Source: Chitinophagales bacterium (lineage in GTDB: Bacteria; Bacteroidota; Bacteroidia; Chitinophagales; UBA10324). From it: DNA of 64,000 bases. The stretch's first letter is position 1. The number at the start of each line of letters is the position of its first letter. Below the pieces are notes generated by a model. It worked only from the letters and a program-made list of their open reading frames with translations. It had not been told where the DNA came from and did not search any database. Position numbers and translations under genes: made by a program. Below are positions 1 through 64,000 of this stretch, one piece after another. The stretch spans positions 137,530 to 201,529 of the forward strand of contig JACDDS010000002.1 of the NCBI GenBank assembly GCA_013816805.1. The letters run 5' to 3'.

Positions 1-394
1 CTATGTCATAAGTAATGCTTTTGCTGATCCGGTTTAAATCCCGGTCGCTGTTTTGACCTTTTTTAATATTCGAGTTCGTGAATTTGGTGGTTATAAACGG
101 AGAAGTGTTGGGCCCGTTTGCATTAAAAATACTTCCAGTGGAAAGAATAATTCCTCTCCTGATTCCCAATACTGCAGAATCTGTTTGAAAGGCTGCTATG
201 GCAAGCCGGTTTCCTGAATATTTTATATTTCCTGCACGAACGCCCTGGCCCATTAATACTTTATCAACCAGTTGATTTGCAGAATAGGAAGTATCAAAAT
301 TAATTTGTGAAAAAAGAAGACTCCTTTCACTTAATAACGCCAGCATTATAAACAGGCTGCAACGCAAAAAAAATCTATTATCGAATAGTGTCAT
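1..394 (-). CDS. Choice-of-anchor L domain secreted protein (N-terminal part, runs off the left edge)
   Basis: The frame from ATG at 394 stays open to base 1 (131 codons), so the gene is cut by the window edge. Residues 1-30 form a signal peptide (basic start, hydrophobic run, probable cleavage after LLFSQ). The mature part begins with the choice-of-anchor L pattern: QLVDKVLMGQGVRAGNIKYS, then GIRRGIILSTGSI and a conserved NGPN. These proteins are large extracellular or adhesin-like proteins whose C-terminal anchor varies; in Bacteroidota it is usually a T9SS sorting domain, which lies outside the window here. The domain is recognised by pattern, the anchor type is inferred. The gene is divergent from mreB. 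Confidence 0.75.
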   Translation of the reverse strand, partial: MTLFDNRFFLRCSLFIMLALLSERSLLFSQINFDTSYSANQLVDKVLMGQGVRAGNIKYSGNRLAIAAFQTDSAVLGIRRGIILSTGSIFNANGPNTSPFITTKFTNSNIKKGQNSDRDLNRISKSITYDI

Positions 395-717
395 GTAACA
401 CCGGGTACGTTACAAAATAATCAATTCAATAATAAACAGATAATCTAATTTAAATTTATAGAACGGTATCTCTTGTAAGTTTCACGCAGCAGATATGCTG
501 CACCACAATAGGGTGTATCAAAAAAATCTGTTAGCTTTTATTTAACCATCACTTTATAATTCACAAAATGTTCATCATTAAATAAAATCACAATAAAAGC
601 TTATACACAGATTATAGTGCAAAGAAAGTTTGACATTTCCCTCTCTAATCCAATTCTTTTTTGAACTTTGCACGCAATTTTTAGAAAGTGACCGTTAGAG
701 CAGAAAGAAGGAGATAC
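395..717. other. Intergenic region between divergent surface-protein gene and mreBCD
   Basis: AT-rich, with no convincing ORF. A GAACTTTG box at 663-670 resembles the Bacteroidota -7 element and would give a leader of about 40 nt for mreB, but the only TTTG upstream (629-632) is 30 nt away, longer than usual. Nothing else recognisable was seen. Confidence 0.4.
706..713 (+). promoter_or_regulatory. Ribosome binding site that fixes the mreB start
   Basis: AGAAGGAG lies 4 nt before ATG 718. It decides against the in-frame GTG at 688, which would add ten residues absent from the family. Such a full Shine-Dalgarno is unusual in this window. Confidence 0.75.
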
Positions 718-1740
718 ATGAAATTATTCAATTTTCTTACCCAGGAAATCGCTATTGATCTCGGTACCGCAAACACTGTGATCATCCATAATGATAAAGT
801 GGTGGTGGATGAGCCATCAATCGTAGCAATTAACCGCATAACCAGTAAGGTAGTTGCCGTTGGAAAGAAGGCAATGCAGATGCATGAAAAAACTCATGAT
901 AACCTTAAGACCATCCGGCCTTTAAAAGATGGCGTAATTGCCGATTTTAATGCAGCAGAAACAATGATCCGCGAAATGATCAAAATGATCAACCCGAAGG
1001 GGTTTCTGTTTCAGCCCACATGGCGTATGGTAATCTGCATACCTTCCAGTATAACAGAGGTAGAGAAACGTGCAGTTCGTGATTCAGCGGAGCAGGCAGG
1101 TGCGCGTGAAGTTTACCTTATACACGAACCTATGGCAGCAGCGCTTGGCATTGGCATAGATGTGGAAGAGCCGGTTGGTCATATGATCATCGACATAGGA
1201 GGAGGCACTACGGGAATTTCGGTGATTGCCCTGGCGGGAATTGTATGCGATCAGTCCATCCGCGTAGCAGGAGATGAATTTACCGCTGACATTATGGATT
1301 ACATCCGGCGGCAGCATAACATGCTTATAGGTGAACGGTCTGCGGAAGCAATTAAGATCAATGTAGGTGCAGCCATGATTGATATAGATGATCCGCCCGA
1401 AGATTTTGCAGTACACGGCCGCGATTTAATGACTGGAATACCGAAACAGATTACAGTTAATTATCAGGAAATTGCCCACGCTCTGGATAAATCGATTGCA
1501 AAAATTGAGGAGGCTGTTTTAAAGGCTTTAGAAACAACCCCTCCGGAGCTTGCATCAGATATTCACCGTTCCGGCCTGCATCTTACAGGCGGCGGTGCAT
1601 TACTCCGTGGACTTGATAAGCGGCTCTCTTTAAAAACCAAACTGCCGGTAACTGTTGCCGATGATCCATTGAGGGCAGTGGTAAGAGGTACTGGAATTGC
1701 ACTTAAAAATATTGCCCGTTTCCCATTTCTTATGACTTGA
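718..1740 (+). CDS. mreB: Rod shape-determining protein MreB
   Basis: Actin-like ATPase that forms filaments under the inner membrane and guides the lateral wall synthesis machinery. It has 340 residues (E. coli MreB 347). Phosphate-1 loop DLGTANT is at 14-20, phosphate-2 loop DIGGGTT at 159-165, and adenosine-site LTGGGALL at about 289-296. The start at 718 gives the family N-terminus MKLFNFLTQEIAIDLGTANT and has a strong ribosome site. It heads mreB-mreC-mreD, with 82 nt to mreC. The often-following mrdA (PBP2) and rodA are not present downstream. Confidence 0.97.
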   Translation: MKLFNFLTQEIAIDLGTANTVIIHNDKVVVDEPSIVAINRITSKVVAVGKKAMQMHEKTHDNLKTIRPLKDGVIADFNAAETMIREMIKMINPKGFLFQPTWRMVICIPSSITEVEKRAVRDSAEQAGAREVYLIHEPMAAALGIGIDVEEPVGHMIIDIGGGTTGISVIALAGIVCDQSIRVAGDEFTADIMDYIRRQHNMLIGERSAEAIKINVGAAMIDIDDPPEDFAVHGRDLMTGIPKQITVNYQEIAHALDKSIAKIEEAVLKALETTPPELASDIHRSGLHLTGGGALLRGLDKRLSLKTKLPVTVADDPLRAVVRGTGIALKNIARFPFLMT

Positions 1741-1822
1741 TTAGAATGTCTGAATGGCTTTAGTATTAGACGTTATAGCAGATTGCCCTGTCACTACCAT
1801 AGGCTAATATCCTCTAATTGCA

Positions 1823-2659
1823 ATGCGTAATTTATTTATTTTTATTTACCGGAATTACGCATTCTTTTTTTTTCTGTTATTACAATCCATCTGCATTGTA
1901 TTAATTGTCTGGAATGAAAATTACCACCAGGCTGCTTTTCAAAATCTTGCTGATGAATGGGTCGGAAGGTCCTATAAGGCTTATAATCAGGTTACAGAAT
2001 ATCTTCGATTAGGTGATGAAAATTCCCGCTTATCCAAAGAGAACGCGAGGCTCCGGATGCTTATGCCGTCTTCTTTTTACACGGATACTTCAAATGTCTA
2101 TTCTAAAACTGATTCTATTCACCGGCAGCTGTATACTTATATTCCGGCCCGCGTGATAGAAACAACAACCAATCGTATGAAAAATTACATCATGATAGAT
2201 AAGGGGAAAAACGATGGTGTGGCACCGCGCATGGCAGTTATCAGCCCTGATGGAATTGTAGGTATTGTAAAAAATGTCTCTGCCCATTTTGCAACCCTTT
2301 ATTCAGTTTTACATCAGGAGGTAACAATCAGCGGACGTGTGAGGCAAAATGGAAGCCGGGGCACCATTCGATGGGACGGTGGCAATCCGGATTACGTGAT
2401 TTTAGCCGATATTACCCGGATGGAAAAGCTCCGTCAGGGTGATACTATTTACACAAGTGGCGTTTCAAGGCTGTTTCCCGACAATGTACCGATAGGGACT
2501 ATTGATCAATTTTCGCTTAAGCCGCCGGGTAATTTTTATGACATTACCGTAAGATTATCAACAAACTTCCGCCGCCTGGATTATGTATATGTAGTAAATT
2601 ATATGATGCATAGCGAATCGGATTCCCTTATGAACCGGACATTGGAAAATGATAAATAG
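1823..2659 (+). CDS. mreC: Rod shape-determining protein MreC
   Basis: Bitopic inner-membrane scaffold of the elongasome that links MreB to periplasmic PBP2. It has 278 residues. There is one hydrophobic segment at about 11-30, a periplasmic coiled coil at about 58-80 (DENSRLSKENARLRML) and then the beta-rich MreC core, with the conserved stretch DKGKNDGVAPRMAVISPDG. It follows mreB and its last 11 nt overlap the start of mreD, consistent with co-transcription and coupled translation. Confidence 0.93.
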   Translation: MRNLFIFIYRNYAFFFFLLLQSICIVLIVWNENYHQAAFQNLADEWVGRSYKAYNQVTEYLRLGDENSRLSKENARLRMLMPSSFYTDTSNVYSKTDSIHRQLYTYIPARVIETTTNRMKNYIMIDKGKNDGVAPRMAVISPDGIVGIVKNVSAHFATLYSVLHQEVTISGRVRQNGSRGTIRWDGGNPDYVILADITRMEKLRQGDTIYTSGVSRLFPDNVPIGTIDQFSLKPPGNFYDITVRLSTNFRRLDYVYVVNYMMHSESDSLMNRTLENDK

Positions 2660-3173
2660 AGTCCCTGTGCATATTGTCCGTTTTATATTGCTTGTTTTAG
2701 GACAGGTTTTAATCCTGAATAACATTCATTTACACGGTTTATTCAATCCTTACATTTACCCATTGTTTATTTTATTACTCCCTTTTCAGACTTCAAGAGG
2801 GTTACAATTGCTACTGGCATTTCTGCTGGGCTTAGTAATTGACTTTTATTCAGGAACAGGGGGATTGCATGCTTCTGCCTTAACTGTAGTAGCATTTTTA
2901 CGTCCCTATCTGATCATTGCTATGAAACCAAATGATGGTTACCAGCCTGAAGACCGGCCAACTATCTCCAGTATGGGATTTACCTGGTTTTCCATTTATG
3001 CCTCTATACTTATATTTGTTCATCACCTCTATTTCTTTATAATCGAAACACTTAGCCTTCAGCAAATTTTTTTCGTTTTTTCCAAAATAATAATAAGTGC
3101 CGCTGTATCAGTTTTGCTGATGATTCTGCTCCAATATGTTTTTTACAGAAGAAAGAAAACACGTCTTGTATAA
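2649..3173 (+). CDS. mreD: Rod shape-determining protein MreD
   Basis: Small polytopic inner-membrane protein of the elongation complex. It has 174 residues, nearly all hydrophobic, with about five membrane segments. The conserved MreD feature GLVIDFYSGTGGLHA is in the second hydrophobic block. It starts inside the mreC 3' end (11-nt overlap). It is the last gene of the cluster: no mrdA or rodA follows, and a 320-nt non-coding stretch comes next. Confidence 0.88.
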   Translation: MINRVPVHIVRFILLVLGQVLILNNIHLHGLFNPYIYPLFILLLPFQTSRGLQLLLAFLLGLVIDFYSGTGGLHASALTVVAFLRPYLIIAMKPNDGYQPEDRPTISSMGFTWFSIYASILIFVHHLYFFIIETLSLQQIFFVFSKIIISAAVSVLLMILLQYVFYRRKKTRLV

Positions 3174-3496
3174 GACATTATTTTTCCCGGAAATAATACG
3201 TCCAAAAATTTCTCAGAAGGAAGAAAATGTAACGGAAGCGTCATTAATCCTCTTTAAAACATTTTAACATAACCAGTTTGCTTTACTTAATTTTCTGGTT
3301 TTTTTTACATAAAATTTATATTAGGATTTATTTCCGATAATAAATCTTTATTAATAGCCAGATATATTGTTAATCATTTTTTAATGTGTTCTAAAGTGCC
3401 GATTGACCCAGGCCTTTCTTTGAAATGTAGCAGATGTTAAAAAGTTGCTATGGCATGGTAGTTGAAAAATGGGACCTGAATAAAATATTCGCTATC
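3174..3496. other. Intergenic region after mreD
   Basis: AT-rich and without a supported gene. It holds the weak terminator at 3271-3307 and the untranslated leader of the following lipoprotein. No clear promoter box was found. Confidence 0.4.
3271..3307 (+). terminator. Possible weak intrinsic terminator of mreBCD
   Basis: AACCAG (3271-3276) pairs with CTGGTT (3295-3300), followed by a T run. The stem is only 6 bp and the loop is long, so this is a tentative call; its position about 100 nt after mreD supports it. Confidence 0.35.
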
Positions 3497-4348
3497 ATGA
3501 AAAATCTAAAGTTAAGTCTTACCATTTTGCTTCTTGCAGGTATAGGAGTATTCTCTGCATGCCAGAAAGATCAAATGAATACAGATCTGCAAAATGAGGA
3601 TATTACTCGGGAAGCAAATGTTGCTTTTGCCGACCACCAATCCGCATATGTAGATGCACTTACACAGGCGGTAAGCTGGAATGTAATAACTCCGCTTAAT
3701 TCGGCCAGTGTGCTGTCGCCCTGTAGTACTGTAACCTATGACACTTCCAGCGTCGTGAAAACGGTTACTATCGATTTTGGCAGTGTCCCTTGTCAGGTTC
3801 CAAACGGTGAAGAATTTCGCCAGGGAACTTTAATTATTACATGGACGGGCAATATGCTCGATTCGGGAACAGTAAAAACAATTACTCCTCAAAACTATTA
3901 TGTAGGTGATTCTGCTTCCAGGATGAATAAGTTTGAATTTTCCAAGACCATTACCAACATGGGTAAAAATGAAAAAGGCAATACTCATTTCCTCGTTGAA
4001 ATGAAAAATGCAACGCTCACTTTATGGGATGGAGGAACTATTACCTGGAACGGAAATCATGACCGCGAATGGGTACAGGGAGCACAAACCCCAAACAGAA
4101 GTGATGATGTATTCTTAATTACCGGAGGAAGCAATGGTATTGATCGCAAAGGCGAACCATTTACTGCAGAAATCCTAAAGCCACTTCGTAAAGATGATTG
4201 TGAATGGATAGTAAGTGGAACAAAAATAGTTACACATGGAGACAATTCCTCCAGGACTATTGATTACGGTGATGGAAATTGTGATGACCTTGCAACCGTA
4301 ACATTAAGCAACGGCACTACCAGAACTATTCATATTGATAAGCCATAA
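3497..4348 (+). CDS. Hypothetical lipoprotein
   Basis: A 283-residue exported lipoprotein. Residues 1-21 are a type II signal peptide (MKNLKLSLTILLLAGIGVFS) with lipidation at Cys22. The start at 3497 is preferred over 3434 because it puts the signal peptide at the N-terminus. The mature part is polar and rich in Thr/Asn/Asp with regularly spaced strands (for example TVTIDFGSVPC and GTLIITWTGNM), suggesting a beta-sandwich. I do not recognise a family and assign no function. It stands alone and ends in a strong terminator. Confidence 0.7.
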   Translation: MKNLKLSLTILLLAGIGVFSACQKDQMNTDLQNEDITREANVAFADHQSAYVDALTQAVSWNVITPLNSASVLSPCSTVTYDTSSVVKTVTIDFGSVPCQVPNGEEFRQGTLIITWTGNMLDSGTVKTITPQNYYVGDSASRMNKFEFSKTITNMGKNEKGNTHFLVEMKNATLTLWDGGTITWNGNHDREWVQGAQTPNRSDDVFLITGGSNGIDRKGEPFTAEILKPLRKDDCEWIVSGTKIVTHGDNSSRTIDYGDGNCDDLATVTLSNGTTRTIHIDKP

Positions 4349-4373
4349 CAAATAAATAATTTGGAATGAAGGG

Positions 4374-4405
4374 GGAAATCTTCGAAAGAAGGTTTCCTTT
4401 TTTTA
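4374..4405 (+). terminator. Strong intrinsic terminator after the lipoprotein gene
   Basis: GGAAATCTTC (4374-4383) and GAAGGTTTCC (4388-4397) form a ten-pair stem with one G-U pair, closed by a GAAA tetraloop and followed by TTTTTTT. It lies 25 nt past the stop at 4348. The T run is on the + strand only, so it does not serve iscA arriving from the other side. Confidence 0.85.
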
Positions 4406-4448
4406 TTAAAATAAAGTGCCAGATTGAAATAACCCCACTAAGTATATT

Positions 4449-4775
4449 TTAAACAGCGAAGCTTTCTCCGCAGGCGCAGGTTCTTGTAGCGTTCGGGTTT
4501 ATGAAATGGAATCCTTTACCATTCAGTCCATCTGAAAAATCCAGTTCTGTTCCGCATAAATAAAGAAAACTCTTCAAGTCACAAACCAGCTTCAATCCTT
4601 TATCCTCAAAGACCTGGTCCTCTTTTTTTAATTCATGGTCAAAGTCCATTTTATAAGATAGTCCGCTGCATCCACCCCCTACTACACTAACACGAATAAA
4701 ATAGGGCTCATTTAAATTTGTTTCCTGAACAAGAGATTGAACTTTCGACTTTGCCTTGTTACTGATTGTAATCAT
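4449..4775 (-). CDS. iscA: HesB/IscA-type iron-sulfur cluster assembly protein
   Basis: A-type carrier that accepts or delivers Fe-S clusters. It has 108 residues, the normal family length. The three conserved cysteines are present: Cys36 in GGGCSG, and Cys100 and Cys102 in TCACG near the C-terminus. It lies 65 nt downstream of the cysteine desulfurase on the same strand, which supports an iscS-iscA transcription unit. The scaffold gene iscU is not between them, so the machinery is at least partly encoded elsewhere. IscA versus SufA or ErpA cannot be separated from sequence alone. Confidence 0.9.
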   Translation of the reverse strand: MITISNKAKSKVQSLVQETNLNEPYFIRVSVVGGGCSGLSYKMDFDHELKKEDQVFEDKGLKLVCDLKSFLYLCGTELDFSDGLNGKGFHFINPNATRTCACGESFAV

Positions 4776-4840
4776 TTGAATATATTTTAACTAGGTAATC
4801 TAAACAATGGTACTACGATTTAAATATTACATCGTGAAGT

Positions 4841-6058
4841 TTACTTTCTGACTTCTTCTATCTCTCTAATAATTATATCTTTTTTATGTGTTTCCCACAA
4901 AGAGCTTCGTTCCCTGATCTTCTTCACACTTTCAGTAACATACTGAATAGCATAATTAACTTCTTCTTCAGTATTAAATCTGCCAACAGAAAACCTTATA
5001 GAAGAATAAGCAAGCTCATTACTTAATCCTAACGCCTTTAATACATAAGAAGGTTCCAGCGATGCAGAAGTACAGGCACTTCCGGATGCTACAGCAATAT
5101 TCTTACTTAAGGCTATCATCAGGCTTTCACTTTCTACATGCTTAAAGGAAAGATTGGTAATGTGTGGTAACCGGCGTTCAGTGTCACCATTAACATAAAC
5201 TTCTTCCTGTTTTAATAATTCCTTCTCCAATTTATCACGCATTTTCTGTTGGTACGCAGCCTCGGCCAGCATTTCATTTGCACAAATTTCTGAAGCCATG
5301 CCGAAACCCGCAATGCCGGGAACATTTAACGTACCTGACCGCATTCCTCGTTCATGCCCTCCTCCATCTATTTGGGCGGTTATCCTTACCCTTGGATTTC
5401 TTCTTCGCACATACAGGGCGCCAACTCCTTTTGGACCGTAAATTTTATGAGCTGAAAAAGAAAGCAGATCGATACCATCAGCCTCCACATCTATATTTAT
5501 TTTACCTGCCGCTTGAGTTGCATCGGTATGGAACAGAACATGGTGTTTTCTGGCCACTTCTGAAATTTCTTTAACAGGCTGAAGAATACCGATCTCATTA
5601 TTACCATACATGATGGAAACTAAAATCGTCTTATCAGTAATGGCATTTTCCAATTCCTTTATATCAATTCTGCCTTTTTTATCTACCTGCAGGTAAGTAA
5701 TGTTAGCTCCATATTTCTCCAGGTGCTTACACGCATCCAATACGCTTTTATGCTCCGTAACAACGGTGATAATATGATTTCCTTTCGAAGCGAACATTTC
5801 AAAAACACCCTTTAAAGCAAGATTATTCGATTCAGTTGAACCTGAAGTAAATATAATTTCTGTTGGGCTTGCATTAATAAGACGGGCGCACCGTTCCCGG
5901 GCATGATCAACTGCCTCTTCACCTATCCATCCAAAGGCATGAGTGCGACTTGCAGCATTTCCAAATTTTTCCGTGTAGTAAGGCAACATTACTTCCAATA
6001 CCCTTGGATCTACGGGTGTAGTAGCACTGTTATCCAGGTAAATCGGTAGCTTTATCAT
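4841..6058 (-). CDS. iscS: Cysteine desulfurase (NifS/IscS family)
   Basis: PLP enzyme converting cysteine to alanine and an enzyme-bound persulfide for Fe-S cluster and thio-cofactor synthesis. The start at 6058 (MIKLPIYLDNSATTP) is preferred to 6154, which would add 32 unrelated residues and overlap the epimerase gene. The protein is 405 residues. Conserved features are His104 (TEHKS), PLP lysine Lys205 (SFSAHK) and the persulfide Cys329 in SGSACTSAS. It leads into iscA and is divergent from the epimerase gene (51 nt between starts), so the promoters must overlap. Confidence 0.94.
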   Translation of the reverse strand: MIKLPIYLDNSATTPVDPRVLEVMLPYYTEKFGNAASRTHAFGWIGEEAVDHARERCARLINASPTEIIFTSGSTESNNLALKGVFEMFASKGNHIITVVTEHKSVLDACKHLEKYGANITYLQVDKKGRIDIKELENAITDKTILVSIMYGNNEIGILQPVKEISEVARKHHVLFHTDATQAAGKINIDVEADGIDLLSFSAHKIYGPKGVGALYVRRRNPRVRITAQIDGGGHERGMRSGTLNVPGIAGFGMASEICANEMLAEAAYQQKMRDKLEKELLKQEEVYVNGDTERRLPHITNLSFKHVESESLMIALSKNIAVASGSACTSASLEPSYVLKALGLSNELAYSSIRFSVGRFNTEEEVNYAIQYVTESVKKIRERSSLWETHKKDIIIREIEEVRK

Positions 6059-6100
6059 ATCTAATCTACACGCGAATTTAAAGAAAAGTTTAACCCTGAT

Positions 6101-6108
6101 TACATTTG
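6101..6108 (+). promoter_or_regulatory. -7 box (TACATTTG) touching the epimerase start
   Basis: Perfect match to the Bacteroidota -7 consensus TAnnTTTG, ending 1 nt before ATG 6110. No good TTTG -33 element is seen (TTTA at 6088). If functional, transcription would start at or inside the start codon, so it is either a leaderless start or a chance match. Confidence 0.35.
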
Positions 6109-6109
6109 C

Positions 6110-6517
6110 ATGCAAAAGATCGAGCATATAGGCATCGCTGTAAAAAATCTGCAATCATCAAATGATTTATATAAACAGATTTTAGGAATAGAGCATTATA
6201 AGTTGGAAGCCGTACCGGCTGAAAGCGTTATTACCTCTTTTTTTAAGGTAGGAGAAAATAAAATTGAGCTGATTGAATCAGCCGATCCGAATGGGGTAAT
6301 ATCAAAATTCATTGAAAAAAAAGGAGAAGGTATCCATCACATTGCATTTTCAGTACAAGATATTTTTGAAGAAATGGAGCGCCTCAGGAATGCAGGATTC
6401 TTATTGCTGAGTGAGCAACCTAAACTCGGAGCAGATAATAAGCTGGTGTGTTTTGTACATCCAAAAAACACAAACGGGGTGTTGGTGGAATTATGCCAGG
6501 AGATAATAAAACGTTAG
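6110..6517 (+). CDS. mce: Methylmalonyl-CoA epimerase
   Basis: VOC-fold metalloenzyme interconverting (S)- and (R)-methylmalonyl-CoA in the propionyl-CoA to succinyl-CoA route. It has 135 residues, the family length. Typical elements are the N-terminal KIEHIGIAVKNL with its metal-binding His, the second EGIHHIAFSV block with another His, and the C-terminal GVLVELCQ glutamate. The N-terminal homology begins at residue 2, so the start is secure despite the close upstream -7 box. A broken acetyltransferase gene follows 7 nt later. The related IcmF-type mutase lies near 55-58 kb. Confidence 0.92.
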   Translation: MQKIEHIGIAVKNLQSSNDLYKQILGIEHYKLEAVPAESVITSFFKVGENKIELIESADPNGVISKFIEKKGEGIHHIAFSVQDIFEEMERLRNAGFLLLSEQPKLGADNKLVCFVHPKNTNGVLVELCQEIIKR

Positions 6518-6524
6518 GTTCTGA

Positions 6525-7315
6525 ATGAAAATAATTGTTGAAACACCACGCCTGATTTTGCGGCAATTTGTACCTGATGATTACTATGATGTTTTCGATC
6601 TGAACAATGACCCGGAAGTAATGAAGTATGTAAGCGGCAAATCTTTTGACTCCTTAGCGGCTGCAAAAAACTTTATGGATCATTACGGGGAATATGAAAA
6701 ATATGGTATGGGAAGATGGGCGGTAATTTTAAAATCGACATATGAATTTACAGGTTATTGTGGCTTAAAATTTCAGGCTGAGTTGGGTGTTGACGGGGAA
6801 GTTAATCTGGGTTACCGTTTTTTTAAAAAGTTCTGGGGACAAAAGATAGCCACGGAATCTTCCCTGGCATCAATAGATTATGGATTTGAACAACTGAATC
6901 TTAAGCAGTTGGGAGAGTGATGAAAGAAAATAGTGCATCTATAAGTGTTCTAAAACACTGCGGAATGCACCTCGTAAAGGAAATGCAGTTTCATGAGCAT
7001 CCCAGCCTGTATTTTCAAATCGATAATATAAATTGGAAAGAAGAACCCTATATTCCTATCGATTGTAATTTTTACGATGAGATGGAGGCAATTGCTACTA
7101 TAAAAAGTGAATGTGAAATTGTCTTTTCAAATTCGGTTGGCGCTACAATAAAGATATGTGGCCATATCAAAACTTTTTTAAACCGGAACGGTGAGGAGTT
7201 TGTGGAGCTTTCAGACAAACGAATGATTCGGCTCGATAAATTAATAAGCGTTAATGGTAAGCTTTTGCCAAAAACCGGTGGGTGTAATCCTGCTTCAGCT
7301 AAGAATAAAATCTGA
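6525..7315 (+). pseudogene. GNAT acetyltransferase (RimJ/RimL type) fused to a Rof-like domain, broken by one frameshift
   Basis: Two overlapping frames make one protein. The first (6525-6920) gives the N-terminal GNAT fold, from ETPRLILRQFVPDDY to FEQLNLKQL. The second, from about 6914, continues with RVMKENSASISVLKHCGM, the acetyl-CoA-binding end of the same fold. Restoring a fourth G at GGG 6911-6913 joins them (QLGRVMKEN). After the GNAT part, the last 80 residues (YIPIDCNFYDEMEAIA to IRLDKLISVNGKLLP) look like the Rho-inhibitor Rof/YaeO: PI-C-x-YD-x-x-E and IRLDK-I/L-S. No ATG separates the two domains, so it reads as a fusion. It could be a real pseudogene, a programmed shift or a base-call error. 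Confidence 0.75.
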
Positions 7316-7477
7316 CACCTTTAAAAATTTTTGACAGCGGCATTGATAACTTCTTTCTAAAGTATAAGAAGGATTTAGAATACCACCCAGGACATTTCAG
7401 GACTCCTTATCTGATGTTTTTACTATTTAATAGTAAGAATTATGAAATTATTGCGGTGTCCGCTTAAAAAATTTGTA

Positions 7478-7485
7478 TATTTTTG
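7478..7485 (+). promoter_or_regulatory. Probable promoter of the large T9SS glycosidase-like gene
   Basis: TATTTTTG matches the -7 consensus TAnnTTTG. A TTG at 7451-7453 lies 24 nt upstream, slightly beyond the usual spacing. It gives a leader of about 40 nt before ATG 7532. Confidence 0.5.
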
Positions 7486-7531
7486 TACCTATTAATGGGT
7501 AACCATATTTGTTACCATAAACTATTAAATT

Positions 7532-10500
7532 ATGAGAGATCTCTTCTTAACTACTGCTTTTCGTGTAATCTTGGCCTGCTTTGCAGGGTCATTGATTTTT
7601 CCCACAAAAAATATATCAGCACAATTAATTACTCCAACCCTGGGTGTGCGAACGCCGCTTAATTCAGATTATATCGGTTACAATGGCATGAATACTATCC
7701 ACAGCGGCGAGTGGTGGAATGAGCCCAATCTTATGAGCCATACGCCACTCTTGAAGCCTAAGACCCTTCGCTATCCTGCAGGATCTCCTGCTAATTGGTG
7801 GGATTGGAAAATAGGATGGTTTATCAACCGGCCCGACCTGCCTCAGAAGTATAAAGACATGACACAGCGGGCAAATACCCTGGAAAACTTTAAAAAAACC
7901 CTGGATAGCTGCCATGCCACTACTATGTTCGATCTCAATATGCTCACAGCTACCCTGCAGGATCAACTGGCCATGCTAAAACATGCTGCCGCAATAGGCA
8001 TGGCTGTTAAGTATGTTGAATTGGGAAACGAATTTTATATTCTTGGTGACAATGGGGGTGCCGGAGATGGCGATTCAGCACTGATTTTACAATATTATCC
8101 TACGGCTGATGTCTATGGCGATTCTGCCACCACCTGGATAGATTCCATACACCATTATTTTCCGAATGCAAAAGTAGCTGCACAGGGCACCTTCAATAAA
8201 AGCTCAAATGATAGAAGGACAACCTGGGATTCACTTACTGCTACCACTTTACGCCACGAGGATGCAATAACCTACCATTGTTATTATGCAGGGGAAAATC
8301 CAGGCACCTTAACCTATGGCGTTTACACAGCCGCGGATATTCCTGAATTTATGTGGAGACCTTTCGATGCCTGGGATGTTCTCAGCCATAAGGACCTTCC
8401 ATTTTTAAGACAGGGAGACGAAGCGTGGATTACAGAATACAATCTCGATGATCTAAAAAAACCGGTCCATGGCTCCTGGGGGCATGCGCTATTCCTTGCA
8501 AATTATACCATGCAATTTCTGCAAGACTGGCGAATAAAAATTGTGGATTGTCATGACATGGTAGGCTCCGCTGAGCATGCTTCTTTTTTTGAAAGCGTGA
8601 GTGGCTTCACCTTTAACACTGATGATGGCTATTTGCCGCCTCCCAACCCTCCTGCAACTAAAAAATGGGGGCTTACCGCGGGGGGAATAATTATGAAGCT
8701 TATGGGAGAAACCTATGAAAAGAAACAATACGTTGCTCCTTTACTTTTCAATACCGGCCCTACCATAACATTTAATGATGAAGCTAATTTGCCTGTAACT
8801 TATCCGGCATTATTTGGCTTTTTATTTTCAGACAATGCTTCTTCCGCAGTTATCGTATTAAATCTTTCCAATAAACCATATAAGATATATACAAAAAACA
8901 TTTTTCCTGCAGGAGGAAACTACGACAAATATGATTCGGATCCATTAAATTATATCGCAGACGATAGCCAGGTAGAGCACATTACCGGGAGCCTAACGGT
9001 TGATAGCACTTGTATTTTATTAAAGCCTTACTCCATCACACGCATCTCAGCAAATACAGTTCCTGCCCCCCCTTCGGCAAAGGTAGATATTGTTGCCAGC
9101 GGGCCTACTACCTTTTGCTTAGGACAAAATGTGCAGCTGGATGCAGGTCCCGGTTATGCAGCTTATCAGTGGTCAACGGGTGCAGCAGGTCCTACTATTA
9201 CAGTAAGTGATTCGGGCAACTATTGGGTTCGTGTCTGGACGGCGTTAAATGGCTATGCTACCGGTGATACAATTGCAGTAAGAATTAATCCACTACCGAA
9301 AAAGCCGCACATTAATCCAAGCGGAGTCCGTGATTTTTGTGACGGTGGAAATGTGGTGCTAAGTCCAAGTTTTGATCTTAGCGGCTATAGTGTTTTATGG
9401 AATAACGGAGCTACCACTCCTTCTGTTACCATTACCATCAGCGGAAATTACTGGCAAACCATTACCGATCAAAATGGTTGTAAGATGAATTCAGATTCTG
9501 AAGTAGTAACTGTTTATGCCCTGCCGCATGCTACTATCTCACCCAAAGGTCCTGTTACTACGTGTAAAGGAACCGCCGTAACATTGGACGCAGGGGCAGG
9601 CTACAAAACATATACCTGGTCTAATGGAAAAGTGGGACAAACCAACAGTATTTCTTCAAGCGGAACGTATTCGGTTACAGTAACGAATGACCATAATTGT
9701 ATTGGAAATTCAACGAATGCAGTTACCGTCTATGTAGATACCATCGCTATACCCATTTTAACCCCGAGTGGTCCCACCACCTTTTGCCAGGGTACTACTT
9801 TTTTTATAAGTGCACCTTCAGGATATAAATATCAATGGCTGAAATCGGGGATCAACATAAACGGAGCCACCAGTCAGGTTTATTATGTTACCGCCAATGG
9901 TAGCTATAAAGTAACCATAACAGATAATAATGGCTGCTTTGCCACTTCTGCTCCTGTCTCCGTTACTATTAATGGGTTGCCTGCCCCAAAGATCACGGTA
10001 GCGGGAGGCATCAGTATTTGCCAGGGTTCAAGCACTACCCTATCGGTTACTTCCACATACAATTCATACTTATGGAACACAGGCGCCACTACTCAAAGCA
10101 TTCCGGTCACTACTGCTGGAAATTACTGGTGCACTATAACCAATTCAAACGGATGTGCAGGCACCACACCTGTGCAAACCATTATCGTTAATCCCTTGCC
10201 TGTACCCGTTATTTCGGCTACAGGTGCCACCTCCTTTTGCAATGGAGGGAGCGTAACGTTAGATGCAGGTTCTGGTTATAATAGTTATAATTGGTCGAAT
10301 GGAAAAAATACGCAAACCATTAGTGCAACCACGACCGGAAGCTACGGCGTAACTGTTACTGATTTAAATGGCTGTTCAGGAACCGCTGTAACTCCAATAG
10401 ACGTCACCGTTTGGACACCTCCGGTTCCGGTTATTACTTCCAATGGTCCTTCTACTTTTTGCCAGGGAGCCAATATTTATTTAACCACCCTATCAGGTTA

Positions 10501-11863
10501 TCAATATCAATGGACAAAAGCAAGTGTAGCAATAAGCGGAGCAACACAGCAAACTTATTATCCTACCTCTTCAGGTACTTACAAGGTAACAATAACTGAC
10601 ACTCACGGTTGTTCGCAAACATCGGATGCTTCAACTATTACTGTTAACAGCAATCCGACACCTACCATAGTTTCTTCTGCGGGAAGTGGGATTTGTTCAG
10701 GTTTAAGCACTACATTAAGCTTAAACACATCTTATTCCTCTTACCAATGGTCAACAGGCGCATATACTGCATCTATAAATGTTGTCACGGCAGGAAATTA
10801 TACCTGCACCGTTACAAATTCAAATGGATGCGCTGCAACCTCCCCCGTGCAGACCATTACCGTTAATTCCCTACCTGCGCCAATTATTACTGCTCAGGGG
10901 CAGGTTTCATTCTGTAATGGAGGAAGCGTAACTCTCGACGCCGGTAGCGGATATACTAAATACAGCTGGTCAAACGGAAAAGGAACACAAACAGTTAGTG
11001 TAACTACTGCAGGAAGTTATTCCGTAACCGTTACAAATCCTAACGGATGTACCGGCACATCATCGCCTGCTGTTGTTACGGTTTGGGATGTGGCTGTGCC
11101 AACGGTAAATTCCAACGGACCTACCACATTTTGCACGGGAAATTCTGTGCTGCTTTCAACGAGCTCCGCCTATTCCACTTATCAATGGCTAAAGAGCAGT
11201 GTTAATGTAAACGGGGCGACCAATAGCACTTATATAGCAACTGCATCAGGCACGTTTAAAGTAATTGGGGGAGACTCACATGGGTGTACTAAAACCTCAT
11301 CAAATTCCGTAAGTGTAACCGCAAATAAACTTCCTGCTGCTACCATTTCTGTTATCGGATCGTTAAACGTTTGCAACGGAAAAACAGTTACGCTCAACGC
11401 AAAAACCGCCATTGGTTATCATTATCAATGGCAATTGAATGGGAATAACATAGCTGGTGCAACCGGAAGCAGCTATATAACAGGTATTCCGGGAAATCAC
11501 ACTTATATGGTAACAGACGGTAATGGGTGCTCCGCCACATCAGCCGCCAAAACTGTTACCAGTAACTGTAAAACATCAGATATCAATGAAGGGAACAATT
11601 CAGGAGCAGGTATGATAGTTTACCCCAATCCGGTTACAGACGTGCTGACCGCAAAAATTGTATTTACTAGTGAGTCCGGTGGAATGTGTACTCTGCAAAT
11701 CAGGAATGTTTTGGGTGAATTAATTTTTGCTCAAGATAAACCCGTGAATAATAAAGTGCTTGTGGCAACAATTAATATAAATACTGCAATACCACAAGGT
11801 CTTTACATTATATCAGTTAAAAAGGATAAAGAGATATTCTTTACAGAATTTATCGTGGATTGA
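7532..11863 (+). CDS. T9SS-exported glycosidase-like protein with about eleven Ig/PKD-like repeats
   Basis: A 1443-residue secreted protein. A signal peptide covers about residues 1-31 (cleavage after ISAQ). Residues 32-500 look like a clan-A (TIM-barrel) glycoside hydrolase: TLRYPAGSPANWWDWK, then ELGNE with Glu167 as candidate acid/base and WITEYN with Glu302 as candidate nucleophile. The family (GH51/GH79/GH30-like) is uncertain. About eleven repeats of 70-80 residues follow, each with FC-x-G, YQWSNG and a distal N-G-C. The two cysteines per repeat probably pair. The end is a T9SS type A sorting domain starting VYPNPVTDVL, so the protein should be exported by PorU-type sortase and attached to the surface or released. 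It ends in a terminator. Confidence 0.85.
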   Translation: MRDLFLTTAFRVILACFAGSLIFPTKNISAQLITPTLGVRTPLNSDYIGYNGMNTIHSGEWWNEPNLMSHTPLLKPKTLRYPAGSPANWWDWKIGWFINRPDLPQKYKDMTQRANTLENFKKTLDSCHATTMFDLNMLTATLQDQLAMLKHAAAIGMAVKYVELGNEFYILGDNGGAGDGDSALILQYYPTADVYGDSATTWIDSIHHYFPNAKVAAQGTFNKSSNDRRTTWDSLTATTLRHEDAITYHCYYAGENPGTLTYGVYTAADIPEFMWRPFDAWDVLSHKDLPFLRQGDEAWITEYNLDDLKKPVHGSWGHALFLANYTMQFLQDWRIKIVDCHDMVGSAEHASFFESVSGFTFNTDDGYLPPPNPPATKKWGLTAGGIIMKLMGETYEKKQYVAPLLFNTGPTITFNDEANLPVTYPALFGFLFSDNASSAVIVLNLSNKPYKIYTKNIFPAGGNYDKYDSDPLNYIADDSQVEHITGSLTVDSTCILLKPYSITRISANTVPAPPSAKVDIVASGPTTFCLGQNVQLDAGPGYAAYQWSTGAAGPTITVSDSGNYWVRVWTALNGYATGDTIAVRINPLPKKPHINPSGVRDFCDGGNVVLSPSFDLSGYSVLWNNGATTPSVTITISGNYWQTITDQNGCKMNSDSEVVTVYALPHATISPKGPVTTCKGTAVTLDAGAGYKTYTWSNGKVGQTNSISSSGTYSVTVTNDHNCIGNSTNAVTVYVDTIAIPILTPSGPTTFCQGTTFFISAPSGYKYQWLKSGININGATSQVYYVTANGSYKVTITDNNGCFATSAPVSVTINGLPAPKITVAGGISICQGSSTTLSVTSTYNSYLWNTGATTQSIPVTTAGNYWCTITNSNGCAGTTPVQTIIVNPLPVPVISATGATSFCNGGSVTLDAGSGYNSYNWSNGKNTQTISATTTGSYGVTVTDLNGCSGTAVTPIDVTVWTPPVPVITSNGPSTFCQGANIYLTTLSGYQYQWTKASVAISGATQQTYYPTSSGTYKVTITDTHGCSQTSDASTITVNSNPTPTIVSSAGSGICSGLSTTLSLNTSYSSYQWSTGAYTASINVVTAGNYTCTVTNSNGCAATSPVQTITVNSLPAPIITAQGQVSFCNGGSVTLDAGSGYTKYSWSNGKGTQTVSVTTAGSYSVTVTNPNGCTGTSSPAVVTVWDVAVPTVNSNGPTTFCTGNSVLLSTSSAYSTYQWLKSSVNVNGATNSTYIATASGTFKVIGGDSHGCTKTSSNSVSVTANKLPAATISVIGSLNVCNGKTVTLNAKTAIGYHYQWQLNGNNIAGATGSSYITGIPGNHTYMVTDGNGCSATSAAKTVTSNCKTSDINEGNNSGAGMIVYPNPVTDVLTAKIVFTSESGGMCTLQIRNVLGELIFAQDKPVNNKVLVATININTAIPQGLYIISVKKDKEIFFTEFIVD
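9767..11113 (+). repeat. Two tandem copies of a three-Ig super-repeat inside the T9SS protein gene
   Basis: The Ig-like repeats fall into three types in a fixed order: a YQWLKS type with an inserted NGAT loop, an ICxGxSTTLS type ending NYxCTxTNSNGC, and an FCNGGSVTLDAGSGY type followed by VTVW. The order recurs at 9767-10441 (675 nt) and 10442-11113 (672 nt). A third copy starts at 11114 but only its first type is clear. The pattern shows duplication of the whole triplet rather than of single repeats. Confidence 0.8.
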
Positions 11864-11891
11864 CGTTCTGTTTTGGTCCTTGAATTATCTT

Positions 11892-11927
11892 AAAAGGCCA
11901 TCAAATCACGATGGCCTTTTAGCTTTT
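11892..11927 (+). terminator. Intrinsic terminator of the T9SS glycosidase-like gene
   Basis: AAAAGGCCAT (11892-11901) and ATGGCCTTTT (11911-11920) form a perfect 10-bp stem with a 9-nt loop, followed by AGCTTTTT. It lies 29 nt after the stop codon. Confidence 0.85.
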
Positions 11928-12089
11928 TATGCCTTAACGTGCACCATGTATTTTTGATCAGAATTTTAAATCTATAAAAGCAATTTCCGGTATAGAAGCT
12001 ATTTTATTTATTAAGAAAAACCGGAAACGCTATGTTTAAAATATTAACCCAGCCTGGTGCATAGCTTCCCCATAATTCAGATCAATTAA

Positions 12090-12120
12090 TAAAATGCTTC
12101 ATTTGCAGAAAGGCATTTTA
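12090..12120 (+). promoter_or_regulatory. Inverted repeat around a -7-like box upstream of the AAA+ gene
   Basis: TAAAATGC (12090-12097) and GCATTTTA (12113-12120) are perfect 8-bp arms 15 nt apart, ending 14 nt before ATG 12135. The spacer contains TTCATTTG (12098-12105), one base from the TAnnTTTG consensus. It could be an operator covering the promoter or a hairpin in a short leader. Confidence 0.45.
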
Positions 12121-12134
12121 GCATTATCATAAGC

Positions 12135-14744
12135 ATGGCAAAAAATCAGGCAAAACCTAATTACAAATTTCGCGACTTGAAAGTATTTGGTCCCGCCGAT
12201 CCTCTGGCTGAGAGTAAGCGTAAATACCAGCAGGTGCTGGAAGAATCTGATATTGTTTATATATATGCAGAGTTGTCTCTTTTTAATAAAAGGTTCGACC
12301 AGGATGAGTGGACTGTTAACGTTAGCCTGAAGGCTTTTTCTGAAGGCGGAAAAGAATTATGTGATCTAAAAGTAAGCCGTATTGTAAGGTCTGATGAAAA
12401 TATTGTTTATTTCCGTGAAGGATGGGGTAGTACCGGGCCGGGAATATTTTGGAAAAAAGGGAAATATTTCTGGGAGGCCTGGGTTGACGGCGAGTTATTA
12501 GGTATCAAAACTTTTTATGTAAACAATGGAGGAAGAGTAACAGCAGAAATAAATCCCTATTTCAAAATTCAGTCATTAAAGCTTTATGAAGGTCCTAATA
12601 GTGGAATCCCCCTGGAGCAGCGCAGGTATCTGAAAAAGTTCAATAAAGATGAAACAAGATATATATGGGTGGAACTGGTCATTCAAAATTTTTATGAAGA
12701 AAAGGGCTGGCCATGCGAAATTTTTTTCGATTTCTACAATGATGCTGCACAGCTCAAAGGGCAGTGCATAGAGCTCCATTTTGCTGATACCGAAGTAAAC
12801 GGTTTATACACTATTACCACCGGCTGGGGATCAGATACTAAAGGCACCTGGTATGCCGATCATTTTCTCCTGGAAGTAGTGTTTATGGATCAGATTATTA
12901 GCAAAATCCCTTTCACCGTAGCCGAAACTTTTGAAGAAGGTGTGGTAGTTGTAATAGATCAGGTTCTTTTACAGCAGACAAGTCAATCAAGTGATCACAT
13001 TGAAACTGCTGAGCAGCTGGTTGAAAAGCTTGACGGGCTCATTGGACTGCAATCAATAAAAACAAAGATTCACGATTATCTGAAATTTTTGGAATTTACT
13101 AAGCTTCGTGCAGAAAAAGGGTTGCCGGATACGGAAAAATTAAATCTTCATTTCGTATTTACCGGAAATCCCGGAACAGGAAAAACTACAGTTGCCCGGC
13201 TACTGGGTACTATGTACGCCAGGATGGGTTTACTTACAAAAGGACATTTGGTAGAAGTGGATCGTGGCGATCTGGTGGCGGAATATATCGGGCAAACGGC
13301 TCCTAAGACTAAAGAAGTAATTAATCGGGCGAGGGGCGGAGTCCTTTTTATTGATGAGGCGTATGCCCTGGCACGAAAAGCAGAAGATAGCAAAGACTTT
13401 GGAAAGGAAGTGATTGAAATATTGGTAAAGGAACTAAGCGATGGTAAGGGAGATCTTGCAATAATTGTAGCAGGTTACCCTGAAGAAATGGATATATTTC
13501 TCAATTCAAACCCGGGACTGAAGTCGCGCTTTGGAAAGTTTTTCGAGTTTCCCGATTATACTCCTCAGGAACTTGCTGCAATAGCACAATATGCAGCTGC
13601 GGAACGCTCACTCTCATTTACATTTGAAGCCAGCAAATATCTATATGAAAAACTGGTAGCAGCTTATAGAAGCCGGGACCGTTCTTTTGGCAATGCACGG
13701 ATGGTAATGGCTTTGATTGAAGAGGCTAAAATGAATATGGGTCTTCGCGTAATGACGCTGCAAAACCCCAAATCTCTAAGCAAAGAAATGTTTTCTACAC
13801 TGGAAAGAGAGGACTTTCAAAGAATTTTTGCAATAAAGGAAAAAGTAACACCTGATATACCTGTAGATGAATTGGAATTAAAAGAAGCAATTGGTGAACT
13901 GAATTCACTTATTGGCATGGATCACATAAAAAATGAGATCAATGAAATGGTGAAGCTTGTTCGCTTCTATAGGGAAGAAAGAAAAGATGTATTAAGCAGA
14001 TTTTCGCTTCACAGCGTATTTATGGGGAATCCAGGCACGGGAAAAACTACCGTAGCCCGTATCACCGCCCGCATCTATAAGGCCTTAGGGTTGCTGGAGC
14101 GGGGCCACCTTATTGAAACAGACCGACAGGGATTGGTTGCAGGGTATGTTGGTCAGACAGCTCTTAAAACTTCGGTAATAATTGATTCGGCAAAAGGAGG
14201 GGTGCTGTTTATTGATGAAGCTTACAGTCTCAGCACAGGTTCGGGGAATGATTTTGGAATGGAAGCTATTGAAACCCTGCTAAAAAAAATGGAAGATCTA
14301 AGGGACCAGCTGGTGGTGATTGTAGCGGGTTATACAGGAAACATGAATTATTTTCTCGATTCAAATCCAGGTTTAAAATCCCGGTTCGATAAGATTTTTA
14401 TATTTAATGATTATTCACCTGAAGAGTTGTATGCGATTGCGCTTCTGATGCTGAGTAACGAAAATCTGACACCTGACTCGGAGGCTGCGGAGCACCTCAA
14501 AAAATATTTGCAGGTGATCTATGATAAACGGGATAAATATTTTGGAAATGCAAGAGCCGTTAGAAGAATAGTTGAAGAGACAATCAAGAATCGTGACCTA
14601 AGAGCTTCTTCCATACCTAAAGAAGAACGCACAACCGAATTGCTTTCTAAAATTATTTATGCGGATGTAGAGGAATTTAAGCTAGGTCAACAGGTATCGG
14701 ATGTAAGGAAACGGATTGGTTTTAGTTTACCCGGAACAACCTGA
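12135..14744 (+). CDS. Double AAA+ ATPase (CbbX/SpoVK-like) with duplicated N-terminal beta domain
   Basis: An 869-residue cytosolic protein with no signal peptide. Two CbbX/SpoVK-type AAA+ modules are present: Walker A GNPGTGKT at 344-351 and 631-638, Walker B FIDEA at about 405-409 and 692-696, each with a conserved SRF motif (SNPGLKSRF) as sensor/arginine-finger region. The first 270 residues are two related beta-rich units (about 11-131 and 142-270), sharing YIYAEL/YIWVEL, a GWGS-x-x-GxxW block and a closing D-x-L/I-x-x-x-x-F-x-V. I know no function for this N-terminus. Known relatives remodel other proteins (Rubisco activase CbbX, EccA of type VII secretion), so protein remodelling is the inference. 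It is transcribed alone. Confidence 0.85.
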   Translation: MAKNQAKPNYKFRDLKVFGPADPLAESKRKYQQVLEESDIVYIYAELSLFNKRFDQDEWTVNVSLKAFSEGGKELCDLKVSRIVRSDENIVYFREGWGSTGPGIFWKKGKYFWEAWVDGELLGIKTFYVNNGGRVTAEINPYFKIQSLKLYEGPNSGIPLEQRRYLKKFNKDETRYIWVELVIQNFYEEKGWPCEIFFDFYNDAAQLKGQCIELHFADTEVNGLYTITTGWGSDTKGTWYADHFLLEVVFMDQIISKIPFTVAETFEEGVVVVIDQVLLQQTSQSSDHIETAEQLVEKLDGLIGLQSIKTKIHDYLKFLEFTKLRAEKGLPDTEKLNLHFVFTGNPGTGKTTVARLLGTMYARMGLLTKGHLVEVDRGDLVAEYIGQTAPKTKEVINRARGGVLFIDEAYALARKAEDSKDFGKEVIEILVKELSDGKGDLAIIVAGYPEEMDIFLNSNPGLKSRFGKFFEFPDYTPQELAAIAQYAAAERSLSFTFEASKYLYEKLVAAYRSRDRSFGNARMVMALIEEAKMNMGLRVMTLQNPKSLSKEMFSTLEREDFQRIFAIKEKVTPDIPVDELELKEAIGELNSLIGMDHIKNEINEMVKLVRFYREERKDVLSRFSLHSVFMGNPGTGKTTVARITARIYKALGLLERGHLIETDRQGLVAGYVGQTALKTSVIIDSAKGGVLFIDEAYSLSTGSGNDFGMEAIETLLKKMEDLRDQLVVIVAGYTGNMNYFLDSNPGLKSRFDKIFIFNDYSPEELYAIALLMLSNENLTPDSEAAEHLKKYLQVIYDKRDKYFGNARAVRRIVEETIKNRDLRASSIPKEERTTELLSKIIYADVEEFKLGQQVSDVRKRIGFSLPGTT

Positions 14745-14763
14745 TTTGTCAATAATCGCCGAT

Positions 14764-14880
14764 ATGATTGAATTAGAAATACCAGAGACAAAACAGTTTT
14801 CTAAATTCTTATTGGCTCATTTCAGATATAACGGCAATGGAATAGCCCTACACAAAGTTTCCGACCGTAAGGCATCTTAA
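14764..14880 (+). CDS. Possible 38-residue peptide
   Basis: An ATG frame 19 nt after the AAA+ gene encodes 38 residues (MIELEIPETKQFSKFLLAHF and so on), ending shortly before a terminator. No family was recognised, and it may be a chance frame or a gene remnant. Position inside the same transcription unit is the only support. Confidence 0.2.
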   Translation: MIELEIPETKQFSKFLLAHFRYNGNGIALHKVSDRKAS

Positions 14881-14921
14881 GTTTAAGTAAGGAAACACAG
14901 GAATTATTTCGCAGTTACCAT

Positions 14922-14949
14922 CAACACGAGCAATCGGTGTTGCTTTTTT
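14922..14949 (+). terminator. Intrinsic terminator after the AAA+ gene
   Basis: CAACAC (14922-14927) pairs with GTGTTG (14937-14942), with a 9-nt loop, followed by CTTTTTT. The short stem is offset by a good T run. Confidence 0.65.
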
Positions 14950-14989
14950 AAATAATCAGCTCATAAATTATCTGAATCTGTTTTAGACC

Positions 14990-14997
14990 TACATTTG
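14990..14997 (+). promoter_or_regulatory. -7 box (TACATTTG) before a small membrane-protein ORF
   Basis: Perfect TAnnTTTG match, 13 nt before ATG 15011 and just after a terminator. No clear -33 TTTG was found. It supports the small ORF at 15011 as a separate gene. Confidence 0.45.
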
Positions 14998-15010
14998 TCA
15001 AAACGTATTT

Positions 15011-15145
15011 ATGGTATTACTTGAAATCTGGTTTCCACAGATCCTTATAATTACTGGTGCAATTGGAGTAATTTATTCCTTTATAAAAGCCTTCGGGCCA
15101 CCTAAAAAAAATCATGAACATACTGATGAGCATGCTCACCACTAA
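15011..15145 (+). CDS. Small single-pass membrane protein with His-rich tail
   Basis: A 44-residue protein. Residues 3-25 form one membrane helix (LLEIWFPQILIITGAIGVIY) and the tail is KKNHEHTDEHAHH, with five histidines in the last eleven residues. It has its own -7 box and lies between two other transcription units. The histidine tail could bind a metal, but this is inference. No family is recognised. Real-gene status rests on the promoter match and the coherent membrane-plus-tail design. Confidence 0.45.
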   Translation: MVLLEIWFPQILIITGAIGVIYSFIKAFGPPKKNHEHTDEHAHH

Positions 15146-15308
15146 AATGAAAAACTTTCAAAATACCTATTGTTTTGGAAGAAAAAACCTAATAATCATT
15201 CTTACCTGCTAATTTATTGATAGTCCGGTTTAAAATTATTTCTTACCAGATACATAGTTCGGAGTATAATACGCCCAGGCCATACACGAAAAAAACTCTT
15301 TCAGAAAT

Positions 15309-15344
15309 TTTGTTTTAAGAATTATGTATTAATACGTACGTTTG
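15309..15344 (+). promoter_or_regulatory. Probable promoter of the second T9SS protein gene
   Basis: TTTG (15309-15312) and TACGTTTG (15337-15344), 24 nt apart. The -7 box is perfect and the spacing is slightly long, the same as at the other T9SS gene (7451/7478). The leader would be about 35 nt. Confidence 0.5.
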
Positions 15345-15385
15345 ATTCTAACCATTTTATTGTAACCAAAAAAAACCATTCCTAA

Positions 15386-17602
15386 ATGAAAAAATTTTAC
15401 GTTTACGCGGCGGGGATAACCTTATCGTTATTTTCCTTCGCGCATAAAACCTGGGCACAGCAGCAACCCGTTCCTTTTAGCATCATTAATTCAGGAACTA
15501 TTAACTTCTCAGAATTAGCACAGCAGGAATTAAAAAATCCGCCGGCAGTAGTTTTCCGCAACCGGGAAAATGAGCCCGAAAACGTAGTTACATCCAGTAG
15601 CATTGCTCCTATTCCTGCAGATGCTGTTGAGACTACGATTGCGCTCCCTAACCAGGCAGCTCCTGTTGCTCCTTCACCGGCTCCAGTGATCACCTTTAAT
15701 GGACTGCTTGATAATAATACGCTTATTCCGCCTGATGTAATGGGTGTGGCAGGTTCGAATCATGTTATGGAGACCATCAATACCCAGTACCGTATCTCTA
15801 CTAAAACGGGTGGAATAGTAAGCACCTTAAGCCTTTCCTCTTTCTGGTCAGGTGCCCCAAATACTTCCTTTTTTTCTGATCCGCGACTGCTTTATGATCC
15901 AATAAATAATAAATGGCTCACCTGCATCATTGGCCAGCTGACAAGCAATAACCACTATGCTTTTTACATTGCCGTATCTCAAACAGATGATCCAACCGGA
16001 ACATGGTTTGAATACGTGCTGGATACAGGGTCAGGAAGTGATCTTCCTGATTATCCTTCTATGGGTTTTAATACCAATTGGGTGGTAATTACCGATGATA
16101 ACTTCTCGGGTGGATTTAGCTGGAATAAAGAAGATATCTGGGTCATGAACCGTGCAAGCTTGTACAGTGGAACATTAGGTACTGCGTCCCGTTTTACCGA
16201 TAATACCCACATCCAGGTAATCTTTCCGGCTGCCACGCTGGATGCGAGCCAAACCACGGAATACCTGATCAGCGATGCAACGAACAGCAACTCCGGAGGT
16301 TTTGGATATGTAAAGGTTGCAAACATAACCGGCAGTGTTGGCTCGCCTGTTTATAACACCGGTGTTACTATTGGCACAAATCATCCCTGGAGCAATTCAG
16401 CGATTGATGTAAAGCAAAAAGGAAGCACCAAGCTTATTGAATCAGATGACCAGCGCTTCATCAGCTGCATCTATCGCAATGGTTCTTTGTGGGGTTCCCA
16501 CCATGTGTATCTTCCTGCTACTAATCCTACGCACAGTGCAGCTGATATGTGGCAGATTGATCCGGCACGCAATACAGTGCAGCAATTTATCCGTGTGGAA
16601 GATGCTACCGGAAATACCAATTATTATTATCCCTCTATGGCGGTAAATTCCAATAACGATGTGCTGATGGGCTATACGCTTTCAGGAACCAATGATTATG
16701 CGAGTGGAGGCTATTCTTTCAGAGCCGGGACTGATGCAGCAAATACCATTCAATCTAACTTCACCTTTAAGGCAGGTTTGGCTTCATACTTTAAAGATTT
16801 TGGATCAGGCAGAAACCGCTGGGGAGATTATTCCATGACCTCTGTAGATCCTGTTGACGGAAGCTTCTGGACATTAGTGGAATGGGCACAGACCGGAAAC
16901 AACTGGGGAACCGTTTGGGCTAATGTTGCCGGAGGTGGCGGAACATCCTGCACCGATAATTTTGAACCGAACAATTCGAAGGGTGCTGCAGCTCCAATTT
17001 CGGTGAATACCGATATCACGGCCTTAATCAGCTCTTCAACAGATAAAGACTTTTATAGCTTTGCTAATAGCGTAAGTCAGCCTAACATTCAGGTTACGCT
17101 TTCATCGCTGCCAGCGAATTACAATTTATTTCTTTTTAATCCCAGCGGCACGCAGGTAGCTTCGTCAAAAAATAGCGGAACAGCTAATGAAAAGATTATT
17201 TTTAATACTTCTGTAGCTGGAACGTATAAGATAAAAGTAGTTGGCGTAAGCGGAGCTTTCAATAGCTCCTCCTGTTATACACTAAACGCATCTATCAGCA
17301 GCACGCCTTTCCGGTTAACAGATATTGCATCGGGTAATACGCTGGACAGTAAAATGATCAGCATTTACCCCAACCCTACCACCGGAAATATGACAATCGA
17401 TTTCAGTGCTTTGAAATCAGGCCAGGCCCAACTAATCATGTACGACATGCTGGGTAAGCAGGTATATATGCAAAATGCTAATGTGTTCGAAGGAATCAAC
17501 CACTTCACCATTCAGCCTGATCAATTGACCTATGGGTTATACATGATTGAAGTTAAGTGTAATGGAACCTCGGAGCATTCGAGAGTAATGATCCAGAAAT
17601 AG
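15386..17602 (+). CDS. T9SS-exported protein with PPC-type beta domain
   Basis: A 738-residue secreted protein. The signal peptide is at about 1-25 (cleavage after TWAQ). Residues 95-510 form a large beta-rich domain beginning TFNGLLDNNTLIPPDVMGVA, probably a propeller. No catalytic motif was recognised. At about 525-630 there is a bacterial pre-peptidase C-terminal-like domain (DNFEPNNS, then TDKDFYSF and YNLFLFNPSG). The last 80 residues are a T9SS type A sorting domain (IYPNPTTGNM, GLYMIEV). It is probably surface-attached or released; substrate and role are unknown. It has its own promoter and terminator. Confidence 0.8.
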   Translation: MKKFYVYAAGITLSLFSFAHKTWAQQQPVPFSIINSGTINFSELAQQELKNPPAVVFRNRENEPENVVTSSSIAPIPADAVETTIALPNQAAPVAPSPAPVITFNGLLDNNTLIPPDVMGVAGSNHVMETINTQYRISTKTGGIVSTLSLSSFWSGAPNTSFFSDPRLLYDPINNKWLTCIIGQLTSNNHYAFYIAVSQTDDPTGTWFEYVLDTGSGSDLPDYPSMGFNTNWVVITDDNFSGGFSWNKEDIWVMNRASLYSGTLGTASRFTDNTHIQVIFPAATLDASQTTEYLISDATNSNSGGFGYVKVANITGSVGSPVYNTGVTIGTNHPWSNSAIDVKQKGSTKLIESDDQRFISCIYRNGSLWGSHHVYLPATNPTHSAADMWQIDPARNTVQQFIRVEDATGNTNYYYPSMAVNSNNDVLMGYTLSGTNDYASGGYSFRAGTDAANTIQSNFTFKAGLASYFKDFGSGRNRWGDYSMTSVDPVDGSFWTLVEWAQTGNNWGTVWANVAGGGGTSCTDNFEPNNSKGAAAPISVNTDITALISSSTDKDFYSFANSVSQPNIQVTLSSLPANYNLFLFNPSGTQVASSKNSGTANEKIIFNTSVAGTYKIKVVGVSGAFNSSSCYTLNASISSTPFRLTDIASGNTLDSKMISIYPNPTTGNMTIDFSALKSGQAQLIMYDMLGKQVYMQNANVFEGINHFTIQPDQLTYGLYMIEVKCNGTSEHSRVMIQK

Positions 17603-17614
17603 TTCTAAATCCTT

Positions 17615-17655
17615 AAAGCGCCATTCAATTTTTGGATGGCGCTTTATTATTTTTA
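17615..17655 (+). terminator. Intrinsic terminator of the second T9SS gene
   Basis: AAAGCGCCAT (17615-17624) and ATGGCGCTTT (17636-17645) form a perfect 10-bp stem followed by ATTATTTTT, 12 nt after the stop codon. Confidence 0.85.
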
Positions 17656-17728
17656 AGTTGTCAGCTAATAGCTTCGTATAAGCTTGTACAGAACTATACC
17701 TGGATTCTTTTCATTCAAAAAATACATT

Positions 17729-17736
17729 TACCTTTG
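17729..17736 (+). promoter_or_regulatory. -7 box (TACCTTTG) of the DUF4290-murA unit
   Basis: Perfect TAnnTTTG match 26 nt before ATG 17763. The -33 region is T-rich without a clear TTTG. Confidence 0.5.
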
Positions 17737-17762
17737 CCCTTCTCTCACTTTTTAAATAATTA

Positions 17763-18437
17763 ATGGAATACAATACGCAGCGTCCGAAGCTGTTGATCAG
17801 CGAATATGGACGTATCATTCAGAATATGGCGCGCTATGCTGCCACAATAGAAGACCAAAACGAACGCAACGCAACAGCCCGGGTTATAATTGAGCTTATG
17901 AGCCAGGCAAATCCTGCGTTTAAAAATATTGAAGAATACAAGCATAAGTTGTGGGATCACCTGATTATGATCAGTGATTTCAAGCTGGTAGTAGATTCTC
18001 CTTATCCATTTCCGGAAAGAAGAAATATAGAAGTAAAATCCAATGAACCTTTACCGTATCCCAAGCATAAAATTAAGTTTCGCCACTATGGCAAAAATCT
18101 TGAAACTCTGGTTGAGAAGACAAAAGATGTAGATCCTGAAAAACGGAATGGCCTGGCTTACGTGGTTGCCAATTATATGAAATTGGTATATGCCAACTGG
18201 AACAAGGAAACGGTAAGTGATGATCTGATACGACAGGATCTTAAATCCATGTCGAAAGGCTTGCTGGAACTGGATCAAAATTATAATTTCGAAGTACCCG
18301 TGCCAGGACCTAATTCTCAATTTTCATTCAAGCCTCAAAAGAAAAATTTTGCGAAAGGCGGATTTGCGAAAAAGAACCGGCCATTCAATGGAAGTAACAA
18401 TCGCTTTAAGAGAAGAAATAATCCTCCTGCCCGCTAA
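17763..18437 (+). CDS. DUF4290 family protein
   Basis: A 224-residue cytosolic protein recognised as DUF4290 from the N-terminal MEYNTQRPKLLISEYGR and the KLWDHLIMISDFKL block. The family is confined to Bacteroidota and is commonly found directly in front of murA, as here (113 nt gap). The C-terminal 40 residues are very basic and disordered (KKNFAKGGFAKKNRPF and an Arg/Asn-rich end), suggesting contact with nucleic acid or membrane. Function is unknown; a link to wall synthesis is only implied by neighbourhood. Confidence 0.88.
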   Translation: MEYNTQRPKLLISEYGRIIQNMARYAATIEDQNERNATARVIIELMSQANPAFKNIEEYKHKLWDHLIMISDFKLVVDSPYPFPERRNIEVKSNEPLPYPKHKIKFRHYGKNLETLVEKTKDVDPEKRNGLAYVVANYMKLVYANWNKETVSDDLIRQDLKSMSKGLLELDQNYNFEVPVPGPNSQFSFKPQKKNFAKGGFAKKNRPFNGSNNRFKRRNNPPAR

Positions 18438-18550
18438 ATATCCTCATCAGTAAATTAATTTATTGTTGGGTCTACAAAGTGTTTATAAAACATATGCAAT
18501 TGTCCTTCAATTAATCAGCATATTGTTGGTGAATTCTCTCAGCACTGATT

Positions 18551-19855
18551 ATGGATGCATTTAAAATTGAAGGTGGCCTGAAACTGAAAGGCACCATTGT
18601 TCCGCAAGGCGCAAAAAATGAAGCATTGCAAATTCTCTGCGCTACCCTTCTTACCGGTGAAAAAATTACCGTTTCTAATATTCCCGATATCAGTGACGTG
18701 AATATGGTTATCAGCCTGTTAAAGGACCTGGGAACTGAAGTGAAAAAACTTTCGGAAGGAATATATTCCTTCCAGACCAAAAACATAAACCTCGATTTTC
18801 TTTATACTAAGGAGTATGCTCAAAAGGCCGCAAAACTTCGGGGCTCTATTATGATCCTCGGCCCGCTGCTGGCCCGTTGCAAAAAAGCTTACATACCGCG
18901 ACCGGGCGGCGATAAAATCGGGAGGAGAAGGCTGGATACTCACTTTTTGGGCTTTGAGAAATTAGGGGCGAAATTTAATTTCGATGCAAAAGAAAATTCT
19001 TTTACCGTTGATGCATCCGAGCTGAACGGCGCTTACCTTTTGCTCGATGAGGCATCTGTAACCGGAACGGCGAACGTATTAATGGCGGCCACCCTCGCAA
19101 AAGGCACCACTACCATTTTTAATGCTGCCTGTGAACCTTATATCCAGCAGCTGTGTAAAATGCTGAAGAGCATGGGTGCAAAGATTGAAGGATTAGGAAG
19201 CAATCTTTTGAAAATAAAAGGGGTAGAAGCCCTGCATGGCTGTGAGCATCGAATGTTAAGCGATATGATTGAGGTCGGGAGCTTTATAGGTCTTGCCGCT
19301 ATGACGCAATCTGAAATACTGATTAAAAACGCACAGTCAGAACACCTCGGAATAATTCCTGATACCTATAGAAGATTAGGAATAGAAATGGAGATACGCG
19401 GCGAAGATATTTTTATTCCTGCACAGGAATCTTACAAGATTCAAACATTTATTGATGGCAGCATCCTTACTATTGCTGATGCAACCTGGCCTGGCCTTAC
19501 GCCTGATCTTTTGAGTGTGATGCTGGTGGTGGCAACCCAGGCCAAAGGGACCGTACTGATCCATCAAAAAATGTTTGAAAGCCGGTTATTTTTTGTAGAT
19601 AAATTAATTGATATGGGTGCTCAGATTATCTTATGTGATCCGCACCGCGCAGCAGTGATTGGGATGAACCGCCAGCAACCTCTGCGGGGCATCTCTATGA
19701 CTTCTCCGGATATCCGTGCTGGAGTTGCGCTTTTAATAGCCGCGATGAGCGCAGAAGGAACCAGTACCATAAATAATATTAACCAGATAGATCGCGGTTA
19801 CCAGCGGATAGATGAGCGATTGAATAATTTAGGAGCAAGGATTAAAAGAGTGTAA
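18551..19855 (+). CDS. murA: UDP-N-acetylglucosamine 1-carboxyvinyltransferase MurA (Asp variant)
   Basis: First committed cytosolic step of peptidoglycan synthesis: enolpyruvyl transfer from PEP to UDP-GlcNAc. It has 434 residues, with two inside-out EPSP-synthase-like halves. Conserved parts are GAKNEALQ near the N-terminus (Lys22/Asn23 equivalents) and the active-site loop RPGGDKIGRRRLDTHF. In that loop the usual Cys115 of E. coli MurA is Asp121 (GAT, 18911-18913). Asp at this site is known from naturally fosfomycin-resistant MurAs (Mycobacterium, Chlamydia), so the enzyme should be active but resistant. It follows DUF4290. Confidence 0.94.
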   Translation: MDAFKIEGGLKLKGTIVPQGAKNEALQILCATLLTGEKITVSNIPDISDVNMVISLLKDLGTEVKKLSEGIYSFQTKNINLDFLYTKEYAQKAAKLRGSIMILGPLLARCKKAYIPRPGGDKIGRRRLDTHFLGFEKLGAKFNFDAKENSFTVDASELNGAYLLLDEASVTGTANVLMAATLAKGTTTIFNAACEPYIQQLCKMLKSMGAKIEGLGSNLLKIKGVEALHGCEHRMLSDMIEVGSFIGLAAMTQSEILIKNAQSEHLGIIPDTYRRLGIEMEIRGEDIFIPAQESYKIQTFIDGSILTIADATWPGLTPDLLSVMLVVATQAKGTVLIHQKMFESRLFFVDKLIDMGAQIILCDPHRAAVIGMNRQQPLRGISMTSPDIRAGVALLIAAMSAEGTSTINNINQIDRGYQRIDERLNNLGARIKRV

Positions 19856-19951
19856 ACCCGATGGTCAAATCAGAAGTCCAATTTTTTAGAATTTGTAGAG
19901 TACATATAGGTTTACGCAAGTTCCTTTAAAAACAAGATTAACTTTTAAGAA

Positions 19952-20488
19952 TTGAAGTACAAAAACTTAATAATTGCACTCTGTATATTAGCAGTAATAG
20001 GAATTATTATTTACGAAATATATGATTACTATAAAGTTTTAGATTTCTCAAATGGAGATCGCATACCGGAGCTTTCTTATAATGATCCCGGCGGCCATCA
20101 AATATCTCTTTCTTCCCTGAAAGGCAATATCGTGCTCATTGATTTTTGGGCAGGCTGGTGCGGCCCATGCAGGTATGAAAACCGGGAACTGGTAAATTTA
20201 TACCAGCGTTACCACAGCACTTCTTTTAAAAATGCAAAGGGATTTGAAATTTACAGCATCTCACTGGATAACAATAAGGACTTTTGGGTGAACGCCATTC
20301 AGCAGGACGGTCTTACCTGGCCTTACCAGGTGAGTGACTTGAAGGGATGGAATTCAGACGCCGCTTTGAAATTTGGAGTGCGTTCAATTCCTGCAAATAT
20401 TCTTATCGATCAGAACGGAAAAATAATCGGCAATAATTTGACGACGACTGAAATTGAAAATGTCTTAAAAAAGCGTTCGGACAGTTAA
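19952..20488 (+). CDS. Membrane-anchored TlpA-like thioredoxin
   Basis: A 178-residue thiol-disulfide protein. An N-terminal membrane anchor lies at about 4-22, followed by a periplasmic thioredoxin fold with DFWAGWCGPC. The redox cysteines are Cys70 and Cys73, and the cis-Pro region is VRSIPANILID. The AhpC/TSA-TlpA subfamily insert between strands is present. Probable role is reduction of periplasmic disulfides, for example in cytochrome c maturation, or resistance to oxidants. It begins with TTG at 19952; no in-frame ATG lies near the N-terminus. It is downstream of murA by 96 nt. Confidence 0.85.
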   Translation: MKYKNLIIALCILAVIGIIIYEIYDYYKVLDFSNGDRIPELSYNDPGGHQISLSSLKGNIVLIDFWAGWCGPCRYENRELVNLYQRYHSTSFKNAKGFEIYSISLDNNKDFWVNAIQQDGLTWPYQVSDLKGWNSDAALKFGVRSIPANILIDQNGKIIGNNLTTTEIENVLKKRSDS

Positions 20489-20548
20489 GTTCCTTCATTT
20501 TGCCTGCATCACGATTTTGCCTCCTTGTCTACAATGTTATTTACCTTA

Positions 20549-21301
20549 TTACCCGTTCAGCCAATTTTTAAATGCTGCTGACCGGTCTATACTCACTATA
20601 GTTTCAAATTCAGGCTTGGGTTTCAGCTCCAAAAAAATTCTACCTCGTCCATAAGATGACATACTGGTAATTGAGTGAATACTCACAATTATTTTACGGT
20701 TGATGCGAAAAAAATCATCAGGATCTAATATTTCTTCAAGGTTATCGAGCGTATAATCTATAGAAAATTTTAGATACTGTTCTTTACTTTGAAGAATTAC
20801 TACTTTATCAGTTATAAAGAAATATGCCACTTCATTGGCATCCAGTTTTATTATTTTTTTACCTGTGCTTACCATAAAGCGCTTCTGATAAGCGGGCTTC
20901 TGTTGATGCATCCATTCCAGCAAAGGCTGTAAATCAGCAGTATTATTTTTTATGCCTTTAAATTTTTTTATAGCAACGCTGAGGTCCTCTTCAGCTATGG
21001 GTTTCAGCAGATAATCTATGCTGTTTACTTTAAAAGCTTTAAGAGCATATTGATCATATGCCGTAATAAAAATAACAGGGGCGCTGATATTGATTTGATC
21101 AAAAATCTGAAAGCTGTTTCCGTCGGAAAGATGGATGTCCATAAAAATAAGATCGACAGAATTTTCCTTGAGCCATTTTACCGTTGATTTAACAGAACCA
21201 AGCTTCATAACAACCTCCATAAGCGGTTCGACCTTTTGAATAAGTGCTTCTAACCGTTCGGCTGCTATTGCTTCATCTTCAATAATTAATATGCGTATCA
21301 T
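20549..21301 (-). CDS. LytTR-family response regulator
   Basis: A 250-residue two-component regulator. The receiver domain covers 1-120 with the acidic pair EDE at 8-10, phospho-acceptor Asp55 (FMDIHLSD) and the late Lys in LLKPI. The LytTR DNA-binding domain covers about 145-250, including FFRINRKIIVSIHSI. It begins 1 nt after the stop of its LytS-type kinase, so the pair is translationally coupled. Targets are unknown; LytTR proteins bind paired direct repeats, none of which I could assign here. Confidence 0.92.
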   Translation of the reverse strand: MIRILIIEDEAIAAERLEALIQKVEPLMEVVMKLGSVKSTVKWLKENSVDLIFMDIHLSDGNSFQIFDQINISAPVIFITAYDQYALKAFKVNSIDYLLKPIAEEDLSVAIKKFKGIKNNTADLQPLLEWMHQQKPAYQKRFMVSTGKKIIKLDANEVAYFFITDKVVILQSKEQYLKFSIDYTLDNLEEILDPDDFFRINRKIIVSIHSITSMSSYGRGRIFLELKPKPEFETIVSIDRSAAFKNWLNG

Positions 21302-21302
21302 G

Positions 21303-22343
21303 TTATTCCTCTAACATTGGAATTTTCGCAATATAAAAATGCCCTTCAATACGATGCTCCATCAGTTTCTCAGTAATCGTTTCATAGCGGGCGTTCAGAT
21401 TTTTTAATCCAATTCCTGTAGATTCCATCTTATCATTGCGCAATTGCAAATTGTTCCTCATCATTAAAAAATCATTTTCAACAGTTGTAGTAATCTGTAA
21501 TGGATTTTCTACAGAAACTTCGTTGTGCTTTATTGCATTTTCGGCAAGCAATTGCAAAGATAATGGTGGTATCAACTGGTGCATATTTCTTACAGGAATG
21601 TCCATGTGTACTACCAAGCTTTCGCCAAACCTGATTTTTTGTAAAAAGAAATAGGAGTTTACAAAATCCACTTCGCTGGATACTTCCACCAATGCATTGT
21701 TACTCTTCTCCAGAACATACCTGTACATTTTAGAAAACTCAATTATAAATTGAACTGCCTTTTCGGGATCTTTATATACAAGTGATGAAAGGGTATTCAA
21801 GCTATTAAACAGGAAATGAGGATTTACCTGGTTTTTCAGTGCTTCATATTGCGCCTGCACCATCTCTTTTTTCAATTGTTCAGAGCGAATCAGTGAAACT
21901 TTCCAATTGATGAAAAGTCCCCTGCTTTCCATGAACATGGTGACTATTATTGAAATAACAACAGCAAGAATTTCATTCTGAAACAGATAACTTTTTAAAT
22001 AAGTAACGTGAAAAAAAAGGGCATTTACTATTAATGAAAATACCAACATGCAAGTGATTGCATAACCTATTACGCATATCAATTCGATAATTAATCGCTC
22101 CCCTGCCTTTTTATTCCAGGGATATTGTTTCTGTAACCAGTGGACAATAAACGTTATTCCGTAAAAGAGTAAAATGGTTACTGCGATTGAAAACAAAGCC
22201 GAACTAAAAAAATCCATCCATACCTGGTCACCAGTTCTAAATCCATTAATCAGCCATTGACTTAAGAATAAAAATACAGGAGGAAATATTCCAATAAGAA
22301 TTACCAGCAACCAGTTTAAGCGGGAAAAAGATACTCTTCTCAT
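21303..22343 (-). CDS. LytS/YehU-type sensor histidine kinase
   Basis: A 346-residue inner-membrane sensor. It has four hydrophobic segments at about 10-30, 47-68, 85-110 and 122-138. These are followed by the His_kinase domain with phospho-acceptor His176 in QVNPHFLFNSLN and an HATPase_c-like end with NAIKHN and GIGLKNLNARY. No periplasmic sensor domain is visible, so the signal is probably perceived in the membrane. It is the partner of the adjacent LytTR regulator. Confidence 0.92.
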   Translation of the reverse strand: MRRVSFSRLNWLLVILIGIFPPVFLFLSQWLINGFRTGDQVWMDFFSSALFSIAVTILLFYGITFIVHWLQKQYPWNKKAGERLIIELICVIGYAITCMLVFSLIVNALFFHVTYLKSYLFQNEILAVVISIIVTMFMESRGLFINWKVSLIRSEQLKKEMVQAQYEALKNQVNPHFLFNSLNTLSSLVYKDPEKAVQFIIEFSKMYRYVLEKSNNALVEVSSEVDFVNSYFFLQKIRFGESLVVHMDIPVRNMHQLIPPLSLQLLAENAIKHNEVSVENPLQITTTVENDFLMMRNNLQLRNDKMESTGIGLKNLNARYETITEKLMEHRIEGHFYIAKIPMLEE

Positions 22344-22374
22344 TTTCTGTAAAGCCGGTAAATACTATATAAAA

Positions 22375-23043
22375 TTATGCTGTGGACGTTTTCATTCTAA
22401 ACTTATTCTTATAATAATTTACTGACCTGGTTATTAAAAATACTCCAATAACGGTAGGTGCCAGCCAGGCAATTATGGAAGGGAGAAAAATAAGATTCGT
22501 TATTGCAAAAGCAGTAAATGTTGCTATGTAGGAACCTGCCATGCGCGTAATATGTCCAAAATACCAGGCCTGTTTATCCTGCATGGATTTTTTCAGCCGC
22601 CGGTATCGCTGTAAGTCATGTACCGTTAGCAGCAGGCAAATCGCTCCGAACACTGTAAGAACACTTGCAGGTTGCCAGATGGAATGCATTGCGAGATAAA
22701 CGGAGTAAACAATCATGCAAATGCTGGTACTAAAAGTAATCCACGTAGAAATTTTATCAGGTATTGGAACTATCATGTTGTTCTTAATCTTTGTGTGCCG
22801 ATAACCCGTAAAGGTTTGGTAGAAGCTGAATATCCCTATGGCAAAAAGAAAGAAATTTGTGTGCATGAACGACATGGGTATAGCCGTACAAAAGACGCCA
22901 AACATTGCCCAAAAATAGACCATACCGAATCGCCTGTGAATGTTTCCTCCCTTCTTTGAAAACATTGGAATTAAGCCGCTCGTTAGTGCTGTAAAGCCAG
23001 AAGCAATGTGAAGTGCTAATAATGTCTTAAAAAACAGATCCAT
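22375..23043 (-). CDS. DUF2306-like membrane protein
   Basis: A 222-residue polytopic membrane protein with about six to seven hydrophobic segments. The N-terminal LALHIASGFTALTSGL and the HRRFGMVYFWAM motif, with two conserved histidines, fit the DUF2306 group of predicted membrane proteins. Function is unknown; histidines in paired helices could hold heme, but this is inference. It lies 31 nt upstream of the LytS-type kinase on the same strand, so it may belong to the same operon and to its signal. Confidence 0.7.
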   Translation of the reverse strand: MDLFFKTLLALHIASGFTALTSGLIPMFSKKGGNIHRRFGMVYFWAMFGVFCTAIPMSFMHTNFFLFAIGIFSFYQTFTGYRHTKIKNNMIVPIPDKISTWITFSTSICMIVYSVYLAMHSIWQPASVLTVFGAICLLLTVHDLQRYRRLKKSMQDKQAWYFGHITRMAGSYIATFTAFAITNLIFLPSIIAWLAPTVIGVFLITRSVNYYKNKFRMKTSTA

Positions 23044-23196
23044 ATAAATAAATTTTTGTAAAAAAATTACTTATTCATTTCAGTTGTAGGCTAAATGGGA
23101 TGGAAGTGTTTCATGAGCGGTTGAAAGTGATTTATGCCGGTTAAGCTGCTTAACACCAGTAAAAAGAAAAGTAACTTTACCATCAATTATCCCGCT

Positions 23197-24435
23197 ATGC
23201 TAATTGAAATTAAGGTGCCCGCAGTTGGTGAATCTATAAATGAAGTTACTCTATCGAAATGGCTTAAGAAAGATGGTGATTTGGTTTTACAGGATGAGGT
23301 GATCTGTGAACTGGAATCGGAAAAGGCAACCTTTGAACTTACAGCAGAAAAATCTGGTCAGCTGAAAATTGAAGCTGAAGAAAAATCCGCATTAAAAATC
23401 GGAGATATTTTATGCAGAATCGATACGGAGGTTAGCGCATCTGAGAATAACGAAGCACCTGTGAAAGAAGAAAAGAAACAAGAACCAAAATCGGAAGTCT
23501 TAGCTAAAGGGAACATTCCTGAAACAGCAAAAAATGAAATAACTGCAGGAGATACGTACGCTAAAAATATTCCTTCACCTGCAGCTGACAAATTAATTCG
23601 GGAGAGCGGTGCAGAAATTACAAATGGCACCGGCAAGGATGGCCGAATAATTAAAGCGGATATTTTAAATACGTTAAAGAACGGCGCACAGCAAAAAAAG
23701 GCATTCAGCCGTGATGAGCGCAGGGAAAAGATGAGCTCATTGCGGAAGACAGTGAGCAAGCATTTGGTGACGGCTAAAAATACCACGGCCATGCTTACCA
23801 CTTTTAATGAAGTGGATATGAAACCTGTTATGGATATCCGTTCAAAATATAAAGACTTATTTAAAGAAAAATTCAGTGTCGGTTTGGGTTTTATGTCCTT
23901 TTTCACCAAGGCAGTTTGCTATGCTTTGCAGGATTGGCAGGCAGTAAATGCATTTATTGATGGAGATGAAATAATTTATCATGATTACTGTGACATTTCT
24001 GTTGCTATCTCTACACCTAAAGGGCTGGTAGTACCTGTAATTAAAAATGCGGAATCCCTCTCTTTTTCGGAGATTGAATTAAAAGTAGCGGATCTGGCAA
24101 AACGTGGACGGGATAATAAGCTCTCGCCCGATGAAATGAGTGGTGGCACTTTTACCATCACTAATGGTGGTGTTTTCGGCTCATTAATGTCTACACCCAT
24201 TATTAACATTCCCCAATCTGCAATTCTTGGAATGCATAAAATACAGGAGCGCCCTGTAGTGGTAGATGGTCAAATGGTAATACGGCCGATGATGTATGTG
24301 GCAGTAAGCTATGATCACAGGATCATTGATGGGCGTGAATCAGTTAGCTTCCTTGTGAGGGTAAAAGAATTACTGGAACATCCTGAACAGATGCTTATTG
24401 GAAACGATCCGGTGAAAGCGATGCTGGGGATGTAA
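23197..24435 (+). CDS. sucB: 2-oxoglutarate dehydrogenase E2, dihydrolipoyl succinyltransferase
   Basis: Core acyltransferase of the TCA-cycle 2-oxoglutarate dehydrogenase complex. The start at 23197 ([19 protein letters not shown]) is preferred to 23134, whose extra 21 residues are unlike the family. The protein is 412 residues: lipoyl domain at 1-75 with lipoyl Lys43 (ESEKATF), an Ala/Glu/Lys-rich linker, E3/E1-binding domain at about 125-160 ([12 protein letters not shown]), and a catalytic domain ending with His374 and Asp378 in [11 protein letters not shown]. The partner sucA is not adjacent; upstream is a divergent membrane-protein gene. Confidence 0.94.
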
Positions 24436-24498
24436 TTTATGTCTATAAGAATCTCGATATTATTGGCGGTTGCAATAGTGAAAACTGGAATAACATCT

Positions 24499-24665
24499 AT
24501 GAAAGAAAACATAACGGATAAAGAAAGAAAAGATTTAGGTGAAAAGATTTTCAGGGGGTTCAATTAGCTATTCGCCGGCTGATTAAGAAGGAGAAGAAAG
24601 CCGGAGGATACCTTGTATTTGAGCGAAATGGAAAAATTGAGAAGATTCCTGCCAAAGACCTTTGA
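24499..24665 (+). pseudogene. Small conserved-looking protein split by one frameshift
   Basis: ATG 24499 opens a frame (MKENITDKERKDLGEKIFRG) that stops at TAG 24565-24567. The next frame continues without a gap of sense as VQLAIRRLIKKEKKAGGYLV and so on to IPAKDL, stopping at 24663-24665. One extra G in the GGGGG run near 24556 would join them into 55 residues. The joined product looks like small uncharacterised Bacteroidota proteins of this length (acidic start, basic middle, then a YLVF-x-x-NGK strand pair), as judged from memory. The gene ends 3 nt before the convergent dxs stop. Confidence 0.5.
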
Positions 24666-24668
24666 GTC

Positions 24669-26591
24669 TTACCTTACACTCACCGCTACTGAATCTTTTA
24701 CCATAATTCTCACTGCATCTGCAATACTGTCTGCATCGAAGCCGCACTCATGGTACAATTCTTTAAGCGAGCCGTGTTCCACAAATTTATCGGGAATGCC
24801 CAGGCGTTTTATTTCTGCGGAATAATTATGCTCGGACATAAATTCCAATATAGCGCTTCCGAAGCCTCCTGCAATTACACCATCTTCAACAGTAATAATT
24901 TTCCTGAATTTGTAAAATATTTCATGAAGTAATTCTGAATCAAGAGGTTTCACAAAACGCATGTCAAAATGAGCCGGAAAGATTTCATCGGAACGCAATT
25001 GCTTACAGGCTTCCATAACAAAATTGCCTGGGTGGCCAATGCTTAAAATTGCAACCTGCTCTCCATCACAAATTTTTCTTGCTCTGCCTATTTCTATCTC
25101 CTTAAAAGGCTTTTTCCATTCCACCATTACACCTTCACCACGCGGATACCGGATGGAAAAAGGCCCCTGATATTTTTCAAGCTGTGCAGTATACATCAGG
25201 TCACGCAATTCCTCTTCATTCATTGGCGCACTTACCACCATGTTTGGAAGCATCCGCATATATGCCAGATCAAATGCACCCTGATGAGTAACTCCATCTT
25301 CACCCACGAGGCCCCCGCGGTCAAGGCAAAAAATAACGGGCAGTTTCTGAATAGCAGCATCGTGGATTACCTGATCATAGCCCCGCTGCAAAAAAGTGCT
25401 GTATACATTACAAAACGGAATCAATCCCTGCGTTGCCAGTCCGGCAGCAAAGGTGACTGCGTGCTGCTCAGCAATTCCAACGTCAAAAGCGCGGTCAGGC
25501 ATCAGGTTCATCATCAAATTGAGCGAAGAGCCAGAAGGCATCGCAGGTGTTATCCCTACAATCTTCGGATTTTTTTCAGCGAGCTCCACAATCGTATAGC
25601 CAAAAACATCCTGATACTTCGGAGGGGAAGGCTGATCAGAACTTTTCTTTGTAATCTCTCCAGTCACTTTATCGAACAAGCCCGGTGCATGCCACTTGGT
25701 TTGGTCCCGTTCCGCCAGAGAGTAACCTTTTCCCTTGGTAGTGATACAATGCAATAATTTCGGGCCAGGAATATGTTTCAAATCTTCAAGGATTTCTACC
25801 AGCCGGTTTACGTTGTGCCCATCTACAGGTCCAAAATAGCGAAGATTAAGTGCTTCAAAGATGTTACTGCTTTTAGAAATGGCGCCCTTCAGGCTTGCTT
25901 CCCAGTTGGATAAATGTTTTTGAGCCCCCTTACCTCCTAATCTTCCAAAAAATCTCCAAATCTTGTCGCGTGTTTTATTATAAGTATGCGAGGTAGTGAT
26001 GTCTGTAAGGTATTCTTTAAGTGCACCCACATTGGGATCTATGCTCATGCAATTATCATTAAGAATAATGAGCAGATTAGTGTCGGATACCCCCGCATGA
26101 TTTAACCCTTCAAATGCCAGGCCGGCGGTTAATGCACCATCTCCGATCACCACTATATGCTGACGGTCTTTTTCACCCTTATATTTACTTGCTACTGCCA
26201 TCCCTACACCGGCTGATATGGATGTGGAAGAGTGCCCAACGCCAAACGTATCATATTCACTTTCAAAACGTGAAGGGAATCCGGCTATACCTTTATATTT
26301 CCTATTAGTATGAAACCTTCCTCTTCTTCCTGTCAAAATCTTATGCCCGTAAGCCTGGTGGCCTACATCCCAGATCAGCTGATCATACGGCGTATTAAAA
26401 ACGTAGTGAATTGCAACGGTAAGTTCCACTACACCCAGGCTCGCCCCGAAATGTCCGCCATATACAGAAACGGAATCAATTATGTACTGGCGCAATTCTT
26501 CGCTAACCTGGTGCAGCTTGTCTTTGCCTAGTTTTCTAAGATCCGCCGGATAATTAATTTCCGAAAGAAGGTCACCTGCATTAATTTCCAT
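24669..26591 (-). CDS. dxs: 1-deoxy-D-xylulose-5-phosphate synthase
   Basis: Thiamine-diphosphate enzyme condensing pyruvate and glyceraldehyde 3-phosphate, the entry step of the MEP isoprenoid pathway. It has 640 residues, the normal length. Conserved features are the N-terminal DVGHQAYGHKILTGRR, the ThDP-Mg site GDGALTAGLAFEGLNHAG ending in NDN, the transketolase central block GIAEQHAVTFAAGLA with its Glu, and the C-terminal ITVEDGVIAGGFGSA. It is divergent from scpA (199 nt between starts). A TTG-N17-TAATTTAG at 26644-26617 on this strand is a possible promoter. Confidence 0.96.
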   Translation of the reverse strand: MEINAGDLLSEINYPADLRKLGKDKLHQVSEELRQYIIDSVSVYGGHFGASLGVVELTVAIHYVFNTPYDQLIWDVGHQAYGHKILTGRRGRFHTNRKYKGIAGFPSRFESEYDTFGVGHSSTSISAGVGMAVASKYKGEKDRQHIVVIGDGALTAGLAFEGLNHAGVSDTNLLIILNDNCMSIDPNVGALKEYLTDITTSHTYNKTRDKIWRFFGRLGGKGAQKHLSNWEASLKGAISKSSNIFEALNLRYFGPVDGHNVNRLVEILEDLKHIPGPKLLHCITTKGKGYSLAERDQTKWHAPGLFDKVTGEITKKSSDQPSPPKYQDVFGYTIVELAEKNPKIVGITPAMPSGSSLNLMMNLMPDRAFDVGIAEQHAVTFAAGLATQGLIPFCNVYSTFLQRGYDQVIHDAAIQKLPVIFCLDRGGLVGEDGVTHQGAFDLAYMRMLPNMVVSAPMNEEELRDLMYTAQLEKYQGPFSIRYPRGEGVMVEWKKPFKEIEIGRARKICDGEQVAILSIGHPGNFVMEACKQLRSDEIFPAHFDMRFVKPLDSELLHEIFYKFRKIITVEDGVIAGGFGSAILEFMSEHNYSAEIKRLGIPDKFVEHGSLKELYHECGFDADSIADAVRIMVKDSVAVSVR

Positions 26592-26778
26592 TTCCAGGAT
26601 GTGAACAATTGAATTGCTAAATTAGAGATTACTCAATAAAGCAACATACGAAACGTTTTAAATATCTGATTTCCAGGGGTTATTATTTTGGAAAAGTTTA
26701 ATACAATTCCCGCTGCATACAGAATTATACTGTTAACATGTCTTTTCATCCGCTTTAGCATTAGCGCAGCGCATAGAA

Positions 26779-26786
26779 TAATTTTG
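26779..26786 (+). promoter_or_regulatory. -7 box (TAATTTTG) abutting the scpA start
   Basis: Perfect TAnnTTTG match with only 4 nt between box and ATG 26791. TTTA at 26754-26757 lies at the right distance (21 nt) for a weak -33 element. The mRNA would have almost no leader. Confidence 0.5.
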
Positions 26787-26790
26787 TTAG

Positions 26791-27546
26791 ATGATTTCTG
26801 AAACTCCGGTTACATATGAGATAAAGCTGCCGGAGTTTGAAGGTCCGTTTGATTTATTGTTATTCTTCATTGAGCGCGACGAACTGGATATATACAATAT
26901 TCCAATAGCAAAAATCACCCAGGATTTTCTCATTTACCTGAATAAAATGAGTGTGCTGAATATAGAATTAGCGAGTGAATTTATAGTGGTAGCAGCAACT
27001 CTGATGCGTATTAAAGCAAAGATGCTTCTGCCAAGAAAAGACATAGATGATTCAGGTAATGAAATAGATCCGCGCAAGGATTTAGTGCAACAATTGCTGG
27101 AATATAGGCGGTATAAAGAAATTCTGGATGATTTTCGTTCTCTTGAAGAAGAACGCAGTAAGCAATTTGAGAGGGGAAATATGAAGGCAGAATTAAAAGC
27201 AGTCTCTGAGGCCTGGACAGGAGAAGCGGAATTGCACCAGCTAACCCTCTTTAAATTACTCAAGGCCTTCGATAAGGTCATGAATCGCTTCGAAGAAAAT
27301 AAGAATAAACCGGTTCATTACGTAGTCAATTACCCGTTTACCATTGAAGGTCAAAAAAATTATGTCTTACATCTCTTAGAAAGTGAAAAGAATCTAGCAT
27401 TTAATCAAGTATTTACTAATTGCGAAAACCGCATACATGCAGTTTTTACATTTCTTGCCCTTCTTGAAATGATACAGCAGAAATTAATTATTATTCAAAC
27501 CGGTTTGGGCCTGAATAATTTTTGGGTAAATAAAGCAGCAGCATAA
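26791..27546 (+). CDS. scpA: Segregation and condensation protein A
   Basis: Kleisin subunit that bridges the SMC heads in the bacterial condensin. It has 251 residues. The N-terminal signature YEIKLPEFEGPFDLLLFFIE is followed by helical blocks with ITQDFLIYL and AATLMRIKAKMLLP, and the C-terminal winged-helix part has FLALLEMIQQKLI. The start is fixed by the family N-terminus. scpB is not adjacent. It converges with kbl (16 nt between stops). Confidence 0.94.
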   Translation: MISETPVTYEIKLPEFEGPFDLLLFFIERDELDIYNIPIAKITQDFLIYLNKMSVLNIELASEFIVVAATLMRIKAKMLLPRKDIDDSGNEIDPRKDLVQQLLEYRRYKEILDDFRSLEEERSKQFERGNMKAELKAVSEAWTGEAELHQLTLFKLLKAFDKVMNRFEENKNKPVHYVVNYPFTIEGQKNYVLHLLESEKNLAFNQVFTNCENRIHAVFTFLALLEMIQQKLIIIQTGLGLNNFWVNKAAA

Positions 27547-27562
27547 TTAGCAGTATTTCCTT

Positions 27563-28759
27563 TTATACTAATTGCTTCTTCAGTAGTTCAAGCTCCATCC
27601 CCACCTTTATAAATGCTTCAATAGCCTTATCAAGGTGATGTTGCTCATGCGCGGCTGAAATCTGAACCCGTATTCTTGCAAGACCTTTAGGAACCACCGG
27701 ATAAAAAAATCCGATCACATAAATACCTTCTTTCAACAACTGGTCCGCCATCTTTTGAGCGAGTACTGCATCATACAGCATTACGGGAGTAATCGGATGC
27801 TCGCCGGGCTTAATGTCAAAGCCCGCTTCTGTCATTTGCATCCGGAAATATTTTGTATTGGATTCCAATTTGTCTCTAAGTGCCGTATTTTCACTTAGCA
27901 TATTCAGCACTGCTATGGAAGCGCCTGCAATAGAGGGAGCAAGTGTGTTTGAAAACAGATAAGGCCGGGATCTTTGACGGAGCAAATCAATTATCTCTTT
28001 TCTGCCGGATATAAAACCCCCGGACGCGCCTCCGAGAGCCTTTCCAAGAGTGGAAGTTATTACGTCAATCTTTCCCACTACACCACGGTATTCATGAGTG
28101 CCTCTGCCCGTTTTACCCATAAACCCACTGGCATGGCTATCATCTACAATAACTATTGCACCATACTTCTCCGCGAGCTCTGCAATTTTATCCAATTGTG
28201 CAATAGTGCCATCCATGCTGAAGACGCCATCGGTAACTATGGCGCGGGTCCGTGCCGATTGCGTTTCCTTTAAACGCGCCTCCAGATCATTCATATCATT
28301 ATTCTTATAGCGAAACCGCTGCGCTTTACACAACCTGATTCCATCGATAATCGAGGCATGATTCAGCTCGTCACTAATCAGGGCATCCTCTTCATTAAAT
28401 AAAGGTTCAAACACTCCTCCATTCGCATCAAAGGCAGCTGCGTATAGAATGGTCTCTTCGGTGCCAAGAAATGCAGAAACTTTTTCCTCCAGTTTTTTAT
28501 GGATGTCCTGTGTGCCACAAATAAACCGCACGCTTGACATGCCATAGCCGTGAGTGTCAATAGTCTCTTTTGCAGCTTCAATAGTTTTTGGATGGGAGCT
28601 CAAACCCAGGTAATTATTTGCACAAAAATTTAAAACTGTTTTGCCGTTCACCACTATTTCTGCACCCTGTGGTGAGGAAATGATGCGCTCATTTTTATAA
28701 AGACCAGAATTCCTGATTTCTTCAAGCTCTTTCAGCAGGCGTGTTTGTATGGTATACAT
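27563..28759 (-). CDS. kbl: Glycine C-acetyltransferase (2-amino-3-ketobutyrate CoA ligase)
   Basis: PLP enzyme of the alpha-oxoamine synthase family. It cleaves 2-amino-3-ketobutyrate with CoA to glycine and acetyl-CoA in threonine breakdown. It has 398 residues, as in E. coli Kbl. Conserved features are the [13 protein letters not shown] substrate loop, [10 protein letters not shown] and PLP Lys240 in [10 protein letters not shown]. Serine palmitoyltransferase and KAPA synthase share the fold, but the [17 protein letters not shown] block favours Kbl. The usual partner tdh is not next to it. Confidence 0.93.
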
Positions 28760-28791
28760 AAATCATTAAGATTTAAAAGTTGTAAATACAA

Positions 28792-28821
28792 ATGGATTAC
28801 TTTAAAATGGATTACTTTAAA
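28792..28821. repeat. Perfect 15-bp tandem duplication
   Basis: ATGGATTACTTTAAA occurs twice head to tail (28792-28806, 28807-28821) between kbl and thpR, 33 nt upstream of the kbl start. A second, unrelated 15-bp perfect duplication lies at 29682-29711. Confidence 0.9.
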
Positions 28822-28856
28822 AGAGACTGCATTCTGAAAGTTTCTTCAGACAAAAA

Positions 28857-29378
28857 TCAATTTAAATACCAGCTTTTAACCAGTTCATATTTTGCTCCGT
28901 CGGCATGAAGTTGCGACACCATTAGATCTATTTCATGCGCAATAAAAGAAAAGGGAAATTCTTTTGGAAGATCAAACGGCAGCTTGTGTAATTGTTTTAT
29001 CCGGGCCAGTGTAAGATGCGGAGCGGGTTTTCTCTTTTCTTCCGTCGGAAAACTTTCTCTGAATTTTAGACATATATCTTCAAACGTATTATTCTCTTCA
29101 AACTGTGCCCAGACCATTATTGGTTTTCTGTCTTTTACAATTGTTTTATAAGAAGCAAACTTCAATTCAAAAGAAAAAACGGATTCACAAACGCCCTCGG
29201 CTTTTTTCAAAACCTGCGGCAACTCTTCTTCCCCGGTGGCTCCAAGAAAGTGAACAGTGATATGCATATCTTCTTCGCCTATCCACCTGATGCCATGGAA
29301 AGACTTCGGAGGAAAGGAATAATTAATCTGCTTCTTAATTTCTTTAGGCAAAGGAATAGCAAAGAAGAGTCTTTTCAT
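28857..29378 (-). CDS. thpR: RNA 2',3'-cyclic phosphodiesterase (2H phosphoesterase)
   Basis: Opens 2',3'-cyclic phosphates on RNA ends; formerly annotated as 2'-5' RNA ligase. It has 173 residues, the family length. The paired catalytic motifs are HITV at His39 and HLTL at His121, both in the normal H-x-T/S-h form. The N-terminus MKRLFFAIPLPKEI is typical. It is followed on the same strand by kbl after the tandem-repeat spacer, and preceded by a small membrane-protein gene. The physiological RNA substrate is unknown. Confidence 0.92.
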   Translation of the reverse strand: MKRLFFAIPLPKEIKKQINYSFPPKSFHGIRWIGEEDMHITVHFLGATGEEELPQVLKKAEGVCESVFSFELKFASYKTIVKDRKPIMVWAQFEENNTFEDICLKFRESFPTEEKRKPAPHLTLARIKQLHKLPFDLPKEFPFSFIAHEIDLMVSQLHADGAKYELVKSWYLN

Positions 29379-29433
29379 AAAATAAAAAGTTCATTCTCCC
29401 CTGATTAAACTTCTGAAGAAACCGTGATCGGTA

Positions 29434-29682
29434 TTAGGTTCTCTTACCCGACACTAACCTTAGTATCCAGATCAGAACAACGGCACCCACTACAGCAGTT
29501 ATAAGAGCTCCAATGAGTCCTCCATTTGCAATGCCCATAAGGCCAAAAAGCCAGCCTCCTATCAAACCCCCGATAACTCCTACTATTATATCACCTATCA
29601 ATCCGTAACCGGAGCCTTTCATAATTTTACCGGCAAGGAAGCCTGCTACGGCACCAATTAAAATGAAGTACAAAAAATTCAT
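29434..29682 (-). CDS. GlsB/YeaQ/YmgE family small membrane protein
   Basis: An 82-residue, very hydrophobic Gly-rich protein of the transglycosylase-associated family: FILIGAVAGFLAGKIMKGSG, then DIIVGVIGGLIGGWLFGLMG and a third segment. The start at 29682 is chosen over 29724 because the extra N-terminal residues come from a tandem DNA duplication and the family begins at MNFLYF. Members are stress-induced envelope proteins of unknown mechanism in several bacteria. Three membrane helices are predicted. Confidence 0.88.
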   Translation of the reverse strand: MNFLYFILIGAVAGFLAGKIMKGSGYGLIGDIIVGVIGGLIGGWLFGLMGIANGGLIGALITAVVGAVVLIWILRLVSGKRT

Positions 29683-29711
29683 GGTTGAATTATTTTTGGT
29701 TGAATTATTTT
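29682..29711. repeat. Perfect 15-bp tandem duplication upstream of the GlsB-like gene
   Basis: TGGTTGAATTATTTT is repeated head to tail (29682-29696, 29697-29711), its first base overlapping the start codon of the minus-strand gene. It alters the distance between the start and any upstream promoter by 15 bp. Confidence 0.9.
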
Positions 29712-29826
29712 CGAAATATAGCAAAAACTAATTTGCAATCGCATTTTCATTTCTTTTCCCTAGCTGGAATAATTTTACTGAACTTTATTTGTGAATATAT
29801 TTTATTCCTTTACTAAAAATTAATTT

Positions 29827-30471
29827 GTGAAAATTGGGATACTTGGATCAGGGGATGTAGGCCGGGCACTTGGAACCGGACTTACCCGTATTGGTCATGA
29901 CGTGATGATTGGATCACGAAGTGCCGACAATGAAAAGCTTAAGACCTGGGCAGAAAAAACCGGTGCTTCGGCAAGCATAGGAACCTTTGCCGATGCTGCT
30001 TCTTTTGGTGAAATGATTTTCCTATGTACGCTTTGGTCAGGAACAGAAAATGCATTGCAGCTTGCGGACATCGAAAACTTTATGGAAAAAGTTGTAGTGG
30101 ATGTTACTAATCCACTTGATTTTTCAAAAGGAATGCCTCCGGGTCTTGCTTTAGGTCATACAGATTCAGGAGGCGAACAGGTGCAGCGCTGGTTGAAAGA
30201 TTCGTCTGTGGTAAAGGCATTCAACACCGTTGGTAATACGCTGATGGTAAATCCCAATTTTCCCGAAGGCACTCCCGATATGTTTTACTGCGGAAATAAT
30301 AAGGATGCGAAAGAAAAGGTGAAGGATATCTTATTGAAGTTTGGATGGAATCCTATTGATATAGGCGGCATTGAAGGAGCGCGGCTGCTAGAGCCGATGT
30401 GTATACTGTGGGTGATTTATGGCGCGAGCACAAATACATGGAACCATGCATTTACATTATTAAAGAAATAG
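29827..30471 (+). CDS. NAD(P)-binding oxidoreductase (F420-reductase-like)
   Basis: A 214-residue Rossmann protein. The N-terminal MKIGILGSGDVGRALGTGL is a GxGxxG dinucleotide site, followed by MIGSRS, whose Arg is typical for NADP phosphate binding. The rest matches the NADP oxidoreductase, coenzyme F420-dependent group (VVKAFNTVGNTLM, PDMFYCGNN). Bacteroidota are not known for F420, so the natural partner is probably NADPH with another acceptor; the substrate is unknown. The start is GTG at 29827. It directly precedes the restriction-modification islet. Confidence 0.85.
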   Translation: MKIGILGSGDVGRALGTGLTRIGHDVMIGSRSADNEKLKTWAEKTGASASIGTFADAASFGEMIFLCTLWSGTENALQLADIENFMEKVVVDVTNPLDFSKGMPPGLALGHTDSGGEQVQRWLKDSSVVKAFNTVGNTLMVNPNFPEGTPDMFYCGNNKDAKEKVKDILLKFGWNPIDIGGIEGARLLEPMCILWVIYGASTNTWNHAFTLLKK

Positions 30472-30500
30472 CAATTTCGCCCGGACATAATGAGCATCCA

Positions 30501-30533
30501 TTTGATTCCATTGAAAAGATATTTTTATCTTTC
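30501..30533 (+). promoter_or_regulatory. Promoter of the MmeI-like restriction-modification gene
   Basis: TTTG (30501-30504), 21 nt spacer, then TATCTTTC (30526-30533), one base off the TAnnTTTG consensus. Spacing is ideal. Only 8 nt separate the box from ATG 30542, so the transcript would have virtually no leader. Confidence 0.6.
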
Positions 30534-30541
30534 GAAACGGT

Positions 30542-33427
30542 ATGCATCATGATCAGGATTTGCAAAAATTTGTTGACTATTGCACAAAGCACATAGCAGG
30601 GGATGAAGCCGGCGAAGCACAAATCTTTCTTGATCATTTCTTTCTTGCCCTCGGTTATGAAGATGGATTAAAAGGTGCGGGTGCCTCGTGTGAGTTTCGT
30701 ATCCATAACGAAAAGCACAAAGCACAATGGTATGCCGATCTGGTTTGGAAGCCGCGCGTGCTCATCGAAATGAAAAAGAGCGGCGAAGATTTGCAAAAAC
30801 ATTTCCAGCAGTCATTTGATTACTGGATGAAGCTCGTGCCTGATCGTCCGCAATATACCATCCTCTGCAACTTCGATGAGTTCTGGATTTACGACTTCAA
30901 CAAAAATATTTATGAGCCGGTAGACCGCGTGAAGTTCGACCAGCTGCCCAAGCGTGAACAATCATTTTATTTTCTTCTTCCCAAACCACTCAATCCTTCC
31001 TTTGGTGCGGATTGGGAAAAAGTATCTAAGGAAGCTGCATATCGTGTAAGCAATGCATACAAGCAGATGACTGACAAGAAACGTGTCGGTGGCACGATTG
31101 CCACTGATGAAGCACTGCGTTACATTCTTCAGTGTGTGGTCGCAATGTTTTCTGAAGACGTGCAGTTACTTCCTGAAAAAATTTTTACCCGAATTCTTGA
31201 GGAGTGTGAAAAGGACAAATCAGTTAATTACGATCTCATCAGCGGACTATTCAGGCAAATGAATAACCCAAAGCCAGCCGCGGCAGGAAAATTTAAAGAT
31301 GTTCAATATTTCAACGGAGGTTTGTTCAGCATCGTTAATGCCATTGATCTTCGGGAACAGGAAATAAATTTGCTCGCAAGTGCAGCACGGCAAAACTGGG
31401 ACGAAGTAAACCCCGCCATCTTCGGCAGCATCTTCGAAGCGGGAATGAATGCCGGTGAGCGGCACACGCTCGGAGCACATTATACCAGTGAAGCTGACAT
31501 TAAGATGATTGTGTATCCCGTGATCGTGCGACCATGGACGGAACGGATTGATAAAGCAGCTTCACTCGACGAATTGTATAATTTGCTGAATGCACTTCGC
31601 CAATTCAAAGTGCTTGATCCTGCTTGCGGCTCCGGAAATTTTTTGTTCGTGGCTTTTCGTGAAATGAAAATTATTGAGAAGCGATTGCTTACTCTTATTC
31701 GCGCACAGTCTGTAAAGCTTGCAGAAGGAAATCGCTTCAAAAAGTTTTTGATGGAGAATCCATTCGTAAGCACGAAGCAATTTTTCGGAATTGATACCAA
31801 TGAATATGCGGTTGAGCTTGCGAAGGTGACGTTGATGGTAGCTAAAGAACTCTCCTTGCTTGATACAGGTGAGGCCTACGACCGCGAGCGTGCATTGCCG
31901 CTCGACAACCTTGATTTAAATATTTTATGTGCCGATGCCTTGTTCACTCAGTGGCCTGAAACCGATGCCATTATCGGCAACCCGCCGTTTCAGAGCAAGA
32001 ATAAAATGCAGCAGGAATTTGGCGCTGAGTACATGAACAAGCTACGCGCCGCATATACAGAAGTTCCCGGTCGTGCTGATTTCTGTGTCTATTGGTTTTA
32101 CAAAGCGCACAGGCAACTGAAAGAAAATTCTTTTGCAGGATTGGTCGGAACGAATACGATTCGCCAGAACTACAGCCGCGAAGGAAGTTTGGATTACATC
32201 ACGCACAACGGCGGAGAAATTATTGAAGCGGTGTCAAGTAAAAAATGGAGTGGTGAAGCAGCCGTGCATGTTTCCCTTGCATGCTGGAAGAAAGGAAAAT
32301 TTGATAGAGTAAAAACTCTTTACACCTCTGAGAACGGCGAAGAACTTTTGCCGCATCGCCTATCCTACATCAACAGCTCCCTCAGTTTGCAAACTGATGT
32401 AACCGCAGCAAAAGTTCTGGAATGCAACAAGCACCCCAAGAAATGTTTTCAGGGACAAACACACGGGCACGAAGGATTTCTTCTGTCCATGAAAGATGGA
32501 TTGAAGATGTTGCAGAAACATTCTGAATACAGCGTAGTACTTAAGCCATTTTTGATTGGCGATGAATTGGTAGGAACTGTTTTTTCGCAACCGGGCAGAT
32601 TCGTAATGGATTTTTCAACTCTTGACAACATCATCGAAGTACAGCAATATAAAGAGCTTTTCAAGATTATTAATGAAAAAGTTTACCCAGCTATTTTGAA
32701 GAAAGCTGAATTGGAGAAAAATGGTAAAATAAAATTAAATGGAATGATTGAGCATCTTGAAACTTGGTGGAAATTGTGGAGATCAAGGCAAGAAATGCTC
32801 GGAGAAATAAATTCATTTGGTAGATATATTGCTTGCTCGCGCGTTTCCAAAAGAAAAATCTTTGAGTTTATTTCACCTGAAATTCATCCCAATGATGCGC
32901 TAACAACTTTTGTATTCAATGATGATTATTCTTTCGGAATTATTTCATCAGAACACCATTGGCGTTGGTGGTTAGAAAGATGCTCAACCATGAGAGGAGA
33001 TTTTCGATACACAACTACAACTGTTTGGGATACCTTTCCTTTCCCACAACATCCCACACAAAAGCAAGTCGAGCAAGTAACCAAAGCCGCAGTTGAGTTG
33101 CGCGCCTACCGAAACAAAATGATCGAGCAATATCGCCTCACGCTGCGCGAACTCTACACCTCACTCGAAACGCCCGGCAAAAATCCGCTCAAAAATTTAC
33201 ATGCCGCGCTCGATGAAGCTGTGATGAATGCTTATGGTTTCTCCTCTGAAAAAGATATTCTTGAACAATTGCTAGAACTCAATCTCGAAGTCGCAGCGCT
33301 GGAAACAAAAGGAAAAGAAGTGACTTCCCCAGGGTTGCCAGTATGGATAAAAAACAAAGAGCAATTTGTGACGGAGGATTGTGTGAGGTTGAGGATAGAT
33401 GAAGGAGAAGGGTTGTTTAAAAAATAA
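30542..33427 (+). CDS. MmeI-like type IIL restriction-modification enzyme
   Basis: A 961-residue single-chain enzyme (MmeI 919) that should cut DNA and methylate adenine. The N-terminal nuclease motif is D66-x9-E76-M-K78, the same D-x9-ExK spacing as MmeI. A helical connector follows, with IFGSIFEAGM and LGAHYTS typical of the family. The methyltransferase has motif I DPACGSGNF near 357 and the amino-methyltransferase motif NPPF near 479. The C-terminal 350 residues hold the target recognition domain. No separate specificity or methylase gene is needed in this class. It is followed 9 nt later by a broken DUF3800 gene, and 1 kb later by a diverged copy of its own 3' end. The frame is intact. 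Confidence 0.88.
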   Translation: MHHDQDLQKFVDYCTKHIAGDEAGEAQIFLDHFFLALGYEDGLKGAGASCEFRIHNEKHKAQWYADLVWKPRVLIEMKKSGEDLQKHFQQSFDYWMKLVPDRPQYTILCNFDEFWIYDFNKNIYEPVDRVKFDQLPKREQSFYFLLPKPLNPSFGADWEKVSKEAAYRVSNAYKQMTDKKRVGGTIATDEALRYILQCVVAMFSEDVQLLPEKIFTRILEECEKDKSVNYDLISGLFRQMNNPKPAAAGKFKDVQYFNGGLFSIVNAIDLREQEINLLASAARQNWDEVNPAIFGSIFEAGMNAGERHTLGAHYTSEADIKMIVYPVIVRPWTERIDKAASLDELYNLLNALRQFKVLDPACGSGNFLFVAFREMKIIEKRLLTLIRAQSVKLAEGNRFKKFLMENPFVSTKQFFGIDTNEYAVELAKVTLMVAKELSLLDTGEAYDRERALPLDNLDLNILCADALFTQWPETDAIIGNPPFQSKNKMQQEFGAEYMNKLRAAYTEVPGRADFCVYWFYKAHRQLKENSFAGLVGTNTIRQNYSREGSLDYITHNGGEIIEAVSSKKWSGEAAVHVSLACWKKGKFDRVKTLYTSENGEELLPHRLSYINSSLSLQTDVTAAKVLECNKHPKKCFQGQTHGHEGFLLSMKDGLKMLQKHSEYSVVLKPFLIGDELVGTVFSQPGRFVMDFSTLDNIIEVQQYKELFKIINEKVYPAILKKAELEKNGKIKLNGMIEHLETWWKLWRSRQEMLGEINSFGRYIACSRVSKRKIFEFISPEIHPNDALTTFVFNDDYSFGIISSEHHWRWWLERCSTMRGDFRYTTTTVWDTFPFPQHPTQKQVEQVTKAAVELRAYRNKMIEQYRLTLRELYTSLETPGKNPLKNLHAALDEAVMNAYGFSSEKDILEQLLELNLEVAALETKGKEVTSPGLPVWIKNKEQFVTEDCVRLRIDEGEGLFKK

Positions 33428-33436
33428 GAAATAATC

Positions 33437-34173
33437 ATGTCCATCTCAGTTAATTATATCTACTGCGATGAAAGCCGTCAAAGTAAAGATCGTTATATGG
33501 TTTTAGGCGGAATCATTATGAACAAGGGAGACATCCCGCAGTTCAATGAAACCATGAAAAAATTCCGAGCTGAAGAGAATATGAATGCTGAATTGAAGTG
33601 GTCAAAAGTTTCATCACAAAAATTAAATGAGTACAAACGGTTTGTTGATTATTTTTTCGCTCTCAATAATACTGACAATATTCATTTTCACAGCATCATC
33701 ATTGATAACCATCAGGTAATCATAGAAAGTTCAACAAAGGAGACAAGGAGCTGGGCTTCTATAAATTCTTTTACCAGTTGCTGCTTCATTGTTTTGGAAA
33801 AGTGTATTGTAACAAAGACAAACCTGTTCGATTTGCAGTTCACCTAGATCAGCGACAGACAAAATATAAATTGAATACTCTCAAGAAGGTTCTCAATTCA
33901 GGGATGAACAAAAAGTTTGAAATTGACTTCAACCCCTTTGTAGCCATTGAGCCTGTAGAATCGAAGCAAAGTGATTTACTTCAAATCAGCGACCTCATCC
34001 TTGGTGCAATGGGATACCAGAAGAACGGATACCCCTTGCTTACCGAATCAAAGAAGAGTAAAATTGAATTGGCAAATTATATTGCGCAAAGTGCAGGGCT
34101 AAAAAATTTAAGTGAAAATACACTCAGAAACAATCAACGATTCACAATATGGAACTTCAAATTGCAGCAATAA
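33437..34173 (+). pseudogene. DUF3800 family protein, broken by one frameshift
   Basis: Two frames form one DUF3800 protein. The N-terminal frame from ATG 33437 has YIYCDESRQ and the ELKWSKV block, and runs to about 33730. The second frame continues from about 33731 with FNKGDKELGFYKFFYQLLLH, then HLDQR and QSDLLQISDLILGAMGY, stopping at 34173. Adding one T at AGTTC (33728-33732) joins them into about 245 residues. DUF3800 is an RNase H-like predicted nuclease often found beside restriction or phage genes. The acidic residues (CDES, LDQR, ISDL) are kept in the two halves. The original frame stops at 33847. Confidence 0.8.
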
Positions 34174-34177
34174 AAAA

Positions 34178-34259
34178 ACCGTCCGTAAAACCTACGCCTC
34201 TTGGCTACCTTTTGCAGGTTTCCCAAACATCATTTGGGTTTTCGGTTTTGCGTGACGGT
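34178..34259. repeat. Imperfect inverted repeat enclosing a second hairpin
   Basis: ACCGTCCGTAAAACC (34178-34192) is nearly the reverse complement of GGTTTTGCGTGACGGT (34244-34259), with one bulge and one mismatch. Inside lies a perfect hairpin, CCCAAA/TTTGGG with a 5-nt loop (34222-34238). It starts 4 nt after the DUF3800 stop. It may terminate transcription or be a mobile-element end; no T run follows. Confidence 0.6.
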
Positions 34260-34377
34260 AATACAAAGGTAGATAGATATTTCTGAATTGCCTGCACTCG
34301 CACGCGACCGCTCCTATCTTCACAGATAACAAATAACTGAAACCCTGGAGTTAGGCGTGGGCAAATGTGCATAACAA

Positions 34378-34464
34378 GGCTTGCCATCAGGGATAAAAAA
34401 CAAAGAGCTCTTTGTAAAAAAGGATTGTGTGAGGTTGAGAGTGGAAAATAAAAAGATGGTTTAA
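34378..34464 (+). pseudogene. Displaced, diverged copy of the 3' end of the restriction-modification gene
   Basis: The frame GLPSGIKNKELFVKKDCVRL and onwards to a TAA at 34462-34464 matches the last residues of the MmeI-like enzyme (GLPVWIKNKEQFVTEDCVRL). At DNA level, 33335-33395 and 34381-34441 align without gaps at an offset of 1046 nt, with about 80 percent of 61 positions equal and two identical stretches of 17-18 nt. A TAA in the same frame lies at 34372-34374, just upstream, so this is a relic and not a gene. Confidence 0.8.
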
Positions 34465-34581
34465 GAATAGCACCTGAGTTTGTATTCATATATTGGTTAC
34501 TTTGGCTGGTTCCAGGATATACAGTGACTGTAAAAATTTTATCTTTAATCGACACAAACTATCTATTCCACCTATTACTAA

Positions 34582-37455
34582 TCAATTCAGTTCCCTTCTT
34601 AAAAATTCCCCTGTAAAACTTTTTTTGTTTTTAGCCACCTCTTCCGGTGTCCCTTCTGCAATAATATACCCTCCGCCGTTGCCTCCTTCCGGTCCCAGGT
34701 CAATGATGTAGTCGGCGAGTTTTATTACGTCCATATTATGTTCGATGATGAGAACCGTATTTCCTTTGTCAACCAGTTTGCTGAGCACTTCCATTAACAC
34801 ACGGATGTCTTCAAAATGAAGACCCGTGGTGGGTTCATCCAGGATATAAAAAGTTGCTCCTGTATCTCTTTTTGAAAGCTCGGTCGAAAGCTTTACGCGT
34901 TGCGCTTCACCACCGCTTAACGTAGTAGCTTGTTGTCCCAGCCGTATATAACCTAACCCAACATCCTGCATCGTCTTTATCTTGCGATGGATTTTCGCCA
35001 TTTTCTCAAAAAATGCTACCGCTTCATCTACCGTCATTTCCAAAACATCGCTGATTGATTTTCCACGGTAGCGGACTTCCAGTGTTTCACGGTTGTAACG
35101 CTTGCCAAGACATTTTTCACATTCTACATATACGTCAGGAAGAAAATTCATTTCGATCAGCTTCATACCACCCCCCTGGCATTCTTCGCATCTTCCGCCT
35201 TTTACATTAAAAGAAAACCTGCCGGTTTTGTATCCCCGGATTTTTGACTCCGGTATCAGTGCAAATAATTCCCTGATATCTGAAAACACAGAAATGTATG
35301 TTGCAGGATTCGATCTTGGCGTTCTGCCAATCGGTGACTGATCAATCTCAATCACTTTATCAATCAGCTTCAGCCCTTCAACTGCCCGGTACTCAAGAGC
35401 CTTTTTTCTGGAGTTAAAAAAATACTGGTTAAGAATAGGATAGAGTGTTTCAGTAATGAGTGAAGATTTGCCACTGCCTGAAACACCCGTTATGCAAATT
35501 AATTTTCCCAAGGGTAAGTTTACTGAAACATCTTTCAGATTATTTCCTTTTGCACCGATCAGGTGAAGAAACTGTCCATTCCCTTTTCTTCTTCTTTCAG
35601 GAACTGTTATTGATTTTTTTCCCGCCAGGTAATCTACTGTGAGTGACGATTGCTCATTAAATTCCTGCGGAGCACCTTCGCTTACCAAATAACCTCCGTG
35701 CTCCCCAGCCCCAGGACCCAAGTCAATTACGTAGTCGGCAGCAAGCATAATATCTTTATCATGTTCTACCACTAACACTGAATTGCCTGCTTCCGTTAAT
35801 TCCTTTAATGCTTTAATAAGGCGCTGGTTATCTCTCTGGTGAAGACCAATGCTTGGCTCGTCCAGAATGTAAGTAATACCGACTAATTGAGATCCGATCT
35901 GAGTAGCTAACCGGATGCGCTGTGATTCACCGCCTGAAAGCGACCGGGATGCACGGTCAAGTGTGAGGTATTCCAACCCTACATCCAGCAGGAACCCGAT
36001 CCGCGAACGGATTTCCTTTATTACTTCCTTTCCAATCAACAGTTGTTTTTCGGTAAGAAGAGCTTCTACTTCATCAAACCATTTTTTCAATTCAGAGATA
36101 CCCAGCTGCGCCAGCTCAGAAATATTTTTTCCTGCAAGTTTGAAAAACAGAGATTCTTTTTTCAGGCGCGTTCCGTTACACACCGGGCAGGCAATGGCGT
36201 CCATAAATTCTTCCGCCCATAGTCTCAATCCGTCAGAGCTCGCCTCACGGTAATACCGGTAAATCATATTGATGAGACCCTCGAATTCGGTAGAATACAA
36301 CTGGTTCCCTGCCTCACTATAACTTAAAGCAACTTCCACTTTCTCTTCCTTTGATCCATAGAGAATCATGTTTAATGCTTCTTTAGGGATTTTTTTTATG
36401 GGAGTTGCAAGAGTAAACTTGTATTTATTTGCAATTGCGCGAACCTGCTGGTAAATGAAATTATCACGCACTTCGCCAAGAGGAATGATACCGCCGTCGT
36501 TTATGCTTTTTGAATCATCAGGCATAATGACATTCCGGTTAATCTCATATACAAATCCCAATCCCTTGCAGTGGGGACAAGCTCCGTACGGCGAGTTAAA
36601 AGAAAAAGTATTCGGTGAAGGCTCTTCGTAGGAGATGCCCGACACGGGATCCATCAATGTCTTGCTGAAGCTTTGCACTTTATTATCATCTACTGACATA
36701 ATCAGCACCAATCCCTTTCCCATTTTCAAAGCAAGGGAAACCGATTTCTCTAACCGTTCTGTGGATTTGTCCGTAATCTCAATGCGATCCACTACAGCTT
36801 CAATATCGTGTACCTTATAGCGGTCTACCTGCATTTTGCTTTTCACTTCCACTATTTCACCGTTTACCCGCACTTTTAAATAACCCTGTTTCCGGATCTG
36901 CTCGAATAGCTCGCGGTAATGTCCCTTTCGGCCTCTTACCAAAGGAGCGAGTAAAACAATTTTTTCATCCCTGAAATTTTCTTTTACATGCTCAAGGATC
37001 TGATCTTCCGTATAGCGAACCATTTTTTCGCCGGTCTCAAAAGAGTAGGCCTCTCCTGCGCGGGCAAAAAGCAGGCGCATGAAATCATAAATTTCTGTGA
37101 TGGTGCCTACTGTGGATCGCGGATTTTTATTTACCGTTTTTTGCTCTATTGAAATGACAGGACTTAACCCTGTGATCTGGTCCACATCGGGGCGCTCCAT
37201 GCCGCCGATGAACTGCCGCGCATACGCAGACAGACTTTCCATGTAACGGCGCTGACCTTCAGCATAGATGGTATCAAAGGCCAGGGAAGATTTTCCGCTG
37301 CCGCTGATACCGGTGATCACCACAAATTTATTCCGTGGGATTTTCACATCAATATTTTTCAGATTGTGCACGCGCGCACCCAGCACTTCAAGGAATTCCT
37401 GTTCCGGCTCACTAATAGGAGAAGCACTCTGTATTTTGGTTTTTGTTACGGGCAT
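34582..37455 (-). CDS. uvrA: Excinuclease ABC subunit A
   Basis: DNA damage-recognition ATPase of nucleotide excision repair. The start is placed at 37455 (MPVTKTKIQ), giving 957 residues (E. coli 940). The longer frame to 37524 begins with TTG inside the -7 promoter box, so it cannot be the start. Two ABC modules: Walker [15 protein letters not shown] near residue 50 and [14 protein letters not shown] in the second half, with signatures [14 protein letters not shown] and [14 protein letters not shown]. Zinc modules are [18 protein letters not shown] and [16 protein letters not shown]. The frame is intact. Confidence 0.96.
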
Positions 37456-37521
37456 TCGGCAGGAAGTATCAAACCTATCTTTGATACCTGTTAAATAAGT
37501 ATGGTGAAATAAAAAAGTCTG

Positions 37522-37529
37522 CAAAGTTA
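37522..37529 (-). promoter_or_regulatory. -7 box (TAACTTTG) of uvrA
   Basis: On the minus strand TAACTTTG (37529-37522) matches TAnnTTTG exactly. It implies transcription from about 37515 and a leader of about 60 nt to ATG 37455. No clear TTTG is seen at -33. Confidence 0.55.
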
Positions 37530-37734
37530 AGGACTAAACCGATGAAAAAGGGAGAAGGTTCGAAAGAGGTCTTTACTTATACTTTATCTTAAGATGCTGG
37601 TTATTATTGGAAATAAGCGTTAAGCATGCTTATAATTCACTTTATATTTTTTCTTCCTCGCTTTTGTTCTGCTCTTTCTAATTTTATTTTACTATTTGAT
37701 AACTTATAAATTGTTCAGTGTCCTAAATTGATAT

Positions 37735-38460
37735 TTACCTCTTTATCATTTTATCTTTCAGGATTTCTTTCATTACACTTTCATGCAGGTTTTGACTGAT
37801 AGCGATTTTTGCTTTGCCCATATTTATTTCATTGCCTTCTATACTTTTAATTTTATTTATATTGACAATCGTTGACTTATGAATTTTCAAAAAAATACTG
37901 CCAGGAAGTTGTTCTTCAATTCCCTTAATTGTTAAGTAAGCAATCAACTTTCTATCTTCTGTATGCAGCACTACATAGTTTAGCATGGCTTCTACAAACA
38001 TTAGTTCATCGTATAAAATCTTTTCTATTTTACCTTCGCATTTTACAAAAAAATAGTTCAGGTCGGTTTCATTGCCTTTGCTTTTGGTTTGCCTGTTTTT
38101 GAGTTCGAAATATTCTTTTGCTTTGATACAAGCTTTTAAAAACCGTTCATAAGAAAATGGCTTTACAAGGTAATCTACAACAGCCAGGTCAAAACCTTCA
38201 ATGGCATATTCGGTATAAGCGGTTGTCATAATGGTTAGTGGTAATACTGTTAAACTGCGCAGGAATTCAATGCCATTCATTTTGGGCATATTAATGTCAA
38301 GAAATAGTAAATCAGTTTTATTGCTGTTAAGCAAAATAGCGGCTTTTATAGGATTTTCGGCTTTGCCAACCAACTGCAAAAAATCTACATCTTCCATATA
38401 TTCTTCCAGTAATTTCCTTGCTACCGGCTCATCATCTACTATAATGCAGTTTAATTTCAT
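37735..38460 (-). CDS. LytTR-family response regulator (second pair)
   Basis: A 241-residue regulator. The receiver domain covers about 1-120 with VDDE at 8-11, phospho-acceptor Asp55 in FLDINMPK and Lys in VKPFSYERF. The LytTR domain covers about 140-241 (FLKIHKSTIVNINKI). Its ATG overlaps the kinase stop by 4 nt, the classic coupled arrangement. It is a different lineage from the pair at 20.5-22.3 kb. No target site could be assigned. Confidence 0.92.
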   Translation of the reverse strand: MKLNCIIVDDEPVARKLLEEYMEDVDFLQLVGKAENPIKAAILLNSNKTDLLFLDINMPKMNGIEFLRSLTVLPLTIMTTAYTEYAIEGFDLAVVDYLVKPFSYERFLKACIKAKEYFELKNRQTKSKGNETDLNYFFVKCEGKIEKILYDELMFVEAMLNYVVLHTEDRKLIAYLTIKGIEEQLPGSIFLKIHKSTIVNINKIKSIEGNEINMGKAKIAISQNLHESVMKEILKDKMIKR

Positions 38461-39494
38461 GTTAATTGCACATTTAGAAGTACCTCATAAAGATGCTCTT
38501 TCTCATTAATAACCAACGTGTATTTTTGAGGATAAAGCAATGCCAGCCTGCGTTTTGCATTATCAATTCCAATCCCTTCATGCTTTATGCTATTGTTATT
38601 GCTGGTTTCTTTGGTATTACTCACTTTAAAAAGTAAAATATTTTCTTCCTGTTGAAATGAGATATTAACACTGTTTTCTTTTTCATCGCTGCCGCCAACA
38701 TATTTAAAAGCATTTTCAATAAATGCGATAAACAATAAAGGGGCAATCGTAAAGCCTTTTATATTTTCGGCAATGGTAAGATTGACTGAAAGAGTTTCTT
38801 CTTTTCGTGACTGTTGTAACGCCACATAGTTTTTAATATAATTTATTTCTTTATCAATATTGATGGAATTGCTATTGCATTCGTATAACTGGTACCTCAG
38901 CATGTCAGAAAAAGTAAGAAGCATATCCCTGGCAGTAGCATTATGTTTGTCAATATGCCCGTAAATAGAATTTATGGAGTTAAATAAAAAATGCGGATTG
39001 AATTGAGCATTTAAAAAATCAAGCTCTGCTTTTTCTTTTTCTTTTGCCATTGCATCAACATATTTCTGAAACCGGAACCGGTCTATGATTAGTTTGCCGG
39101 ATATAATGCAAACAACCCAAATAAAAATATTAAGCAATGAATTTATAAATAGTTTTGAAAAACCAGGTTGTGGTTTGCCAACAAGAAAACGATGTTGGTT
39201 AAGATAAGTGGCTAACGGAACTCTTAATAAGGCTGCAATTATAATACCTGCAAGCGCTATGCACACAAACTCAACATATTTCTTTTGATATAAGAACCTG
39301 GGAATTGCGAAATAAATATTGAAATAGAAATTAGCTGCAATAAATATAAGGTAGCAAAATTCTACAGTAGCAGTTCTGGAAAACGAAAACTCTCTTTTTT
39401 GAAATACAATTATCCAAAAAATATATAAACACAGCCACCACAAAAGCTGCAACCAATTTTCCTTTCCTGTCATTTTCCATTTGTGATTCATCAT
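38457..39494 (-). CDS. LytS/YehU-type sensor histidine kinase (second pair)
   Basis: A 345-residue membrane kinase. It has four hydrophobic segments at about 14-32, 45-65, 74-95 and 117-137, a short coiled coil (KEKEKAELDFLNAQ), then phospho-acceptor His168 in NPHFLFNSINSI and ATP-binding motifs NAFKYV and GIGIDNAKRRL. There is no extracytoplasmic sensor domain. It overlaps the response regulator by 4 nt. The first codon could also be the second Met, one codon later. Confidence 0.91.
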   Translation of the reverse strand: MMNHKWKMTGKENWLQLLWWLCLYIFWIIVFQKREFSFSRTATVEFCYLIFIAANFYFNIYFAIPRFLYQKKYVEFVCIALAGIIIAALLRVPLATYLNQHRFLVGKPQPGFSKLFINSLLNIFIWVVCIISGKLIIDRFRFQKYVDAMAKEKEKAELDFLNAQFNPHFLFNSINSIYGHIDKHNATARDMLLTFSDMLRYQLYECNSNSINIDKEINYIKNYVALQQSRKEETLSVNLTIAENIKGFTIAPLLFIAFIENAFKYVGGSDEKENSVNISFQQEENILLFKVSNTKETSNNNSIKHEGIGIDNAKRRLALLYPQKYTLVINEKEHLYEVLLNVQLT

Positions 39495-39719
39495 ATTACA
39501 AAAATACTAAAGCGTTCAGCCTTCATTTAATCTTTTACATCACCTATATCAAAAACATTATTAAGTAAAAGCAAATGCGTTAATCAAGAAGTTCAGTTGC
39601 TTAATGTAAATGTTTTTTTTTTGGAGCTTATGCTTCTTTCTTTTGGACTGAGATTATTTATTGATCTCAAAATTTAAAAAATTAATACACAATATTTTCC
39701 ATTTAAAAACTCAAAAAAA

Positions 39720-41288
39720 ATGAAACTGATTAGTTTACTCATCACATGTTTAATGATATTGAACATCAATTTAATCTTTGGGCAGGCAGGTACTTTGGAC
39801 ACGACTTTTAAAAAAACAGGAAAAGTTATTACGGATTTTGGTGGTAATGATTTTGGAAGATCAGTTGCCATACAACCAGATGGAAAAATTGTGGTTGCGG
39901 GTTATACACTTACAGGAAACAACTTTGCAGTAGCACGGTACAATAAAAATGGCAGGCTTGATAAAACCTTTGGTGGAAGCGGAAAAGTTACAACAGATTT
40001 TGGCCTTGAGGACTTAGCTTACTCTGTCGCCATTCAGGTCGATGGAAAAATTGTGGTAGCAGGGAAAACGAATGTAAATACGAGTTCAACCGGAGTGTAT
40101 GATTTTGCAGTAGCCCGATATAATATAAATGGCACGCTGGACTATTCATTCAGCGGAGACGGAAAGGTGACTACGGATTTCAATAACGGCGGTTCAGATG
40201 AGGCTCACTCTGTCGCTATTCAGTCAGACGGTAAAATTGTAGTAATTGGCTTTACAAATAAGTTTGGTTCTGATTATGCATTAGCACGATACAATGCTAA
40301 CGGCACTCCCGACAATACATTCGGAGGAAGCGGGAAAATTATTACAAATTTTGGGGTAGATACGTATTCTGAAGCATATGCTGTAATTATTCAGCCAGAT
40401 GGCAAAATCGTAGTAGCAGGAGATACAAATGCCGGAAATGATTTTAGTGATTTTGGGTTAGCCCGATACAATGTTAGCGGTACACTTGACAATACGTTCA
40501 GCGGAGATGGAAAAGTGATCGCAGATATTGGGGGTTATGATTTTGGAAAATCTGTTGCTATTCAACCTGATGGAAAAATTGTAGTGGCAGGATATACCAT
40601 TCAGGGTGATGAAGATTGGGCTTTGGCAAGATTCAATGTTGATGGCACACTTGATAATTTATTTAACGGATCTGGAAAAGTTACAACAGAATTTGGGGGT
40701 GTTGACGATGCTTATGCAGTAGCCATCCAGGCAAATGGTAAAATCGTAGTAGCAGGATATTCCAAGCCAGGTACCGACTACGACTTTACTTTGGCACGAT
40801 ACAATACAAATGGAACGCTCGACAATACATTTAGCGGAGATGGAAAAGTTGCTACTGATTTTAGTGGCGGCAGTGGTGATGATGCATTTGCTATAGCTAT
40901 TCAACCAGACGGTAAAATTGTAGCGGCAGGCGACACCAGAGCTATTAGCGGAAGCAATGATTTTGCTGTGGCAAGATATAACGGAGATGCAACTTTGCTT
41001 ACAAATAATGTAAGCAGATTAAATGTTACAGATATCATTAATGAAAGGAAATCACCATTCTTTCGTCTCTACCCAAACCCGGTTACAGATGTTCTGCATG
41101 TTCAAGGCTTATCCCAATCTGCCGCAAATACTATTTTAATTACTGATGTATCAGGAAAAGTTTTTGAAAAAGCAACTGCTCTGAGTGGTGATTACACATT
41201 CAATGTAAAAATGCTGCCGGCAGGGGTTTATAACATCAGCATAATTGAAAATAGAAAGACGGTGAATTATAAAATCATTAAGCAGTAG
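39720..41288 (+). CDS. T9SS-exported Delta-60 repeat protein
   Basis: A 522-residue secreted protein. The signal peptide is residues 1-22 (cleavage after LIFGQ). Seven Delta-60-type repeats of about 55 residues follow at about 25-420, each reading GTLDNTFSGDGKVTTDFG and then VAIQPDGKIVVAG and ARYN. The repeats should fold as a beta-propeller. The end is a T9SS type A sorting domain (RLYPNPVTDVLHV, GVYNISI). Function is unknown; such proteins are thought to be structural or adhesive. The following ferritin-like gene starts 54 nt later and may be co-transcribed. Confidence 0.85.
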   Translation: MKLISLLITCLMILNINLIFGQAGTLDTTFKKTGKVITDFGGNDFGRSVAIQPDGKIVVAGYTLTGNNFAVARYNKNGRLDKTFGGSGKVTTDFGLEDLAYSVAIQVDGKIVVAGKTNVNTSSTGVYDFAVARYNINGTLDYSFSGDGKVTTDFNNGGSDEAHSVAIQSDGKIVVIGFTNKFGSDYALARYNANGTPDNTFGGSGKIITNFGVDTYSEAYAVIIQPDGKIVVAGDTNAGNDFSDFGLARYNVSGTLDNTFSGDGKVIADIGGYDFGKSVAIQPDGKIVVAGYTIQGDEDWALARFNVDGTLDNLFNGSGKVTTEFGGVDDAYAVAIQANGKIVVAGYSKPGTDYDFTLARYNTNGTLDNTFSGDGKVATDFSGGSGDDAFAIAIQPDGKIVAAGDTRAISGSNDFAVARYNGDATLLTNNVSRLNVTDIINERKSPFFRLYPNPVTDVLHVQGLSQSAANTILITDVSGKVFEKATALSGDYTFNVKMLPAGVYNISIIENRKTVNYKIIKQ

Positions 41289-41342
41289 TAAATCAAGATC
41301 AATAGAAATTGAAATTTTCTCTGAACAATTAAAAAAAAAGTA

Positions 41343-42413
41343 ATGACAAACAAAATCAAAAACACAATGGGAGAACAGGAATTGACTGACACAATTTATA
41401 AGTCAATGACATCCCGCCGTTCTTTCTTGAAGAAAACTGCTCTTGTAGGCGGGCTTGGATTGGGAATGGGCACGTTCAGAGGCTTATCCGCCTTTGCATC
41501 TCCAAATGAAGGTCCGGGAATGACTGCGGGGGATGTGGCAATACTCAGCTTCCTTGCTGCAGGTGAATTAATTGAGACTGAACTCTGGGTTCAATACTGC
41601 GAATTAGCAGCAGGCAATAAGGCTTACGCAAAAGCCCTGAACCTGATAGAAGCTGAGATGGTTCCTTATGTTTGTGATGTAACCGACGACGAGCAAAGCC
41701 ATGCGAAATTCATCAACGCATACCTCGTAGCAAATGGCCATCCGGAAATAAGCCTGGATAAATTTCGCACTCTTCCGAGCAGCAAAGCTACAGGGGCTAA
41801 GGACATAGGCAGGCTCACCAACCTTATGGAGGTTACGGTGGATACTACCTGGTTTAATCGCCAACGCGACACTGGAAACCCTGATTTTGGTACTATCTAT
41901 CCCCAGTCCGTTGACATTGTGGGCAAACCCGTTATTCCGCTTTCTGATAATGTATCGGAGAAGGAGATGCAGCTTATTGCCAATTGTGCTGCATTCCATT
42001 TTGCTGCCACCGAGCAGAACGGAGCAAGTATATACCCCTCGATGATTCCGAAGGCCAGCAATCTTGAGGTTCTTCAGATTCTAACAAGCATTGGACCTAC
42101 TGAGGCATACTTTTTCGCCTCTTTTCATCAGTCACTGGAAGGGGTTCAGGCAATCTCAGGCGACGGTTTGGTATTTCCTGACATGAAAAAAAATCACATT
42201 GGCGGACATCACTTTCCGCGTCCCTGCAAGTTTCTTCGTGAGGGGCTGCCTTTAGTAACTGTGATTCGCCCAACAGCCACAGTAAATGGCGGTGCGATGC
42301 ACCTTGTAAAAGGATTGATCAAATCAAACGTATTCAAAGGACAGAGCCAGGAGTTCCTTGATTATATGACGAAATTAGCAACCGCAGCCGATGACGCTAC
42401 CAGGACTTTATAA
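41343..42413 (+). CDS. Tat-exported ferritin-like domain protein
   Basis: A 356-residue protein. A twin-arginine signal lies at about 22-52 (TSRRSFLKKTALVGG, then a hydrophobic run ending in FAS). The rest is a ferritin-like four-helix domain (Ferritin_2 group): ELIETELWVQYCELA, DDEQSHAKFINAYL with Glu and His in metal-ligand positions, and ATEQNGASIYP. Tat export implies folding, and perhaps metal loading, before transport. A role in metal or oxidant handling is inferred. Some homologues sit with desiccation genes, but nothing here shows that. Confidence 0.82.
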   Translation: MTNKIKNTMGEQELTDTIYKSMTSRRSFLKKTALVGGLGLGMGTFRGLSAFASPNEGPGMTAGDVAILSFLAAGELIETELWVQYCELAAGNKAYAKALNLIEAEMVPYVCDVTDDEQSHAKFINAYLVANGHPEISLDKFRTLPSSKATGAKDIGRLTNLMEVTVDTTWFNRQRDTGNPDFGTIYPQSVDIVGKPVIPLSDNVSEKEMQLIANCAAFHFAATEQNGASIYPSMIPKASNLEVLQILTSIGPTEAYFFASFHQSLEGVQAISGDGLVFPDMKKNHIGGHHFPRPCKFLREGLPLVTVIRPTATVNGGAMHLVKGLIKSNVFKGQSQEFLDYMTKLATAADDATRTL

Positions 42414-42535
42414 GCAAATGAGGCTCGCCCGGGCAGGTCACCTATTACGGTCTACGTATAATAGTAATCCTGAATCATAATCAATTGGTTGAATCATTTT
42501 GCACTTCAGACAGCAAATGAGGCTTATTCAGCCTC
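42413..42535. repeat. 13-bp direct repeat after the ferritin-like gene
   Basis: AGCAAATGAGGCT occurs at 42413-42425, overlapping the stop codon, and at 42512-42524. The second copy runs into a small hairpin, GAGGCT/AGCCTC with a 5-nt loop (42519-42535). No T run follows, so this is not a confident terminator. It may be the trace of a deletion or duplication. Confidence 0.55.
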
Positions 42536-42565
42536 TGCTAAGTTGTTGTTAGTAGTTAAGTGTCA

Positions 42566-43363
42566 TCAGTCTCCTGAATATCTTTCCATTGATCTCTTCA
42601 AAATCTCTTTTACATCCTTCGAAAGGTTTTGATAACTATAGAACCCATAGAGCGTATCAAACGGTATTGCTTCTAATCGCTTATTAATGCGCTTTACTTC
42701 CTGAAGCGACAAAGGTATTTTGTTGGGATAACTGTACATGACGGCAAAATGTTTCATGCTCGGCGAAAGATATAAAGTGTCTCCACAAAACACTGTTCAG
42801 TCCTTTGAAAGAAAAGGAACCTGGAAAATGCAGCTGCCTGGAAAATGTCCACCGATATTGATGATCCGTATTTCATCCCACAAAGATTTTTCATTTCCAT
42901 CCCAAAGACTGATGTGGCTTCCTTTATCCATAATCCACTGTTCATCGCTACGATGAATATAAATGGGGCAATCAAACATTTCAGCCCAATCATTCATATT
43001 GCTGTAATAATGCGGATGTGAGATAGCAATTGCTTTCAGCCCACCTTTTGATTTTATGAAATCTCTAGCAGGTTCATCAAGCAAAGCAATGAATTCCATA
43101 AAATGTTTCCTTCACCAGATAAAATAAGTAATGCGCGCTGACCCGATTGCAAACCTTGGGAAAATCTCAAGCTCATACACCCGATCCTTTATCTTATTGA
43201 TCCGAACCCGGTTAGTCGTTAGCAATTTATCATGTGTCGTCCAGGTTTGCCCTTCTTCGGGAATATACTGACGGTCGTCATTACAGATCTGGTATAGGCT
43301 TTATTCATCCATGCCAGAAGGAAATTGGGTGCCACAAGCAGTACAAATTTTTTGCTGGTTCAT
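42566..43363 (-). pseudogene. Decayed MBL-fold metallohydrolase with zinc-ribbon start
   Basis: From ATG 43363 the frame reads KICTACGTQFPSGMDE, then a TAA, then QICNDDRQYIPEEGQTWTTH and VYELEIFPRFAIGSARITYF, a TGA, a short frame-shifted part (GEGNILWNS), IALLDEP through the HPHYYSN motif and GGHFPGSCIFQVPFLSKD, another TGA at 42794-42796, and finally TVFCGDTLYLSPSMKH to 42566. The parts are in order and cover a whole protein of about 265 residues. At least three stops or shifts interrupt it, so it is a pseudogene. The two pieces with start codons (42797-43099, 42566-42793) should not be called separate genes. Confidence 0.82.
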
Positions 43364-43496
43364 GCAGATGCATTTACATTACAATCATTGTTATTAAACG
43401 GTTGCTTTATAAAATCTCAACTTCTTCAGGTATTATAAGCTACAGCACGCGTCCATTTTCTGTAATAACTAAATGTTTAAAGTTTGGCTGCTTAAT

Positions 43497-44240
43497 TTAA
43501 AATAGCGGGGCAAATGATTGCTTGGCAATAATATTTTTAATCAGCTTGTCTAACTGATTGTAGTGCGCTTTAAATAAAAAACTTCCCATGCTTATTCTTC
43601 TCACCCCGCATTCCGCTAAATCCTCAATGGAACGCAGATCAGGCATACAAAGCACGTTAACCGGTAATGTGGTAGCAGAAGTTATTTTTTTTATTTCATC
43701 TTTCTCTTTTACAAAGGGAACGAAAATTCCGTCTGCGCCTGCCTCTTCATACGGATGTAGTCTGTCTAATGTTAATTCGAGGGCAGCAGGCAGGTTTTCT
43801 AAAAAGCTATCCGTTCTGGCATTTACAAAAAGCTGCATATTTTTTCTAGCCAAATGATTTTTAATCCTGGTGAGTTTTTCGATAAACAAGTCTTTTCCCT
43901 GAGAATCTTCAAGATTGATTCCTACCACTCCAATATCAAAGAGCTTTTCAATGTTGGTAATTACTTCGCTGATGTTTGGACTGTAGCCGGTTTCCATATC
44001 AACAGACAATGGAATGTCTATACCGGAAATTATTCTTTGCACTACAAAAAACATTTCTCCAAAAGAAATTTTTTCACCGTCTTCATAACCTAATGAATTA
44101 GCGATTGCGGAGCTTGATGTAGCAATAGCTTTGTATCCATTGTCAAGAAAAACCCGGGCACTCGTTACATTCCAGGCATTCGCTATTATCAACGGTTTAT
44201 TTTGTTGATGGAGGTTATGAAAGATTTCATAATTGTTCAT
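43497..44240 (-). CDS. Isocitrate lyase/PEP mutase family protein
   Basis: A 247-residue TIM-barrel protein of the isocitrate lyase/phosphoenolpyruvate phosphonomutase superfamily. Typical segments are IIANAWNVTSARVFLDNG, SVDMETGY with the Mg-binding Asp, VGINLEDSQ and FVNARTDSF. It lacks the isocitrate-lyase KKCGH motif and is short, so it is probably a C-C or P-C bond lyase of unknown substrate (oxaloacetate decarboxylase or methylisocitrate-lyase-like). It starts 4 nt after the upstream AhpD-like gene, under the probable control of the AraC regulator. Confidence 0.85.
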   Translation of the reverse strand: MNNYEIFHNLHQQNKPLIIANAWNVTSARVFLDNGYKAIATSSSAIANSLGYEDGEKISFGEMFFVVQRIISGIDIPLSVDMETGYSPNISEVITNIEKLFDIGVVGINLEDSQGKDLFIEKLTRIKNHLARKNMQLFVNARTDSFLENLPAALELTLDRLHPYEEAGADGIFVPFVKEKDEIKKITSATTLPVNVLCMPDLRSIEDLAECGVRRISMGSFLFKAHYNQLDKLIKNIIAKQSFAPLF

Positions 44241-44244
44241 TTGT

Positions 44245-44697
44245 TTAGTTTTTTCTTAACAATGGTTTTAATAGCGTAGCAACTCCAATCCTGTTCCATA
44301 CATTGATGGTAGCAATAGCCATAATAATTTGCGCTGTTTTTTCTTCCCCAAAAATTGCAATCGATTTTTCGTAAACAGCATCGCTTAAACCATGCTGCTG
44401 TATCAGGGTAACTTCCTCAGTCAACTGAAATAATAATCTTTCTTCTTCTGAAAATAGTTCTCCGGCCTCCCTCCATGCACTTATCAAAAAAATACGTTGT
44501 TCTGATTCGCCCAATTTCCGGGCATCTCTCGAATGCATATCTACGCAATAAGCGCAACCGTTTATTTGCGAAGCCCTTATTCTGATAAATTCCCTATGCA
44601 GTTTATCGACGGAAGATTCATTCACAAATTTGTCTAATGCTTCCATTGCAGCATAAGCAGTCGGTTGCACAACATTAAAATCAATTCTTTTTTTCAT
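44245..44697 (-). CDS. AhpD/carboxymuconolactone decarboxylase-like protein
   Basis: A 150-residue helical protein with the AhpD core: a redox pair Cys48 and Cys51 in GCAYCVDMH, His55 and an upstream acidic helix. This arrangement (C-x2-C-x3-H) is that of alkylhydroperoxidase-like enzymes. Likely role is peroxide or thiol chemistry. It is linked to the PEP-mutase-like gene by a 4-nt gap and lies 134 nt downstream of an AraC regulator on the same strand. Confidence 0.88.
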   Translation of the reverse strand: MKKRIDFNVVQPTAYAAMEALDKFVNESSVDKLHREFIRIRASQINGCAYCVDMHSRDARKLGESEQRIFLISAWREAGELFSEEERLLFQLTEEVTLIQQHGLSDAVYEKSIAIFGEEKTAQIIMAIATINVWNRIGVATLLKPLLRKN

Positions 44698-44831
44698 TCT
44701 CTATTTTTTTTATTTCTTCTTTAAAACCAATTCTTCAGCATTCCGTTTAATCCGGGATTGCCGCTAGTAGACAAAAATAGGACAGACCTGAAGCTTAAAG
44801 AATAGACAATGCAAGGAAAAGCATGTAAGAT

Positions 44832-45623
44832 TTACAAAGCCGGGTTGCTTTTATAATACTTGGGAGATTGACGGGTATGCTTTTTAAAAAAGTTGGAGAA
44901 ATAAAACGGGTCGTTAAAGCCTAATTCAAAGGCAACTTCTTTTATTGAAAGGTCCTGATAAATAAGCAGCCGTTTTGCCTCGGAAATAATTAATCCGTAA
45001 ATAACATTTTGGGCAGTTTTTCCAGTGTGCAGCTTTGATTGCTCATTCAATTTAGCTTCTGTTGTATTTAAGACTGAAGCAAAATGGCTTAATGGAAAAT
45101 TACTTTTAAAATTAGCCCTGGCTAATTCTAAAAATTTAAGGAACAAAGCATCTGGCTTATATATTTCATCTCCGCGATTAACTTTTGCACGGTTGATCTC
45201 CACCAATATCAATTCTATTCTTGAATGTATGGATGTTAGGTACTGGTAAGGTTGCTGCAAAAGTTCTTCTTGAATAAGCTTGAGCTGCGTTTCAATGGTT
45301 TGGAAATTCTGAATGGTAATTACTTCATTTAAATCAAAATGACAAAACAGACCATTGTGAAAAATCAGTTCAATGTCCTTGTCGTCTTTACAAAAAAACC
45401 CAAACGTAAATTCAAGAATAAACCCTTCTGCGGCATTTAATTTTTTAAAATAATGTATCTGCCCTGACGTAATAGTTATAACCTGGAATTGTTTTAACTC
45501 CAGTTCTTTATCATCCACTACAATTGTTGTATTCCCTTTTAAGCACCAGATGAGTACATATTTCATCCAGCGTTTAGGTACATCAATATCAGATTTCTCA
45601 TGAAATGTTTCGAGGCTAACCAT
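44832..45623 (-). CDS. AraC-family transcriptional regulator
   Basis: A 263-residue regulator. Residues 1-140 are a cupin-like sensing domain (TTIVVDDKELELKQFQVITI). The C-terminal 100 residues carry two helix-turn-helix motifs typical of AraC, with LSIKEVAFELGFNDPFYFSN in the second. It is directly upstream of the AhpD-like and PEP-mutase-like genes on the same strand, so these are its likely targets. A direct-repeat operator was not identified. The effector is unknown. Confidence 0.88.
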   Translation of the reverse strand: MVSLETFHEKSDIDVPKRWMKYVLIWCLKGNTTIVVDDKELELKQFQVITITSGQIHYFKKLNAAEGFILEFTFGFFCKDDKDIELIFHNGLFCHFDLNEVITIQNFQTIETQLKLIQEELLQQPYQYLTSIHSRIELILVEINRAKVNRGDEIYKPDALFLKFLELARANFKSNFPLSHFASVLNTTEAKLNEQSKLHTGKTAQNVIYGLIISEAKRLLIYQDLSIKEVAFELGFNDPFYFSNFFKKHTRQSPKYYKSNPAL

Positions 45624-45725
45624 TGCCTAAAATTAGATAGATTCAATTTTTCGTGGTGTGCTAATTTAGGATGTGTCTCTCTAATAACTTTTTACGAAAG
45701 AAGCTATTACGGGTAGTTATTGGAA

Positions 45726-46099
45726 TTATTTCCTCTTTGTTTTCTCCTTTTGCATATTTTCTTTCACCCTCAATTTACAATTCTTGTTACCAATGCTAAT
45801 GGAAGTGATTTATCGAGAGGGAATTGAACGGAACCTTTTGCGCCTTTAAATACAGAAAGCTCCTTTTTAAAGGTTCAATTCCTGATGCTGTAGGATAAAA
45901 TCCAATATGGTTTATATAACCTGCGAAATAAACCAGCATACCATAATATTTATAAGCTGGGATCCGCTAACTGATAATTTCTTCAGAGCGGGCGCCGCTT
46001 TTAGAATTGTTGTAAGCACCTGATTCATCTTTTGAGTTTCTTCAGGAAGGCAGCTATATACTGATCTACATCAGCTATTTTCGTTACGTGAGATTGCAT
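45726..46099 (-). pseudogene. Decayed DUF1801 (YdhG-like) gene
   Basis: From ATG 46099 the minus strand reads DVDQYIAAF, then in successive frames EETQKMNQVLTTILKAAP, SEEIIS, a TAG, RIPAYKYYGMLVYFAGYINH, GFYPTASGIEP, ELSVFKGAKGSVQFPLDKSL and finally LRVKENMQKEKTKR with a stop at 45726-45728. In order these make a full DUF1801 protein of about 125 residues. Four frame changes and one stop separate them. All four shifts are repaired by adding one base, so each is a single-base loss. It fills most of the otherwise empty gap between the AraC and gdhA genes. Confidence 0.85.
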
Positions 46100-46175
46100 T
46101 AGCTGACTCTTAAGATTGTTTGCCACTTTGCTTACAAACTACTATGCACCAATGGGCAACTTCCACAATTAGTAC

Positions 46176-47525
46176 TTAAACCAAGCCCTGCGCCAGCATG
46201 GCATCTGCAACCTTCACGAAGCCACCGATATTTGCCCCTTTAACATAATTGATGCGCCCGTTTTCGCTGCCGTAGTTTACACAGGTGCTGTGAATAATTT
46301 CCATGATGCCTTTCAATTCTTTATCTACCTCTTCCTTTGGCCACCGCAGGCGTTGCGAATTCTGACTCATCTCAAGACCGGATACTGCCACACCACCTGC
46401 ATTAGAGGCTTTGCCCGGCGCATATAAAATTCCCCTGCTGAGAAATACGGTTACCGCTTCAGGTGTTGAAGGCATATTAGCACCTTCAGCAACAGCGATA
46501 CAGCCATTGTTCAGCAATGCTGTTGCATCATCACCATTTAACTCGTTTTGAGTGGCACAGGGCAATGCTACATCACACTTTACGCCCCATGGAGTCTTTC
46601 CTTCAATATACTCACAACTATATTTTTCCGTGTATTCTTTAATACGTCCGCGCTTCTCATTTTTGATCCACATTAAATGTGCGAGCTTCTCCTGCGTAAT
46701 TCCGGATTCATCTAAAATAAAGCCATCGCTGTCGGAAAGCGTAATTACTCTTGCGCCGAGCTGTATACATTTTTCTGCAGCATACTGTGCCACGTTACCC
46801 GAACCACTGATCACCACCGTTTTATCTTTTAAACTTTCCCTGCGCGTAGTGAGCATTTCATGTGTGAAATAGACACAACCATACCCTGTTGCTTCAGGCC
46901 TGATGAGACTTCCTCCAAAAGTAATGCCCTTGCCGGTAAGTACCCCGGTAAATTCATTCTTCAGTCTTTTATACTGGCCAAACAAAAATCCTATTTCTCT
47001 TCCCCCTACATTAATATCACCTGCCGGCACATCCGTGTCAGGTCCGATGTGACGGAATAACTCGCTCATAAAACTCTGGCAAAACCGCATTACCTCATTA
47101 TCGGATTTTCCCTTCGGGTCGAAATCACTGCCTCCTTTACCACCCCCCATCGGCAAGCCGGTAAGCGAATTCTTAAACACTTGTTCAAAAGCTAAAAATT
47201 TTAAAATACCGAGATATACTGAATAGTGAAAACGCAGGCCTCCTTTATAGGGTCCTATTGCACTGTTCATCTGTATGCGATAGCCACGGTTGATCTGAAA
47301 TTCACCTTTATCATCAATCCACGGTACACGGAACATAATTACACGTTCCGGCTCCGCTATACGCTCCAGGATCTTCGCTTTTTTATATTTAGGATTTTCT
47401 TCAATGTAAGGAATCAGCGATTCAGCGACCTCGAACACCGCCTGATGAAATTCCGGCTCATCGCGATTTTTTTCTTTTATCTTTTTCATGAAATCTTCAA
47501 TCAGGGCTGTTCCAGGAGAATCCAT
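46176..47525 (-). CDS. gdhA: NADP-type glutamate dehydrogenase
   Basis: Reductive amination of 2-oxoglutarate to glutamate. It has 449 residues, the length of hexameric bacterial GdhA (E. coli 447). Conserved features are GYRIQMNSAIGPYKGGLRFH, PMGGGKGGSDFDPKGKSD with the catalytic Lys, and the Rossmann GSGNVAQYAAEK. The PAGDINVGGREIGFLFGQYK block is typical of the NADP-dependent form, but cofactor is inferred. It is monocistronic: downstream is the DUF1801 pseudogene and upstream a 213-nt spacer. Confidence 0.95.
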   Translation of the reverse strand: MDSPGTALIEDFMKKIKEKNRDEPEFHQAVFEVAESLIPYIEENPKYKKAKILERIAEPERVIMFRVPWIDDKGEFQINRGYRIQMNSAIGPYKGGLRFHYSVYLGILKFLAFEQVFKNSLTGLPMGGGKGGSDFDPKGKSDNEVMRFCQSFMSELFRHIGPDTDVPAGDINVGGREIGFLFGQYKRLKNEFTGVLTGKGITFGGSLIRPEATGYGCVYFTHEMLTTRRESLKDKTVVISGSGNVAQYAAEKCIQLGARVITLSDSDGFILDESGITQEKLAHLMWIKNEKRGRIKEYTEKYSCEYIEGKTPWGVKCDVALPCATQNELNGDDATALLNNGCIAVAEGANMPSTPEAVTVFLSRGILYAPGKASNAGGVAVSGLEMSQNSQRLRWPKEEVDKELKGIMEIIHSTCVNYGSENGRINYVKGANIGGFVKVADAMLAQGLV

Positions 47526-47738
47526 ATGATAGGTTTAGGTTCTAAAAAAAAGTGATAAGCAGTGTTGAAGTAAACTTCCGAACCATACATTCAGCGAATA
47601 CGTGATACCGATTGAGAAATCAATGATAGAATATTTTTTTATGATAAAAAAGTGAATGCCGGTTAATACTGCAAAGGCGGCACCATGAAGTAACCGGTCT
47701 AAATTGTTGGGAACGATTGCAAAGAATCAATTCTGAAA

Positions 47739-48467
47739 TTATTCTACGATCTTATAATCATCATTATTCAGTAATGGAAGGCCCTTAAACCTGAGAAGAA
47801 GCTGTGCCACAGTAATTACATCTTTCTGGCAATAGGTGACAATGCGCGATAAATCATTCTCCTTCCAGAAAACTTTTCCAACATCTTTCCCGTCCAAATC
47901 ATCTTTGGGAGATGCTATTCCCATTACTGCTGAGAGCAGCTTTAGACTTGTAAAATGTTTATAATCCCCGAAACGCCATAGCTGCATAATGTCAACAGCA
48001 TATACTTCATATGGTTTTTTGCCGGAAATGTCCAGCACTTTTGGTAGTTCTAATCCATTAATCAGCATTCGGCGGCATAAGTAGGGAATATCAAACTCCT
48101 TAATGTTATATCCGCAAAAAAAATATTTATCAGGCTTTTTATAATAAGTATTTAATAGTTCTGTAAATAATTGCAGCAATATCTTTTCATCACTTCCGGC
48201 AAATGATTTAATGCGGAATCTTTCCATTTCCTGTTTCCCGGGATTAAAAATCCCAATAGAGATACAGACGATTTTTCCAAACTCAGCATATATACTTGCA
48301 TGGTTAAAATACTGATCTTCCTTCGATTCATTTTCTGCTTTAAGACGAGCAGACTTGTTAAGATAAAGTTCTTTTAATTCAAGAGGAACAGATTCAAAAT
48401 CGGGGTAACCCGGCACTGTTTCAATATCAATACAGATAAGATTGTTGAGGTGAATGTTATCGAGCAT
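47739..48467 (-). CDS. Predicted 3'-5' exonuclease (PolB-like RNase H fold)
   Basis: A 242-residue nuclease of the DNA_pol_B_exo2 type. Exo I motif DIET at 14-17 (Asp14, Glu16), Exo II YNIKEFDIPYLCRR with Asp, and Exo III YCQKDVITVAQLLL with the final Asp. All acidic metal ligands are in place, so it should be active on single strands. It is a stand-alone domain without polymerase. Biological role is unknown; it is common in Bacteroidota as a single gene. Confidence 0.86.
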   Translation of the reverse strand: MLDNIHLNNLICIDIETVPGYPDFESVPLELKELYLNKSARLKAENESKEDQYFNHASIYAEFGKIVCISIGIFNPGKQEMERFRIKSFAGSDEKILLQLFTELLNTYYKKPDKYFFCGYNIKEFDIPYLCRRMLINGLELPKVLDISGKKPYEVYAVDIMQLWRFGDYKHFTSLKLLSAVMGIASPKDDLDGKDVGKVFWKENDLSRIVTYCQKDVITVAQLLLRFKGLPLLNNDDYKIVE

Positions 48468-48650
48468 TATGTTTTGATGATTCTTGTGCGCCCGATCCTA
48501 AATCTTTGATTGGGTTAATAAATGTAGAAATTCTGAGGAATTAATTTACCGTAAATATTACGGATGATCAATAAGAAAGAAGGGAAAAGACTCCAGCAGC
48601 AGTAACAGACATTAAGATTGGCCTATCTGCCTTAAAAGATTCTAAATGAA

Positions 48651-48986
48651 TTAAAAAATATTGGTTGCTAAAGTTCCGACTACAGCGAGAATGGATGCAA
48701 GTAATACGGCAGCAGCAAAGTTCTTTACTTCGAAGCCCTTGAACAGACTGTCAACAATTTTGATAATTATCGCCATCACAATGAGCCGGACAAAAAAAGA
48801 AAGCAGTCCGAGAGTTACAACATTAATAGGCAACCGGAGCAAAAATCCAATGGTTGCATTCAAAACACCGATTACAAGAGATACGGCAATAGCGGTCCCA
48901 TAATTTTTGACGTACACGCTGGGTAATAAATATGCGACAATCAGCAATACTCCGGCATCCAGCAAAAGTTCAAAAATAAAATGCAT
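48651..48986 (-). CDS. YvlD-type four-helix membrane protein (phage-holin-like family)
   Basis: A 111-residue membrane protein with four helices and the family block LPINVVTLGLLSFFVRLIVM. It belongs to the mycobacterial phage-holin/YvlD family; despite the name, members are usually chromosomal envelope-stress proteins, not phage holins. It starts 2 nt after the stop of the preceding lipoprotein gene and is the last gene of a four-gene run (TerB-like, LysM, lipoprotein, YvlD). Confidence 0.88.
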   Translation of the reverse strand: MHFIFELLLDAGVLLIVAYLLPSVYVKNYGTAIAVSLVIGVLNATIGFLLRLPINVVTLGLLSFFVRLIVMAIIIKIVDSLFKGFEVKNFAAAVLLASILAVVGTLATNIF

Positions 48987-48988
48987 GG

Positions 48989-49393
48989 TTAATCAGGCTT
49001 CATGGTAAGCTCAGAGCCATCTGCCGCACGGAGTTTGAGGCTCTTGGTATTCCATTCAAGTATGGTAAAATTTTCCGAAACACCTTCACCGCTAAATTGT
49101 AGGCTCAAAGTGCTTCCTTCATTCTTCCATGTTCCTTTCCGCTCCACGCCTTCACCGCCCATCACCATATTTCCATTATTAAAAAACGTGATGTATTCTT
49201 TTTTTTCACTGTGGCTAAGCTTATCGTTATTTCCCTGTGAGGTGGTTTCATCTGTAGCACGCCATGTCTTCTGGTTACTGCCAGCAACCACTTCGCTGAA
49301 AGTAGCACCTGACGCAGCGCCGGACTTTTCACCATTTTTACACCCGCCGATAATAAGAAAAAAGACGAGTAAACAGGAGATTTTGTTTTTCAT
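48989..49393 (-). CDS. Small hypothetical lipoprotein
   Basis: A 134-residue lipoprotein. A signal peptide with lipobox FLIIGGC gives lipidation at Cys18. The mature part has a Gly/Ser-rich linker and then short strands (KEYITFFNNGNMVMGG, KGTWKNEGSTLSLQF, LKLRAADGSELTMK), resembling lipocalin-like domains common in Bacteroidota. Function is unknown. It sits 14 nt after a LysM protein gene and 2 nt before a YvlD-type gene, so a shared envelope role is likely. Confidence 0.8.
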   Translation of the reverse strand: MKNKISCLLVFFLIIGGCKNGEKSGAASGATFSEVVAGSNQKTWRATDETTSQGNNDKLSHSEKKEYITFFNNGNMVMGGEGVERKGTWKNEGSTLSLQFSGEGVSENFTILEWNTKSLKLRAADGSELTMKPD

Positions 49394-49407
49394 GGTAATA
49401 TTTCTGT

Positions 49408-49677
49408 TTAGGGTATGATAATTTTCTGTCCCGGAAAAATTTTATCGGGATTTTTGATTACATCTTTATTTGCCTCAAATATTTTTTTCCAGTCATCGGC
49501 TTGGCCATAGTACTCTTTGGCAATTTTTGATAGTGTATCACCACTTTTAATAACATATTCCCGCTTTACTGTAGCTGCCTGTGGAGCCGCAGAAACATTA
49601 GGAGTATTCGCAGTAACCTTTGGCTGCTCAACAGGTTTTTCATCCCCCTTTTTTTTTAAGAAATCCAGTAGTCCCAT
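49408..49677 (-). CDS. LysM-domain protein (YgaU-like)
   Basis: An 89-residue protein. Residues 1-38 are a charged/low-complexity lead (MGLLDFLKKKGDEKP), and 39-89 are one LysM domain: YVIKSGDTLSKIAKEYYG, then NPDKIFPGQKIIIP. There is no signal peptide, as in E. coli YgaU/Kbp, a cytoplasmic potassium-binding LysM protein; Kbp also has a BON domain, which is missing here. Binding to peptidoglycan or to ions is inferred. Second gene of the four-gene operon. Confidence 0.86.
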   Translation of the reverse strand: MGLLDFLKKKGDEKPVEQPKVTANTPNVSAAPQAATVKREYVIKSGDTLSKIAKEYYGQADDWKKIFEANKDVIKNPDKIFPGQKIIIP

Positions 49678-49700
49678 ATAAATTGTTTTTATGAATTAAA

Positions 49701-50507
49701 TTATTTTCTTATAACATTTTGCAGTAAGCTGCCAATCCCCCCATAACCACGGCCGCCGCTTAATAAAGAAATAAGGGAGCCGTGACCCATCATAGAAGAA
49801 CCCATTCCCCGATTGCCCATCGCTCCCCCGCGGTTTCCCATCAGGTTTCCGAGAAGCCCTCCACCGGAACCAAGAAGACCTCCTCCTATTCCACGTCCTC
49901 CGCCTGAAGTCATTCTTCCTGTTAAAAATTTGGCAACCAGCATTGGTCCTAAAATCCCCAACAAACCCGATGAAAGACTTTTGGTATTTATTCCTGCTTT
50001 GCTTAGCTTATCATTTAATCCAAGCGACTCAAGAAAGCCTGGATGAGTAACTTCTTCCCCGCTTTTGCCGCTGTCAGCCGATTTATCCACAAACTCATCG
50101 AGAAGCGAAAATTGTTTTGCATTTATGTTCAGATACTGGCTTATAGACTGAATATTTTGTTTTTCTTCTTCGGAATATTGCCCATCGGATTTTGCAAAAC
50201 TAATGATGTCGGTAACCAGGGAAAACCGAAGATCGCTTTGCTTAATAATATCCAGGCAACGGGTCAGTTCTTCTTTAGAAAGATCGCGGGCCGCCCGTTC
50301 AACGGCCTGTTCCTGCTGAGGTGAAAGATCAGCGGTTGCTACCAGAGCCCTTATAAATTCCATTTCATCATCAGAGGCTTCGTGATCTGCAGTGGCGATG
50401 GAGGCGATCGCTCCAAGGTAAGCACCTTTTTCTACATCACTATAATCCTTTAATAATTTATCCGGTTGATTCATGTAAAATTTTAAGACCGCATTAACAA
50501 TTTCCAA
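49701..50507 (-). CDS. TerB-like protein with Gly-rich C-terminus
   Basis: A 268-residue protein. Residues 20-130 are helical with TerB-like acidic loops (GAIASIATADHEASDDEMEF and SFAKSDGQYSEEEK), each with conserved Asp. The remainder is a hydrophobic stretch (SSGLLGILGPMLVAKFL) and a long Gly/Met/Arg-rich tail with GGGLLGSGGGLLGNLMGNRG. It is the first gene of an operon with LysM, lipoprotein and YvlD genes, and divergent from the phosphorylase-like gene. TerB domains occur in stress and metal-response complexes; the exact role is unknown. Confidence 0.78.
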   Translation of the reverse strand: MEIVNAVLKFYMNQPDKLLKDYSDVEKGAYLGAIASIATADHEASDDEMEFIRALVATADLSPQQEQAVERAARDLSKEELTRCLDIIKQSDLRFSLVTDIISFAKSDGQYSEEEKQNIQSISQYLNINAKQFSLLDEFVDKSADSGKSGEEVTHPGFLESLGLNDKLSKAGINTKSLSSGLLGILGPMLVAKFLTGRMTSGGGRGIGGGLLGSGGGLLGNLMGNRGGAMGNRGMGSSMMGHGSLISLLSGGRGYGGIGSLLQNVIRK

Positions 50508-50654
50508 TCCAAAAATACTTTCTTTCCCTAAATATGAAATTATTTTTTTATGATACTGGAAATTAAAAAAAGATGCTCAAAACTATTTCCGCACAAAACA
50601 AAATCTTCTGATAGTTTAGCACCGTTTAAATATAACTGAAAAAAAATTATAAGA

Positions 50655-52307
50655 ATGGATTTTTTTGATACGAAGTTTAAACATCCCTACAATTATAACA
50701 ATGAATATCAAAAGCGCATTGCTTATTTCAGCATGGAGTTCGCGGTTGATCAATCTCTGAAAACGTATTCGGGTGGTTTGGGTTTTCTTGCAGGATCCCA
50801 TATGAAAAGCGCATATGAGTTAAAGCAGAATATTGTAGGTGTTGGCATTTTGTGGAAGTATGGATATTATGACCAGATCCGTAAGCAGGATCAATCCATG
50901 GATGTTTTATTTCTCGAAAAAAACTATTCATTTTTAGAAGAAACAGGCATAAAGTTTTCCATCGAAATAAATGGGCAACCGGTTACCGTATCGGCAAAAT
51001 ATCTGGCTCCTCGTTTTTTTCAAACCGTTCCGCTTTTTTTTCTCACAACCGATCTTCCGGAAAATGATTATCTGGCACAATCTATTTGTCACCGGCTTTA
51101 TGATTCCGATACAGCAGCAAAAATTGCTCAGTTTATCTTGTTAGGCATAGGCGGAGCAAAATTACTGGACCATTTAGGATATCATGCTGAAGTGATCCAT
51201 TTGAATGAAGCACACGGATTTTCATCGGCGTTTTATCTGTATCAAAAATTTGAAAGCCTGGCTGAAGTGAGAAAAAGGCTGGTTTTTACTACTCATACCC
51301 CTGAAGAAGCGGGCAATGAAAAGCACGACATCTACCTGCTGCATAAGCTTGGATATTTTTGTGGCCTTCCGCTTGAAGAAATCCGGGAACTGACAAAGAC
51401 ATCAGGTGATGTTTTTAACCATACACTGAGTGCTTTACGGGTTGCGCGGATTGCAAACGGAGTTTCTCAATTGCACGGTAAAGTTGCCTGTGAAATGTGG
51501 AATAGCTATGATGAAATCTGTCCTATAATAGCAATAACCAATTCTCAAAACGGCAGATACTGGACAGACCATGAGCTCTATGATTTTTTAGCACACCGGC
51601 GATTTAAAAACCTGGTGCATAGAAAAAAATATTTGAAGATGAAACTGTTCGAAACAGTTGCAGATCAAACCGGAAAAATATTTGATCCGGATATTCTGAC
51701 AATAGTCTGGGCTCGGAGATTTGCAGGTTACAAGCGCCCGGATTTAATAACCGAACATGCAGCAGCATTTGATCACCTGATGACAAGGGCGGATTTCCCC
51801 GTACAGATTATCTGGGCAGGGAAGCCATACCCTTCGGACTACGGTGCTATTTCAACATTTAACAACCTGGTACATCTGTCAAAGAAATATAAAAATATGG
51901 CAGTATTGGTTGGCCATGAGCTAAAGCTTTCAAGGAAGCTAAAAGCGGGTGCTGATATCTGGTTGAACAATCCGCGTGTGCCCCGGGAAGCTTCCGGTAC
52001 ATCAGGAATGACAGCTGCTATGAATGGAGCTATTAACTTATCTACCAATGATGGATGGATCCCTGAATTTGCTACGCCACATAATTCCTTTGTAATCCCC
52101 ATGGCGGATCTGAATGCTCCTGTTTCTATGCAGGACGTACATGACCTGCAGCATCTTTATGATATCCTCGAAAACCGGATTTTACCTATGTATTATAAAA
52201 AACCAGGCGCATGGATCAGAATGATGAAGCAAAGCATGAAAGATATTTTTCCAGTGTTTGAATCGAACAGGATGGCAGATGAGTATTATAAGCTATTATA
52301 TAATTAA
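50655..52307 (+). CDS. Glycogen phosphorylase-fold protein lacking the PLP lysine
   Basis: A 550-residue GT35/alpha-glucan phosphorylase homologue of the short type (full-length enzymes about 800-850). Family parts include IAYFSMEFAVDQSLKTYSGG, VFTTHTPEEAGNEKHD, ARRFAGYKRPDL and EASGTSGM. In phosphorylases the next residue after GTSGM/GTGNM is the lysine that binds PLP (GMK). Here it is Thr453 (ACA, 52011-52013), reading GMTAAMNGAINLS. Without that lysine classical phosphorolysis is not expected. It may be a glycosyltransferase, a regulator or inactive. I have the impression of similar short relatives in other Bacteroidota but could not check. It is monocistronic or followed by the YtxH gene. 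Confidence 0.82.
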   Translation: MDFFDTKFKHPYNYNNEYQKRIAYFSMEFAVDQSLKTYSGGLGFLAGSHMKSAYELKQNIVGVGILWKYGYYDQIRKQDQSMDVLFLEKNYSFLEETGIKFSIEINGQPVTVSAKYLAPRFFQTVPLFFLTTDLPENDYLAQSICHRLYDSDTAAKIAQFILLGIGGAKLLDHLGYHAEVIHLNEAHGFSSAFYLYQKFESLAEVRKRLVFTTHTPEEAGNEKHDIYLLHKLGYFCGLPLEEIRELTKTSGDVFNHTLSALRVARIANGVSQLHGKVACEMWNSYDEICPIIAITNSQNGRYWTDHELYDFLAHRRFKNLVHRKKYLKMKLFETVADQTGKIFDPDILTIVWARRFAGYKRPDLITEHAAAFDHLMTRADFPVQIIWAGKPYPSDYGAISTFNNLVHLSKKYKNMAVLVGHELKLSRKLKAGADIWLNNPRVPREASGTSGMTAAMNGAINLSTNDGWIPEFATPHNSFVIPMADLNAPVSMQDVHDLQHLYDILENRILPMYYKKPGAWIRMMKQSMKDIFPVFESNRMADEYYKLLYN

Positions 52308-52430
52308 TAATTCTTTTGAATGTATTTAAGTGCTGTTAAGTTTAATAATTATGCGGACAGAATATTTTTTGGCAGGATTTTTTCAACCGCATTCTGTATA
52401 TTAAACTTTATCAATCTTAAAATTTTAACA

Positions 52431-52697
52431 ATGAATAATTCAAAAATTTTTATCTCTGTTTTAATAGGAGTTTCAGCGGGTATTGTGGCAGGACTTTTAT
52501 TTGCTCCTGATAAGGGATCCGAAACCAGGAGAAAAGTTGCAGAGACATCTGGCAAACTTGTGACTGGTGTAAAAGATGCTGCGGAAAATGTAAAGGAATT
52601 TGCGCAAAATAGTACAAACGCTATTTCCGATGCCAAGAACAAACTATTCAAAAAGGGTGAGAAGGTTGCAGATAACTTTGCAGAAAAAAGTTATTAA
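52431..52697 (+). CDS. YtxH-domain protein
   Basis: An 88-residue protein. The start at 52431 (MNNSKIFISVLIGVSAGIVA) is chosen over 52320, which lacks family features. One membrane helix at about 5-25 is followed by FAPDKGSETRRKV, the YtxH signature, and an amphipathic Lys/Ala/Glu-rich helix. YtxH proteins are general-stress proteins of unknown mechanism. It lies 123 nt after the phosphorylase-like gene and ends in a strong terminator. Confidence 0.86.
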   Translation: MNNSKIFISVLIGVSAGIVAGLLFAPDKGSETRRKVAETSGKLVTGVKDAAENVKEFAQNSTNAISDAKNKLFKKGEKVADNFAEKSY

Positions 52698-52714
52698 TCT
52701 GATTTCATTTCAAA

Positions 52715-52758
52715 AAAAAGTCTTCATCATTAATTTGGTGAAGACTTTTTAATTTTTT
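52715..52758 (+). terminator. Intrinsic terminator after the YtxH gene
   Basis: AAAAAGTCTTCA (52715-52726) and TGAAGACTTTTT (52739-52750) form a 12-bp stem, followed by AATTTTTT. It lies 17 nt after the stop. Confidence 0.85.
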
Positions 52759-52802
52759 ATTTGGAGTATTTTTGAAAGTAAGAAAAATCTTAATTCCAAT
52801 AT

Positions 52803-53774
52803 ATGAAATGTAACTTTTTATCAATACAGTGTTTTGCTGTTTTCTTAATAATCATAAACATTCCTTTAATTCAAAGCTGCACGAATGATGCAGGCGCAAG
52901 TGACACCACGGCTGTTCAAAAGGAAGATAACGTGGCTTTAATGCCAATGCTGCTTTCTGATCAATTTAAAAATTACTGGTATGCCGGAAAAGCCGAAATA
53001 TGCTCTTATCATTTAAAACAAGCCCGCTATGGTGAAATTCATGATGGCAGCGCAGTTACCATTTTTGTTACGGAAGATTTCTCCAAAGCGAAACAGGTAA
53101 AGCTTGACCATCCTGAAACAGCAGGTGATGACCGGCTGCCGGTATTGAAGTTAAATCTTGTGAAAAAGTTCGTAACAGGCATTTATCCTTATTCCATGAT
53201 GATGTCTGCATTTTCACCTGTTGACATTGTTAATTATCCTCATGCAATAAAAATAGCTGCATCGGTGCAGGAATGGTGCGGAAGCACCTATACTCAGCTT
53301 AATAACCGTAATGGAAAATACCTGGTTACGTGGAATTCTTATTTTGAAGATGAGGGAGATAAAAATGTCACCTTTGAAAAGTGTTTTCTCGAAGATGAAC
53401 TGTGGAATCTAATACGTATAACGCCTGATCACTTACCGGTTGGCGAACAGAAGGTTCTGCCGGGAAGCCTTTACACCCGCATGACTCACATTCCTCTGAA
53501 TGTTGAAAATGCTGTGTTGGCCCTAAAGGCAAATGGAGATACCATGCTTTATACCATTAATTATAAAACACAGCAGCATATAATAGATATTAAATTCGAA
53601 AAAAGCTTTCCGCATAAGATATTGGGGTGGGATGAAACATTTCCAGGTTTCGATGGAAAATTACTTACCACCATTGCAACTCTGGACAAAACGATTATGA
53701 CCAATTACTGGACGCATCATAACAATGCCGACAGATCCTTAAGATCGCAGCTGGGTATACCTGAAAATTTTTGA
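52803..53774 (+). CDS. Conserved Bacteroidota lipoprotein (sometimes labelled Maf)
   Basis: A 323-residue lipoprotein with a type II signal peptide ending PLIQSC (Cys26). The mature protein carries YWYAGKAEICSYHLKQARYG, VTIFVTEDFSKAKQVKL and VQEWCGSTYTQLNN, a set I recall from Bacteroidota proteins often annotated as septum formation inhibitor Maf. It has none of the Maf nucleotide-pyrophosphatase motifs, so that name is misleading. Function is unknown. It is a single-gene unit just after a terminator, converging with the AI-2E transporter gene. Confidence 0.78.
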   Translation: MKCNFLSIQCFAVFLIIINIPLIQSCTNDAGASDTTAVQKEDNVALMPMLLSDQFKNYWYAGKAEICSYHLKQARYGEIHDGSAVTIFVTEDFSKAKQVKLDHPETAGDDRLPVLKLNLVKKFVTGIYPYSMMMSAFSPVDIVNYPHAIKIAASVQEWCGSTYTQLNNRNGKYLVTWNSYFEDEGDKNVTFEKCFLEDELWNLIRITPDHLPVGEQKVLPGSLYTRMTHIPLNVENAVLALKANGDTMLYTINYKTQQHIIDIKFEKSFPHKILGWDETFPGFDGKLLTTIATLDKTIMTNYWTHHNNADRSLRSQLGIPENF

Positions 53775-53797
53775 CCCTGCACCGTTAGTAAACAGGA

Positions 53798-54931
53798 TTA
53801 ATTTTTTGTTTCCTGAGTTTCAGCAGGGTTAATTGCCTTTGATTTACGGGAAGGAAATTTAAATATTTGTCTTGTAGGAGAGGGCATATGGTCACCCAAA
53901 AGAAAGCCCCAGGGTTTTAAAGGTTCTATATGATCAAAAATAACTTTTATGATTGCGGTTAAAGGAATAGATAGAAACATTCCAGGTATTCCCCACAAAT
54001 CATTTCCTATAAATACTACAACAATTGAAACAATAGCATTAATTTTTACCTTGGATGCTACTATTTTAGGAACCAGAAAATTGTTATCAATTAGTTGAAT
54101 AATCATGTAGGAGCCCAGCACTAATAAAGCGTAAGACGGTGGCTTTGTAATTAAAGCCATGGTCATAGGTAAACTCACAGCTATAATGCCACCTATATAA
54201 GGGATAATGTTAAGCAAGGCACCAATAATTCCTAAAAGGATGGCATACTTAATTCCAAGAATCATAAGTGCTATGGAATTTAATGTGGCTACAATGCCGG
54301 CCTCTATCAGCAAGCCCACCAGATAATTGTGAATAAGTCCCTTTGTTTCCGTAAGCACTTCAACTACCGTTTTATGAAGACTGCGGTCAAAGAGCTTTCG
54401 GATAAATTCAAGAAATAATGATTTATACAATAAGATCATAAAAACGTATACCGGCAAAAGCACTGCTATAATCAGGGCACCGCTCACGGTAGTGAGCGTC
54501 TGTCCTACAACAGCACCGGTATTATTTATGGCACTGCTCTTGGTGGTGGCTATCCATTGGGTAACCTGTTTAGTGCTGATATTGAGTGTTACAGAAATGA
54601 ACTTAACACCCTGGTCGACCATAGTATTAAATTTCTCTTTCAGCTGCGGTAAATCTTCAGTGAACCTGCTTACCTGCGACGAGATAAAATAGAAGAGCCC
54701 GAATGTAAATAAAATAGCAAGTAACAGCGTAAGGATAATAGCTATTATGCGGTTTAAGCCCCTTGCGGTAAAAAAGTTGACTACCGGATTTAATAGTATG
54801 GCGAAAATGGTTGCATATATCAAAGGCACTATAATATCCTGACCTATATAAAGTATAGCAATAAATGCGCATGTCCCCATAATTATCAGGGAAGCTTTGG
54901 CATAAAAAGGGAATTTTAATTGTTCATCCAT
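53798..54931 (-). CDS. AI-2E family transporter
   Basis: A 377-residue membrane protein with about seven to eight helices. Family parts are the central coiled region before YLVGLLIEAGIVATLNSIAL and the C-terminal PYIGGIIAVSLPMTMALI, IQLIDNNFLVPKIVASK and LWGIPGMFLSIPLTAIIK. Members include TqsA (AI-2 export) and sodium/proton antiporters; substrate cannot be told from sequence. It lies 78 nt downstream of the IcmF-type mutase on the same strand and might be co-transcribed. Confidence 0.9.
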   Translation of the reverse strand: MDEQLKFPFYAKASLIIMGTCAFIAILYIGQDIIVPLIYATIFAILLNPVVNFFTARGLNRIIAIILTLLLAILFTFGLFYFISSQVSRFTEDLPQLKEKFNTMVDQGVKFISVTLNISTKQVTQWIATTKSSAINNTGAVVGQTLTTVSGALIIAVLLPVYVFMILLYKSLFLEFIRKLFDRSLHKTVVEVLTETKGLIHNYLVGLLIEAGIVATLNSIALMILGIKYAILLGIIGALLNIIPYIGGIIAVSLPMTMALITKPPSYALLVLGSYMIIQLIDNNFLVPKIVASKVKINAIVSIVVVFIGNDLWGIPGMFLSIPLTAIIKVIFDHIEPLKPWGFLLGDHMPSPTRQIFKFPSRKSKAINPAETQETKN

Positions 54932-55009
54932 CTTTCAATAAAGGGATATTTTCTGAAATACAATAAATAATTTATAACCAGCTTGATATTACTTGAAAAA
55001 TTCTGTGAG

Positions 55010-58000
55010 TTACATATTTCTTCTGTATTGACCACCCACTTCAAAAAGGGAATTTGTAATTTGACCCAACGAGCAATATTTGGTTATCTCCATCAGTGAT
55101 TCAAACATATTATTATTCAGCACTGCTGTAGTTTGCAGCTCAGCGATGAGTTGCGGAGCTTTATCTGAATGCATTTTATGCAATTCCTGCAGCATAGCTA
55201 TCTGATATTCCTTTTCTTCTTTTGTAGCACGAATTATCTCAGAGGGGATAATGGTTGGAGAGCCTTTCGAATTTAAGAAAGTATTCACGCCGATAATCGG
55301 GTATTCACCATTGTGCTTTAATGTTTCATAATACAAACTCTCTTCCTGAATCTTTCCGCGCTGATACATGGTTTCCATTGCACCTAAAACACCGCCTCGT
55401 TCTGTAAGGCGATCAAACTCTGCAAGCACCGCTTCTTCCACAAGGTCAGTCAACTCTTCAATTATAAAAGAACCCTGCAAAGGATTTTCATTTTTTGCCA
55501 ATCCCAGCTCCCTGTTGATGATGAGCTGAATGGCCATTGCCCGGCGCACACTTCCTTCTGTTGGTGTGGTAATAGCTTCATCATAGGCATTGGTATGCAG
55601 TGAATTGCAGTTATCGTAGATTGCATACAGAGCCTGTAATGTGGTTCTGATGTCGTTAAAATCTATTTCTTGTGCATGAAGCGAGCGGCCGGAAGTTTGA
55701 ATGTGATACTTCAGCATTTGCGAACGTTCATTGGCACCGTACTTTAACTTCATCGCCTTTGCCCAGATTTTTCTCGCTACTCTCCCTATAACAGCATATT
55801 CAGGATCAATACCATTTGAAAAAAAGAAGGAAAGGTTGGGGGCAAACTCATTGATCTTCATTCCTCTGCTCAGGTAATATTCAACATAGGTAAATCCGTT
55901 CGCAAGCGTAAAGGCGAGCTGTGTTATAGGATTTGCTCCTGCTTCCGCAATGTGATACCCTGAAATTGATACGCTGTAGAAGTTTCGAACTTTGTTTTTT
56001 ATAAAGTATTCCTGAACATCGCCCATGAGCCGCAAGGAGAATTCAGTGGAAAAGATGCAGGTATTCTGCGCCTGGTCTTCTTTCAGAATATCTGCCTGCA
56101 CCGTTCCGCGAACCTGTTGCAGCGCGTTTTCTTTAATCTTATTATAGATCCCGTAATCAAGTACTTCACTACCTGTAATTCCAAGCAGCATCAAGCCCAA
56201 TCCATCATTACCCTCGGGTAACCGGCCCTGATAAGCTGGCTGCAGCACATCCTTTTTCTTATATATCTCCTTAATCTTTTCAGAAACGCTTTCTGTAAGA
56301 CCCTGTTCCCTGATATACAATTCACATTGCTGATCTATGGCAGCATTCATAAAGAAACCCGTGATGGTTGCAGCCGGACCATTTATGGTCATGCTCACCG
56401 AAGTTTTTGGATCGCACAGATTAAAACCGCTATATAATTTTTTTGCATCATCCAAACAACAAATAGAAACACCACTATTTCCAATTTTGCCATAGATATC
56501 CGGCCGATGATCCGGATTCTGGCCATATAGTGTTACTGAATCAAATGCGGTGCTAAGTCTTTTTGCAGGAAGGTTAAGCGATACATAATGAAAGCGTTTA
56601 TTTGTACGCTCTGGTCCGCCCTCGCCGGCAAACATACGGGTCGGATCTTCACCTTCGCGCTTAAAAGGATAAATGCCTGCGGTGTATGGAAATTCTCCCG
56701 GGAAATTTTCTTTGCAAGTCCACTGAACAATTTTACCCCAGGATTCAAAGCCCGGCGTAGCAACCCGGGGAATTTTCAAATGAGAAAGTGATTCAGTGTA
56801 AGTCTTTACTTTCACGTCTCTACCCCGAACTTTATAGATGAACAAATCTTCGTGGTACCGGCTGATTCTTTTCTTCCAGGTTTTTACCTGGTCAAACAGA
56901 TATGGGTCAAGATCTTTTTTTAATTCAAAATATTTTACGATCAGTTCATGGGCTATCTGGTGTTCATGGAGACCCTTTGTGTCAAGGCCGGGCAGCGCAG
57001 TACCTGCTGTTCTATCATTACTTTCAGCAGAGCCTTCAGGAATAAAATTTTTTCGTTGTCCAGGGAAGGCCGGCAGAGACGAAAATCTCTCATTCGCATT
57101 GTCCTCTTCGCTCAAAACATCTGTTTCACTAAACAACAGAATGGCATTGCGTAATGAAAAAAGTTTGGTGGCCACAGCACTTTGCCTGGTTACCCACTCT
57201 TCGTACTTCCGGTTATTTTCAGAGATTTCGCTTAGATAACGAATACGGGCGGGAGGAATGATATAAATCTTTTCACTCATCTCCCCGGTGACATTGAGGT
57301 GCGGCTTTAAATCAATTCCTGTTTTGTTGCTGATTTTATCCATCACCGCTTTATAAAGCCGGTTCATGCCCGGATCGTTAAACTGAGAGGCAATGGTTCC
57401 GAATACCGGGATATTTTCATCTTCCACATCAAAAAGCTGGTGGTTGCGCCTGTATTGCTTTTTTACATCACGCAATGCATCCATTGCTCCGCGCTTATCG
57501 TATTTATTCAGTGCTATGATGTCAGCAAAATCAAGCATATCAATTTTTTCAAGCTGTGAAGCTGCACCGTACTCGGGAGTCATTACATACATGCTCACAT
57601 CACTATGCTCAATAATTTCTGTATCACTCTGTCCAATGCCGGAGGTTTCTAATAGGATGAGATCGTAACGTGCTGCTTTTACAATGTCCACTGCTTCTTT
57701 TACATATTTGCTTAGCGCCAGATTCGATTGTCGTGTTGCGAGGGACCGCATATATACACGATCATCTTTAATGGAATTCATTCTGATACGGTCACCAAGT
57801 AGTGCGCCACCGGTTTTTCTTTTCGTAGGATCGACAGAAATGATTGCAATTGTGTGATTCTTGAAATCAAGCAGAAACCTTCTGACAAGCTCATCTACTA
57901 ATGACGATTTTCCGGAGCCCCCGGTTCCGGTAATTCCAAGCACGGGAATTTTTACCTGTTGCGAAAGCCATCGCACTTCATCCAATAAAGGTTGAGACTG

Positions 58001-58537
58001 TTCAGGAAAATTTTCCGCTCCGGAGATCAGAGCTGCTATGGCATGTTGATTTTTTGTTTTGAGCTCTTTAATTTCTCCATTAAGGTTCGACCCTGCAGGA
58101 AAATCACATTGCTGCAACATGTCGTTTATCATGCCTTGCAGACCCATCGATCTGCCATCATCCGGAGAATAGATTCTTGTAATGCCATAAAGGTGCAGCT
58201 CTTCAACTTCGTAAGGAAGAATAACACCACCTCCGCCACCGAAAATCTTGATATGTGAACAGCCTTTTTCTTTCAGCAGGTCGAACATATATTTAAAGTA
58301 TTCAAGGTGTCCACCCTGGTAAGAAGTCATGGCAATCGCCTGGGCATCTTCCTGAATTGCACAATCCACTACTTCCTGAACACTTCGGTCGTGGCCTAAA
58401 TGGATAACCTCTGCACCGCTTGCCTGTATAATGCGGCGCATGATATTTATTGCTGCATCATGCCCGTCGAATAAAGAGGCAGCTGTAACAATGCGGATCT
58501 TATTTTTTGGTTTGTACGCTTCGATCTTTGTCATCAT
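55010..58537 (-). CDS. icmF: Fused acyl-CoA mutase with GTPase chaperone (IcmF type)
   Basis: A 1175-residue fusion (IcmF of Cupriavidus about 1090). Domain order is B12-binding at about 12-140 (DGHDAAIN with cobalt-ligand His26, GGGGGVILP), MeaI-type GTPase chaperone at about 195-420 (P-loop GTGGSGKS at 204-211, then [15 protein letters not shown]), and mutase TIM barrel from about 590 ([48 protein letters not shown]). This order and the [15 protein letters not shown] loop are those of IcmF, which interconverts isobutyryl- and n-butyryl-CoA (also pivalyl/isovaleryl-CoA), not of methylmalonyl-CoA mutase. The frame is intact. Start could be either of two adjacent ATGs. Confidence 0.92.
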
Positions 58538-58672
58538 GGAAACATCCCGATGTAAATTTAAAAATTAACCGATGCTTCCATTGAAATTACTGCTTTTCAC
58601 TTCTTTTAGCCTTCAGCAAGTAATTGCAGGGCGCTTCATCCGTATATAATGAGTGAAGATGAGATAGGGATA

Positions 58673-60685
58673 CTAATTTTTAATCTGATTTTTCATTAAA
58701 TGTTTATCAAACCAATCCTTTCTGCGCTGCAGCCGATCCCGTAAATAGCTGGGAACCTGGATGCCATGATATTGATCAGGATAAATGATGAGTTGCGTTT
58801 CAATGCCTAAAGTTTTTAATGCCTGGTACATCTGTTCCTGGTTAAGGAGCGGAACATTAAAATCTTTACTATCACCCATAAACAAGGTAGGTGTAGTGAT
58901 TCTGTCTGCATGAAGGAACGGATCAGATAATTTCAGATAGTTTTCTGTGTTCCCCCACGGTGTTCCAAGTTCTTCAATGTACTCACGAATATACATGTCG
59001 GTACCGAAACCTGAGAGAATATTAGATATACCTGCGCCACTGACTGCACACTTGAAGCGATGATCCTGCACGATGGCATAGTTGGTGCTGATACCACCAT
59101 AGCTCCATCCTTCTACGGCAAGATTGTCGGGATCTGCAATACCAAGCTTTACCATTTCATCCACTCCCGAAAGATCATCCTGGATGTCTTTATTGCCCCA
59201 GTCAGCAAAAATGGCAGTAGCAAATTTTTCACCTTTCGTAGTGCTGCCGCGCGGATTCATGGAAACTACAGCATAACCCCATGATGCATACAATTGCCAA
59301 TCAAGGGCCCACTCATTCTGATTTTGACTGGTAGGACCTCCATGGATCTGCAGAATGGTAGGGTATTTTTTTCCTTCTTTATAATCAAGCGGAAGCACCA
59401 TAAATCCACTGATCCCGGTTCCATCTTTACTGGTTGATTTAAATTCTTTTGTAGTTGCAAATTGATGGCTGGAAAGCCAATTGTCATTCTGATGTGAAAG
59501 CTTTCTAATCCCTTTTTCATCCTGAATAAGTATCTCTCCGGGAAGCGATGGTGTCGTGTATTGCGCTGCAACTTTTTTTCCGTTCAAGGAGTAGTTATAA
59601 ATTGTATAACGGCCTGGAAGAATTCTTTGAATGGTACCACCTGTTATTGCTACCTTATCCAGGTCGAGGTTCTGATCATCTTCAGCAATAAAATAGATTT
59701 CTTTTCCATCTGCTGACCACTGCGGGTTCCAGATGTTACGATCATAATCCGCAGTTAATATTTTAGGAATACCGCCTTCAACCGGAACCACGGCAAGCCG
59801 CTGTGTTGCATAATATATAAGTTTAAGCGGGCCACCTGCCGTGTATGCAATAAATTTTCCATCAGGACTCCACACGGGAGGAAATTCATAACTGGGATCG
59901 TTATCAGGGCCTTGATTTGTGGTGATCTGTCTTGGAGTCGCGTGTGGTTTTGCTTCTGCTACATAGATGTCGAAATTATTATCACGATCCCAGTCTTCAC
60001 GTGCACGCTTGCTTACAAAAGCTATTGATTTTCCATCCGGACTCCAGGAGGGCAGTTGTTCTTCATAATTTCCATCAACAATCCTAATCGTGTCATTCGT
60101 AGCCACATCAAGCACATACAAATGCTTCCTCTCCTTGCCAAGATATCCGGAAAAATCTTCTTTAAAATAAAATCGATCAATTACAATAGGTATCGGTGTT
60201 TCAGTCCCGGGAATGTATTTCGCAGTATCAACGACATTGGCAATTATTGCAATCTTTTTTCCATCGGGAGACCAGGTATATTCCTCAATGCCTCCAAAAA
60301 AGCTAGTAATTTTTTTTGCCTCTCCACCGCCACGATTCAGCAGCCAGAGCTGATCCGCTTCATTACTGTCAGTCCTTGACGAAAGAAAAGACAGGTATTT
60401 ATTATCGGGGCTCCATCGCGGTGAAGCTTCACTTTCTTCTTTAGTTTGAGTTATCTGAATTGCAGTGTTTCCATCCCAGCCTGACATCCAGATATCAGAT
60501 GTTGCCTCATCTGTTTTAAGATTGGTGGAGCTGACTGTATAAGCAACCCATTTACCGTCAGGAGAAATTTGGGGATCAGTTATGTCGCGAATGCTGTCCA
60601 TGTCGGCTATAGTAATAGGAAGCTTTGTTTGGGCATGAAGACAAGAAGTAATGAAAATACAGAGGAGGCAGAAATTATTTTTCAT
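58673..60685 (-). CDS. S9 family peptidase (prolyl oligopeptidase/acylaminoacyl-peptidase type)
   Basis: A 670-residue exported serine peptidase. The start at 60685 puts the signal peptide (MKNNFCLLCIFITSCLHAQ) at the N-terminus; the frame from 60718 adds 11 residues. The N-terminal half is a WD40/TolB-like propeller with several W-S-P-D-G-K strands. The C-terminal alpha/beta hydrolase has Ser528 in GWSYGG, Asp near 608 and His640 in DQYHGI, a complete catalytic triad. It probably cleaves short peptides in the periplasm. It lies 135 nt upstream of the mutase gene and downstream of the SusD gene, with which it may share peptide or polymer scavenging. Confidence 0.9.
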   Translation of the reverse strand: MKNNFCLLCIFITSCLHAQTKLPITIADMDSIRDITDPQISPDGKWVAYTVSSTNLKTDEATSDIWMSGWDGNTAIQITQTKEESEASPRWSPDNKYLSFLSSRTDSNEADQLWLLNRGGGEAKKITSFFGGIEEYTWSPDGKKIAIIANVVDTAKYIPGTETPIPIVIDRFYFKEDFSGYLGKERKHLYVLDVATNDTIRIVDGNYEEQLPSWSPDGKSIAFVSKRAREDWDRDNNFDIYVAEAKPHATPRQITTNQGPDNDPSYEFPPVWSPDGKFIAYTAGGPLKLIYYATQRLAVVPVEGGIPKILTADYDRNIWNPQWSADGKEIYFIAEDDQNLDLDKVAITGGTIQRILPGRYTIYNYSLNGKKVAAQYTTPSLPGEILIQDEKGIRKLSHQNDNWLSSHQFATTKEFKSTSKDGTGISGFMVLPLDYKEGKKYPTILQIHGGPTSQNQNEWALDWQLYASWGYAVVSMNPRGSTTKGEKFATAIFADWGNKDIQDDLSGVDEMVKLGIADPDNLAVEGWSYGGISTNYAIVQDHRFKCAVSGAGISNILSGFGTDMYIREYIEELGTPWGNTENYLKLSDPFLHADRITTPTLFMGDSKDFNVPLLNQEQMYQALKTLGIETQLIIYPDQYHGIQVPSYLRDRLQRRKDWFDKHLMKNQIKN

Positions 60686-61006
60686 GAAAGCAGGGTTTAA
60701 CAAAAGCAATATAGTCAACTGTAATTTTAAAGTATACTGCTCTTTTAACCGTTGTTGATAGAGTTCATTAATAACACTAACTATTCGTTGAAATTATCTT
60801 GCCCTAACTGTTCATTATGATAATACTTTCTGGCTTTGTTTTGAAACAAATGTCATCCTGAGCTTATATAAGGAGGTGCGTTGGCCCGAAAGTGATTTAT
60901 CGTTCTTTATTATTTTTAAATGGCTTTAGGGCAATTGCCATGCACATGTTTCGACAAGCTCACATTACAGCGTTAAAAGTGATGTGACGAGTCTGTTATT
61001 GGATAT
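60686..61006. other. Intergenic region between SusD and S9 peptidase genes
   Basis: About 320 nt with no ORF of note. It holds the inverted repeat at 60851-60970. No clear terminator was seen. Confidence 0.5.
60851..60970. repeat. Degenerate REP-like inverted repeat
   Basis: TGTCATCCTGAGCTT (60851-60865) faces TCGACAAGCTCACATTACA (60951-60969), which reads TGTAATGTGAGCTTGTCGA on the other strand. Both resemble the palindromic unit GTCATCCTGAGCTTGTCGA that I recall as dispersed in Bacteroidota genomes. Here the arms are about 85 nt apart and have drifted. It is a probable old REP/MITE-type element. Confidence 0.45.
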
Positions 61007-62344
61007 TCAATATCCGGGGTTTTGCACCAGGTTTGGATTTACCTCTATTTCCCTTTCCGGAATTGGGAATACCAGTTTCGGATCATTATAAGGCATGGCT
61101 CCGACATTTTGGTGGAGCCGCTTTACTTCGAATAATTTAAATCCCTCATGTGCCAGCTCTAAACTCCGCTCAAATAAAATATCGTCAAGCGTTACCGAAA
61201 TGGCTGGAGCTAACCCCGCCCGTGTATGGACTACATTATAATCATCAACCGGGGCCGCACCCGTGGCTGTACTGAGCCGCTCGTTACATTCAGATCTAAC
61301 CAGATACATTTCTGCAAGACGAATCAGCGAAATATTTCCGAATTGATTATTGAACTTAGCGGTACGATATTTTCCAGCCAGCTTGTAATATAGTGACCTG
61401 CGTTCATCATCGGCACTGTATAAATTATAAAATGCCGTAGTAATTTGTATATCGCCCCTGCCACCATACTGATTTGTTGAAAAAAATTCATTCAGAGCAT
61501 TAGAACCATCCTGCGCTGATAACTGAATGGCAAATATATCTTCGGTGGTATTATCATCTGTAGCAAATTCATCAGCATAGTTACTTACCAAAGCGAAATG
61601 TCCCGATGAGATAACTCTGTCAGCGGCATCACGGGCATTTGTATAATCTGCTTTCTGCAGATACACTCTTGACAGAATAGCTGCTGCAGCATATTTATTT
61701 GCATAAATGCCATTCGTTTCCGGTAATAAGCTTTCAGCATCATTGAGATCGGCTATAACCTGTGCATAGCATTCTTCAACTGTATTTCTCGATACACCTA
61801 TATTATCTGTAGCACTAACCGTAGGCTGCAGCACTAAGGGAACAGCTAACTGATCATTTGTAAGACCTGTTTCATATTGCTGGCCGAAAAAGCGGGTTAA
61901 GTCAAAATATATGTATGCGCGGAGAAATTTTGCTTCCCCTTCTATCCTTGGCCTGTCTTCTTCTGTAACTACCGATAAGGCTGAGAGAATATTATTGCAG
62001 ATGTTTATGGTGATATAGGCATCTTCCCAGTAGGCCGTTACATCGTCATTTACAGTGAGTATTTGCCGATTAAAAATTTCGAGGGGGCCCTCAAAGGTTC
62101 CGGTCCAGGTATATTCGCCTTCCCCTGCGAATAATTCTGCATTGCGCAAAACCTGACCTCCATATAACCTGGATGCCGAAAAATAATCATAAGCACCTAC
62201 CAGCACCTGCTTTACGCTTGCATCACTGGTTAAGGCTGATTCATTGCTGATATTCTGTGCGGGTTGAAGGTCAAGCTTTTTAGTGCAGGCGTTAAGCAGT
62301 AAAAGCCCTAAAATGAAACAACTGATGTTTATTTTCTTTTCCAT
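61007..62344 (-). CDS. SusD/RagB-family nutrient-binding lipoprotein
   Basis: A 445-residue outer-membrane lipoprotein that caps the SusC-type transporter. A signal peptide with lipobox LLLNAC lipidates Cys20. TPR-like helices follow (KFLRAYIYFDLTRFFGQQYE, AAILSRVYLQKADYTNARDA), and the C-terminal SusD motif is ELAHEGFKLFEVKRL with NPNLVQNPGY at the end. The protein is shorter than many SusDs (about 500-600). It starts 32 nt after the SusC stop. Substrate is unknown; no glycosidase is adjacent, only a peptidase. Confidence 0.92.
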   Translation of the reverse strand: MEKKINISCFILGLLLLNACTKKLDLQPAQNISNESALTSDASVKQVLVGAYDYFSASRLYGGQVLRNAELFAGEGEYTWTGTFEGPLEIFNRQILTVNDDVTAYWEDAYITINICNNILSALSVVTEEDRPRIEGEAKFLRAYIYFDLTRFFGQQYETGLTNDQLAVPLVLQPTVSATDNIGVSRNTVEECYAQVIADLNDAESLLPETNGIYANKYAAAAILSRVYLQKADYTNARDAADRVISSGHFALVSNYADEFATDDNTTEDIFAIQLSAQDGSNALNEFFSTNQYGGRGDIQITTAFYNLYSADDERRSLYYKLAGKYRTAKFNNQFGNISLIRLAEMYLVRSECNERLSTATGAAPVDDYNVVHTRAGLAPAISVTLDDILFERSLELAHEGFKLFEVKRLHQNVGAMPYNDPKLVFPIPEREIEVNPNLVQNPGY

Positions 62345-62376
62345 AAAATTTGTTGTTTTTATAAGGTTGGTAATGA

Positions 62377-64000
62377 CTAAAATCCAAGACTGATTCCGAA
62401 CACTATCGTTTTCGGTTGTGGTGCACTATAAAAATCTATTCCCACATTTATGTTGTCAGCAAAGAAGTCCGTACTTACTTCAGGATCCCATCCATCATAG
62501 TTGGTGATTGTAAAAAGGTTATAAGCAGATGCATATACCCTTAATTGACTGATTTTAATTTTCTGCAGAATTTTTACCGGGATATTATATCCAAGCGTAA
62601 TGGTTTTAACACGAAGATAGGATCCGCTGGTAACGTAACGGCTGGACCGGAATTGATCTCCATTATCAAAGCCATAACGAGATTCAGGTACATCGGTTAT
62701 ATCTCCCGGATTCTTCCAGGAGTTGAGTGCTTTTACTATTTGGTTATCCCAAAATCCGCCATTGGAGTTCATCCAATGATCACCATTAAGGTTAATATCA
62801 TTGCCATATACACTTTGGAGTGAAATATCCAGTGAAAAATTTTTAAAGGAAAAACTGTTGGTGAATCCGGCTATAAATTTTGGATTCGGGTTTCCAATTA
62901 CTACAAAATTTGCGAGATTAAAATCGTTGGTGGTTGCGCGGTCATCTTCCGGCCCATTCACATAAAACAATGCATCACCATTTGCAGGGTCCACTCCTGC
63001 ATATTCAGGACCATAAAAGACACCTAATGGCTCACCTACCTTCACTACATTCAATCCCGAAGCTCCTGCATCGTCAATCAAACTCTGACCCTGTTCTAAT
63101 GCAACCACTTTGTTTTTATTAGCAGCAAAATTTAAGCTGGCATTCCATTTGAAATTTTTCACAAGAATATCACCATTTACTTCGAATTCAAAACCCTTGT
63201 TTTGCATCTTTCCTACATTTCTTGTTTGTGTAAGAAAACCTGTGGTAGAAGGTATAGGAACATCCAGCAATAGATCCGAAGTATTTTTGATGTAGTAATC
63301 CACTACTCCGTTAATCCTATCATTTAAAATTCCAAAATCAAGCCCGCCGTCAAACTGTGCCGTCTTTTCCCAGGTAAGATCGGGGTTAGCTAATGTGGAA
63401 GGGTACAATCCTGCGCTTGCATTATAGGTAGATACTCCATACAAGCCAAGAAAGTTGAAGTTGCCTATTTCCGCATTGCCTGTAACCCCATAGCTGGCGC
63501 GTAATTTCAGAAAGCTCAGTATGGGATTGTTTGCCAAAAACGACTCTTTACTGATTATCCATCCTATAGAGCCTGAAGGAAATAATCCGTAACGGTGGTC
63601 CTGTCCAAAACGGGACGAGCCATCAATGCGTGCAGTTAAAGAAAGCAGGTATTTTTCCTCATAATTATAATTAGCACGTGCGAAATAAGACAGGAACCGA
63701 TATTGCTCCAGGTTGCTTGTTCCATAGACAATTTCTGAAACGCTGGCGAGGGTCTTTAATTGATCATTCGGAAAACCCTGACCGTCCAGCTCACTATACA
63801 AATTAACAAAAGGCTGGTATTCAAAACCTACTGTGGCATCCACATTATGGCGTTCCTGAAATTCATGGTTGTACTTCAGCAACAGCTTTGTATCGTAATT
63901 TTCTACGCGGGCATTATAGACTTCGCCGTAACCGCCAATGCCAAAACCTGTATTCGATTTACTGCCGGAAAAACGGTCCTGTGCAAGGTTCGTAATATCG
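62377..64000 (-). CDS. SusC/RagA-family TonB-linked outer membrane transporter (C-terminal part, runs off the right edge)
   Basis: The frame is open from 62377 to base 64000; the N-terminus lies outside. The TTG at 63882 is internal and not a start: upstream codons to the edge read QDRFSGSKSNTGFGIGGYGE in the same frame. The visible 540 residues are the beta-barrel C-terminal half of a SusC-type receptor: SRFGQDHRYGLFPSGSIGW, LRASYGVTGNAEIG, and the C-terminal strand ending VFGISLGF. It imports oligomers with SusD using TonB energy. Substrate is unknown. Confidence 0.92.
   Translation of the reverse strand, partial: DITNLAQDRFSGSKSNTGFGIGGYGEVYNARVENYDTKLLLKYNHEFQERHNVDATVGFEYQPFVNLYSELDGQGFPNDQLKTLASVSEIVYGTSNLEQYRFLSYFARANYNYEEKYLLSLTARIDGSSRFGQDHRYGLFPSGSIGWIISKESFLANNPILSFLKLRASYGVTGNAEIGNFNFLGLYGVSTYNASAGLYPSTLANPDLTWEKTAQFDGGLDFGILNDRINGVVDYYIKNTSDLLLDVPIPSTTGFLTQTRNVGKMQNKGFEFEVNGDILVKNFKWNASLNFAANKNKVVALEQGQSLIDDAGASGLNVVKVGEPLGVFYGPEYAGVDPANGDALFYVNGPEDDRATTNDFNLANFVVIGNPNPKFIAGFTNSFSFKNFSLDISLQSVYGNDINLNGDHWMNSNGGFWDNQIVKALNSWKNPGDITDVPESRYGFDNGDQFRSSRYVTSGSYLRVKTITLGYNIPVKILQKIKISQLRVYASAYNLFTITNYDGWDPEVSTDFFADNINVGIDFYSAPQPKTIVFGISLGF

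What the first reader, a model, noticed from the sequence alone, without database searches (positions are those of the whole stretch)
30542..34464. DUF3800 gene flanked by two diverged copies of the restriction-modification gene's 3' end
The last residues of the MmeI-like enzyme recur 1046 nt downstream as a relic (34378-34464). The DNA copies align without gaps over 61 nt at about 80 percent identity. Between them lie the DUF3800 pseudogene and a double inverted repeat. This looks as if a foreign allele (new 3' end plus DUF3800 module) was recombined into the end of an older restriction gene, leaving the old tail displaced. The direct repeats could allow further exchange or excision, and because the recognition domain is C-terminal in this class, such exchange could change specificity. 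The relic itself is seen in the sequence; the recombination history is inferred.
Basis: partly seen in the sequence, partly recalled or inferred. Interest (0 to 1): 0.7.

Follow-up and report, generated by a model that had tools for sequence, protein, structure and literature searches.

The report
Restriction gene leaving its tail behind
A decayed copy of a restriction enzyme's last 30 codons sits beyond a passenger gene (DUF3800); genome comparison shows about one in ten restriction genes of one large class in this phylum has the same scar, best read as a mark of gene swapping at the 3' end.

Summary
The last ~93 nt of the MmeI-like gene recur once, 1046 nt downstream (63 nt at 84%, E=1e-12 in the 3.57 Mb genome), beyond a once-frameshifted DUF3800 gene and a cloverleaf-like convergent hairpin. 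The copy is a decayed relic.

Following it up gave a general pattern. In Bacteroidota, 12 of 106 type IIG restriction genes (10 of 104 without two loci fetched because of repeats or DUF3800) carry a copy of their own extreme 3' tail within 8 kb downstream, with unrelated cargo between. Copies of the tail upstream, of the gene start, or of the window just before the tail: 0 of 106. Other genes' tails: 4 of 568.

Five in-frame relics differ from the cis tail mainly at third codon positions (45 of 69). Some relics match other genes' tails better. Some enzymes with bodies 28-41% identical share nearly identical tail DNA.

For the window the history stays inferred: no near allele or empty site was found. 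The repeats lie beyond the recognition domain, so recombining them alone would not change specificity.

The parts
30542..33427 (+). MmeI-like type IIG/IIL restriction-modification enzyme, 961 aa, intact
   Evidence: Pfam MmeI_N, MmeI_hel, MmeI_Mtase, MmeI_TRD over cut-off, MmeI_C below it; PADLOC REase_MTase_IIG E=0
33331..33424 (+). upstream (functional) copy of the 3' tail, -97 to -4 relative to the stop
33437..34173 (+). DUF3800 cargo gene, one frameshift near 33710-33725, start 10 nt after the enzyme's stop
   Evidence: PADLOC PDC-M04A
   Evidence: fold z -3.8, z -5.5; no Rfam DUF3800 RNA match at E<=5
34377..34467 (+). displaced, decayed copy of the enzyme's 3' tail (relic)
34582..37524 (-). 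uvrA-like gene converging on the relic; right flank of the locus, so no further cargo follows the relic
   Evidence: ORF list and translation; gene name from my own reading of the sequence

Best explanation
An older type IIG gene at this place had its body, almost to the end, replaced by a related MmeI-like gene that brought its own downstream gene (DUF3800 with its convergent RNA). The right-hand junction fell in the last ~100 nt of the resident gene, so only that tail stayed, now separated by the cargo and decaying. The conserved 3' tail served as the short homology for the exchange. Shown: the two tails, the cargo, the decay of the distal one, and the same scar in about 10% of Bacteroidota type IIG genes. 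Inferred: that it was an exchange between alleles, its direction, and that homologous recombination did it.
For: Tail relic with cargo between in 12 of 106 type IIG genes against 4 of 568 other genes (Fisher p=1e-7); tail upstream 0, gene start 0, window -400..-220 0 of 106. Relics cover only about the last 45-155 nt. Five in-frame relics differ from the cis tail 15:9:45 by codon position (p=6e-8). Relics of L125, L198 and L226/L175 score better against tails of other loci than against their own. L125 is RM'-gene X-old tail-DUF3800 where L124 is RM-DUF3800. Bodies 28-41% identical share near-identical tail DNA: L121/L135 score 97 against 18 at NPPY, L188/L210 128 against 41. Window: same tail limits (-97 to -4), cargo ATG 10 nt after the stop.
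Against: In the window the tail differences are 7:5:8 by codon position and the relic's best match is the cis gene, so in-situ duplication followed by decay fits as well. No allele or empty site was found. Strong MmeI-type genes rarely show the scar (1 of 37), and none of ten plasmid-borne relatives outside Bacteroidota did.
Confidence: 0.58

Rival explanations
1. DUF3800 plus hairpin inserted at the 3' end of the gene with duplication of about 90 nt of target, as described for some restriction-modification systems; the second copy then decayed.
For: Duplications of about 100 bp at insertions of RM systems are documented (PMC3874152). The gene stays intact. Codon-position pattern is flat and cis is the best match in the window. 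L207 has a 96% copy reaching 27 nt past the stop.
Against: Copies should start identical, yet five in-frame relics differ mostly at third positions and several match tails of other genes better. Cargo differs completely from locus to locus, so no single inserting element is evident.
Confidence: 0.27
2. Two related restriction genes stood in tandem; a deletion removed nearly all of the second and left its tail beyond DUF3800.
For: Tandem full genes exist: L282 carries two MmeI-like genes in a row. L121 shows what looks like a remnant of a tandem duplication, 112 nt at 99%.
Against: Random deletions would leave relics of all lengths; the observed ones start at about -155 at most, and the window -400..-220 is never found (0 of 106).
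Confidence: 0.12
3. The repeat is chance similarity or conserved-motif convergence.
For: The tail encodes a motif conserved in the family (GLP...DC).
Against: 84% DNA identity over 63 nt, E=1.1e-12 genome-wide, no other match; the relic stands alone without the rest of a gene.
Confidence: 0.01

Closest known systems
Insertion with long target duplication of restriction-modification systems (Nobusato et al. 2000; Furuta et al. 2010; reviewed in PMC3874152)
   Same: direct repeats of about 100 bp flank a defence-gene insert; the target gene stays intact
   Different: here the repeat is always the restriction gene's own 3' tail, the insert is varied cargo, and some copies differ like separate alleles
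Allele and domain exchange in restriction genes (domain movement, R-gene replacement; PMC3077401 abstract, PMC4615327)
   Same: shared DNA ends act as exchange sites; PMC4615327 describes a gene-conversion-like event with one homologous and one non-homologous junction that left a duplication around an insert
   Different: exchange junction in the last ~100 nt, leaving a short tail scar behind cargo, recurrent across a phylum
DUF3800 genes with associated RNAs (Rfam DUF3800 RNA families; RNase H-like fold reported in PMC10910872)
   Same: DUF3800 next to a structured RNA; in L054 and L061 the RNA is convergent at the gene's 3' end as in the window
   Different: the window's hairpin matches no Rfam model

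Membership tests
MmeI-like type IIG/IIL restriction-modification enzyme | MmeI N-terminal, spacer, methyltransferase and recognition domains in one chain | tested here: met
   Pfam over cut-off for MmeI_N, hel, Mtase, TRD; MmeI_C 22.4 bits, below its cut-off of 27
MmeI-like type IIG/IIL restriction-modification enzyme | cleavage activity and methylation of one strand | not testable with these tools
   needs biochemistry
DUF3800 (PF12686) | profile match over the gathering score | tested here: met
   34.2 and 24.9 bits in the two halves, cut-off 21; one frameshift
DUF3800-VIII RNA (RF03075) | covariance-model score over gathering threshold | tested here: not met
   no DUF3800 RNA at E<=5, although L054, L057 and L061 score 45.7-63.7
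Insertion with long target duplication | duplication of about 100 bp flanking the insert | tested here: met
   93 columns in the window; 45-155 nt elsewhere
Insertion with long target duplication | both copies derive from one target, shown by an empty site | tested here: inconclusive
   no empty site or close allele found; divergence pattern speaks against it in five other loci
Allele exchange at the 3' tail | relic diverged as a functional coding sequence from the cis tail | tested here: inconclusive
   met in L123, L135, L188, L212, L236 (15:9:45); no signal in the window (7:5:8)
Gene cassette of an integron | attC site at the cassette boundary | not tested
   I considered GTTAGGC at 34350; the surrounding 20-mer occurs exactly once in the genome; no integrase search was made

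The most novel reading that the evidence does not exclude
The conserved 3' tail of type IIG restriction genes works as a general exchange site in Bacteroidota. By recombination at the tail, whole enzyme bodies (specificities) and downstream defence cargo are swapped and stacked (gene-cargo-tail-cargo-tail), so defence islands grow like integrase-free cassette arrays behind a restriction gene.
Probability: 0.4. Interest if true: 0.8.

Novelty: new variant of a known kind. Interest (0 to 1): 0.6.

Why it matters
How defence genes gather into islands, and how single-chain restriction enzymes change specificity between strains, are open questions. A short, recognisable scar that marks such exchanges lets one count them from sequence alone, and finds cargo genes that travel with restriction enzymes (DUF3800, DUF1016 nuclease, RhuM, GmrSD, HNH, AAA ATPase in the loci seen here). 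It also gives a testable prediction: near-identical tails on enzymes with unrelated bodies.

Tried and rejected
DUF3800 as a self-mobile element with long target duplication: suggested by the 112-nt 99% repeat in L052, but the longer region showed that its 'ends' are the 3' end of a helicase gene and the start of the next restriction gene, i.e. most likely a remnant of tandem duplication in a helicase-[slot]-RM operon. Integron-like attC at 34350: single occurrence, no support. Rfam match for the hairpin: none. Relatives of the hairpin/relic segment in 395 genomes, plasmids and phages: none beyond chance. Close alleles of the enzyme: none above 58% in 339 order genomes, the species-level contigs or viral contigs; G015 holds only an N-terminal remnant. 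DUF3800 relatives in viral contigs: none. Other phyla: 8 type IIG and 2 MmeI-like plasmid genes showed no tail copy. Papers on tail scars behind restriction genes: none found; the DUF3800 RNA paper and Furuta 2010 are not held.

Full report
1. Check. The direct repeat is at the stated place: 33331-33393 and 34377-34439, 63 nt at 84%, 1046 nt apart. With one 2-nt gap it covers -97 to -4 relative to the enzyme's stop. It is the only other match of this segment in the 3.57 Mb genome (E=1.1e-12). Between the copies lie DUF3800, read in two overlapping frames and starting 10 nt after the enzyme's stop, and a cloverleaf-like hairpin.

2. The relic is decayed. Aligned with the tails of ten relatives (best segments 46-56% identical, 43-48% for two plasmid genes), the gene keeps the W shared with its nearer relatives and the S/T position, while the relic has G and K there. 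Those relatives have the conserved tail and no DUF3800 behind it; the two plasmid genes have no second tail.

3. The hairpin. On the minus strand 34172-34265 folds into one long closing stem with three inner hairpins and a terminal U run (MFE -32.1, z -3.8). In L054 and L061 the Rfam family DUF3800-VIII lies on the minus strand directly at the 3' end of DUF3800, with strong folding signals at nearly the same offset as in the window (z -7.2, -5.0 and -5.5). The window's element matches no Rfam model. I read it as an undescribed DUF3800-associated RNA or a bidirectional terminator (inference). A TACCTTTG, which fits the Bacteroidota -7 element as I know it, stands just upstream on that strand.

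4. Is it a one-off? About twenty DUF3800 loci from 345 genomes were searched for flanking repeats. Two besides the window had them, L052 and L054. L054 has the window's anatomy: type IIG gene, DUF3800, RNA, decayed tail. L052 proved to be something else (see tried and rejected).

5. Systematic test. I searched PF07669, fetched 100 regions, seven of them MmeI-like loci, and compared the last 180 nt of each gene with its 8 kb downstream. Of 106 type IIG genes (window excluded) 12 have a copy at E<=1e-8; of 568 other genes in the same regions 4 do (Fisher p=1.4e-7). Two of the twelve, L124 and L125, had been fetched because of repeats or DUF3800, so the less biased count is 10 of 104. Loci in related genomes are not fully independent: L175 (below the threshold) and L226 share their cargo. 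For the same 106 genes, the tail upstream, the gene start downstream and the 180 nt before the tail give 0, 0 and 0.

6. Anatomy. The copies cover only the extreme end (about -155 to +40), lie beyond one or more cargo genes on the same strand in nearly all cases (L207 and L210 have only a short spacer), and in L123, L186, L188 and L236 there are two in series. Cargo starts at or just after the enzyme's stop in most cases and ends close to the relic. Cargo families: DUF1016/YhcG nuclease, RhuM, HNH, HAD, AAA_13 ATPase, GmrSD N-terminal domain, and several unassigned. Among 37 RM ORFs from the MmeI-type search only L264 shows it; L282 is a tandem full gene.

7. Exchange or duplication? If a relic starts as a perfect duplicate and decays, differences should be flat over codon positions. 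Over all relics they are 75:63:123 (p=9e-6); over five in-frame relics 15:9:45 (p=6e-8); over the rest, window included, 60:54:78 (weak, p=0.02). The five were singled out after seeing the data, so the figure for all relics is the fairer test. These copies diverged as coding sequence, which points to a tail from another functional allele. Four relics (L125, L198, L226, L175) score higher against tails of other loci. L125 reads RM'-gene X-old tail-DUF3800, where related L124 reads RM-DUF3800. Some enzymes with bodies 28-41% identical share near-identical tail DNA that exceeds their catalytic-motif DNA by far; over all diverged pairs the motif is more often the better conserved, so this holds for a subset only. 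L207 (96%, copy past the stop) looks like a recent plain duplication.

8. The window. Its tails differ 7:5:8 by codon position and cis is the best match. The window alone cannot separate exchange from duplication; the exchange reading rests on the class. No close allele is available. Recombination between the two tails would delete DUF3800 and could not touch the recognition domain, which ends near residue 836.

9. Known background. RM systems can insert with target duplications of the order of 100 bp (PMC3874152), and a gene-conversion-like event with one non-homologous junction and a long duplication around an insert is described for PabI-family genes (PMC4615327). DUF3800 has been predicted to have an RNase H-like fold and to be associated with non-coding RNAs (PMC10910872). 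I found no paper on a recurrent 3'-tail scar behind type IIG genes, but only an open-licence library could be searched.

Noticed in passing
window 34172-34265 (minus strand): Cloverleaf-like candidate RNA with U-run end, convergent to DUF3800, not matched by any Rfam model; same position as DUF3800-VIII RNA in two other loci.
   Followed up: partly
L121 (G387 C219) 6254-7928: DUF3800 plus a second ORF between menB and a helicase gene, flanked by a 112-nt repeat at 99%; its ends are pieces of the helicase 3' end and of the next restriction gene, so probably a remnant of tandem duplication.
   Followed up: partly
L121, L122, L123: A helicase-[slot]-type IIG operon whose slot holds DUF3800+ORF2, a different 164-aa gene, or a 132-aa gene amid ~205-nt tandem repeats in three genomes.
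   Followed up: partly
L153 (G015 C19): A genome of the same bacterial family carries only an N-terminal remnant (residues 7-296, 57%) of the same MmeI-like enzyme.
   Followed up: no
L049 and L067 near 1392: Upstream of two related DUF3800 genes stands what looks like the 3' end of a tRNA gene, with different sequence before it.
   Followed up: no
L187 3890-5777 (minus strand): A 628-aa non-restriction gene near a type IIG gene also has a 90% copy of its 3' end 3.4 kb downstream.
   Followed up: no
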